A stretch of 39,654 nt of DNA from Chthoniobacterales bacterium (lineage in GTDB: Bacteria; Verrucomicrobiota; Verrucomicrobiia; Chthoniobacterales; UBA10450): NCBI GenBank assembly GCA_013694595.1, contig JACDCC010000197.1:1-39654 (forward strand), in the 5' to 3' direction. Within the stretch, counting starts at the first letter, position 1; each line of letters opens with the position of its first letter. This document shows, piece after piece, positions 1 to 39,654 of the stretch. The notes beneath the pieces were generated by a model. That model had not been told where the DNA came from and searched no databases. It saw nothing but the letters and a program-made list of their open reading frames with translations. Made by a program: the position numbers and the translations under genes.

Positions 1-1491
1 GTTTGTCTCACCGTCGCGATCGCGTTCTGGCACTTCAACCGCGAGAACACAAAGACTCCCGAGCAGCCGACTGCGGCAGCTGGACTTCCCTCCGCTCCCG
101 AAAAAAGCATCGCCGTGCTGCCGTTTGCGAGCCTGAGCGAGGACAAGGCGAACGCGTATTTTGCGGACGGCATTCAGGACGAAATCCTGACGCGGCTCGC
201 GAAGATCGGTGAGCTGAAGGTGATCTCGCGCACCTCGACGCAGCAGTATCAAAGCAAGCCGGGCAACCTGGCCGAGATCGCGAAGCAGCTCGGCGTTGCG
301 CACATTCTGGAAGGAAGCGTGCAGAAAGCCGGCGACAGCGTGCGCGTGAACGTGCAGTTGATCAAAGCGGACACGGACACACATCTCTGGGCGGAGACCT
401 ACGACCGCAGGCTAAGAGACATTTTCGAGGTCGAGAGCGAGATCGCGAAGGCGATCGCCGATAATCTGCAGGCAAAGATCACCGGCTCCGAGCAAAAGGC
501 GATTGCCGCGCGACCGACTGAGAACACCGAAGCGCATGAGCTTTACCTGAAGGGCCGCTACTTCTGGGGGAAGCGTACGGGCGACGGCTTTAGAAAGGCG
601 CTCGATTACTTCCACCAGGCCCTCAACCAAGATCCGAACTACGCACTGGCCTATGCAGGCATAGCCGATTGCTACGTGCTTCTGATAGCATGGACGCCCG
701 CCTCGCCGGTGGAATATCTGCCGAAAGCAAGAGCAGCCGCGAACAAAGCTTTGGAGATTGATAACAGCTTGGGCGAGGCGCATGCGTCGCTTGGGGAGGT
801 GATGATTGGTGAGCTAAACCCGCGCGATGCCAGACGCGAGTTTGAACGCGCGATCGAATTGAACCCCAACTATGCGACTGCTCATCACTGGCTCGGAATT
901 GATGCTCTCGCGCCGCTGGGGGAACACGATCATGCTATCGCCGAGCTGAAACGCGCGGTCGAACTCGATCCGTTTTCTCTCATCATTAACGCCGGTTTGG
1001 GTTACGGCTATATCCTGGCGCGGCGGTACCCTGAGGCGGTCGCACAGCTCCGTAAAACCGTGGAGTTGGACCCGGCATTTCCTTACGCTCACAGCCTGCT
1101 GGGCGAAGCGCTCGTCCTCAGCGGTCAGCTCGATCAGGCGATCGGGGAGTACGAGAAATCGTATAACATTAGCCACGAGCATCACCCATTATTGAGGGCC
1201 GCGCATGCTTACGCCTTGAAAGGCGACCGTAAAAAAGCCTTGCAACTGTTTAACCAGGCGAAAGAGCTCGGCAAGCCCATGGTCTGGGCCTTTGGTTGTG
1301 CCCTGGTCTCTATTGGGCTCGGCGATAAGGAGGAGGCGATCAATTGGCTCGAGCAAAGTTATCGGCAGAAAGAAAGCGTCGACATACTTCTTATCAAAGT
1401 TCATCCATTCCTCGATCCGCTGCGCGGCGATCCTCGGTTTGAGAAGCTCGCCGATAAAGTCATCGAACCGCGGCAGAATACACGGCCATGA
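1..1491 (+). CDS. TPR-repeat protein with FlgO/TolB-like N-terminal region (C-terminal part of an adenylate-cyclase/TPR-type protein), 5' truncated by the window edge
   Basis: Frame 1 is open from base 1 (VCLTVAIAFWHF, TM-like, then EKSIAVLPFASLSEDKANAYFADGIQDEILTRLAKI). Followed by repeated TPR motifs (ALAYAGIADCYV, EAHASLGEV, ATAHHWLGID, PYAHSLLGEAL). Confidence 0.85.
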   Translation, partial: VCLTVAIAFWHFNRENTKTPEQPTAAAGLPSAPEKSIAVLPFASLSEDKANAYFADGIQDEILTRLAKIGELKVISRTSTQQYQSKPGNLAEIAKQLGVAHILEGSVQKAGDSVRVNVQLIKADTDTHLWAETYDRRLRDIFEVESEIAKAIADNLQAKITGSEQKAIAARPTENTEAHELYLKGRYFWGKRTGDGFRKALDYFHQALNQDPNYALAYAGIADCYVLLIAWTPASPVEYLPKARAAANKALEIDNSLGEAHASLGEVMIGELNPRDARREFERAIELNPNYATAHHWLGIDALAPLGEHDHAIAELKRAVELDPFSLIINAGLGYGYILARRYPEAVAQLRKTVELDPAFPYAHSLLGEALVLSGQLDQAIGEYEKSYNISHEHHPLLRAAHAYALKGDRKKALQLFNQAKELGKPMVWAFGCALVSIGLGDKEEAINWLEQSYRQKESVDILLIKVHPFLDPLRGDPRFEKLADKVIEPRQNTRP

Positions 1492-1603
1492 ACTCGCGCA
1501 ATTTCTTCGCCGAAGTCGGCGCGACCATCGGACAGATGAGGCGGAACTCGCCGCGTAGTGATCGAGAAGAGTCTCGCGGTTCTGCCGTGATGCAGATAGA
1601 ACC

Positions 1604-1722
1604 ATGAGCCAACGAATGGCTGCCGCGCCCAAGACTGATCTGCACCTGGAGATCGCGCACGTTTTGTTCATCGACATCGTCGGTTACTCAAAGCTCCTGG
1701 TCGACGAGCAGTACGAGCTGCA
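1604..1722 (+). pseudogene. N-terminal remnant of a class III nucleotide cyclase domain (tandem relative of the preceding gene family)
   Basis: MSQRMAAAPKTDLHLEIAHVLFIDIVGYSKLLVDEQYEL matches the start of a guanylate/adenylate cyclase catalytic domain, then switches abruptly to an unrelated sequence. Confidence 0.6.
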
Positions 1723-1895
1723 CCGTCCATTACGTCGATGCCGGCGTGGACAGCGGCGAGATCATCGCGCAGCGCGAAGTGCCGATTTTGCCTAACGACA
1801 CTCCTGAAACTCTCCACGCCCGCATCCAGGTGACTGAGCGCGAGCTGTATCCGGAAGTAATCCGCCGACTTAGCCTAACGACTGATAGGAACTAA
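1716..1895 (+). pseudogene. purN: C-terminal fragment of phosphoribosylglycinamide formyltransferase
   Basis: Frame starting 1716 reads SCTVHYVDAGVDSGEIIAQREVPILPNDTPETLHARIQVTERELYPEVIRRLSLTTDRN*, the PurN C-terminal signature; the N-terminal two thirds are absent. Confidence 0.75.
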
Positions 1896-2890
1896 GTGCG
1901 CTCGGCCTTTTGATCGCGCCCGAGCAGCTCCTGTAGCGCCTGCGCCGGGCCTTTGCCCTCGTAGACCACTGAGTAAACCTGATCGATGATCGGCGTTTCG
2001 ATGTTCAGCCGCCGCGCGCACTCGAAGGCGCTTTTCGCGGTCGGGACACCTTCTGCGACGGAGTGGCTTCGCGCCGCGATTTGCTCAAGCGTGCGTCCAC
2101 GCCCCAGCTGCTCGCCGACGCGGCGGTTCCGACTGTGCTGGCTGAAGCAGGTCGCGATCAAATCGCCTGCGCCGCTCAGACCATAGAACGTTCTCGGGTT
2201 TCCACCCATCGCGGTTCCGAGGCGCAGCATCTCGGCGAGCGACCGCGTCACCAGGGCTGCTTTGGAATTATCGCCCAAGCCGAATCCGTCACTGCACCCG
2301 GCAGCAAGCGCGAAGACGTTCTTCAGCGCGCCACCGAGCTCAATGCCGGTGGTTTCATCACTCGAGTAGATCCGGAACAGCGAGCTGCCGAGATGCTGCT
2401 GCAGCTCTTCTGCGCATTCGGTTTGCTCACAGCCCAGCACCGTCGCCGTCGGCCGGTCGCGCGAGACCTCCACCGCGAGGTTCGGCCCGGATAGAACCGC
2501 CAACGTATGTTCCGGCAGCACTTCGCCAAGAACCTGCGTCATGCGCAGGCCGGTTCCGTGTTCGATTCCTTTCGTGCAGCTGAGCAGCACCGCCTCTTTT
2601 GAGACGTGCGGACGAAGCTGCTCTGCAATCGAACGCAGCGCAGTCGACGGCGTCACGAACACGATCAGCTCCGCCCCCGCGCAATCGCTGATGTCGCTGG
2701 TGACGTCGATCGCTTCCGGCAGGGTGACACCTGGCAGGTAGTCCGCGTTTTCGCGGGTGGCGCGAAGCTGCTCCGTCCGCTCGAGGTTGTGACCCCACAG
2801 CAGGATATCATTCCCTTGCTTTGCCCACAGCACGGCGAGGGCGGTGCCCCAGCTGCCGGCGCCAAGAATGGCTGTGCGCTTGAACATCAT
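1892..2890 (-). CDS. gpsA: NAD(P)-dependent glycerol-3-phosphate dehydrogenase
   Basis: [26 protein letters not shown]...; KNVFALAAGCSDGFGLGDNSKAAL; start trimmed from the ORF track to the ATG overlapping the plsY stop. Confidence 0.95.
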   Translation of the reverse strand: MMFKRTAILGAGSWGTALAVLWAKQGNDILLWGHNLERTEQLRATRENADYLPGVTLPEAIDVTSDISDCAGAELIVFVTPSTALRSIAEQLRPHVSKEAVLLSCTKGIEHGTGLRMTQVLGEVLPEHTLAVLSGPNLAVEVSRDRPTATVLGCEQTECAEELQQHLGSSLFRIYSSDETTGIELGGALKNVFALAAGCSDGFGLGDNSKAALVTRSLAEMLRLGTAMGGNPRTFYGLSGAGDLIATCFSQHSRNRRVGEQLGRGRTLEQIAARSHSVAEGVPTAKSAFECARRLNIETPIIDQVYSVVYEGKGPAQALQELLGRDQKAERT

Positions 2891-3516
2891 TTCCGCGCGA
2901 ACCGTGGTTCCGTTCCCTTCAGAAGGCGACAAATATTGGAGCGATGGCGCCACACGACCAGGAGTGTCATAGCCAGGGAAAAGTAGAACAGCACCATCCC
3001 TTCCGTCCTGTTCATCCACACCAGGACCGCCACCGCAATCGGGAGAGCGCTGGCAGCCATAATTGATGCAAGTGACACGTAGCGAGTGATTTCAAACACA
3101 ATCACCCACACAATAAAAATGGCGAAAGCAGCTATCGGCACCACGCCGAACAGCGCGCCGGCCGAGGTGGCGACGCCTTTCCCGCCCTTAAAGCGCAGCC
3201 AAACCGGGAACGAGTGGCCCGCGACGCAAATGGCCGCTGCCAGGATCGCGTAGAACTCTGTGTAGCTGGCGGTCTCCGGCACGCGGCTGGCGATAAACAG
3301 CGCCAGCCGCACAGCGAAAAAGCCTTTGAACGCGTCGGCGAAAAACACGCCGTAGCCCCACTTCTTGCCCAAGACCCGCAGCACGTTCGTGGCGCCAATG
3401 TTGCCGCTGCCGTGCTTGCGGATGTCGATTCCAGCGAGACGGCCGGCAAGATAACCGAACGGAATCGAGCCGATCAGGTAGCTCAGCACAGCTATAAACA
3501 ACAGCGCGAATAACAT
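2887..3516 (-). CDS. plsY: glycerol-3-phosphate acyltransferase PlsY
   Basis: [67 protein letters not shown] overlap with gpsA. Confidence 0.95.
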
Positions 3517-3521
3517 ACGTG

Positions 3522-5426
3522 TTAACGTGGACGCTGCGGTGTAGCAGAAAATGGATCGGCGATCTGCGGCTCGCCTCCGGACCCGTTTCGCCTTAGCCAG
3601 ACGTGGAGAATAGCGATGTCTGCCGGCGTGACGCCGCTAATTCGCGACGCCTGGCCGAGGCTCACCGGGCGCACGGCCGTCAGCTTCTGCCGCGTCTCTG
3701 GCCGAAGGCTGGGTATGTGTGTGAAATCGATACCGTCAGGGATACGCTGCGCCTCGCGTCCAGAGATCTGCTTGTTCTGTTGCAGCTGCCGCCGGACGTA
3801 CCCTTCGTATTTCAGTTCTGTTTCCAACAGCTCCCACAGCTCAGGTGAAGCTTTCTCGCGCGTCCCGGCAGGTAAGGAGTCGAGCCGAAACTCGGGACGT
3901 TTAATTAAGAGTTGCACCGGCGTGCCGCCGATGTGCGTGGCAGCGGCCGTCGCGCGGAGTGCATCTAACGCACGGCGCTTCTGCTCGAACGCCGTCCATC
4001 GCTCGTCTCCCACCAACCCAGATTCCCGCCCACGCGGCGTGAGCCGCTGATCGGCGTTGTCCTGCCGGAGCGTCAAACGGTCCTCGGCACGACTCGTAAA
4101 CATCCGGTACGGCTCCTCGGTCCCTTTCGTCACGAGGTCGTCGATCATCACTCCGATGTAAGCCTCAGCGCGTGAGAGTGTGAACTCCGGCCTGTCTTGC
4201 ACCTTCAGCGCCGCGTTCGCACCGGCGATCAGGCCTTGGGCGGCCGCTTCTTCGTAACCGGAAGTGCCGTTAACCTGGCCCGCGAAGTAGAGGCCGGCGA
4301 CGCGCTCCGTTTCGAGCGTGTGAACCAGCTGCGTCGGCGGGAAGTAGTCGTACTCGACGGCGTAGCCGGGCCGCATGATTTCCGCTGCTTCCAAGCCCGG
4401 GATCGTCCGCAGGAAGTCCAGCTGCACCTCGTACGGAAGGCTGGTGGAGATGCCGTTGACGTAAAACTCGTCGGTGTGTAGCCCCTCGGGCTCAAGGAAG
4501 AGCTGATGCGCGGTCTTGTCGGCGAACTTCACGACCTTGTCCTCAATTGAGGGGCAGTATCGCGGTCCTGTTCCCTGGATGCGGCCGGAGTACAGGGGCG
4601 ATCGATGAAGGTTATGGCGGATTACCTCGTGAGTCGCTGGAGTCGTGTGCGTGATCCAGCAGGGCACTTGTTCCACGTAGAACTTCGCGCCGTTCAATGA
4701 GAAAATTTCGCTCTCCGTCTGTTGCTCCTCTGGCGGGAGGAAGCTGAATCGGGGCGACGGATCGTCCCCATGCTGGATTTGGCAGCGTCCGAAATCGATC
4801 GAACGTCTGCTGATCCGGCACGGCGTCCCGGTCTTGAAGCGCCCTACCTCGAAGCCGAGCTCGCGCAGGCTCCCGCTAAGACCTGATGCCGTTTCCGCCA
4901 TACGGCCGCCAGGTTTCGAAGTCTCGCCAACGTGCAGTAAACCACGAAGGAAAGTGCCCGATGTGATCACGACGGTTCGCGCCCCGATCGTCAGGCCGAT
5001 ATCGGTCTCGACACCAACGACACGCCCGCCTTCTGTGAGCACCTGCTGAACAGTGGCCTGCTTGACATCCAATCCCGCCGTTCGCTCTATCTCCGCTTTT
5101 GCGCGAAACTGATATGCCTTTTTATCGCATTGTGCACGAGGCGCGCGGACGCTAGGGCCTTTCGTGCGGTTGAGCATCCTAAATTGGATCCCGGTTGCGT
5201 CGGTATTCTGGCCCATGAACCCGCCAAGCGCGTCGATCTCCCGGACAATATGTCCCTTTGCCAACCCGCCAATGGCGGGATTGCACGACATCTGTCCGAT
5301 CGTGTCGAGGTTCTGCGTCAACAAGAGGGTCGAGCACCCGAGTCTCGCCGCGACCATGGCAGCTTCTATCCCCGCGTGGCCACTGCCCACCACCACCACG
5401 TCATAAGTTTTGGCCAGCGCGTACAT
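3522..5426 (-). CDS. mnmG: tRNA uridine-5-carboxymethylaminomethyl(34) synthesis enzyme MnmG (GidA)
   Basis: [88 protein letters not shown]. Confidence 0.97.
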
Positions 5427-5439
5427 GTTCCACGTGGAA

Positions 5440-5829
5440 CTATCCGAGAATCCCTTGTTTGGCAGTCGGCAGAAGATGATCCAAGCGGAACTCTGCCGTC
5501 GCTCCGGATATATTTGAGCTTACGATACGTAGCTCGGGCGCGAACTCCGCGAGCACCTGCCGACACGCGCCACAAGGAACGACAGGCTGCGCAGAATCCG
5601 ACACAAGAGCCAATAGCTCAAAGTCGTGTGCGCCGGCTGAGACCGCCGCGCCTGTCGCCACCCGCTCCGCGCAGATTGTCAGGCTGTAGGAGATGTTCTC
5701 GACATTCGTACCGGCAAACACTCTGCCGTCGCTCGTCAAAAGCGCTGCTCCAACCGCGAAATGAGAGTACGGCGCGTAAGCATGGTTGCGCACCTCCCTG
5801 GCAACTTCCAAGAGTTCCGCCTGAGTCAT
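5440..5829 (-). CDS. cdd: cytidine deaminase
   Basis: [41 protein letters not shown]...[12 protein letters not shown]. Confidence 0.93.
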
Positions 5830-6611
5830 AACCAGCTGTCCGCGTGCATTTTCCTGTCGCTCTCAGCTGTTTGTATAAACGTCTCCTGTTCTGTTACTTC
5901 TGCGCGCGCGGCGTCCTCTGCCTCCTGCAGCAGGCGGAGGGCAATCCGCCCCAACAGCACCAGCACAAGGACCGACGTGGCGAGGCCGCCGCCCCAGATC
6001 AAATACTCGATGAACCGCGGGTGACTCTTGCCCCGCACCAAGTTCAGCCCCAGCTGGCCGAGCGTCCCGAGGTAGGCATAAAGAAACAGTCCCGGCGCCT
6101 GCCCGATCGCCACCCAAAGCATGCAGGTCCTGAAACGGATCGTCGTCAGGCCATAAAGATAATTCATCAGGCTCGTCGGGAACAGCGGATGCAGCTGGCT
6201 CAGTAGGATGATCTTCCAGCCTTCGCGTTCCACCGCCGGCTCCAGCGCCTCCAGCGTCGCGTTTTTCATCAACCGCCTGCGCAGCCACTTTCGCCCGATC
6301 CAGCGGCTGAGGAAAAATGAGATCGCCGCGCCGCCGACGTTGCCCACCAGAATGATGAGGAATCCCCACCAAAGGCCGAAGAAAAATCCGCCACCCAGGC
6401 TCAAAAAGCCACCTGGGAGCAGCAACACATTGCAACACGCGTAGAGCAGCGGGTAACAGATCGCGCTCCACGCGCCCCAGCCCATCACCCGTTCCTGCAC
6501 CTGCGCCAGGATGTCGGCGAGCGGGAAAAACCGCGACAAGACAAAGATGCCTAACGAGACGATTAGCAGGCCCGTAACCTGAATGATGACTGCGCGACGG
6601 ACCTGGACCAC
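5826..6611 (-). CDS. TVP38/TMEM64 (VTT domain) family membrane protein
   Basis: GGFLSLGGGFFFGLWWGFLIILVGNVGGAAISFFLSRWIGRKWL ... HPLFPTSLMNYLYGLTTIRFRTCMLWVAIGQAPGLFLYAYLG; ATGA overlap with cdd. Confidence 0.85.
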   Translation of the reverse strand: MVQVRRAVIIQVTGLLIVSLGIFVLSRFFPLADILAQVQERVMGWGAWSAICYPLLYACCNVLLLPGGFLSLGGGFFFGLWWGFLIILVGNVGGAAISFFLSRWIGRKWLRRRLMKNATLEALEPAVEREGWKIILLSQLHPLFPTSLMNYLYGLTTIRFRTCMLWVAIGQAPGLFLYAYLGTLGQLGLNLVRGKSHPRFIEYLIWGGGLATSVLVLVLLGRIALRLLQEAEDAARAEVTEQETFIQTAESDRKMHADSWL

Positions 6612-6629
6612 GGCGTGACCTTCGTCACG

Positions 6630-8453
6630 TCACAGGCTGCGTGCAAACTGGGCCAGCTCCACCGTTGTCTCGTACTGTAGGAACGGCGTGATCAAATAAA
6701 CGCCGTTGAAATGCGCGAGCGCGCCTTCGGTGATTACCTTCGCGAGCTTCACGCCGCGCGCACGACCATCCGCGCCTTCCGCGCCGGCCATCTCCGCACG
6801 CACCGAGTCCGGCACCACGATTCCCGGCACCTCGTTGTGGAGGAACTCCGCCTGCCGCCCGCTCAAGAGGGGCCAGACGCCCATGAAGATCGGGATGTTC
6901 AGATGCGCGGTGCGACACTTCGTCTCCTCGATCAAGCCGAGGTCGAACACCGGCTGCGTCATCGCGTATTGCGCGCCGGCGGCGACTTTACGCTCCAGCC
7001 GGTTCACCTGCGAATCAAGGTTGCGCGCGTTCGGATTAAACGTGCAGCCAATCACAAATCCGGTCGTGCTCTTGATCGCTTTGCCGGCGTGGCTGAAGCC
7101 TTCGTTCAAACGCTTGATGATCGAGATCAGCTCCACCGAGTTGACGTCGTAAACGGACGCGGCGCCCGGATGATCGCCCACGCGCGCCGGGTCACCGGTC
7201 AGCGGCAGCACATGCCGCATCCCGAGCGCCGCCATCCCCAGCAACTCGCTCTGCAAGCCGAGCACATTGCGATCGCGGCAGCTCAGATGCAGGAGCGGCG
7301 TGATCCCGAACCGCTCCTTCAACATCGCCGCCATCGCAAGATTGCTCACGCGCAGGATGGCTAACGAGTTATCCGCTAGCGTGATCGCATCGCAGCCCGC
7401 CTTCACCAGCGCCTGCGCCCCGGTGAAGAACTTTTCCAGCGCCAGCGTCTTCGGCGGATCGAGCTCGCAAATGATCACGCGGTGGCCATTCGCCATCCGC
7501 TCGAGCAGGCTCTCTTCCGTTGCGCCTGCCGGCGTCGCGGTGCGTGCCGCAAGCGGCTCCACCGTCATCCGTACAGTTTTGCTGCGCACAGGTTGGAGGC
7601 CGGCAATCGCTTCGGCGATGGCTTTGATATGCGCGGGACCTGTCCCGCAGCAGCCACCGATCAGCCGCGCGCCTTGGGCCACCATCTCGCGCGCACTTTG
7701 CCCGAAGTAATCCGGCGCGGTGTGATAAATGAAACGCCCCTCGTGATACTTCGGGTAGCCGGCGTTCGCGTAGGCCGCGAGCAGATCATCAGCCGGTAGA
7801 CGCTCCAGCAGCTGCACCATCCCATGCGGGCCATTCATGCAATTCACGCCGAGGATCTTCGCGCCCGCGTCGCGCAATTTCCCAAACGCCTCGACCACAG
7901 GGATACCGGACGAAAGCCGCCCCTCGGGCGCGCAGGCAAAGGAACAAACTACGGGCGCAGCGCCGATCTCATTCTTCACCGCGAGCGCGAGCGCGAGCTC
8001 CTCATGGTCCATGAAGGTCTCGAAGAAAATCCACTCTGCGCCGCCATCGAGCAGCCCTGTGATCTGCTCACGGAAACATTGCGCACGATCGATCCCGCGC
8101 GCCGCCGCTTCATCAGCGCTGATCCCTAGTGGTCCGACGCTTCCGGCAACCACCACGTCCTTGCTTCTCGCGGCTTGCCGCGCGAGTTGCGCGGCGGCGC
8201 GGTTGATCTCGCCGACGCGGCTGTCAAAACCACAGCGCTCCATTCGCACTGCGTTCGCGCCGAAGGTGTTCGTCTCGATGACGCGCGCTCCGGCGGCGAT
8301 GTATTGCTCGTGGATCGCGCTAACGCGCTCCGGTGCGCTGACGCAGAGCTCCTCGAAGCAACGCTCCAAAGGCACACCACCCTCGATCAGCATGGTGCCC
8401 ATCGCACCGTCGCCACAAACGATGCGCGTCTGAAGTTCTTCCAGCAGATCCAC
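6630..8453 (-). CDS. bifunctional homocysteine S-methyltransferase / methylenetetrahydrofolate reductase
   Basis: N-terminal Hcy-binding domain (GDGAMGTMLIEGG, LGVNCMNGP, LIGGCCGTGPAHI) fused to an MTHFR domain (LHLSCRDRNVLGLQSELLGMAALGMRHVLPLTGDPARVGDHPGA). Confidence 0.93.
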   Translation of the reverse strand: MDLLEELQTRIVCGDGAMGTMLIEGGVPLERCFEELCVSAPERVSAIHEQYIAAGARVIETNTFGANAVRMERCGFDSRVGEINRAAAQLARQAARSKDVVVAGSVGPLGISADEAAARGIDRAQCFREQITGLLDGGAEWIFFETFMDHEELALALAVKNEIGAAPVVCSFACAPEGRLSSGIPVVEAFGKLRDAGAKILGVNCMNGPHGMVQLLERLPADDLLAAYANAGYPKYHEGRFIYHTAPDYFGQSAREMVAQGARLIGGCCGTGPAHIKAIAEAIAGLQPVRSKTVRMTVEPLAARTATPAGATEESLLERMANGHRVIICELDPPKTLALEKFFTGAQALVKAGCDAITLADNSLAILRVSNLAMAAMLKERFGITPLLHLSCRDRNVLGLQSELLGMAALGMRHVLPLTGDPARVGDHPGAASVYDVNSVELISIIKRLNEGFSHAGKAIKSTTGFVIGCTFNPNARNLDSQVNRLERKVAAGAQYAMTQPVFDLGLIEETKCRTAHLNIPIFMGVWPLLSGRQAEFLHNEVPGIVVPDSVRAEMAGAEGADGRARGVKLAKVITEGALAHFNGVYLITPFLQYETTVELAQFARSL

Positions 8454-8730
8454 TGCCGATGGGCTTAACGTCGCACTGCGGTCAGGTCAACGGACAACAA
8501 GGGGCGACATCTTCCCCGCCCTGCCGAGCGCGTGCGCACTATGCCATGAATTTTCTATAACAAACGAGCACATCCTTTGCTTCGGCTATGCCCGCAGCGG
8601 CGCTTGGCGGCGCGGGGGACCCGCATGCTTACGACCCCTTCCTCGCAACACCTTGGCAGCAATCGAGCCTGAAAAGGCACTTCGGTTGGCTCGACTTCTT
8701 CCGCACGCTTCTTCATGCTGTAGCTCGTCT

Positions 8731-11214
8731 ATGACTCCACGCCCGTTCCTCGCTGCCTGCGCTGCTCTGATCGCCTCCGCTGTCTGGGTGGGCGCGCAAA
8801 ATGCACAGGTACCCGCACCGAAGTCTCTGGAGATTGTCGACGAGCCGCACGGATCGCCGTGGGAGGGCATTTCCTCGGGAGGACCGCTGGCCGTCGATCA
8901 ATACGGGAACCGGCTGGCGGAACCGGCTGCACCGGCCGTGGTGGCTCCCGCCGTCGCCCTGGACCGGCGGGTCAGCTCAAACATTCGGCTCGGGGATGAT
9001 CCTGCGGCACTTCCTGCAGGGATGCGTGCGCAAGCGGAACCACACATCACGCGCTCGCCAGTTGATCCTGATTTCCTCGTCGCGACCTTTCAGGAAGGTC
9101 GCTTCACGGACGGAAGTGCGGTGAATTGCGGCTACTCCGTCAGCCGTGACGGCGGATTGACGTGGACGCGCACGTTAATTCCGGGGCTCACGCCCTCGAG
9201 CGGCGGCCCCTATCCACGTGCGACGGATCCTGTCGCAGCGATTGACCTCAACGGCTACGCTTACCTCAACACGCTGGCGGCTGGTTCAGCCACGCGAGCC
9301 GGCACGATCCTCGTCAATCGATCGACGGACGGTGGCACAACTTTCGGGAATCCGATCGTGGCCTATCAAGCTCCGTCGGTTGATATTTTTCCTGACAAAA
9401 ATTGGATCACGACCAACAGCTTTCCGGGAACACCGACCGCGGGACGGATCGTCGTGACATTCACCAGATTCCCGCGGCCGAACACTGCCGGCTCAACGCC
9501 GATCATGCGCGTTTACAGCGATAATGCGGGACTCACCTGGAGCCCGGCGGCGTTGATCCATTCGACCACGATGGACACGCAGGGCTCGCAACCGGTGTTC
9601 CTGCCGGACGGCAAGCTGGCGATCGTCTACCACAATTCGAATCGAACGGTTTCGACCGCCGATGATTTTTTTGAGCTCGTCGTCTCAAATGACGGCGGCG
9701 GCACCTTCGGGACGCCGCGGTTGATCACACGGCTGAGCGTCTACGACCATCCGCAGATCCGCGACGGTGCGATCCTGCCATCGGCGACTGCCGACCGCGT
9801 GACCGGAAACCTTTATGTAGTCTACCAGGCGATCCACAACGGCGTCCCGCGGATCATGTTCACAAAATCGCCCGATGCCGGCTCTACTTGGACGGCGCCG
9901 ATCCCGGTCAGCGACAATCCTACCGGGTCCGGGGTCTTCACTTCCGCGATCGCTTCCTCGCCGGATGGGCAGACGCTCACGGTGGTGTTCTACAGCACGC
10001 GGGATAATCCCGGCTCGAGCACGCTTGTGGATGCCTACCTCGCGCAATCGTTAGACGGCGGCGCGACCTGGCACCCGAACATCCGCCTCACGCCGGTTTC
10101 AACGGACGCCGCGCTCGCACCGTTAACGCCCGCGGGATATATGCTCGGCGATTACATCGCGATCGCCGGGTCTACCAACGTGAACGTCCCGGCGGTGCCG
10201 GTCTGGATCGATACTCGCACCGGAAACCCGGATCCATTCGTGACGCGCGTTGGCATCGCAGCACAGCTCTCGTTCACCAGCTGGCAGGCGGCGCGGTTTT
10301 CGTTAGGCCAAATCAACAACCCCGCGCTGGGAGGCGAGGGCGGTGATGCTGACGGCGACCTCGAAGACAATCTTTCCGAATACCGCTCCGGCACCGAGCC
10401 GAACGATCCGCTTTCGGTGTTCCGCACGGGTCGGCAGCTTAATCTATCCACGCGCACCGAAGTTCTCACCGGGGACAACGTGCTGATCGGCGGTTTTATC
10501 GTGACGGGGAACAGCCCGAAGAAAGTCATCCTCCGCGCGCTAGGGCCGTCGCTGGTCGCCACCGGAGTAGCGGGAAGGCTGGATGATCCGACGCTCGAGC
10601 TGATCGGCGGCGGCGTCAGCCTCGCCAGCAATGACAACTGGAGAGAATCGCAACAAGCCGAGATCGAGAACAGCGGCATCCCGCCGGCGGATGAACGGGA
10701 GGCGGCGATCGTGCGGACGTTGGCGCCCGGCGATTACACTGCGGTTGTCCGCGGCAGATCGGAGACCACTGGCGTAGCGCTGGTGGAGATGTACGACCTC
10801 GAGCAGAACACCGCGCCGCGGCTTGCCAACGTGAGCAGCCGCGGTTTCGTCGGGACGGACGAAGGCGTGATGATCGGCGGGTTCATCGTCGGCGCAGGGC
10901 AGGGGAAAGATGGCGCCGGCAGCGCGCGTGTCGTCTTGCGCGGCATCGGGCCCTCGCTGGGACAAGCAGGCACAGCCGACGCCTTGCAGGATCCAGAGCT
11001 GCTGCTGTTCGATGCGAACGGCAGTATTCTTGCGTCGAATGACAACTGGTGGCAGACCCAGCAGGCTGAGCTGGAGGCGAGCGGGATTGCTCCCACTGAC
11101 GAGCGCGAAGCGGCGCTGATCATCGCTCTGCCACAAGGCAGCTACACCGCGATCCTGCGCGGAACGAATCGTACGACAGGCGTTGGACTGGTGGAAGCCT
11201 ACAACGTGCAGTAG
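8731..11214 (+). CDS. secreted BNR/sialidase-fold repeat protein with Ca-binding-type linker and two C-terminal copies of an uncharacterised ~120-aa domain
   Basis: Signal peptide MTPRPFLAACAALIASAVWVGAQ; repeated SxDGGxTW motifs (SRDGGLTWTRT, SPDAGSTWTAP, SLDGGATWHPN); DADGDLEDNLSEYRSGTEPNDP; duplicated ...GGFIV...LRALGPSL...ASNDNW...DERE... module. Confidence 0.85.
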   Translation: MTPRPFLAACAALIASAVWVGAQNAQVPAPKSLEIVDEPHGSPWEGISSGGPLAVDQYGNRLAEPAAPAVVAPAVALDRRVSSNIRLGDDPAALPAGMRAQAEPHITRSPVDPDFLVATFQEGRFTDGSAVNCGYSVSRDGGLTWTRTLIPGLTPSSGGPYPRATDPVAAIDLNGYAYLNTLAAGSATRAGTILVNRSTDGGTTFGNPIVAYQAPSVDIFPDKNWITTNSFPGTPTAGRIVVTFTRFPRPNTAGSTPIMRVYSDNAGLTWSPAALIHSTTMDTQGSQPVFLPDGKLAIVYHNSNRTVSTADDFFELVVSNDGGGTFGTPRLITRLSVYDHPQIRDGAILPSATADRVTGNLYVVYQAIHNGVPRIMFTKSPDAGSTWTAPIPVSDNPTGSGVFTSAIASSPDGQTLTVVFYSTRDNPGSSTLVDAYLAQSLDGGATWHPNIRLTPVSTDAALAPLTPAGYMLGDYIAIAGSTNVNVPAVPVWIDTRTGNPDPFVTRVGIAAQLSFTSWQAARFSLGQINNPALGGEGGDADGDLEDNLSEYRSGTEPNDPLSVFRTGRQLNLSTRTEVLTGDNVLIGGFIVTGNSPKKVILRALGPSLVATGVAGRLDDPTLELIGGGVSLASNDNWRESQQAEIENSGIPPADEREAAIVRTLAPGDYTAVVRGRSETTGVALVEMYDLEQNTAPRLANVSSRGFVGTDEGVMIGGFIVGAGQGKDGAGSARVVLRGIGPSLGQAGTADALQDPELLLFDANGSILASNDNWWQTQQAELEASGIAPTDEREAALIIALPQGSYTAILRGTNRTTGVGLVEAYNVQ
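10438..10806 (+). repeat. C-terminal domain copy 1 within the BNR protein
   Basis: LNLSTRTEVLTGDNVLIGGFIVTG..KKVILRALGPSL..DDPTLELIGGG..LASNDNWRESQQAEIENSGIPPADEREAAIV..YTAVVRG..TTGVALVEMYDLE. Confidence 0.8.
10819..11211 (+). repeat. C-terminal domain copy 2 within the BNR protein
   Basis: RLANVSSRGFVGTDEGVMIGGFIVGAG..ARVVLRGIGPSLG..QDPELLLFDANGSILASNDNWWQTQQAELEASGIAPTDEREAALI..YTAILRG..TTGVGLVEAYNVQ; aligns with copy 1. Confidence 0.8.
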
Positions 11215-11261
11215 CGGAGGCTGAGCCGAGCTGGTGTCAGCGCCTTGTATTTTTCCCATCG

Positions 11262-11861
11262 ATGACGCCGACCTTCTTCGCCACGCCTGCTGAGTTCCGC
11301 GATTGGCTAGAGGCGAATCACGAACGCGCTTCCGAGCTCTGGGTTGGCTTCTACAAGAGAGCCTCGGGCCGGCCGAGTATCACCTGGCCCGAGTCGGTCG
11401 ACGAGGCGTTGTGCGTCGGTTGGATTGATGGGCTCAGGAAGAGCATCGATGAGACGAGTTACATGATTCGCTTCACGCCCCGTCAGGCAAAGAGCACGTG
11501 GAGCGCGGTGAACATCGGGCGGGTGGCGGAGCTGAAGAAGCAGAAGCGCATGCGCGCGGCGGGGCTAAAGGCATTCGCGCAACGTTCCGAGGCGAAGTCA
11601 AAAATCTACGCCTACGAGCAGCGGCAGAATGCGGCCTTAGACCCGGAAGCGGAGCAGCAGTTCCGGGCCCAACCAAAGGCGCGGAAGTTCTTCCAGGCGC
11701 AACCGCGATGGTATCGCCGCACCGCGACATGGTGGGTCCTCAGTGCTAGGAAACCGGAAACACGCCAGAAGCGGCTCGCGACCTTGATCGCCGACTCCGA
11801 AGCGGGCCGGACCATTCACCAGCTCACGCGCGAAAAACCTGCGCGTCGGGTGCAGCAATGA
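11262..11861 (+). CDS. YdeI/OmpD-associated family protein
   Basis: TFFATPAEFRDWLEANHERASELWVGFYKRASGRPSITWPESVDEALCVGWIDGLRKSIDETSYMIRFTPRQAKSTWSAVNIGRVAEL. Confidence 0.85.
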   Translation: MTPTFFATPAEFRDWLEANHERASELWVGFYKRASGRPSITWPESVDEALCVGWIDGLRKSIDETSYMIRFTPRQAKSTWSAVNIGRVAELKKQKRMRAAGLKAFAQRSEAKSKIYAYEQRQNAALDPEAEQQFRAQPKARKFFQAQPRWYRRTATWWVLSARKPETRQKRLATLIADSEAGRTIHQLTREKPARRVQQ

Positions 11862-11897
11862 TTGCTCCCGCGGCGGCAAAGCGTTATCACTAGGTTC

Positions 11898-12302
11898 ATG
11901 AAGCTCCTGCGATCTGTCGTCGTCGCTCTGCTGTTGGGTTCCTCTGCCGTGTCTGCTTTCGCCTTCGAGATCCCGGTGGCCCGCGGCCGTGATCCGCTGG
12001 CGCCGCGCGACGAGTGGGGCCTGCTGCATCAGATGCCGACGCTCAATCAAACCGATCTCGAGCCACGCGAGCGCTGGCGCCTTTTCTACTATTCGAAATC
12101 GGGGCGGAAGCTTACGGAAGACCGCGCTTACATCGGGTCGATGCAGGTTTCGCTGACGCGGCTCGGCTACTATTGCGGCCCGATCGACGGCATCTTTTCG
12201 CCGGAAGTGAGCGACGCGATTGCGCGGATGCAAAAAGGTCACGCCATGCGCGTGACCGGCACGATCACGGTCGCTGTCCGTCGAGCGTTGCACATGCCGT
12301 AG
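11898..12302 (+). CDS. secreted peptidoglycan-binding domain protein
   Basis: Signal peptide MKLLRSVVVALLLGSSAVSAFAF; AYIGSMQVSLTRLGYYCGPIDGIFSPEVSDAIARMQKGHAMRVTGTITVAVRRAL (PG_binding_1-like). Confidence 0.75.
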   Translation: MKLLRSVVVALLLGSSAVSAFAFEIPVARGRDPLAPRDEWGLLHQMPTLNQTDLEPRERWRLFYYSKSGRKLTEDRAYIGSMQVSLTRLGYYCGPIDGIFSPEVSDAIARMQKGHAMRVTGTITVAVRRALHMP

Positions 12303-12434
12303 CGGGCATTCGTCGAGCAAGCTTACTTCCAGCTGGAGCGCCGGACGGGCGACCAGAACGCGTGACGCTTACGAAGATGTCACGGGAGAACTGACCTGCT
12401 GTCGCAAGCGCGGAGCGGCGTCGCATTTACACCT

Positions 12435-13829
12435 ATGGCTGCAATCGCATCGACCGCCGCGTCACCCGGAGCGCATTCCGAGAAACATCCGAAGGGACTT
12501 TACGTGCTCTTCGCGACCGAGATGTGGGAGCGCTTCAGCTACTACTCGATGCTCGCGATGTTCACGCTGTATCTGCGTGACACGACGGGCGAGGGGTTTG
12601 CCTGGTCGAGCGATAATGCCACCAAACTCTACGCGAACTACTTGATGTTCGTATATGCCAGCCCGCTGATCGGCGGCTGGCTCGCAGATCGGAAGCTCGG
12701 CTACCGCAAGGCGGTGATGATCGGCGGTCTGTTTTTCATGGCCGGGCATCTCCTACTGTCGTTCCGGTCGATGACGGCCGTCTATGCGGCGCTCACCTGT
12801 CTCGTGATCGGTAACGGCCTCTTCAAGCCGAACATCTCCGCCATGGTCGGCAACCTCTACCCGGAGGGCAGCCACCTCAAAGACCGCGCTTACAACATCT
12901 TTTACATGGGCATCAATGTCGGTGCCTTCATGGCGCCGGTGGTGGCGGAGTTTGTGAAGGGGCGGTTTGGTTTCCACATCGCGTTCGCCGTCGCAGCGGC
13001 CGGGATGGCGGTCTCAGTCGCGACTCTCTGGAAGTTCAAAAAGCACGTGGAGGATGCGGACAGGCAGCTGATCGGAGCCAAGACCGCTGCGCATGGCAGC
13101 GCGGTCGCAGTGGACGCGCCGCCAGCCAGCGTGAGTCATCAGGATGCCGGGCGGGCGAGGCGCCAGGAGACGATCGATGCCGTGCCGGAATGGAAAAGGA
13201 TCGGGGCGCTGATCGTAATCTTCCTGATCGTGATCGTCTTCTGGATGGTCTTCCACCAGAACGGCTCAACGATGACCTATTGGGCGAATGAGAACACTGA
13301 TTGGAAGGTCACGGGGATTATATCCAATGCGATCAACCCGATGTGGGTGATCATTCTCACCTTCCCCCTGGTAGCCTTCTGGCGCTGGCTCGACAGCAAA
13401 GGTATGGAGCCCTCTACGCCCGTGAAAATGGCGATCGGGATGTTCCTGACCGGCGCGGCGTTTTTCGTCCTCTACGTTGGAGCGAAGGTCGGCGAGGGGA
13501 CGGTGACCGACGGCAACATGTATAACTTCAAAGTCTCGCCAATGTGGCTGCTCGGCGCGTACGGCGTCCTGACATTAGGCGAACTCATGCTGTCTCCGAT
13601 GGGGCTCTCGCTGGTCTCGAAAGTGGCGCCAGTGCGCTTCCGTGGCGTGATGATGGGCGGCTGGTTCATGGCGACCGCGATCGGGAACAAGCTGACGCAG
13701 ATCGGTGAGCTTTGGGACGATTGGCTGCACTCGTCATTTTGGCTGCTGCTTAGCGGGCTCGCGGTTTTCATGGCAATTGTGCTGCTGTTTCTGTTGCGGC
13801 CGCTGAAAAAGGCGATGCCTGGCGTATAG
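12435..13829 (+). CDS. POT-family (proton-dependent oligopeptide) MFS transporter
   Basis: KGLYVLFATEMWERFSYYSMLAMFTLYLRD; GLFKPNISAMVGNLYPEGSHLKDRAYNIFYMGINVGAF. Confidence 0.93.
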   Translation: MAAIASTAASPGAHSEKHPKGLYVLFATEMWERFSYYSMLAMFTLYLRDTTGEGFAWSSDNATKLYANYLMFVYASPLIGGWLADRKLGYRKAVMIGGLFFMAGHLLLSFRSMTAVYAALTCLVIGNGLFKPNISAMVGNLYPEGSHLKDRAYNIFYMGINVGAFMAPVVAEFVKGRFGFHIAFAVAAAGMAVSVATLWKFKKHVEDADRQLIGAKTAAHGSAVAVDAPPASVSHQDAGRARRQETIDAVPEWKRIGALIVIFLIVIVFWMVFHQNGSTMTYWANENTDWKVTGIISNAINPMWVIILTFPLVAFWRWLDSKGMEPSTPVKMAIGMFLTGAAFFVLYVGAKVGEGTVTDGNMYNFKVSPMWLLGAYGVLTLGELMLSPMGLSLVSKVAPVRFRGVMMGGWFMATAIGNKLTQIGELWDDWLHSSFWLLLSGLAVFMAIVLLFLLRPLKKAMPGV

Positions 13830-13840
13830 TCGCCGCAGCC

Positions 13841-14491
13841 GTGGAGAATCGCACCCTTAGTCACCTTTTCGACAGCAACAAAGCCTGGGCTGAGCGCATC
13901 CGGGAGCAGGACCCGGAGTTCTTCCTCAAGCTCTCGCGTCAGCAGTTCCCGGAGTATCTGTGGATCGGCTGCTCGGACAGCCGCGTGCCGGCGAATCAGA
14001 TCGTAGGGCTGCTGCCGGGCGATTTGTTCGTTCATCGCAACATCGCCAACCTGGTGGTGCATACCGATCTGAATTGCCTCTCCGTAATGCAGTTCGCGGT
14101 CGATGTGCTGAAGGTGCGCCACATCATCGTCTGCGGGCATTACGGCTGCAGCGGCGTGCGGGCGGCGCTGCGAGGCGAGCGGATTGGCTTGAGTGATAAC
14201 TGGCTGCGCCACGTGCAGGACGTGCGCGATAAACATGCGGGCCGGCTGCGGGACTCATGCGACGACACCGCGTGTCACGACAGCCTCTGTGAGCTGAACG
14301 TGATCGAGCAGGTGGCGAACGTCTGCCAGACGACGATTGCGCGCGACGCGTGGGACCGCGGGCAGGAGCTAACGGTGCACGGCTGGATTTACGGCATCAC
14401 GAACGGGCTGCTGCACGACCTGAACATCACCGTGCAAAGCGCCGAGGACGCGGCCCATGTTTACGATGCAGCGTTGTCGGGTCTTTCGTAA
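13841..14491 (+). CDS. beta-class carbonic anhydrase
   Basis: GTG start; IGCSDSRVPANQIVGLLPGDLFVHRNIANLV ... CGHYGCSGVRAAL (zinc ligands C, D/R, H, C). Confidence 0.95.
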   Translation: MENRTLSHLFDSNKAWAERIREQDPEFFLKLSRQQFPEYLWIGCSDSRVPANQIVGLLPGDLFVHRNIANLVVHTDLNCLSVMQFAVDVLKVRHIIVCGHYGCSGVRAALRGERIGLSDNWLRHVQDVRDKHAGRLRDSCDDTACHDSLCELNVIEQVANVCQTTIARDAWDRGQELTVHGWIYGITNGLLHDLNITVQSAEDAAHVYDAALSGLS

Positions 14492-14683
14492 CGGGGAAAT
14501 CAGGGTGGAACACCGGGCCCGCGCTTCCGACAGCGAAGCGTCTACAGCGCCGGCCGCGACGCCCGTAGCTAGGCCCATGTCACAGGGAAGCCGGCGCGGT
14601 AAGATGCGTCCGCTATGGGACACGCGGGACACACGCCCGCAACAGCTCGCCTTCGCCTACGCAGCGAGCGTGTTCCTCCCGCT

Positions 14684-14776
14684 GTCATTCCGAGCGAAGC
14701 CGAGGAATCCCGTGGCGCGACCGTGCAGCTACCGCACCGGGATCTTTCGACTCCGCTTCGCTGCGCTCAAGATGAC
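14684..14776. repeat. dispersed palindromic repeat, copy A
   Basis: gtcattccgagcgaagccgaggaatcccgtgg...gggatctttcgactccgcttcgctgcgctcaagatgac; imperfect inverted arms. Confidence 0.85.
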
Positions 14777-14808
14777 ACCGCTCTGGAGACGTTCGTGAAC
14801 AGCTCGAG

Positions 14809-15531
14809 TCAGGCCGCTTGACCTGCGAGCAATTCCTTGAAGCGCTCGAGATCCTCTTCCAGTTGCTGATCCGGCGCTTCACCGAACAACTTCGCGACGG
14901 TCGCACCGATCACGCCGGCTGGCGGCAGATATTGCATGCTGACTTTCACTTCCGTCGAGAGGCCGTTGTTCACCGGCTCAAAGCGCACTGACCCGGCATT
15001 CTGCACCTCGGCGCCCGGCAGCGATTCCCAGGAGATCAGCGAATTCTCGCGATCGGTGAGAATCTGCGCAGTCCACTCGACGTCCGAGCCGGCGGGGCCT
15101 TTGACGACCCAGTGCGAGCGCCGGTCATCGATGACGCGGATGGATTGTACGTGCTCCATGAACTTCGGCAGGTTCTCCAAATTTCTCCAGAAGCGGTAAA
15201 CGTCCTGCGGCGCACGATCGACGGTGATCGTGCGTGTGACTTTGATGCCTTTGTTTCCGGGGACGCCGGTTTCAGTGTTCAGCTGGTTCGAGTTAATCCC
15301 GAGCTTCTCATACATGTCGCAATGTCCCGTAACGCCCCGGCGGATGAGTGCGCCACCGAGGAGCGCGATTAGAATTCCGCCCAGCGACTTCCGCGAGGCG
15401 CCGTAGAGCACCAGCCCGGCACCCGCTGCCACGGAACCGATCCGCTCAGGCTGGTTCACGTTGATGTCGAGCGCTGCGCGGACGCTGTTGAGGACTGGAC
15501 TGTCGGCGAGAGGTTGTGCTGTTAATGCCAT
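14809..15531 (-). CDS. DUF2892 (YgaP-type TM) + SRPBCC/polyketide-cyclase-like protein
   Basis: NVNQPERIGSVAAGAGLVLYGASRKSLGGILIALLGGALIRRGVTGHCDMYEKLGIN + ITVDRAPQDVYRFWRNLENLPKFMEHVQSIRVIDDRRSHWVVKGPAG. Confidence 0.85.
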   Translation of the reverse strand: MALTAQPLADSPVLNSVRAALDINVNQPERIGSVAAGAGLVLYGASRKSLGGILIALLGGALIRRGVTGHCDMYEKLGINSNQLNTETGVPGNKGIKVTRTITVDRAPQDVYRFWRNLENLPKFMEHVQSIRVIDDRRSHWVVKGPAGSDVEWTAQILTDRENSLISWESLPGAEVQNAGSVRFEPVNNGLSTEVKVSMQYLPPAGVIGATVAKLFGEAPDQQLEEDLERFKELLAGQAA

Positions 15532-15673
15532 AAGAAAAGAGATGTCTGTGCGGAATGGTTCGAGAGCGAAGGGGGTTTTGGTTGCCCTTCGTTTCGCCCG
15601 GTGCGGCGCGGGCTATCGACATTTGGAGAACGCGATGGTTAATCTCGGGCGCCGCCGGAGCGGGCGGAAGCAC

Positions 15674-16289
15674 ATGGCAAAGAAAGATCCTCGAATCGAC
15701 GCTTATATCGCGAAGGCTGAGCCCTTCGCGCGGCCAATCCTGAAGCACTTACGCAAGATGGTGCACTCCGGCTGCCCGGACGTGGAAGAAACGATGAAGT
15801 GGAGCATGCCGCATTTCGACTACCAGGGGATGCTGTGTCACATGGCGGCGTTTAAGCAGCATTGCGCGTTCGGCTTTTGGAACGACTCCATCCTCGCCGA
15901 TCGACACCGCGTGGCCGAAAAAGATGCGATGGGGAACTTTGGTCGGATCAGGAGTCTCGCCGATCTGCCGCCGGACGATGTGCTCCTCGACTACGTGCGG
16001 AAGGCGACCCAGCTAAACGACTCCGGGGTGAAACGCCCCACGGAGAAAAAAACTGGCGCTCCGAAAGCAGCGCTCCCGATTCCCGGTGCCCTGGCGGCGG
16101 CCCTGAAGATGAACAAGAAAGCGCAGGCTGCATTCGACAGCTTCAGCCCCTCGCATCGCAGGGAATACGTCGAGTGGATTACTGAGGCGAAACGCGATGC
16201 CACACGGGAAGCGCGCCTGGCGACAGCGCTCGAGTGGGATCGCGGAGGGGAAGACACTCCATTGGAAGTATCAGCCGAAGCGCGGCTAA
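15674..16289 (+). pseudogene. DUF1801/YdeI-family protein with an apparent +1 frameshift in a GGG run near 16236-16238
   Basis: MAKKDPRIDAYIAKAEPFARPILKHLRKMVHSGCPDVEETMKWSMPHFDYQGMLCHMAAFKQHCAFGFW...KKAQAAFDSFSPSHRREYVEWITEAKRDATREARLATALEW; removing one G restores IAEGKTLHWKYQPKRG* ending at 16289. Confidence 0.75.
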
Positions 16290-16341
16290 CGCCTCTTATG
16301 CACTTCGACAGCGCCGACCTGAGAGAGCGCTCGCGGTCGCA

Positions 16342-16516
16342 GTCATCCCGAGGCTGCGCAGACGCCGAGGGACCTTACACCGGCCGGGCAGGCGTTCGCA
16401 CCACAACGAGCGCGGCAGGCACCGCGGACGGGATAACTGGCTCGGGCAGTCTCTTGCAATCCGGAAGCCAGATGGACTGCGCGAGGTCCCTCATCGTCTG
16501 CGCGATTCGGGATGAC
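16342..16516. repeat. dispersed palindromic repeat, long variant (copy D)
   Basis: gtcatcccgaggctgcgcagacgccgagggacc ... gaggtccctcatcgtctgcgcgattcgggatgac: long inverted arms around a central loop. Confidence 0.8.
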
Positions 16517-16539
16517 CGCACAGGTCGCGCCCCGCAGCG

Positions 16540-16695
16540 CTATTTGCGCAGCAGAATCAGGACGCCGGTCACCAGCGCCAGAATCGGGAGAATGAGGCCC
16601 GCGGCGCCAAGGTTGGTGCCTGTGATGCCGGTGAGCCCGACGAGAATCAGATAGATCGCCAGCAGCAGCATGCTCGGAGTGGGGATGACTTTCAT
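16540..16695 (-). CDS. small membrane protein, 51 aa (absent from supplied ORF track)
   Basis: MKVIPTPSMLLLAIYLILVGLTGITGTNLGAAGLILPILALVTGVLILLRK*; two hydrophobic segments; GAGG purine-rich tract upstream of the ATG. Confidence 0.65.
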   Translation of the reverse strand: MKVIPTPSMLLLAIYLILVGLTGITGTNLGAAGLILPILALVTGVLILLRK

Positions 16696-16713
16696 GGTCT
16701 TGTTTTCCTCTGA

Positions 16714-17550
16714 TTAATCCGGCAGTACTGCGAAGACTCGCGCCGGAAATCCCGAGCCTCCTTTTGGTTTCGGAAAAGTGACGAACACGATCGCACCGTT
16801 CTCCGGTAGCTGATCGAGATTGGCTAGCAACTCGATCTGGTAGTGGTTTGTGCTCAGAATGTAGCTCTCGAGCGAGTAATCACCCTTCGACGTCGCGACA
16901 CCTGGATCCGTATCCGTCGTCTCATGCCCGCTCGCGGTGATTTTGCGCTCCTCATACAGATACTTCAACGCCTCCCTGCTCCAACCGGGGTAATGCGAAA
17001 CGCCTTCTTTGTCCTTGTTCGCCATCGCCGCGCCGTCCGGCCAGCGCTTTGACCAATCAGTCCGCATCGCCACGAACGCGCCTGCCGGGATCGGTCCGTG
17101 ATCCGCTTCCCACTTTTTCACCCGCTCGAGCGTTAACGTATAGTCAGGGTTCTTGGCCGCTTCCGCGTGCACATCGATCACCACCAGCGGCAGGATCATT
17201 TCCTTCAGCTCGATCTGGTCGACAGTTCGCAAGCCTTTCGCGAAGTGCGCCGGCGGATCGACGTGCGTCCCCCATTGGCCGACGTGCGTGAAGACCTCCG
17301 CGAAGAACCCGGCACCCATCGTGCCGCCTCCTTCCTTCTCGTACGAGTAGATCGTTTCGCGCTTCTCGTCGGGGAAGCCGGGCCAGTGCGGAACGCCTGG
17401 CGCAAAGGCGTGGGTGAGGTCGACCAGCTTTTTGGCGGCTAGGATTTGCTGAATACGCGCGAGGCTCGGCTCATCGGCGTTTACAGAGGCAACCGTTGCG
17501 GCGCTGAGAACGTATACGAAGCCGACTATCAGCGTTTTTCCCGCCCTCAT
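16714..17550 (-). CDS. secreted cyclase-family (kynurenine formamidase-like) metal-dependent hydrolase
   Basis: Signal peptide; KLVDLTHAFAPGVPHWPGFP...EVFTHVGQWGTHVDPPAHFAKGLRTVDQI...LPLVVIDV (HxGTHxDxPxH-like motif). Confidence 0.88.
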   Translation of the reverse strand: MRAGKTLIVGFVYVLSAATVASVNADEPSLARIQQILAAKKLVDLTHAFAPGVPHWPGFPDEKRETIYSYEKEGGGTMGAGFFAEVFTHVGQWGTHVDPPAHFAKGLRTVDQIELKEMILPLVVIDVHAEAAKNPDYTLTLERVKKWEADHGPIPAGAFVAMRTDWSKRWPDGAAMANKDKEGVSHYPGWSREALKYLYEERKITASGHETTDTDPGVATSKGDYSLESYILSTNHYQIELLANLDQLPENGAIVFVTFPKPKGGSGFPARVFAVLPD

Positions 17551-17658
17551 CGTGCTGTGTTAAAGCATCCGACAACAAGAAGCCAACAACATCGAATAAT
17601 CTCCAATACATTCCGTCTCTTTGAATCCCGTGTGATTTATCGGCGTGACCCGCTGGTG

Positions 17659-17667
17659 TTATCCACA
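17659..17667 (+). promoter_or_regulatory. DnaA box TTATCCACA
   Basis: Exact match to consensus TTATNCACA in the divergent intergenic region 17551-17852. Confidence 0.65.
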
Positions 17668-17731
17668 GGAGACTAGAGGACTTCGCACCACAGCTGAAAT
17701 TCGGCTGTTGGACGAGGTTGTTCGCACGCTT

Positions 17732-17772
17732 AAGAAGAAGAGAATGTTTTCGAGGAATAAATAAATCTTAAA
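17732..17772. other. AAG-repeat plus AT-rich stretch between two DnaA boxes (candidate unwinding element)
   Basis: aagaagaagagaatgttttcgaggaataaataaatcttaaa, unusually AT-rich for this window. Confidence 0.4.
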
Positions 17773-17777
17773 GACGC

Positions 17778-17786
17778 TGTGAATAA
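17778..17786 (-). promoter_or_regulatory. DnaA box TTATTCACA (reverse strand; tgtgaataa on +)
   Basis: Exact reverse-complement match to TTATNCACA. Confidence 0.6.
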
Positions 17787-17852
17787 CTCATTCTGTCTCC
17801 GTTCGTTCGTTCGCCCGGCCTGTCGGCAGTAACAAAGCACTATCAGTCGCGC

Positions 17853-18638
17853 ATGAGCCCGCTCGCCCAACCCGAAACCAGGCTCGTGAGCAAAAGCGGC
17901 ACCAGCAACGGCATCCTGCTTGCCGATAAAGCAACAAGCGCTCACCGGCTTCCGCCGCGACCATCGGCGGCGCCCTCCGCGGCACGAGCAGCCGCCAACG
18001 ACAGCCTGTTCGACCGCTTCGCCTGGCTCTACGTCTTCTTTCGCGAGAAGGTTTTCCGCGACGATACCGACCGCATCGCGAACGCGCTCTGGCCGGAAGG
18101 CTCACCTGCTCCTGGCGCCGAGTTGCTCGAGCTCGGCTGCGGCCCCGGCTTTTACTCCTGCGGACTGGCGGCGCGTTTCCCGACGATCTCCGTCCTCGGG
18201 GTTGACTGCTCGGCACAGCAGCTGACCTGTGCGAAGCGGAAAGCTCTCTCTCTGCAACTCAAGAACTGCGTGTTCGAACGCGACAACGTGCTCGAACTCA
18301 CGCACGGCGACGAAAGCGTCGACGCGGTGATCGCCGCCCGCCTTTTCACAGTTCTGCCGAATCGGGAGCGTGCCATCGCGGAGATGTTTCGCGTGCTGCG
18401 GCCCGGTGGGCGCTGCGTCATTGCGGAACCGCGTTACGCATTTTGGGCCTCGCTCCCGCTCTTTGCGATGTGGGTGATTGCGAGCCTAACATGCGTGAAC
18501 AACGGCTATCGTGAGCCGGCCAAAGCAACCGTGTTGGCGCCGTCTGAATTCAAACGCCTCTTCGCGACTCAGCCATGGCAGCGAGTGAGCACATGGTGCG
18601 ACGGACGTTATCAATACGCCCTCTGCGAAAAGGGTTGA
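17853..18638 (+). CDS. class I SAM-dependent methyltransferase
   Basis: GAELLELGCGPGFYSCGLAARFPTISVLGVDCSAQQL...DESVDAVIAARLFTVLPNRERAIAEMFRVLRPGGRCVIAEPR. Confidence 0.9.
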   Translation: MSPLAQPETRLVSKSGTSNGILLADKATSAHRLPPRPSAAPSAARAAANDSLFDRFAWLYVFFREKVFRDDTDRIANALWPEGSPAPGAELLELGCGPGFYSCGLAARFPTISVLGVDCSAQQLTCAKRKALSLQLKNCVFERDNVLELTHGDESVDAVIAARLFTVLPNRERAIAEMFRVLRPGGRCVIAEPRYAFWASLPLFAMWVIASLTCVNNGYREPAKATVLAPSEFKRLFATQPWQRVSTWCDGRYQYALCEKG

Positions 18639-18673
18639 CGCTCGAGGCGTCAAACAGCACAGGGCACGGCTGA

Positions 18674-19462
18674 ATGAACGCCGTCCATCGCCTCCTCGAT
18701 CCAGCCGACGGCGTCCAGGTGCCACAGAATCTTTGCGCCCTCGCAGTCATGACCAAAGCGCCGCGCGCCGGCCAGGTGAAGACGCGCCTTACGCCGCCGC
18801 TCACACCTGAAGAAGCTGCGGCGCTCAACACTTGTTTCCTGCGCGATACTACCGCGGCTATCTCTGTCGCGGCCGGTGAAGGAATCGCGCGCGGAGTCGG
18901 CGTTTACACGCCCGTTGGCGCCGAGAGCGCCTATATAGACATCCTTCCGGCGCACTTCGAGCTCGTGCCGCAGCGTGGCGACGCATTCGGTGAACGGCTG
19001 ACGTGCGCTGCCGAGGATTTGCTGCGCGTCGGGTACAAATCAGTTTGTCTGATCGACTCCGACAGCCCAACGGTCCCGCAGCGCGCCTATTCTGACGCCG
19101 CCAAGCTCCTCGCTCTGCCGGGCGACCGGATCGTCTTTGGCGCGTCCGATGATGGCGGGTATTACCTGATCGGAATGAAGAACCTGCACCGTCGGCTCTT
19201 CGAAAAGGTCGACTGGAGCACGGAACGCGTTGCCGAGCAGACACTGGAGCGTGCGAAAGAGATCGGCGTAAAGGTAGAACTGTTGCCGACCTGGTATGAC
19301 GTGGATGATCGAGTGACGTTACGCCGTCTCTGCGATGAACTGCTGGGCCCGTCCGCCGCCACGCGCGAAGGATACGCTGCGCCGGAGACACAAAAGTTTC
19401 TCACGCGCATCATCGAAACCGAAGGCCGCGACCGCATCTGGCCTAACGAGTCGAACAACTAG
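18674..19462 (+). CDS. DUF2064 / TIGR04282-type glycosyltransferase-A family protein
   Basis: CALAVMTKAPRAGQVKTRLTPPLTPEEAAALNTCFLRDT...VCLIDSDSPTVPQRAYSDA...IVFGASDDGGYYLIGMK. Confidence 0.85.
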   Translation: MNAVHRLLDPADGVQVPQNLCALAVMTKAPRAGQVKTRLTPPLTPEEAAALNTCFLRDTTAAISVAAGEGIARGVGVYTPVGAESAYIDILPAHFELVPQRGDAFGERLTCAAEDLLRVGYKSVCLIDSDSPTVPQRAYSDAAKLLALPGDRIVFGASDDGGYYLIGMKNLHRRLFEKVDWSTERVAEQTLERAKEIGVKVELLPTWYDVDDRVTLRRLCDELLGPSAATREGYAAPETQKFLTRIIETEGRDRIWPNESNN

Positions 19463-19513
19463 CGGGCTACGAGGCACTGGATGACAGCCGGCTACGCCAC
19501 GTGTAGCTAGGGG

Positions 19514-20659
19514 GTGCGAATGAACAGCACCAAGAAGCACGGCAAACGGGCGCTCGTCACCGGCGGCGCAGGACTCATTGGCTCCCACATCACGGACCTG
19601 CTGGTGCGCGAAGGCTGGACCGTCCGCGTTTTCGACAATCTCGAGCCAAACACTCACAAGCGCGGCAAGCCATCGTGGCTGAATCCCGACGCCGAGTTCG
19701 TGCAGGGCGACATCCGGAACCGCGATGAGATCACCGCAGCACTGCGCGATACCGATGTCGTTTTCCACGAAGCGGCCTATGGCGGCTACATGCCGGGGAT
19801 CGCCAAGTATGTAGATGTAAACAGCCTCGGCACCGCGCTGATGCTGGAGGTGATCCGCGAAGAAAACCTGCCGATCAAGAAGATCGTCGTGGCGTCTTCG
19901 CAGGCCGTTTATAGCGAAGGCGCAGCGGAATGCCCACAACACGGGCTCGTGTTCCCCGAAGTGCGTCCGGTCGAGCAACTCCGCCGTGGCGACTGGACGG
20001 TGCATTGTCCCGTCTGTGGTGGCGAAACCAGAAGCGTGCCGACTCCGGAAAACGCACCAGTCGGAGGAGAGACAGTCTATGGCCTAACGAAAATGGACCA
20101 GGAGAAGCTGGTGCTCCTCTGGGGCAAACAGGCAGGCATCCCGACGGTAGCGCTCCGTTACTCCTGCACCTACGGTCCGCGCCAATCGATCTTCAATCCC
20201 TACACCGGCGTAATCGCGATCTATTGCACACGCCTGCTGAACGACCTCCCGCCGGTGCTCTACGAGGACGGCGAGCAAACGCGCGACTTCTCGTTCGTCG
20301 AAGACATCGCGCGCGCCAACCTTCTCGCCGCGGAAACTGACAAGCTCGATGGCCTGCCGGTAAACGTCGGCAGCGGGAAAGGCGTCACCATCCGCGAAGT
20401 AGCGGAGCAGATTTCCGAAGCCCTCGGCATTCGTATCGCACCGCAAGCCAAAGGCGAATTTCGCCCCGGAGAAATGCGTCATCTCGCCAGCGGCACCGCA
20501 CGCATCCAAGCCGCCGGTTACAAGTCACAGGTCGATCTCGCCACCGGCATCGGCCGTTATCTCGAGTGGATCCGCGCTCAATCGGACGTGCGCGATTACT
20601 TCAGCGAGGCTGAGACGATCCTGCGCGCCAAAGGTATCGTCCACAGTGTGAGTAAATAG
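19514..20659 (+). CDS. NAD-dependent nucleotide-sugar epimerase/dehydratase with Cys/His-rich insertion
   Basis: ALVTGGAGLIGSHITDLLVREGWTVRVFDNL; VYGLTKMDQEKLVL; insertion ECPQHG...HCPVCGG between the SSQAVYSEG segment and the YxxxK motif. Confidence 0.9.
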   Translation: MRMNSTKKHGKRALVTGGAGLIGSHITDLLVREGWTVRVFDNLEPNTHKRGKPSWLNPDAEFVQGDIRNRDEITAALRDTDVVFHEAAYGGYMPGIAKYVDVNSLGTALMLEVIREENLPIKKIVVASSQAVYSEGAAECPQHGLVFPEVRPVEQLRRGDWTVHCPVCGGETRSVPTPENAPVGGETVYGLTKMDQEKLVLLWGKQAGIPTVALRYSCTYGPRQSIFNPYTGVIAIYCTRLLNDLPPVLYEDGEQTRDFSFVEDIARANLLAAETDKLDGLPVNVGSGKGVTIREVAEQISEALGIRIAPQAKGEFRPGEMRHLASGTARIQAAGYKSQVDLATGIGRYLEWIRAQSDVRDYFSEAETILRAKGIVHSVSK

Positions 20660-20679
20660 AATCGCCTGCGCTTGCGCCG

Positions 20680-21714
20680 GTGCCCGTCACGCGCGAGACG
20701 ATTTGGGCGATGGCGAACTCAGCTCCGGGCGCACTGCCAGATTTCGGTGACCCGATCGCGGAGCATGCGCGGCGTGATTTTCCGCTGCTCGACACCGACA
20801 TGACCGTGAGCACCGCGCTGGAGCGCATCCGCTCCGAAGGCGTAGGCGAGCGTGTGATCTACTTCTACGCAGTCGACAAAGACAAGAAGCTCGCCGGGGT
20901 GCTGCCGACGCGGCGGCTGCTCACTTCGCAGCTCGATCAGCGTGTGGAAGAGATCATGATTCCGCGCGTCATCGCGATTCCTTCCACGGCCACGGTGCTC
21001 GATGCGTGCGAATTTTTTGTCCTCTACAAATTCTTCGCGTTCCCGGTGGTCGACGCCGAGAAGCGCATCGTCGGCGTGGTGGATGTGAACCTGTTCGCCG
21101 AGGAATTGCTCGTCGACCGCGATGATGATCAGCCTGTGAAGGATGACGTCTTTGAAGTGGTCGGCTTTCACCTGTCGCAGGTGCGTGATGTCTCGCCGCT
21201 GCGCGTCTTTCGGTATCGATTCCCGTGGCTGCTTGCCACCGTCGCAGGCGGCACCGCGTGCGCCGTTTTGGCAGGCGCTTTCGAGGCGACACTCGCGAGC
21301 AGTCTGGTGATCGCGTTTTTCCTGACGCTCGTGCTCGGATTGAACGAGAGCGTGAGCATGCAATCGATGGCGCTCACGATCCAGGCGCTGCGCAGCACCC
21401 GCGTCACCGCGCGGTGGTTTACGGCTGCATTGCGCCGCGAGATTCTGAACGCGGCGCTGCTCGGCCTCGGTAGCGGAGTGGTCGTCGGAACAATTGTGCT
21501 GGTCTGGCAGCGGAATATCGCCGCCGCGGTCACAATCGGATTGAGCATCGCGATTTCGCTCGTAGCGGCTGCATGTTTCGGACTCGCGATCCCGTCGCTG
21601 CTGCACTGGCTGAAGCTCGACCCGAAAATCGCCGCCGGCCCCATCACCCTCGCGGTTACGGATCTGGCAGCTCTGGCGTTTTACCTCTCGATCGCGACGT
21701 TGATCCTCCGATGA
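20680..21714 (+). CDS. MgtE-like divalent cation transporter with CBS pair
   Basis: CBS segments (DTDMTVSTALERI..., EEIMIPRVIAIPSTATVLDACEFFVLYKFFAFPVVDAEKRIVGVVDV) followed by MgtE-like TM region (RFPWLLATVAGGT..., LNESVSMQSMALTIQAL). Confidence 0.8.
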   Translation: MPVTRETIWAMANSAPGALPDFGDPIAEHARRDFPLLDTDMTVSTALERIRSEGVGERVIYFYAVDKDKKLAGVLPTRRLLTSQLDQRVEEIMIPRVIAIPSTATVLDACEFFVLYKFFAFPVVDAEKRIVGVVDVNLFAEELLVDRDDDQPVKDDVFEVVGFHLSQVRDVSPLRVFRYRFPWLLATVAGGTACAVLAGAFEATLASSLVIAFFLTLVLGLNESVSMQSMALTIQALRSTRVTARWFTAALRREILNAALLGLGSGVVVGTIVLVWQRNIAAAVTIGLSIAISLVAAACFGLAIPSLLHWLKLDPKIAAGPITLAVTDLAALAFYLSIATLILR

Positions 21715-22412
21715 CGCCCAAACATTTCGTATCTGTCGTTATCCCCGCGATGAATGAAGAAGAGCCGATCGCCGACGTGGTTCGCGAGGTGCTCGAAACG
21801 AACATTCCACGCGAGGTCATCGTGGTCGATAACGCCAGCACCGATCGCACTGCGGAGCGTGCGCAGGCTGCGGGAGCGCGGGTGGTCACAGAGCCGATGC
21901 CCGGCTACGGCCGAGCCTGCGCGACCGGCGTCCGAGCTGCGTCGTCGGAGTCGACCGTTCTGGTCTTCCTCGATGGCGACGGCAGCGATTGCGCGAACCT
22001 GATGTCGCGCATCGTGCAGCCGATTTTCGATGGCGAGCAGGACTTCGTGATCGGATCGCGCACACGGGGCGAACGCGAGCGTGGCAGCATGAATTTCCAG
22101 CAGGTCTTCTCCGGGCGCGTGGCAGGCTTGCTCCTGCGGATACTTTACGGCGTCAGCTATACGGACATGTGCCCCTTCCGCGCGATCCGGCGGGACGCGC
22201 TGGAGAAGCTCGGCATGGAAGAGCAAACCTATGGGTGGAATCTCGAGATGCAGATGCGCGCCGCGCGGGCCGGTTTGCGCATCCTGGAAGTGCCGGTGAA
22301 TCACCGCTGCCGCACCGGCGGTGAGTCGAAGGTGTCAGGAACATTGCGCGGCACGTTCGTCGCCGGCACTCGCATCATCGCAACTTTGTTTCGCGTTGCG
22401 GCCGAGAGATAG
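21711..22412 (+). CDS. family 2 glycosyltransferase (dolichol-phosphate mannose synthase-like)
   Basis: VSVVIPAMNEEEPIADVVREVLETNIPREVIVVDNASTDRTAERA...VFLDGDGSD...FVIGSRTRGERERGSM; ATGA overlap with the preceding gene; start trimmed from the ORF track. Confidence 0.9.
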   Translation: MTPKHFVSVVIPAMNEEEPIADVVREVLETNIPREVIVVDNASTDRTAERAQAAGARVVTEPMPGYGRACATGVRAASSESTVLVFLDGDGSDCANLMSRIVQPIFDGEQDFVIGSRTRGERERGSMNFQQVFSGRVAGLLLRILYGVSYTDMCPFRAIRRDALEKLGMEEQTYGWNLEMQMRAARAGLRILEVPVNHRCRTGGESKVSGTLRGTFVAGTRIIATLFRVAAER

Positions 22413-22414
22413 CA

Positions 22415-22508
22415 GTCATCCCGAGCGAAGCCGAGGGATCCCGTGGTGAAACCTTAACGCTCCCGCCGCGGGATTCTTCGACTCCGCTCCGCTACGCTCA
22501 GAATGACC
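22415..22508. repeat. dispersed palindromic repeat, copy B
   Basis: gtcatcccgagcgaagccgagggatcccgtgg...gcgggattcttcgactccgctccgctacgctcagaatgac. Confidence 0.88.
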
Positions 22509-22520
22509 ACTGGGCGCGCG

Positions 22521-23240
22521 TTAGGGACGCCTCTCGAAGATCAGGAAGTAATCGACCTCGTCCGCTTTCACGAAATCGTGCTGCTCCACCAGCTCGAACC
22601 CCGCTTCTTCGGCTTCCTTGATGACGACATCTGCGTTCACGCCATGGTCGCTGCCGATGCCATTCTTATCAATCACGCCGAGCCTCGCATTCGGCCGCAT
22701 CGCGTCGCGCACGCGCCGCAAGAACGGCACTGGCTTTGCGATCTCGTGGTAGGTCTTCAGCAACAGGACGGCATCGACGCCGCTCTTCGGCAGCAGCGGA
22801 TCGGCCGGCTTGCCGAGAATGGTGCGGATCTGCGGCAGCTTTTCCTTCACCGCCCGCCGCTTGATGTGGCGGATGTAGTCGCGATTAATCTCCACCGCGT
22901 AGACCACGCCTTCCGCTCCGACGCGCCGCGCACTCCGCACCGTGAACCATCCCGAGCCCGCGCCGATATCCGCCACGCGCGAGCCACTCGAGATGTCGAG
23001 AAGGTCCATCACGCGTTCCACCTGCAGCTTCTCGTCGCGCTCCGGATCTTCGAAGATGGCGAGGTCGCCGGTGTAAGGATCGCTGGTCGGCCGTTCGGGC
23101 GCTTGGGAGCTGGTTTGAGCGCTGGCGCCTTGCGTAAACAAACCGCAGCTGAGAACAGGAACCAGTAGAAGCTTGCAGAGTTGCACGGCTAAAGAGTAAC
23201 CCCAGTGAGGCAAAGCGCGGAATAAAACGTCCGGCGGCAT
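22521..23240 (-). CDS. exported class I SAM-dependent methyltransferase
   Basis: Hydrophobic N-terminus (YSLAVQLCKLLLVPVLSCGLFTQGASAQ); SRVADIGAGSGWFTVRSARRVGAEGVVYAVEINRDYIRHI; start trimmed to ATG at 23238-23240. Confidence 0.85.
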   Translation of the reverse strand: MPPDVLFRALPHWGYSLAVQLCKLLLVPVLSCGLFTQGASAQTSSQAPERPTSDPYTGDLAIFEDPERDEKLQVERVMDLLDISSGSRVADIGAGSGWFTVRSARRVGAEGVVYAVEINRDYIRHIKRRAVKEKLPQIRTILGKPADPLLPKSGVDAVLLLKTYHEIAKPVPFLRRVRDAMRPNARLGVIDKNGIGSDHGVNADVVIKEAEEAGFELVEQHDFVKADEVDYFLIFERRP

Positions 23241-23252
23241 TTTCAAACATTC

Positions 23253-24842
23253 ATGAGCACCACCGCCGAGCCACACGAGACCTCGCGGTTGCCGCGAGCG
23301 AAACGTGTCGGGGCCGGACTCCTCGCCGGGACGCTGGCGGGCCTGGTCATGACGACGGTGATGTTGTTGCTCATGTCCATCTTCGGCGTCGCAACACCGC
23401 TCACGATCATCGGCGACCGGATCTCGGTGTTTTTCCCTGTCGAGCAGTTCCTCGCGCTGATGGGGAAGGTGGGCGGCTACAACCGGATGAAGCAACTCGG
23501 AGTCGGCTCCGTCATCCTTGGCCAGTTGATTTTCGGCGCCGCGGGTGGCGCGTTCTACGGATTGATCTCACCCCGGCTGTCGCGCGCTGGTCGACGGATG
23601 TTGTCGATCGGCGTCTTCATCGTGCTGCCACTGCTCGCGGTGGCCGCGTTCCTTTGGCCGGTGCTCGGAACGCACTACGGCGGTTATCCCATCCGGAACG
23701 CGACCGCTATTACGCTCGTCGGGCTTTTGCTGTCGTTCACCGCATTTGAACGGACGCTCGTCCTGAGTTTTGCCGGGATCACTGGCCGCCCGCGCGCGGT
23801 TCCGCCGGGCACGGAGTACACGCCGCCGATCGGCCGACGGGCACTGATCCTGGGCGGCCTCGGTTTGCTCGTTGCCGGTGGCGGATACGCTTTGCTCCGC
23901 AAACTCTGTGGAGTAGCAACCTTCAGCTACGACGGCTTGCAGTACAAAGGCGCCGGCGTGCAGCCGATCACGCCTAACGAGCAGTTCTACACGGTCACGA
24001 AGAATGTCGTTGACCCGGTAGTGCACGAGAAGGTCTGGCGGCTCGAGGTTACCGGCCTGGTGAAAACGAGGCAGCGCTACAAGATCGATCGCTTGAAGAG
24101 CCTCGACCGGGAGACGCAGGAGACGACGCTGATGTGCATCAGCAACGGACTGGGCGCGGGCCTCATCAGCAATGCCGTTTGGACAGGTGTGCCGCTGGTG
24201 AAGCTGCTCCGCGCCGCGTCGCCACTGCCGGAAGCCACGAAGGTGCTCCTGCACAGCGTGGATAATTACACAGACACCATCCCGCTCGCCAAGGCTCTCA
24301 ATCCGACCACGCTCATCGCCTACGAAATGAACGGCGAGCCGCTGCCGCACCGGCATGGTTTTCCGGCGCGGGTCATCGTGCCGGGTTACTTCGGAGAGAA
24401 ATCGGTGAAATGGATCACGCGCATCGAGCTCACGGATGATCGCGCCGCCGGTTTTTACGAAAAGCAGGGCTGGGGCCCCGACTTCATCGTGCCGACGCGA
24501 TCCCGCATCGATCAGCCGGAGAATGAATCGCGTGTCGATTTGGCATCGGCGTCCGCGGGCATCCCGCTCAAAGGCATCGCCTTCGGCGGCGACCACGGAA
24601 TCTCACGTGTGGAAATAAGTGCGGATGACGGCGCGACCTGGTCCGACGCGAAGATCGACTACCCCGGCACCAACCTGAGCTGGGCGCTCTGGAGCTTTGG
24701 CTGGTATCCGGCAGCGGCGGGCAGCTACACGCTCGTCGTCCGCGCGACTGATGGTGACGGCAACGTCCAAACTCTTGACGAGAAGCGCCCGTTCACATCC
24801 GGCGTGACCGGATTCCATCGCGTCGTAGTGCACCTCACCTGA
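23253..24842 (+). CDS. membrane-anchored sulfite-oxidase-like molybdopterin-dependent oxidoreductase
   Basis: Several N-terminal TM segments, then GVQPITPNEQFYTVTKNVVDPVVHEKVWRLEVTGLVKTRQRY...TTLMCISNGLGAGLISNAVWTGVPLVKLL...HGFPARVIVPGYFGEKSVKWITRIEL and a C-terminal Ig-like dimerisation region. Confidence 0.88.
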   Translation: MSTTAEPHETSRLPRAKRVGAGLLAGTLAGLVMTTVMLLLMSIFGVATPLTIIGDRISVFFPVEQFLALMGKVGGYNRMKQLGVGSVILGQLIFGAAGGAFYGLISPRLSRAGRRMLSIGVFIVLPLLAVAAFLWPVLGTHYGGYPIRNATAITLVGLLLSFTAFERTLVLSFAGITGRPRAVPPGTEYTPPIGRRALILGGLGLLVAGGGYALLRKLCGVATFSYDGLQYKGAGVQPITPNEQFYTVTKNVVDPVVHEKVWRLEVTGLVKTRQRYKIDRLKSLDRETQETTLMCISNGLGAGLISNAVWTGVPLVKLLRAASPLPEATKVLLHSVDNYTDTIPLAKALNPTTLIAYEMNGEPLPHRHGFPARVIVPGYFGEKSVKWITRIELTDDRAAGFYEKQGWGPDFIVPTRSRIDQPENESRVDLASASAGIPLKGIAFGGDHGISRVEISADDGATWSDAKIDYPGTNLSWALWSFGWYPAAAGSYTLVVRATDGDGNVQTLDEKRPFTSGVTGFHRVVVHLT

Positions 24843-24847
24843 CCAAT

Positions 24848-24961
24848 TGTAGCGGCGCTTGTGCCAAGCGCCTTGAGCGGCAGGTGTAGAGGCGCTTATG
24901 CCAAGCTCCTGAGCGCTGCGCCGCGGCGGAGGCGTCGGTGCTTGACACAAGCACCGCTACA
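24848..24961. repeat. second dispersed-type inverted repeat between convergent genes
   Basis: tgtagcggcgcttgtgccaagcgcc ... ggtgcttgacacaagcaccgctaca; arms are near-perfect reverse complements, with an extra internal degenerate copy gtgtagaggcgcttatgccaagctcc. Confidence 0.85.
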
Positions 24962-25754
24962 TTCGCTGGCACCTGGCGCACCACGCGGTCGTCCGTCCGC
25001 CGATCGTGCCGCGCTCCAGCTGCCTGCCGTGACGCGGGCAAACACCGCCCGACTTCCAGCGTTGATGGATCAACCACGAGCGTGGCGGCTCGGAGAAGTC
25101 ATTGCCGATGATCCGCATAGCTTCGCGGCTAACGAAACGTGTCGCGCGCCGCAACGCCGCTTGCTGCGGCAGAGTTAAACTCCCCGCCCACGCGGCCGGA
25201 GCAATCCGCGCCCGCCACAGGATCTCGTCCGCCATCCAATTACCAACACCCGGAAAGCCGTTCTGCAGTAGCAACACCGCCTTGATCGGCGCACGACCGT
25301 GGCGCCGCAGAAAGTCGGAGACAAACGTGGCGTTGAACATCTCCGATCCGATCTCCGGCGCACCCTCCGACCACCAGTCCGGCGCCACTTTCCCGTGGTC
25401 GAATTTCACCCGCCCGAACATTCTCGGGTCGCGAAAAACGAGCGCGCGCTTCGCTTGCTGGAGCACCAGGTGATCGTGTTTCCCGGGGTGGAACGGCCCC
25501 GGTTCCACCCGCAGTGTACCGCTCATCCCGAGGTGAATCCCGAGCCAGCCCCCACCGGAAAAGCGAAACAGCATCTGCTTGCCGCGCGCCCGTGATTCTA
25601 CGAATCGACTGCCGGTCACGCGCCGGCGCAGCTCACTCGTGCTGGCGCCACGAAACACTCGTTTCTCGGCGTGTAATCTCACGGCCACGACCTTGGCGCC
25701 AACGCCGCAATCCCACTGCCGACGATAGTATTCGACTTCCGCCAGCTCCGGCAT
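24957..25754 (-). CDS. mutM: formamidopyrimidine-DNA glycosylase / Nei-type (H2TH) glycosylase
   Basis: MPELAEVEYYRRQW; WLGIHLGMSGTLRV; KAVLLLQNGFPGVGNWMADEILWRARIAP; C-terminal CPRHGRQLERGTIGGRTTAWCARCQRM zinc finger. Start trimmed to the ATG giving the MPELAE N-terminus. Confidence 0.9.
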   Translation of the reverse strand: MPELAEVEYYRRQWDCGVGAKVVAVRLHAEKRVFRGASTSELRRRVTGSRFVESRARGKQMLFRFSGGGWLGIHLGMSGTLRVEPGPFHPGKHDHLVLQQAKRALVFRDPRMFGRVKFDHGKVAPDWWSEGAPEIGSEMFNATFVSDFLRRHGRAPIKAVLLLQNGFPGVGNWMADEILWRARIAPAAWAGSLTLPQQAALRRATRFVSREAMRIIGNDFSEPPRSWLIHQRWKSGGVCPRHGRQLERGTIGGRTTAWCARCQRM

Positions 25755-25843
25755 CCGCGAACGATAGGGACTGAGGCGCGCCGGGCAATCTCCACGCCTG
25801 CCGCTGTCGCCGAATTGCCGCACATGCTACTTTCCCGCCACCC

Positions 25844-26767
25844 ATGGAGAAAGTGATCATCGTCGGCAGCGGTTGTGCCGGTTTAACGGCGGCGATTTAC
25901 GCAGCGCGCGCGAAGCTCAATCCGCTCGTGCTCGAGGGCAGCCACCCGGGTGGACAGCTCGCCACCACGACTTTGGTGGAGAATTTCCCCGGCTTTCCTG
26001 AAGGAATCGACGGGCCGCAGTTGATCATGAACATGCACGCGCAGGCGGAGAAATTCGGGGCGCGCTTCTCGTATTCCGAGGTGACCGATTTCGAAACGCG
26101 TGACGACCATGTCCGAATTCTCGCGGACGACGAATGGCTGGAAACGCGCGCGTTGATCGTGGCGAGCGGCGCCTCCGCGCGTTGGATCGGGCTCGAGAAC
26201 GAGGAGAAGCTGATCGGCCACGGTTTGACCTCGTGCGCCACGTGCGACGGCGCGTTTTATCGGAATGTGCCGGTCTGCGTGGTCGGCGGTGGCGATTCGG
26301 CCGCTGAGGAAGCGCTCTTCCTCACGCGCTTCGCGTCGAAGGTTTACCTCATCCACCGGCGGGACAAGCTGCGCGCATCGAAGATCATGGCTGATCGGGT
26401 GCGCGCGTGTGACAAAATTGAGCCGCTCTGGAACACGGTGGTGACGCAGTACATCCCGGACGACAAAGGCGAGATGGCAGCAGTGAAACTGCGGGATGTG
26501 AACACGCATGAGGACCGGATCCTGGAGGTCGCCTGCGTCTTCGTGGCCATCGGGCACGATCCGAACACGAAGGCATTTCGCGGCAAACTCGAAACGGATC
26601 CCGATGGTTATCTACTTGTTAGGCACCTCGCCGAGAGCAAGCATCCCGGCGTTTTCATCGCCGGAGATGTGGCCGATCGCGTCTACAAGCAGGCGATCAC
26701 GGCGGCGGGCTCAGGATGTGCGGCAGCGATCGAGGCGGAGAAGTATCTCAGCGGGCTCGAGCATTAG
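25844..26767 (+). CDS. trxB: thioredoxin-disulfide reductase
   Basis: VIIVGSGCAGLTAAIYAARAKLNPLVLEGSHPGGQLATTTLVENFPGFPEGIDGPQLI; CATCDGAFYRNVPVCVVGGGDSAAEEALFLTRFASKVYLIHRRD. Confidence 0.95.
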   Translation: MEKVIIVGSGCAGLTAAIYAARAKLNPLVLEGSHPGGQLATTTLVENFPGFPEGIDGPQLIMNMHAQAEKFGARFSYSEVTDFETRDDHVRILADDEWLETRALIVASGASARWIGLENEEKLIGHGLTSCATCDGAFYRNVPVCVVGGGDSAAEEALFLTRFASKVYLIHRRDKLRASKIMADRVRACDKIEPLWNTVVTQYIPDDKGEMAAVKLRDVNTHEDRILEVACVFVAIGHDPNTKAFRGKLETDPDGYLLVRHLAESKHPGVFIAGDVADRVYKQAITAAGSGCAAAIEAEKYLSGLEH

Positions 26768-26776
26768 CCAAGCAGT

Positions 26777-26867
26777 GTCATCCCGAGCGAAGTCGAGGGA
26801 CCCCGTTGCTTCACCGAGCGTTCGGCCACGGGGTTCCTCGGCTCCGCTTCGCTCCGCTCGGAATGAC
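26777..26867. repeat. dispersed palindromic repeat, copy C
   Basis: gtcatcccgagcgaagtcgagggaccccgttg...cacggggttcctcggctccgcttcgctccgctcggaatgac. Confidence 0.88.
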
Positions 26868-26872
26868 GTGCT

Positions 26873-28057
26873 TTGAAAGTTTGCGACCTGACGCAGTTTT
26901 ACTCGCCGCTGAGCGGTGGAGTGAAGCGTTACGTCCACGAGAAGATCGCGTTTATCCAGGCGTCGCGCCCGCGGGATGAGCACGTGCTCGTCGTGCCGGG
27001 AGCGCGGAACCAGGTCACGACACGCGGTCGCGCGCGGATCTACTCGGTTAGGTCTCCGGTGATTTCGCGTTCCACCCAATACCGCGCGCTCCTGAACCTG
27101 GCGGCGATCGGAGAGATCATCGAGCGCGAGCGGCCGGACATCATCGAATCAGCTGATCCGTATCAGGTCGGTTGGAAGGCAGCGGCGCTCGGACAGATGC
27201 ACCGCATTCCGGCCGTCGCGTTCTATCACTCTCACTTTGCGGAGTCGTATCTTCGTCGCCCCGCGGAAATGTTCGGGGCGAAAATCGGTGCAACGTTAAT
27301 GAGTGGAGCACGACATTACGTGCGCGAGCTCTACAATCGCTTCGACGCCACGCTGGTGCCTTCGCCACAACTTTCCGCGCTGCTCCTTAATTGGGGTGTG
27401 CAGAACGTGCGGGAAGTCGATCTCGGGGTGAACACGGAAGTCTTCCGCGCCGACCCAGGCGACCGAGCTGTGACGCGCGGCGCCCACGGCATTCCGGCAG
27501 ATCGCGTGGCGCTGCTCTATGTCGGTCGGCTGGCTAACGAGAAGAACACGCAGACGTTGTTCGAAGCCTTCGCACGGCTGGCGAACCGCACCCCGGGGAA
27601 GTTCCAGCTCGTCGTCGTAGGCGATGGGCAGCAACGCCAGCGACTGCAGGAGCTCGTCTCCAGCACCGGCGCGGTTACATCGCTTCCGTATTGCGCCGAC
27701 TCGACGGAACTCGCTCAGCTCTACCGCGCCGCTGACGTTCTCGTGCACCCGGGCATGCAGGAAACATTCGGGCTCGTCACGATTGAGAGCCAGGCGTGCG
27801 GCACGCCGGTGCTCGGGATTCGCGGCAGCTCGATGGAACGCATCGTGATGCACGACCAGCAGTGGTGGGCGGAGGAGAACACGCCTGCTGCGCTCGCCGA
27901 TGCCATCGAAGAGATGCCGCCTCGGGATTGCGCCGCCCTCGGAAGGCTGGCAGCAGAGCGCGTGGCAGAGCGCTACTCCTGGGGTCGCGTGTTCGACCGG
28001 CTCTTTTGCATTTACCGCGACGTCTGCGAAAACTACAACCGGGGCCAGGCGGGATGA
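26873..28057 (+). CDS. GT4-family glycosyltransferase (TTG start)
   Basis: MKVCDLTQFYSPLSGGVKRYVHEKIAFIQ; VALLYVGRLANEKNTQTLFEAFARL; VLVHPGMQETFGLVTIESQACGTPVLGIRGSSMERIV. Confidence 0.92.
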   Translation: MKVCDLTQFYSPLSGGVKRYVHEKIAFIQASRPRDEHVLVVPGARNQVTTRGRARIYSVRSPVISRSTQYRALLNLAAIGEIIERERPDIIESADPYQVGWKAAALGQMHRIPAVAFYHSHFAESYLRRPAEMFGAKIGATLMSGARHYVRELYNRFDATLVPSPQLSALLLNWGVQNVREVDLGVNTEVFRADPGDRAVTRGAHGIPADRVALLYVGRLANEKNTQTLFEAFARLANRTPGKFQLVVVGDGQQRQRLQELVSSTGAVTSLPYCADSTELAQLYRAADVLVHPGMQETFGLVTIESQACGTPVLGIRGSSMERIVMHDQQWWAEENTPAALADAIEEMPPRDCAALGRLAAERVAERYSWGRVFDRLFCIYRDVCENYNRGQAG

Positions 28058-28743
28058 ACACGGACAAAGCATTCACCATCCGCGAATACCGTCAGTCAGA
28101 TCGCGAGGCAGTGCGGCGCTTGTGCTGCGACACCGGGTTCCTCGGCGAGCCGATCGACCCCGTCTACGAGGATCGTGAACTGTTCGCCGATTTCCTCACC
28201 ACCTACTACACGGATCACGAACCGGAGTCGTCCTGGGTGATCGAAGCGAACGGTGAGCTGCGCGGCTATCTGCTCGGTTGCCGTAAGCCGCTCTGGAACC
28301 AGCTCTATTCGTTTTACCAGAACATCTGCTTATCGCTCCGCGCGATTCTGCGTTACGGCCGCTACAACGAGAACTCGCGCCGCTTCATTCGCTGGATCGT
28401 GATGAACGGCTGGCGCGAAGTTCCGGCCGCGCCGCGTCGCACCCCGCATTTTCACATCAACCTCCTGCCGGATGCGCGGAAGGTCGCGACGACCCGCGCG
28501 TTGTTTAGTGCCTACTTCGGCTACCTCTATCGGAAGGGGGAAAAGCGCGTCTACGGCCAGATCGTTACCTTCGAAAGCCGGCGCGGCGAGAAGATGTTCG
28601 AGCGGTATGGCTTCAAGGTCCTCAACCGGGCGCGCATCACAAAGTGGGACCGGCTTCACCCTGAGTCCGTCTACCTCAGCACCGTGATCAAAGACTTGGA
28701 AACCGCAGATCCGCTCACGGTGGCAGTGCACTCGCGCGGCTGA
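28054..28743 (+). CDS. GNAT-family N-acetyltransferase
   Basis: FTIREYRQSDREAVRRLCCDTGFLGEPIDPVYEDRELFADFLTTYYTDHEPESSWVIEANGELRGYLLGC...RKVATTRALFSAYFGYL; ATGA overlap with the GT4 gene. Confidence 0.75.
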   Translation: MNTDKAFTIREYRQSDREAVRRLCCDTGFLGEPIDPVYEDRELFADFLTTYYTDHEPESSWVIEANGELRGYLLGCRKPLWNQLYSFYQNICLSLRAILRYGRYNENSRRFIRWIVMNGWREVPAAPRRTPHFHINLLPDARKVATTRALFSAYFGYLYRKGEKRVYGQIVTFESRRGEKMFERYGFKVLNRARITKWDRLHPESVYLSTVIKDLETADPLTVAVHSRG

Positions 28744-28886
28744 CGAGCGTTTGGCCGGCGCTTCTCACGCGCTCAATCGCTCAGCAGCAGGTGCTCACGC
28801 CCGCCGTTGCGGTTGCCGTCGCCTGATCCGAAGCTCTGAACTGCTCCACGCGGTGACGACGCATTGGACCGGGAACGACGGACGAG

Positions 28887-30527
28887 ATGCATGTAAGATG
28901 GCGAGATTTGGTTGAAGGTGGAGGACGCACGGCGCTCCTCTCACTGCTCGTGGCCGTGCTGCTCCTCGGGGGCGTGCAACTGCGGAGTTGGACGTGGCAA
29001 CAGACCGAGCGAGTCCGATTCGAGTGGGACATCCGGAACGGCTTCTATTGGGGTGAACGCACGCTGAAACAGGGGGAGCGCGTCACCGGCACAAGCCTCG
29101 CCACGGCCAGCAGATGGGAATCGTGGCGGATCTGGGCGGCTGGTTACCTGACGCTCTACGACGCGCTCGAGCTTGAATCTGCCAACCGGGATTACGGTCT
29201 CGATTATCCGCCGCTGCGGCTGATGGCGATGTCGCTGTGGGCGAAGAGTGTTCGCGCCGCACACCCGGAGGCGCAGATTGCCAAGGCAGAAGAGTACGGG
29301 CAGCCACTCCTGCGCTTTAACCTCCTGTGCGAAGGACTCGCCGCGCTCGGCATGTTCTTGCTTGTCCGCCATTGGGTGAAGCGCGACAGCGGACGCACCG
29401 TTCCTCTGTTCGCGCGCGGGGTTTCAGCCGAGTGGCATGGCTGGACACGCGGATTCCTCGCAGCCGCGTTCGTGTGGCTAAACCCCGCGATCATCCTGAC
29501 GTCACACGCCTGGCCGCAGTGGGATGTCTGGATCGTGCCGTTCTATCTCTTCGCCGCGCTGTTTGCGTCCACGCAACGGTGGTTCTGGTGCGGCTGCCTC
29601 CTCGCGATCGGTGGGATGCTCAAGGGCCAACTCTTCATCGTGGCGCCGTTCTTCATCCTCTGGCCGATCTTCCAACAGCGTCCCGATGCGGCGCTGCGGG
29701 TTGTCTGTGGTTTCGCCGTCGCACTCGCGGCGATCTTGTCGCCGTGGCTCCTGAACGACGCGCGCGACCGGCTGGTGTGGGTGCTTGTAGTAGGCTGCAG
29801 CGCCCTCGTGCTAATGTTTGCAAAACGCTCGCGCCAGCACGCCGCATTTTATCTACCGGTTGTCGCGGCGGTAGCGGCGTTCATGATTGGCGCGATTAGC
29901 GGCGGCAGTTTCGGCTGGCTCCGAGTCGGTTTCATCTACGGCGCCGATTTACCGCAGGGGCTCCTCGGCGGCACCGGCGCAGTGGCGGGCGCCTGTTACA
30001 ATCTGCCCTCGCTCCTCGCCACCCTCGGGCTTTCGTTGAAGCACAAGCTGTTTGAGCTCGATTTCGGGATTGTGACGGTGGCGCTCACGCTGCAGTGGGC
30101 ACTGCGGCTTCTGTACTTCTGCGGCGTGGCCGGCTGCGCGATGTGGGTGGCGCGGCGCGCGCGGGCGGACGACGCGAAGGCTTTGCTCGCCGTCGCGGCG
30201 CCGTGGTTACTCATGCTGGCGCTGCTGGGGCAGATGAGAGAACGCTACTCGCTCTGGGCCGCGGCGGTGACCGCGGTCACGGTCGCGCTCAGCATGCGGT
30301 TGAGCGTTCTGCACCTGATCTTCTCACTATTGAGCACCGCCATGATCGCGCACGTCATGCTGGCCGAGAAGCAATTCGATCCATCCCCGCAGCTGCTCGA
30401 TTTCCTCGACGCGCAGCACGTGCTCGCCGCCTGGATATTCCTCATCTCGGCCGCTCTCTACCTGGCGGCGGCAGGAGGCGCGCCGGAGTTTGCGCGGCGG
30501 CTCATCGCGAACGTCCGCCGCACGTAA
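28887..30527 (+). CDS. polytopic membrane glycosyltransferase-like protein (GT-C type)
   Basis: Many TM segments; DYGLDYPPLRLMAMSLWAK; WLNPAIILTSHAWPQWDVWIVPFYLFAALFASTQRWFWCGCLLAIGGMLKGQLFIVAPFFILWPIF (ALG6/PMT-like layout). Confidence 0.7.
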   Translation: MHVRWRDLVEGGGRTALLSLLVAVLLLGGVQLRSWTWQQTERVRFEWDIRNGFYWGERTLKQGERVTGTSLATASRWESWRIWAAGYLTLYDALELESANRDYGLDYPPLRLMAMSLWAKSVRAAHPEAQIAKAEEYGQPLLRFNLLCEGLAALGMFLLVRHWVKRDSGRTVPLFARGVSAEWHGWTRGFLAAAFVWLNPAIILTSHAWPQWDVWIVPFYLFAALFASTQRWFWCGCLLAIGGMLKGQLFIVAPFFILWPIFQQRPDAALRVVCGFAVALAAILSPWLLNDARDRLVWVLVVGCSALVLMFAKRSRQHAAFYLPVVAAVAAFMIGAISGGSFGWLRVGFIYGADLPQGLLGGTGAVAGACYNLPSLLATLGLSLKHKLFELDFGIVTVALTLQWALRLLYFCGVAGCAMWVARRARADDAKALLAVAAPWLLMLALLGQMRERYSLWAAAVTAVTVALSMRLSVLHLIFSLLSTAMIAHVMLAEKQFDPSPQLLDFLDAQHVLAAWIFLISAALYLAAAGGAPEFARRLIANVRRT

Positions 30528-30578
30528 CGCAGCGCGCTTGGTCTGCCGCGAGGAGGTGCGCTACGATGCCGCGCAATC

Positions 30579-30652
30579 GCCGGTGTAGCTCAGTTAGTAG
30601 AGCAGCTGATTTGTAATCAGCAGGTCATTGGGTTAGCGCCCGATAGCCGGCT
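30579..30652 (+). tRNA. tRNA-Thr(TGT), atypical, possibly a pseudo-tRNA
   Basis: gccggtgtagctcagttagtagagcagctgatttgtaatcagcaggtcattgggttagcgcccgatagccggct: cloverleaf with GCTGA-TTTGTAA-TCAGC anticodon arm, but non-canonical D and T loops. Confidence 0.7.
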
Positions 30653-31068
30653 CCCACCCCGGGGGAGCTGTGACGTTCGTTATTCCTAGGTCGCTTGGAC
30701 AGTTCTTGGACACTTCGGCACCTGATCATCGGTTGCGCGTGCGTCAGGCGGAGCGCGCCGTGTTCGGAACGGTCTCAACCGTAGGTAGCAACTCGCTGGA
30801 GCGGACACTCGCGCAGCTTTACTTTCCTTCACCCAAGGAGGCTTTCGGCGCAAAGCGTGCCGACCAGGACTAGCAGGGATAGGCTTCGCGTTCGCGGCCT
30901 GCTCGCTCTCGACCCGGTGACACATCAGATCGCACAGCACGGAATGCTTCGGGCCGGCGATGAAGGGTAGGAAGGTGTTCACGTCTTCCTTCCGGCGATC
31001 AACCATTCCCGCGTTCATCAGCTATCTTTTGTGAAATATGTTTTGCCGTCGCTGCGCTTGAGCGACAA

Positions 31069-34000
31069 GTGGTGACGATGCTGAGCAGGTCGCCGGTTTC
31101 AGGACTGTTGCCGGTGCGGCACAAGCTGCGCGGAGAACGGCAGCGCGAACTGCCTTTGCGGGCGGAGTTGTTTGGCGTCGAGCAACTGGCCCGTCACGCC
31201 GAGACCATCGCGGCGCGACATCAGGTCGTGACGAGCCGCGGTTCCAACCGGCTTCTCGCGCAGTTGGACCGCAATGAGGAGATCGTGCGGGCGTTTAATC
31301 GCGCCACTCTCAACGTCGATAAGACACGCCGGGTGACGCCGGCGGCGGAGTGGTTGCTCGACAATTTCTACCTGATCGAAGAGCAGATCCAACTGGCCCG
31401 GCGCCATCTGCCGCGGGGATACAGCCGGGAACTGCCGCGACTGAGCAACGGCCCCGCTGCCGGAGTGCTGCGCGTCTATGACATCGTGCTCGAATTGATC
31501 GCGCATGTCGATGCGCAGATCGATGCCAGCTCGCTGACCGCTTTCGTTGCTGCCTACCAAAAGGTGGCCGTGCTGAAACTCGGCGAGCTGTGGGCTATTC
31601 CGATCATGCTGCGGCTGGGATTGATCGAGAACTTGGCCCGCATCACCACCGGGCTCGCGACGGCGCGCGACGATCGCAATCTAGCCAATGTATGGGTCGA
31701 TCGCTTGCAGGAGACGGCGGAAAATAATCCGTCCCGGGTCGTCATCGTGGTCGCGGATCTGGCGCGGGCTGATCTGCGTTTGTCGAGCTCCTTTGTCGCT
31801 GAGTTTTGCCAGCGGCTCTCCCGCTTGAACCCGGTCCTGCACGTCGCGCGCGGCTGGCTCGAGCAACAGCTCGTCGAGCAAGGCCTCTCCATCGAGCAGC
31901 TCATTCATCAGGAGAGCCAAAGCCAGGCCTCCGATCAGGTCTCGGTCAGTCACAGCATTACCAGTCTGCGTTTGCTGAGTGCGATCAGTTGGAAGGAATT
32001 CGTCGAGACGCTGAGCCTGGTCGAACAAACTTTGCGCGGCGATCCCGGCGACGTGTACAGCGACATGGATTTCGCGACGCGTGATTGCTACCGCCACGTG
32101 GTCGAAACGCTCGCGCGGTATGGGCGTCTTTCCGAGATGGAGGTGGCGCAAAGAGCGGTGGAACTGGCGCGGGAAAGTGCGCAGCAGAAAGGACGCGAAG
32201 ATCGCAGCGCACATGTGGGCTTTTACCTGATCCACAAAGGCCGGCCGCTGCTGGAGCGGGCGGCGAATGTGCGCTGGCCCTGGCACACAGCCGTTCCGCG
32301 CAGCATTCAGCGTTCTCCGTTTACCTTTTACGCGGGCGGAATCTTTCTGCTCACAGCGCTCGCCACACTGGGTTTCGTGCGCACTGCTCAGGTGCTCGAG
32401 GTGCAGGGATGGATTTTGATTTTCTCTTCGCTCACGTTCCTCGTCGGTGCGAGCCAACTGTCGGTCGCATTACTGAATTGGCTCGCCGCACTGCTGGTGG
32501 CGCCGCGTCTTCTCCCGCGCCTCGACTACTCCTCGAAGATCCCATCGGAAAGCCGCACCATGGTGGTCATTCCCACCTTTCTCAGCAGCGCTGAGAATAT
32601 CGATGAACTGATCGAGGCGCTCGAGATTCATCATCTCGCGAATCGCGATCCGAACCTGCACTTCGCGCTGTTAACGGACTGGCGTGACGCTCCAGTCGAG
32701 AACCTGCCGGACGATCATCCCCTTTTGGAACGAGCGCGCACGGGGATCGAAGCCCTCAACCGCAAATACGGCTCCAGCCGGGACGATCTTTTCTTCCTCT
32801 TCCATCGCTCACGCCGCTGGAATCCGGGAGAAGGCCTCTGGATGGGATACGAGCGCAAGCGGGGAAAGCTGAGGGAGTTCAACTCCTTTCTCCGCGGGGG
32901 CTCCCCGGAAGGCTTTTCCAAAGTGGTGGGCGAAGCCGCCATCCTTCCTGCCATCAAATACGTCATCACGCTGGATACCGACACACAGTTGCCGCGCGAA
33001 TCCGCCGGCCAGCTCATCGGCACGATGGCGCATCCGTTGAACCAGCCCTGCTTCGATCCGACGCGCGCGCTTGTGGTGGAGGGCTACAGCATGATGCAGC
33101 CGCGCGTGGAGATGAGCCTGGCCGGCGCGGGCCGGTCGTGGTTCGTCCGCCTGCAGGCGGGCGAGGTGGGCATCGATCCCTACACGCACGCGGTCTCGGA
33201 TGTGTATCAGGATCTTTTCCACGAAGGCTCCTTCATCGGGAAAGGAATCTACGAAGTAGACGCCTTCGAGCGCGCGCTGGCCGGGCGATTTCCTGAAAAC
33301 ACAATTCTCAGCCATGATCTGCTGGAATCGGTCTATGCCCGCTGCGCGCTGGTGACCGATGTGACCTTTTACGAGGAATACCCTTCGACTTACCTCGCCG
33401 ACGTCGACCGGCGACACCGTTGGATGCGGGGCGACTGGCAGATCATCCGCTGGCTCCTGCCTTGGGTGCGCGGTGAAAAGGGAAGGTCGATCGCAAACCC
33501 GATCTCCGGCCTCTCGCGCTGGAAACTGCTCGACAACCTGCGGCGCAGTCTCGTCCCGATCGCGCTCTTGTTTTTTCTCGTGGGAAGCTGGTTGTTTCTC
33601 CCGCAGCTCAGCGGCTGGGCCATCGGCGTTGTCGTGAGCATTCTTCTCCTTCCGGCGCTGCTGTCGTCGCTGGTCGATCTCGTGCGGAAACCGGAGCAAC
33701 TCCGGTGGCTGATGCACATGCGCGGAGTGGCGGCGAAGGCCGGTCCTGCGCTCGTCGAAATGACTCTGACGCTGGTGATGTTGCCGCACGATGCCTTTCT
33801 CAGTCTGGACGCGATCAGCCGCACGCTTTTCCGCATGCTCGTAACGCGCAAGGGTCTGCTGGAATGGCGCACCTCGAGCGACGTAGCACGCAGCGCACGG
33901 CTGGATCTCGCCGGCTCGTTTCGCGCCATGTGGAGCTCGCCGGCTGTTGCCCTAACGAGTGGTCTGACACTGAGCCTGATCCAGCCAACGAATTTGCCAA

Positions 34001-37000
34001 TCGCCCTCCCTTTCCTCGGGCTCTGGCTGGCGGCGCCCTGGATCGCGTGGCGGATCAGCCGCCCGATCCAGCCGCCGGCGCCGGAGCTGGCGCCTGAGCA
34101 ACTGGTTTTTTTGCGGCGGATCGCGCGCAAAACCTGGCATTTTTTCGAGACTTTCGTCACCGCAGAGGAGAACTGGTTGCCTCCGGATAATTTCCAGGAA
34201 GAACCTTCCACCGGAGTGGCGGCGCGCACTTCGCCCACCAACATCGGCCTGGCGCTGCTCGCCAACCTGGCCGCGCGAGACTTCGGCTACTTGTCGTTAG
34301 GCGGGTTGCTCGAACGAACGGAGACCACCCTCGCCACGATGCTGCGCCTGGAACGCCATCGCGGTCATTTCTACAATTGGTATTCCACCCGCACGCTCGA
34401 GCCGCTCCTCCCGCTCTATGTCTCGAGTGTGGACAGCGGCAATCTCGCCGGTCACCTGCTCACTCTCGCCGCCGGGCTGCGGCAGTTGGCGGACGAGAAG
34501 GTGCTGGCGCCGCAGATTTTTGCCGGCCTGCGCGACACACTCGGCGTCGTCCAAAGATTAGCCGGCGAGAATGCGCTGCTCGCGCAACTCGACACCGAGC
34601 TGGCGAATGCGCCTTCTACTTTGCGCGAGAGCCTGGCTTTGCTGCAACGTGCCGCCGAAAACTCGGCAGAGATTTCCAGCGGATTGGCAAATCGCGAGGA
34701 GGACCTGAAAAGCTGGGCACAGGTTTTCCAGCGTGAATGTGAAGAGCATCTGCAGGAGGTGCTTTTTCTCGGCTCACTCGAAGCACGCGAGCAGAACCCA
34801 TCGTGGCGAGAAATCGCCGCTCTCGATCCCTCATCCACCGTGGTGCGTGAGGCGAGGCAGCACGCCCGCGAGCGCATTCAGAAATTGGAAACGCTCGCCG
34901 GCCAATGTGACGAGCTGGCCGCAATGGATTTCACCTTCCTTTACGATCAGGCGCGCAATTTGTTCTCCATCGGATTCAACGTCACCGACAACCGGCGCGA
35001 CCAGAGCTTCTACGATCTACTCGCTTCGGAGGCGCGTCTTTGCAGCTATGTCGCGATCGCGCAGGGGCAGGTGCCGCAGGAGCATTGGTTCTCGTTGGGC
35101 CGTCTCCTCGTCGCGTCGCGCGGCGAACCGATTCTGGTCTCCTGGAGCGGCTCGATGTTCGAGTATCTCATGCCGCTCCTGGTGATGCCGGATTATGAAA
35201 ACACGCTGCTCGACCGGGCGTGCAAAGCCGCCGTGCGCCAGCACATCGAACATGGCCGCTCGCGCGATGTGCCCTGGGGCGTCTCGGAGTCCGGTTATTA
35301 CCGGACCGATGTGCATCATAATTATCAGTATCGTGCGTTTGGCGTCCCCGGGCTGGGTTTGAAACGCGGCCTGGCCGAGGACCTTGTGATCGCGCCCTAC
35401 GCCAGCGTGATGGCGCTAATGGTCGCGCCGCGGGAGGCCTGCGAAAACCTCCAGCGACTCGTGCGCGAGGGACGCGAAGGCGTCTTTGGTTTTTACGAAG
35501 CGGTCGATTACACGCCTTCGCGCCTGCCGCCGGAGACAGCGAGCACCACGGTGCGCTCCTTCATGGCGCATCACCAGGGGATGAGTCTGCTCAGTCTGGT
35601 CAATCTGCTGCGCGATTTCACGATGCAACGTCGCTTCATGTCGCGCCCGCTGCTCAAAGCCGCTGACCTCCTGTTGCAGGAACGCCCGCCCAAGACCGAC
35701 GCCAATGTTCTGCCTGAGGATTTGAGCATGGAGGAAATTGAGCCGCGTTTCGAGGAAGGCGCGGATGTCATGCGCGTCTTCACCAATCCCAGCTCGCGCG
35801 CGCCGGAAGTGCATCTCCTCTCGAACGGGCGTTACCATGTCGCCATCACTCATGCCGGCGGTGGCTACAGTCGCTGGCGCGATCTGGCCGTGACCCGCTG
35901 GCGCGAGGATGCGACGCGCGATTGCTGGGGCACCTTTATTTATCTGCGCGACGTGGCGAGCGGCGAATTCTGGTCCACCGCGTATCAGCCAACACGGCGC
36001 GCGACAAAGACCTACGAAGCCATCTTCACGCAGGCGCGCGCGGAGTTTCGCCAGCGTCACAATGAGCTGGAGATTCATACCGAGCTCTGCGTTTCGCCGG
36101 AAGACGATGTGGAATTGCGCCGCATCACCCTGACCAATCGTTCCTCGACCGAGCGCGTGATTGAATTGACCAGCTACGCGGAAGTGGTGCTCGCCACCCA
36201 CCCCGCGGACGAAGCGCACCCGGCCTTCAGCAATTTGTTTGTGCAAACCGAATTTGCGCCCATTTCCTCGGCCATTCTCTGCACCCGGCGGGCGCGCTCC
36301 GAAGATGAAACGCCGCCCTGGCTTTTGCATCTGCTCGTCGGGCAGGGCGGCGCGCAGAGCGCAATCTCCTGCGAGACGGATCGCTTCCAGTTTATCGGGC
36401 GCGGGCGCACGCTCGAGAATCCGGCGGCCATGGAAAAAGATGCGCCCCTCTCGAACACCGTCGGTTCCGTGCTCGATCCCATCATTTCGCTCCGGCGCAC
36501 CGTCACGCTCGCGCCGAATGAAAGCGCCGTGCTCGACTTCGTCCTCGGCATGGCGGAAAGCCGCGAAAACGCGCTCGGGTTGGTGGAAAAATATCAGCAC
36601 GCGCGCATGGCCGATCGCGCGCTCGATCTCGCCTGGACGCATAGCCAGGTCATCCTGCGTCAGCTCGACGCTTCCGAAGGCGAAGCGCAGCTCTACGCCC
36701 GCCTGGCCGGCGCGATTATTTTCGCCGACCCCGCGCGCCGCGCCACGTCCGGCGTGCTGCTCGAGAATCGGCGCGGCCAAAGCGGCCTCTGGACATACGG
36801 CATCTCAGGCGACACGCCGCTCGTGCTGCTCCGCGTCACCGACACCGAGAACCTGGACATCGTGCGCCAGATCATTCAGGCGCATTCCTATTGGCGGACA
36901 AAGGGCCTGGCCGTCGAGCTGGTCATCTTGAATGAAGATGCCTCCGTTTACCGCCAAACGTTGCAGGATCAGATCACGAACCTGGTTGCCTCCGGCACGG

Positions 37001-39639
37001 AAGCGCAATTGCTCGACAAGCCGGGCGGAATATTCGTCAGGCGCCTCGAGCAGATTCCCAACGAAGATCGCCTCCTGCTCCAATCCGCGGCCCGCATCCT
37101 TCTCTCGGATGACAACGGCTCGCTCCTCGAACAACTGGAGCAGCGCGCTGTGCTCGAGCCGCGCGTCCCCGCGCTCACGCCGACGCGACCGGCGCGGATC
37201 GAGTCACCCGCGTCCCCGCCGGCGCGCGAGTTGATCTTTCACAATGGCTACGGCGGATTCACTCCCGACGGGCACGAGTATGTCATCACGCTCTCGCCCG
37301 GCCAGGCCACTCCCGCGCCGTGGGTCAACGTGATGGCCAACCCGGAGTTCGGGACGGTCGTGTCGGAAAGCGGCGGCGCTTACACCTGGTTCGAGAACGC
37401 GCACGAATTTCGGCTCACGCCCTGGCAAAACGATGCCGTTCAGGATACGACCGGCGAGGCGCTTTACATTCGCGACGAAGAAACCGGCCAGGTCTGGTCG
37501 CCGTGTCCGTGGCCCGCGCGGGGTGCCACGCCTTATGTCATCCGCCACGGGTTCGGCTACACCGTCTTCGAGCACTACGAGAACGGCATCGTCTCGGAGT
37601 TGTGGGCTTACGTGGCGATGGATGCGCCGGTCAAGCTGACCAATTTGAAGTTGCGCAACGTCTCGGGCGGGCCGCGCCGTTTGTCCGTCACCGCCTACTG
37701 CGAGTGGGTGTTGGGCGATCTGCGGCCCAAGACGCTCCTCAACGTGCAGACCGAAGTGGACCTGAAAACCGGGGCCTTGCTGGCGCGCAACTTTTACAAC
37801 ACCGAATTCCCCGATCGCATCGTCTTCCTTGATGTCATTGACCAGAACCGCACCCTCACCGGAAATCGAAAAGAATTCCTCGGGCGCAACGGAACTCCCG
37901 CGCAACCTGCGGCTTTGAAGCGGGCGCGGCTCTCCGGAAAAACAGGCGCGGGCTTCGATCCCTGCGGCGCCATGCAGGTCGCGTTCGAGCTGGGCGACGA
38001 GCAGGAGCGCGAGACAAGTTTCCGTCTCGGCGCGGGCCGGAATCTGGACGAGGTGCAGAATCTGGTCTCGCGTTTTCGCCGAGCCGACGCCAGCGCCGTC
38101 TCACTCGCCCTCGTGCATGAATTCTGGAATCGCACGCTCGGCGCGGTCAACGTCGATACGCCCGATCCCGCCGTGAACACAATGGCGAACGGCTGGCTCC
38201 TTTACCAAACCCTCAGCTCCCGCCTCTGGGCGCGGACCGGGTTCTATCAATCGGGCGGCGCGTATGGCTTCCGCGATCAGTTACAGGATGTGATGGCGCT
38301 GGTGCACGCCGAGCCGAGCCTCACGCGCGAGCATTTGCTCCGGGCCGCCGCGCGCCAGTTCCGGGAAGGCGACGTGCAACATTGGTGGCATCCGCCGGCC
38401 GGCCGCGGTGTGCGCACGCATTTCTCCGACGACTACCTGTGGCTGCCATACGTCACCTGCCGCTATGTTTCCTGCGCCGCCGATACCGGCGTCCTCGATG
38501 AACAGATTCCTTTCCTCGATGCGCGGCCGGTGATGCCGGAGGAGGAATCTTATTACGACCTGCCCAACCGCTCGCAGGAATCCGCCAGCCTCTACGAGCA
38601 TTGCGTGCGCGCCATCAGGCATGGGTTGAAATTCGGCCAGCACGGCCTGCCCCTGATTGGTTCCGGCGATTGGAACGACGGCATGAACCTGATCGGAAAA
38701 GAGGGGCGCGGCGAAAGCGTCTGGCTGGGATTTTTCCTTTACGATGTGCTCACGCAGTTTGCGGAGCTCGCGCGCGCCCGCGCGGATACGGACTTCGCCG
38801 AGCATTGCCTGGCCGAGGCGAAGCAGTTGCAAAAGAAGATCGAGGCAAACGCGTGGGACGGAGAGTGGTACCTCCGCGCCTGGTTCGATAACGGCGAGCC
38901 GCTCGGCTCCCGGAACAATGAGGAATGCCAGATCGATTCTCTGCCGCAAAGCTGGTCGATCATCAGCCGAGCGGGCGAGCCAGAACGTTCCCGGCAGGCC
39001 ATGCAGGCGGTCAACGAACGTCTGGTTCGCCGCGACGCGAACCTCATCCAGCTCTTCGATCCGCCCTTCGACAAATCGCCGCTCAATCCCGGTTACATCA
39101 AGGGCTACATCCCCGGCGTGCGCGAGAATGGCGGGCAATACACTCATGCCGCCATCTGGACCGCGATGGCTTTCGCGCTCCTCGGAGAAAACGAGCGCGC
39201 CTGGGAACTGTTCACGCTCATTAACCCCATCCAGCACGGCGGCACGCCCGAGCAGATCGCCACCTACAAAGTGGAGCCCTACGTTGTCGCGGCCGACGTC
39301 TATGCCGTCGCGCCGCACACCGGCCGGGGCGGCTGGACCTGGTACACCGGCTCAGCCGGCTGGATGTACCGCTTTCTCACCGAGACGCTGCTCGGCGTTC
39401 ATCTGGAAGGCGAGCGGCTGCGCGTCACGCCACGTTTTCCCGCCCACTGGACGAGCTACAAGATTCACTACCGCTACCGGCAAACCGTTTACCACATCAC
39501 CATCACCCGCTCGTCCGACGACTCGTTAGGCCAGAGTGCACTCACTCTCGACGGCCAGCCTCTGACCGACGAAACGATCCCGCTGCACGATGATCGCATC
39601 GAACATTTCGTCGAGATCCGCATCCAAGCCCGGCCCTGA
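31069..39639 (+). CDS. ndvB: cyclic beta-1,2-glucan synthase / NdvB-type giant protein (GT84 + glycoamylase-like + GH94), 2856 aa
   Basis: MVVIPTFLSSAENIDELIEALEIHHLANRDPNLHFALLTDWRDA; TLDTDTQLPRESAGQLIGTMAHPLNQP; GSFIGKGIYEVDAFERAL; NVTDNRRDQSFYDLLASEARLCSYVAIAQGQVPQEHW; FRDQLQDVMALVHAEPSLTREHLLRAAARQFREGDVQHWWHPPAGRGVRT; IGSGDWNDGMNLIGKEGRGESVWLGFFL; PYVVAADVYAVAPHTGRGGWTWYTGSAGWMYR. Confidence 0.93.
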   Translation: MVTMLSRSPVSGLLPVRHKLRGERQRELPLRAELFGVEQLARHAETIAARHQVVTSRGSNRLLAQLDRNEEIVRAFNRATLNVDKTRRVTPAAEWLLDNFYLIEEQIQLARRHLPRGYSRELPRLSNGPAAGVLRVYDIVLELIAHVDAQIDASSLTAFVAAYQKVAVLKLGELWAIPIMLRLGLIENLARITTGLATARDDRNLANVWVDRLQETAENNPSRVVIVVADLARADLRLSSSFVAEFCQRLSRLNPVLHVARGWLEQQLVEQGLSIEQLIHQESQSQASDQVSVSHSITSLRLLSAISWKEFVETLSLVEQTLRGDPGDVYSDMDFATRDCYRHVVETLARYGRLSEMEVAQRAVELARESAQQKGREDRSAHVGFYLIHKGRPLLERAANVRWPWHTAVPRSIQRSPFTFYAGGIFLLTALATLGFVRTAQVLEVQGWILIFSSLTFLVGASQLSVALLNWLAALLVAPRLLPRLDYSSKIPSESRTMVVIPTFLSSAENIDELIEALEIHHLANRDPNLHFALLTDWRDAPVENLPDDHPLLERARTGIEALNRKYGSSRDDLFFLFHRSRRWNPGEGLWMGYERKRGKLREFNSFLRGGSPEGFSKVVGEAAILPAIKYVITLDTDTQLPRESAGQLIGTMAHPLNQPCFDPTRALVVEGYSMMQPRVEMSLAGAGRSWFVRLQAGEVGIDPYTHAVSDVYQDLFHEGSFIGKGIYEVDAFERALAGRFPENTILSHDLLESVYARCALVTDVTFYEEYPSTYLADVDRRHRWMRGDWQIIRWLLPWVRGEKGRSIANPISGLSRWKLLDNLRRSLVPIALLFFLVGSWLFLPQLSGWAIGVVVSILLLPALLSSLVDLVRKPEQLRWLMHMRGVAAKAGPALVEMTLTLVMLPHDAFLSLDAISRTLFRMLVTRKGLLEWRTSSDVARSARLDLAGSFRAMWSSPAVALTSGLTLSLIQPTNLPIALPFLGLWLAAPWIAWRISRPIQPPAPELAPEQLVFLRRIARKTWHFFETFVTAEENWLPPDNFQEEPSTGVAARTSPTNIGLALLANLAARDFGYLSLGGLLERTETTLATMLRLERHRGHFYNWYSTRTLEPLLPLYVSSVDSGNLAGHLLTLAAGLRQLADEKVLAPQIFAGLRDTLGVVQRLAGENALLAQLDTELANAPSTLRESLALLQRAAENSAEISSGLANREEDLKSWAQVFQRECEEHLQEVLFLGSLEAREQNPSWREIAALDPSSTVVREARQHARERIQKLETLAGQCDELAAMDFTFLYDQARNLFSIGFNVTDNRRDQSFYDLLASEARLCSYVAIAQGQVPQEHWFSLGRLLVASRGEPILVSWSGSMFEYLMPLLVMPDYENTLLDRACKAAVRQHIEHGRSRDVPWGVSESGYYRTDVHHNYQYRAFGVPGLGLKRGLAEDLVIAPYASVMALMVAPREACENLQRLVREGREGVFGFYEAVDYTPSRLPPETASTTVRSFMAHHQGMSLLSLVNLLRDFTMQRRFMSRPLLKAADLLLQERPPKTDANVLPEDLSMEEIEPRFEEGADVMRVFTNPSSRAPEVHLLSNGRYHVAITHAGGGYSRWRDLAVTRWREDATRDCWGTFIYLRDVASGEFWSTAYQPTRRATKTYEAIFTQARAEFRQRHNELEIHTELCVSPEDDVELRRITLTNRSSTERVIELTSYAEVVLATHPADEAHPAFSNLFVQTEFAPISSAILCTRRARSEDETPPWLLHLLVGQGGAQSAISCETDRFQFIGRGRTLENPAAMEKDAPLSNTVGSVLDPIISLRRTVTLAPNESAVLDFVLGMAESRENALGLVEKYQHARMADRALDLAWTHSQVILRQLDASEGEAQLYARLAGAIIFADPARRATSGVLLENRRGQSGLWTYGISGDTPLVLLRVTDTENLDIVRQIIQAHSYWRTKGLAVELVILNEDASVYRQTLQDQITNLVASGTEAQLLDKPGGIFVRRLEQIPNEDRLLLQSAARILLSDDNGSLLEQLEQRAVLEPRVPALTPTRPARIESPASPPARELIFHNGYGGFTPDGHEYVITLSPGQATPAPWVNVMANPEFGTVVSESGGAYTWFENAHEFRLTPWQNDAVQDTTGEALYIRDEETGQVWSPCPWPARGATPYVIRHGFGYTVFEHYENGIVSELWAYVAMDAPVKLTNLKLRNVSGGPRRLSVTAYCEWVLGDLRPKTLLNVQTEVDLKTGALLARNFYNTEFPDRIVFLDVIDQNRTLTGNRKEFLGRNGTPAQPAALKRARLSGKTGAGFDPCGAMQVAFELGDEQERETSFRLGAGRNLDEVQNLVSRFRRADASAVSLALVHEFWNRTLGAVNVDTPDPAVNTMANGWLLYQTLSSRLWARTGFYQSGGAYGFRDQLQDVMALVHAEPSLTREHLLRAAARQFREGDVQHWWHPPAGRGVRTHFSDDYLWLPYVTCRYVSCAADTGVLDEQIPFLDARPVMPEEESYYDLPNRSQESASLYEHCVRAIRHGLKFGQHGLPLIGSGDWNDGMNLIGKEGRGESVWLGFFLYDVLTQFAELARARADTDFAEHCLAEAKQLQKKIEANAWDGEWYLRAWFDNGEPLGSRNNEECQIDSLPQSWSIISRAGEPERSRQAMQAVNERLVRRDANLIQLFDPPFDKSPLNPGYIKGYIPGVRENGGQYTHAAIWTAMAFALLGENERAWELFTLINPIQHGGTPEQIATYKVEPYVVAADVYAVAPHTGRGGWTWYTGSAGWMYRFLTETLLGVHLEGERLRVTPRFPAHWTSYKIHYRYRQTVYHITITRSSDDSLGQSALTLDGQPLTDETIPLHDDRIEHFVEIRIQARP

Positions 39640-39654
39640 CGCTGGATCTCCGAC

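Follow-up and report, generated by a model that had tools for sequence, protein, structure and literature searches.

The window, that is, the whole stretch of 39,654 nucleotides analysed here, lies on contig C247 of a draft genome of 3.38 Mb in 413 contigs (completeness 91.9%) from an uncultured soil member of the Chthoniobacterales (Verrucomicrobiota). Contigs of public genomes that match it carry the labels Chthoniobacterales, Spartobacteria or Verrucomicrobia metagenome assembly. Two divergent open reading frames (ORFs), for a putative cyclase (PF04199; 16714-17550, minus strand) and a SAM-dependent methyltransferase (17853-18638, plus strand), enclose an intergenic gap at 17551-17852, whose GC content is 47%, against ~62% for the window, as had been estimated in the initial annotation. 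The mnmG gene, which had been placed about 12 kb away, was located at 3522-5426 (minus strand), ~12 kb left of the gap, and dnaA, reported as absent from the window, was found on another contig, C85. Elsewhere in the window, the right end is a single ORF of 2856 codons (31069-39639, plus strand), and ~140 bp are shared by a glycosyltransferase ORF (21573-22412) and the end of an ORF for an MgtE-type transporter (20680-21714), both on the plus strand; the glycosyltransferase probably begins at a later start codon.

The gap had been described as holding two perfect inverted DnaA boxes. Indeed, both 9-mers are exact: box 1, TTATCCACA, at 17659-17667 on the plus strand, and the end box, TTATTCACA on the minus strand, at 17778-17786. 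A threefold AAG repeat (AAGAAGAAG, 17732-17740) and GGAATAAATAAATCTTAAAG (17754-17773) also lie where they had been reported. The expectation of fewer than one exact 9-mer in the window was borne out by shuffling (mean 0.26), and two matches were reached in only 1 of 100 window shuffles, so that the pair is notable, as had been argued. In the whole draft genome we counted 19 TTATNCACA sites, and no contig except C247 carries two of them. This cluster of DnaA boxes is unusual for the genome, as is looked for in an oriC. By simple arithmetic, 19 sites placed at random would give a pair as close as that of the window ~1% of the time. A scan of the draft genome for a denser TTATNCACA cluster, which would have spoken against an origin at this place, revealed no exact-box cluster denser than that of the window.

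We then examined the conservation of the gap. Used as a DNA query, it matched 17 of 58 related genomes, mostly through its left half. Homologous elements were extracted via the neighbouring genes and aligned (n = 28); their length is near-constant, at about 218-240 bp. A sequence-only profile built on these 28 homologues, R1, matches the window at 17558-17788 on the plus strand (~230 bp, model positions 1-229, E 6.1e-38), and this stretch is hereafter called the element. Within the family, R1 found a match in 74 of 83 genomes, nearly always in one copy, and in 28 of the 30 high-quality genomes; 28 of the 74 positive genomes form the training set, the remainder being independent. The nine family genomes in which R1 found no match are mostly incomplete. 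The element thus behaves as is expected of an oriC, with one copy per chromosome and conservation in relatives. Across the order, 167 of 197 genomes gave a match at E<=0.05, weaker than in the family and mostly single. Outside the family, about 104 of about 130 order genomes were counted with a match, where ~6 would be expected by chance; many of these matches are partial and several are near the threshold. In a control sample of the phylum, R1 matched 17 of 195 genomes at E<=0.01, four of which belong to the order, and the matches outside the order were mostly weak.

The alignment reveals a fixed layout: a phased TTRTT array, box 1 and a weak box are followed, after 4-5 nt, by a run of A-rich trinucleotides, then by AT-rich DNA and finally by the inverted end box. 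The left array (17572-17606, minus strand) is the best conserved block in the family and consists of TTRTT starts ~10-11 bp apart (TTGTTGG, TTATTCG and TATTGGAG on the minus strand), which we interpret as putative phased weak DnaA boxes. The trio-adjacent weak box, TTGTTCGCA (17718-17726, plus strand), has 3 mismatches to TTATCCACA; this site reads TTATTCGCA in many relatives and TTATTCACA or TTGTTCACA in other families. It is followed after 4-5 nt by a DnaA-trio-like run of five.A. units (TAA GAA GAA GAG AAT; 17731-17745, plus strand), which can also be read as the threefold AAG at 17732-17740, and in which alignment columns A175, G177 and A181 are invariant among the 28 sequences. The stretch at 17743-17776 is a candidate duplex-unwinding element: it is 74% A+T in a window of ~62% GC, in keeping with the AT-rich DNA expected of an oriC. 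In the consensus of the 28 sequences, box 1 reads TTATC[AC]ACA, the weak box is TTRTTCGCA-like and the inverted box is TGTGAANAAC.

The initial annotation had asked whether the two boxes are conserved in close relatives, and the outcome favours an oriC. The position of the gap and its layout are kept, and relatives hold box-like sites at both box positions, usually TTATCAACA for box 1 and TTYTTCACA for the end box, with TTTTTCACA, TTCTTCACA or TTGTTCACA among the end-box sequences of relatives. One qualification is that both boxes being exact is peculiar to the window genome. Such strong conservation outside reading frames could also point to an RNA leader or a small RNA encoded in the gap. 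We consider this highly improbable: the conserved blocks are DnaA-box-like and AT-rich, an Rfam search of the element gave no match at E<=1, and consensus RNA structure prediction on the 28 sequences returned no pairs.

The order of box, short spacer and trinucleotides recalls the basal unwinding system (BUS), in which a DnaA box is separated by no more than 16 bp from three or more.A. trinucleotides, with a published limit of 2 mismatches in the box (PMC8287927). The window falls outside this strict rule (<=2 mismatches to TTATCCACA, <=16 bp from at least three.A. units), TTGTTCGCA having 3 mismatches. It does have at least three consecutive.A. trinucleotides near a box-like site, with five units starting 4 nt after TTGTTCGCA. 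The strict pattern was found in 8 of the 28 family elements, compared with 2.4% of shuffles, and in 5 of 7 other loci, mostly from other families, by way of TTATTCACA or TTGTTCACA. In other families, TTATTCACA or TTGTTCACA takes the trio-adjacent position, and AAGAAGAAG comes after it. Several other families of the order (L250, L251, L252, L212, L214) also share a GTGGAACGC-like motif, placed after box 1 and before the trio-adjacent box.

GC skew was measured on contigs of relatives, the window's own draft genome being split into 413 contigs. On a 737 kb contig of genome G016, the cumulative GC-skew minimum falls at 343,399, 3.1 kb away from the element (340,170-340,376); dnaA lies on the same contig at a distance of 249 kb and does not coincide with a minimum. 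In G023, the lowest point of the skew over 100 kb is at 324,056, inside the element (323,983-324,211); farther left on this contig, the skew departs from a single-switch pattern. Three noisier contigs (G035, G038 and G155) have local minima 18, 21 and 40 kb from the element, none of which is significant alone. Pooled across the skew contigs, the Fisher p is about 0.0002-0.005, varying with window size. On the relatives' long contigs, third-codon-position skew was not decisive and gene strand bias added little. Overall, the skew in this group is weak; it supports the origin reading, short of proof. A census of TTRTNMACA sites on the long contigs placed the element top or tied in G038 and G155 and did not single it out in G016, G023 and G035, and box counting alone would therefore miss it.

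The initial annotation had offered a DnaA-regulated promoter as the alternative. DnaA bound to the two boxes would then couple the divergent cyclase and methyltransferase genes to the replication cycle, and the middle of the gap is indeed flanked by the two boxes, between a gene pair that is kept in much of the family. Such a promoter should stay tied to the genes that it controls, whereas the flanks of the element differ between lineages. In G008, G012 and G018, the element has the cyclase on one side and, on the other, a DUF2064-like gene, recognised by a start sequence resembling window positions 18674-19462, with no adjoining methyltransferase. In G016, it lies between MTHFR and the DUF2064-like gene, both the cyclase and the methyltransferase being gone. 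In other families, its neighbours are RNase III and PfkB (G150), UvrC and RNase III (G057), RNase III (G196), deoxyhypusine synthase (G155) or a DUF4910 gene (G038). Since a promoter would be expected to travel with its gene, these changing flanks make the promoter of one gene an unlikely explanation, and the trio-like run, the rigid length and the skew minimum would be unexpected for it as well. The persistence of the element beside unrelated genes weakens this alternative, which we hold very unlikely, even if the element may have an additional promoter role besides that of an origin.

Given that one single-copy stretch is found across the order with varying gene neighbours and, in the related contigs with the clearest signal, sits at the turning point of the skew, the element is very probably where replication starts. 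We thus propose, with a probability of about 0.85, that positions 17558-17788 are the chromosomal oriC of this Chthoniobacterales bacterium, judging from its sequence and conservation, its copy number, the exchange of its neighbouring genes and the skew in two relatives. On the best reading, the element is the oriC of the Chthoniobacterales more widely and lies apart from dnaA. The origin suggested by the initial annotation gains support from the lack of a denser box cluster in the draft genome, the conserved gap and the skew agreement in two relatives' contigs, with three others noisy.

The region upstream of dnaA was also considered as an origin and is disfavoured. On contig C85 (G000:C85, L001), dnaA has one box upstream; this region retains mainly one box, is off the skew minimum in G016, and is less conserved than the element, with a mean pairwise identity among ten genomes of 41% over the 230 bp upstream of dnaA versus 53% for the element. 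The element could instead be a DnaA-binding regulatory site, a titration or reactivation locus of the datA/DARS type that controls initiation elsewhere, and such loci would likewise be single-copy, conserved intergenic clusters of DnaA-box-like sites. This seems very unlikely, as the AT-rich trio architecture and the skew agreement favour an origin, and nothing that we saw made a better candidate for it: the upstream region of dnaA is weaker on boxes, conservation and G016 skew.

If the element is the origin, DnaA, encoded on another contig, would bind box 1, the end box and the left array of phased weak boxes. Starting at the weak box (17718), the protein would extend onto one strand of the A-rich trinucleotide run, and the AT-rich DNA at 17743-17776 would then melt and allow helicase loading.

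The Escherichia coli oriC also lies apart from dnaA, combines strong and phased weak boxes, has its AT-rich region on one side and has mnmG (gidA) nearby. The element shares all of these features, except that mnmG is 12 kb off and not adjacent. With the Bacillus subtilis-type BUS oriC, it shares the DnaA box, the short spacer, at least three.A. trinucleotides, the AT-rich DNA and a DnaA with all domains (PMC6669920, PMC8287927). It differs in the degenerate trio-adjacent box of the window's family, in the separate phased TTRTT array ~130 bp upstream, in the inverted box that closes the AT-rich side and in not being beside dnaA. In the same phylum, the origin of Methylacidiphilum infernorum, likewise inferred from sequence and GC skew on a Verrucomicrobiota chromosome, was mapped 250 nt upstream of dnaA (PMC2474590), whereas the element is, in the window genome, on a contig other than that of dnaA and lies 249 kb from dnaA in G016 and ~46 kb in G008. 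By analogy, this would count against the element as oriC (PMC2474590). It is conceivable, if on balance improbable, that the whole order has an oriC apart from dnaA and that, in the window's family, a degenerate trio-adjacent box is combined with a far-upstream phased TTRTT array, DnaA loading onto the trios depending on the array and not on a strong adjacent box.

We found no description of a Chthoniobacterales origin in the literature searched, which left out most subscription papers and DoriC. For the Chthoniobacterales, an order with abundant soil bacteria of which most are uncultured, a recognisable origin would give a fixed chromosome start and allow growth estimates from peak-to-trough coverage in soil metagenomes; it would also add a lineage for testing how DnaA opens DNA.

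The DnaA of the window genome is ordinary, with the three usual Pfam domains (N-terminal, ATPase and DNA-binding). In each of the 16 Chthoniobacterales genomes examined, the DNA-binding motif of DnaA is GRDHGTV or GKDHGTV, against GRDHTTV in the solved DnaA that is closest (8btg); the position that differs between GRDHGTV and GRDHTTV adjoins the DNA-contacting histidine. The idea that domain IV of DnaA varies with the box sequence was abandoned, as all 16 genomes have the same DHGTV motif. Moreover, family members (L113-L126) carry, upstream of dnaA, a conserved TTTTCCCTCGTAT block and a TGTTAACA palindrome directly before the start codon, which suggests a possible autoregulation of dnaA.
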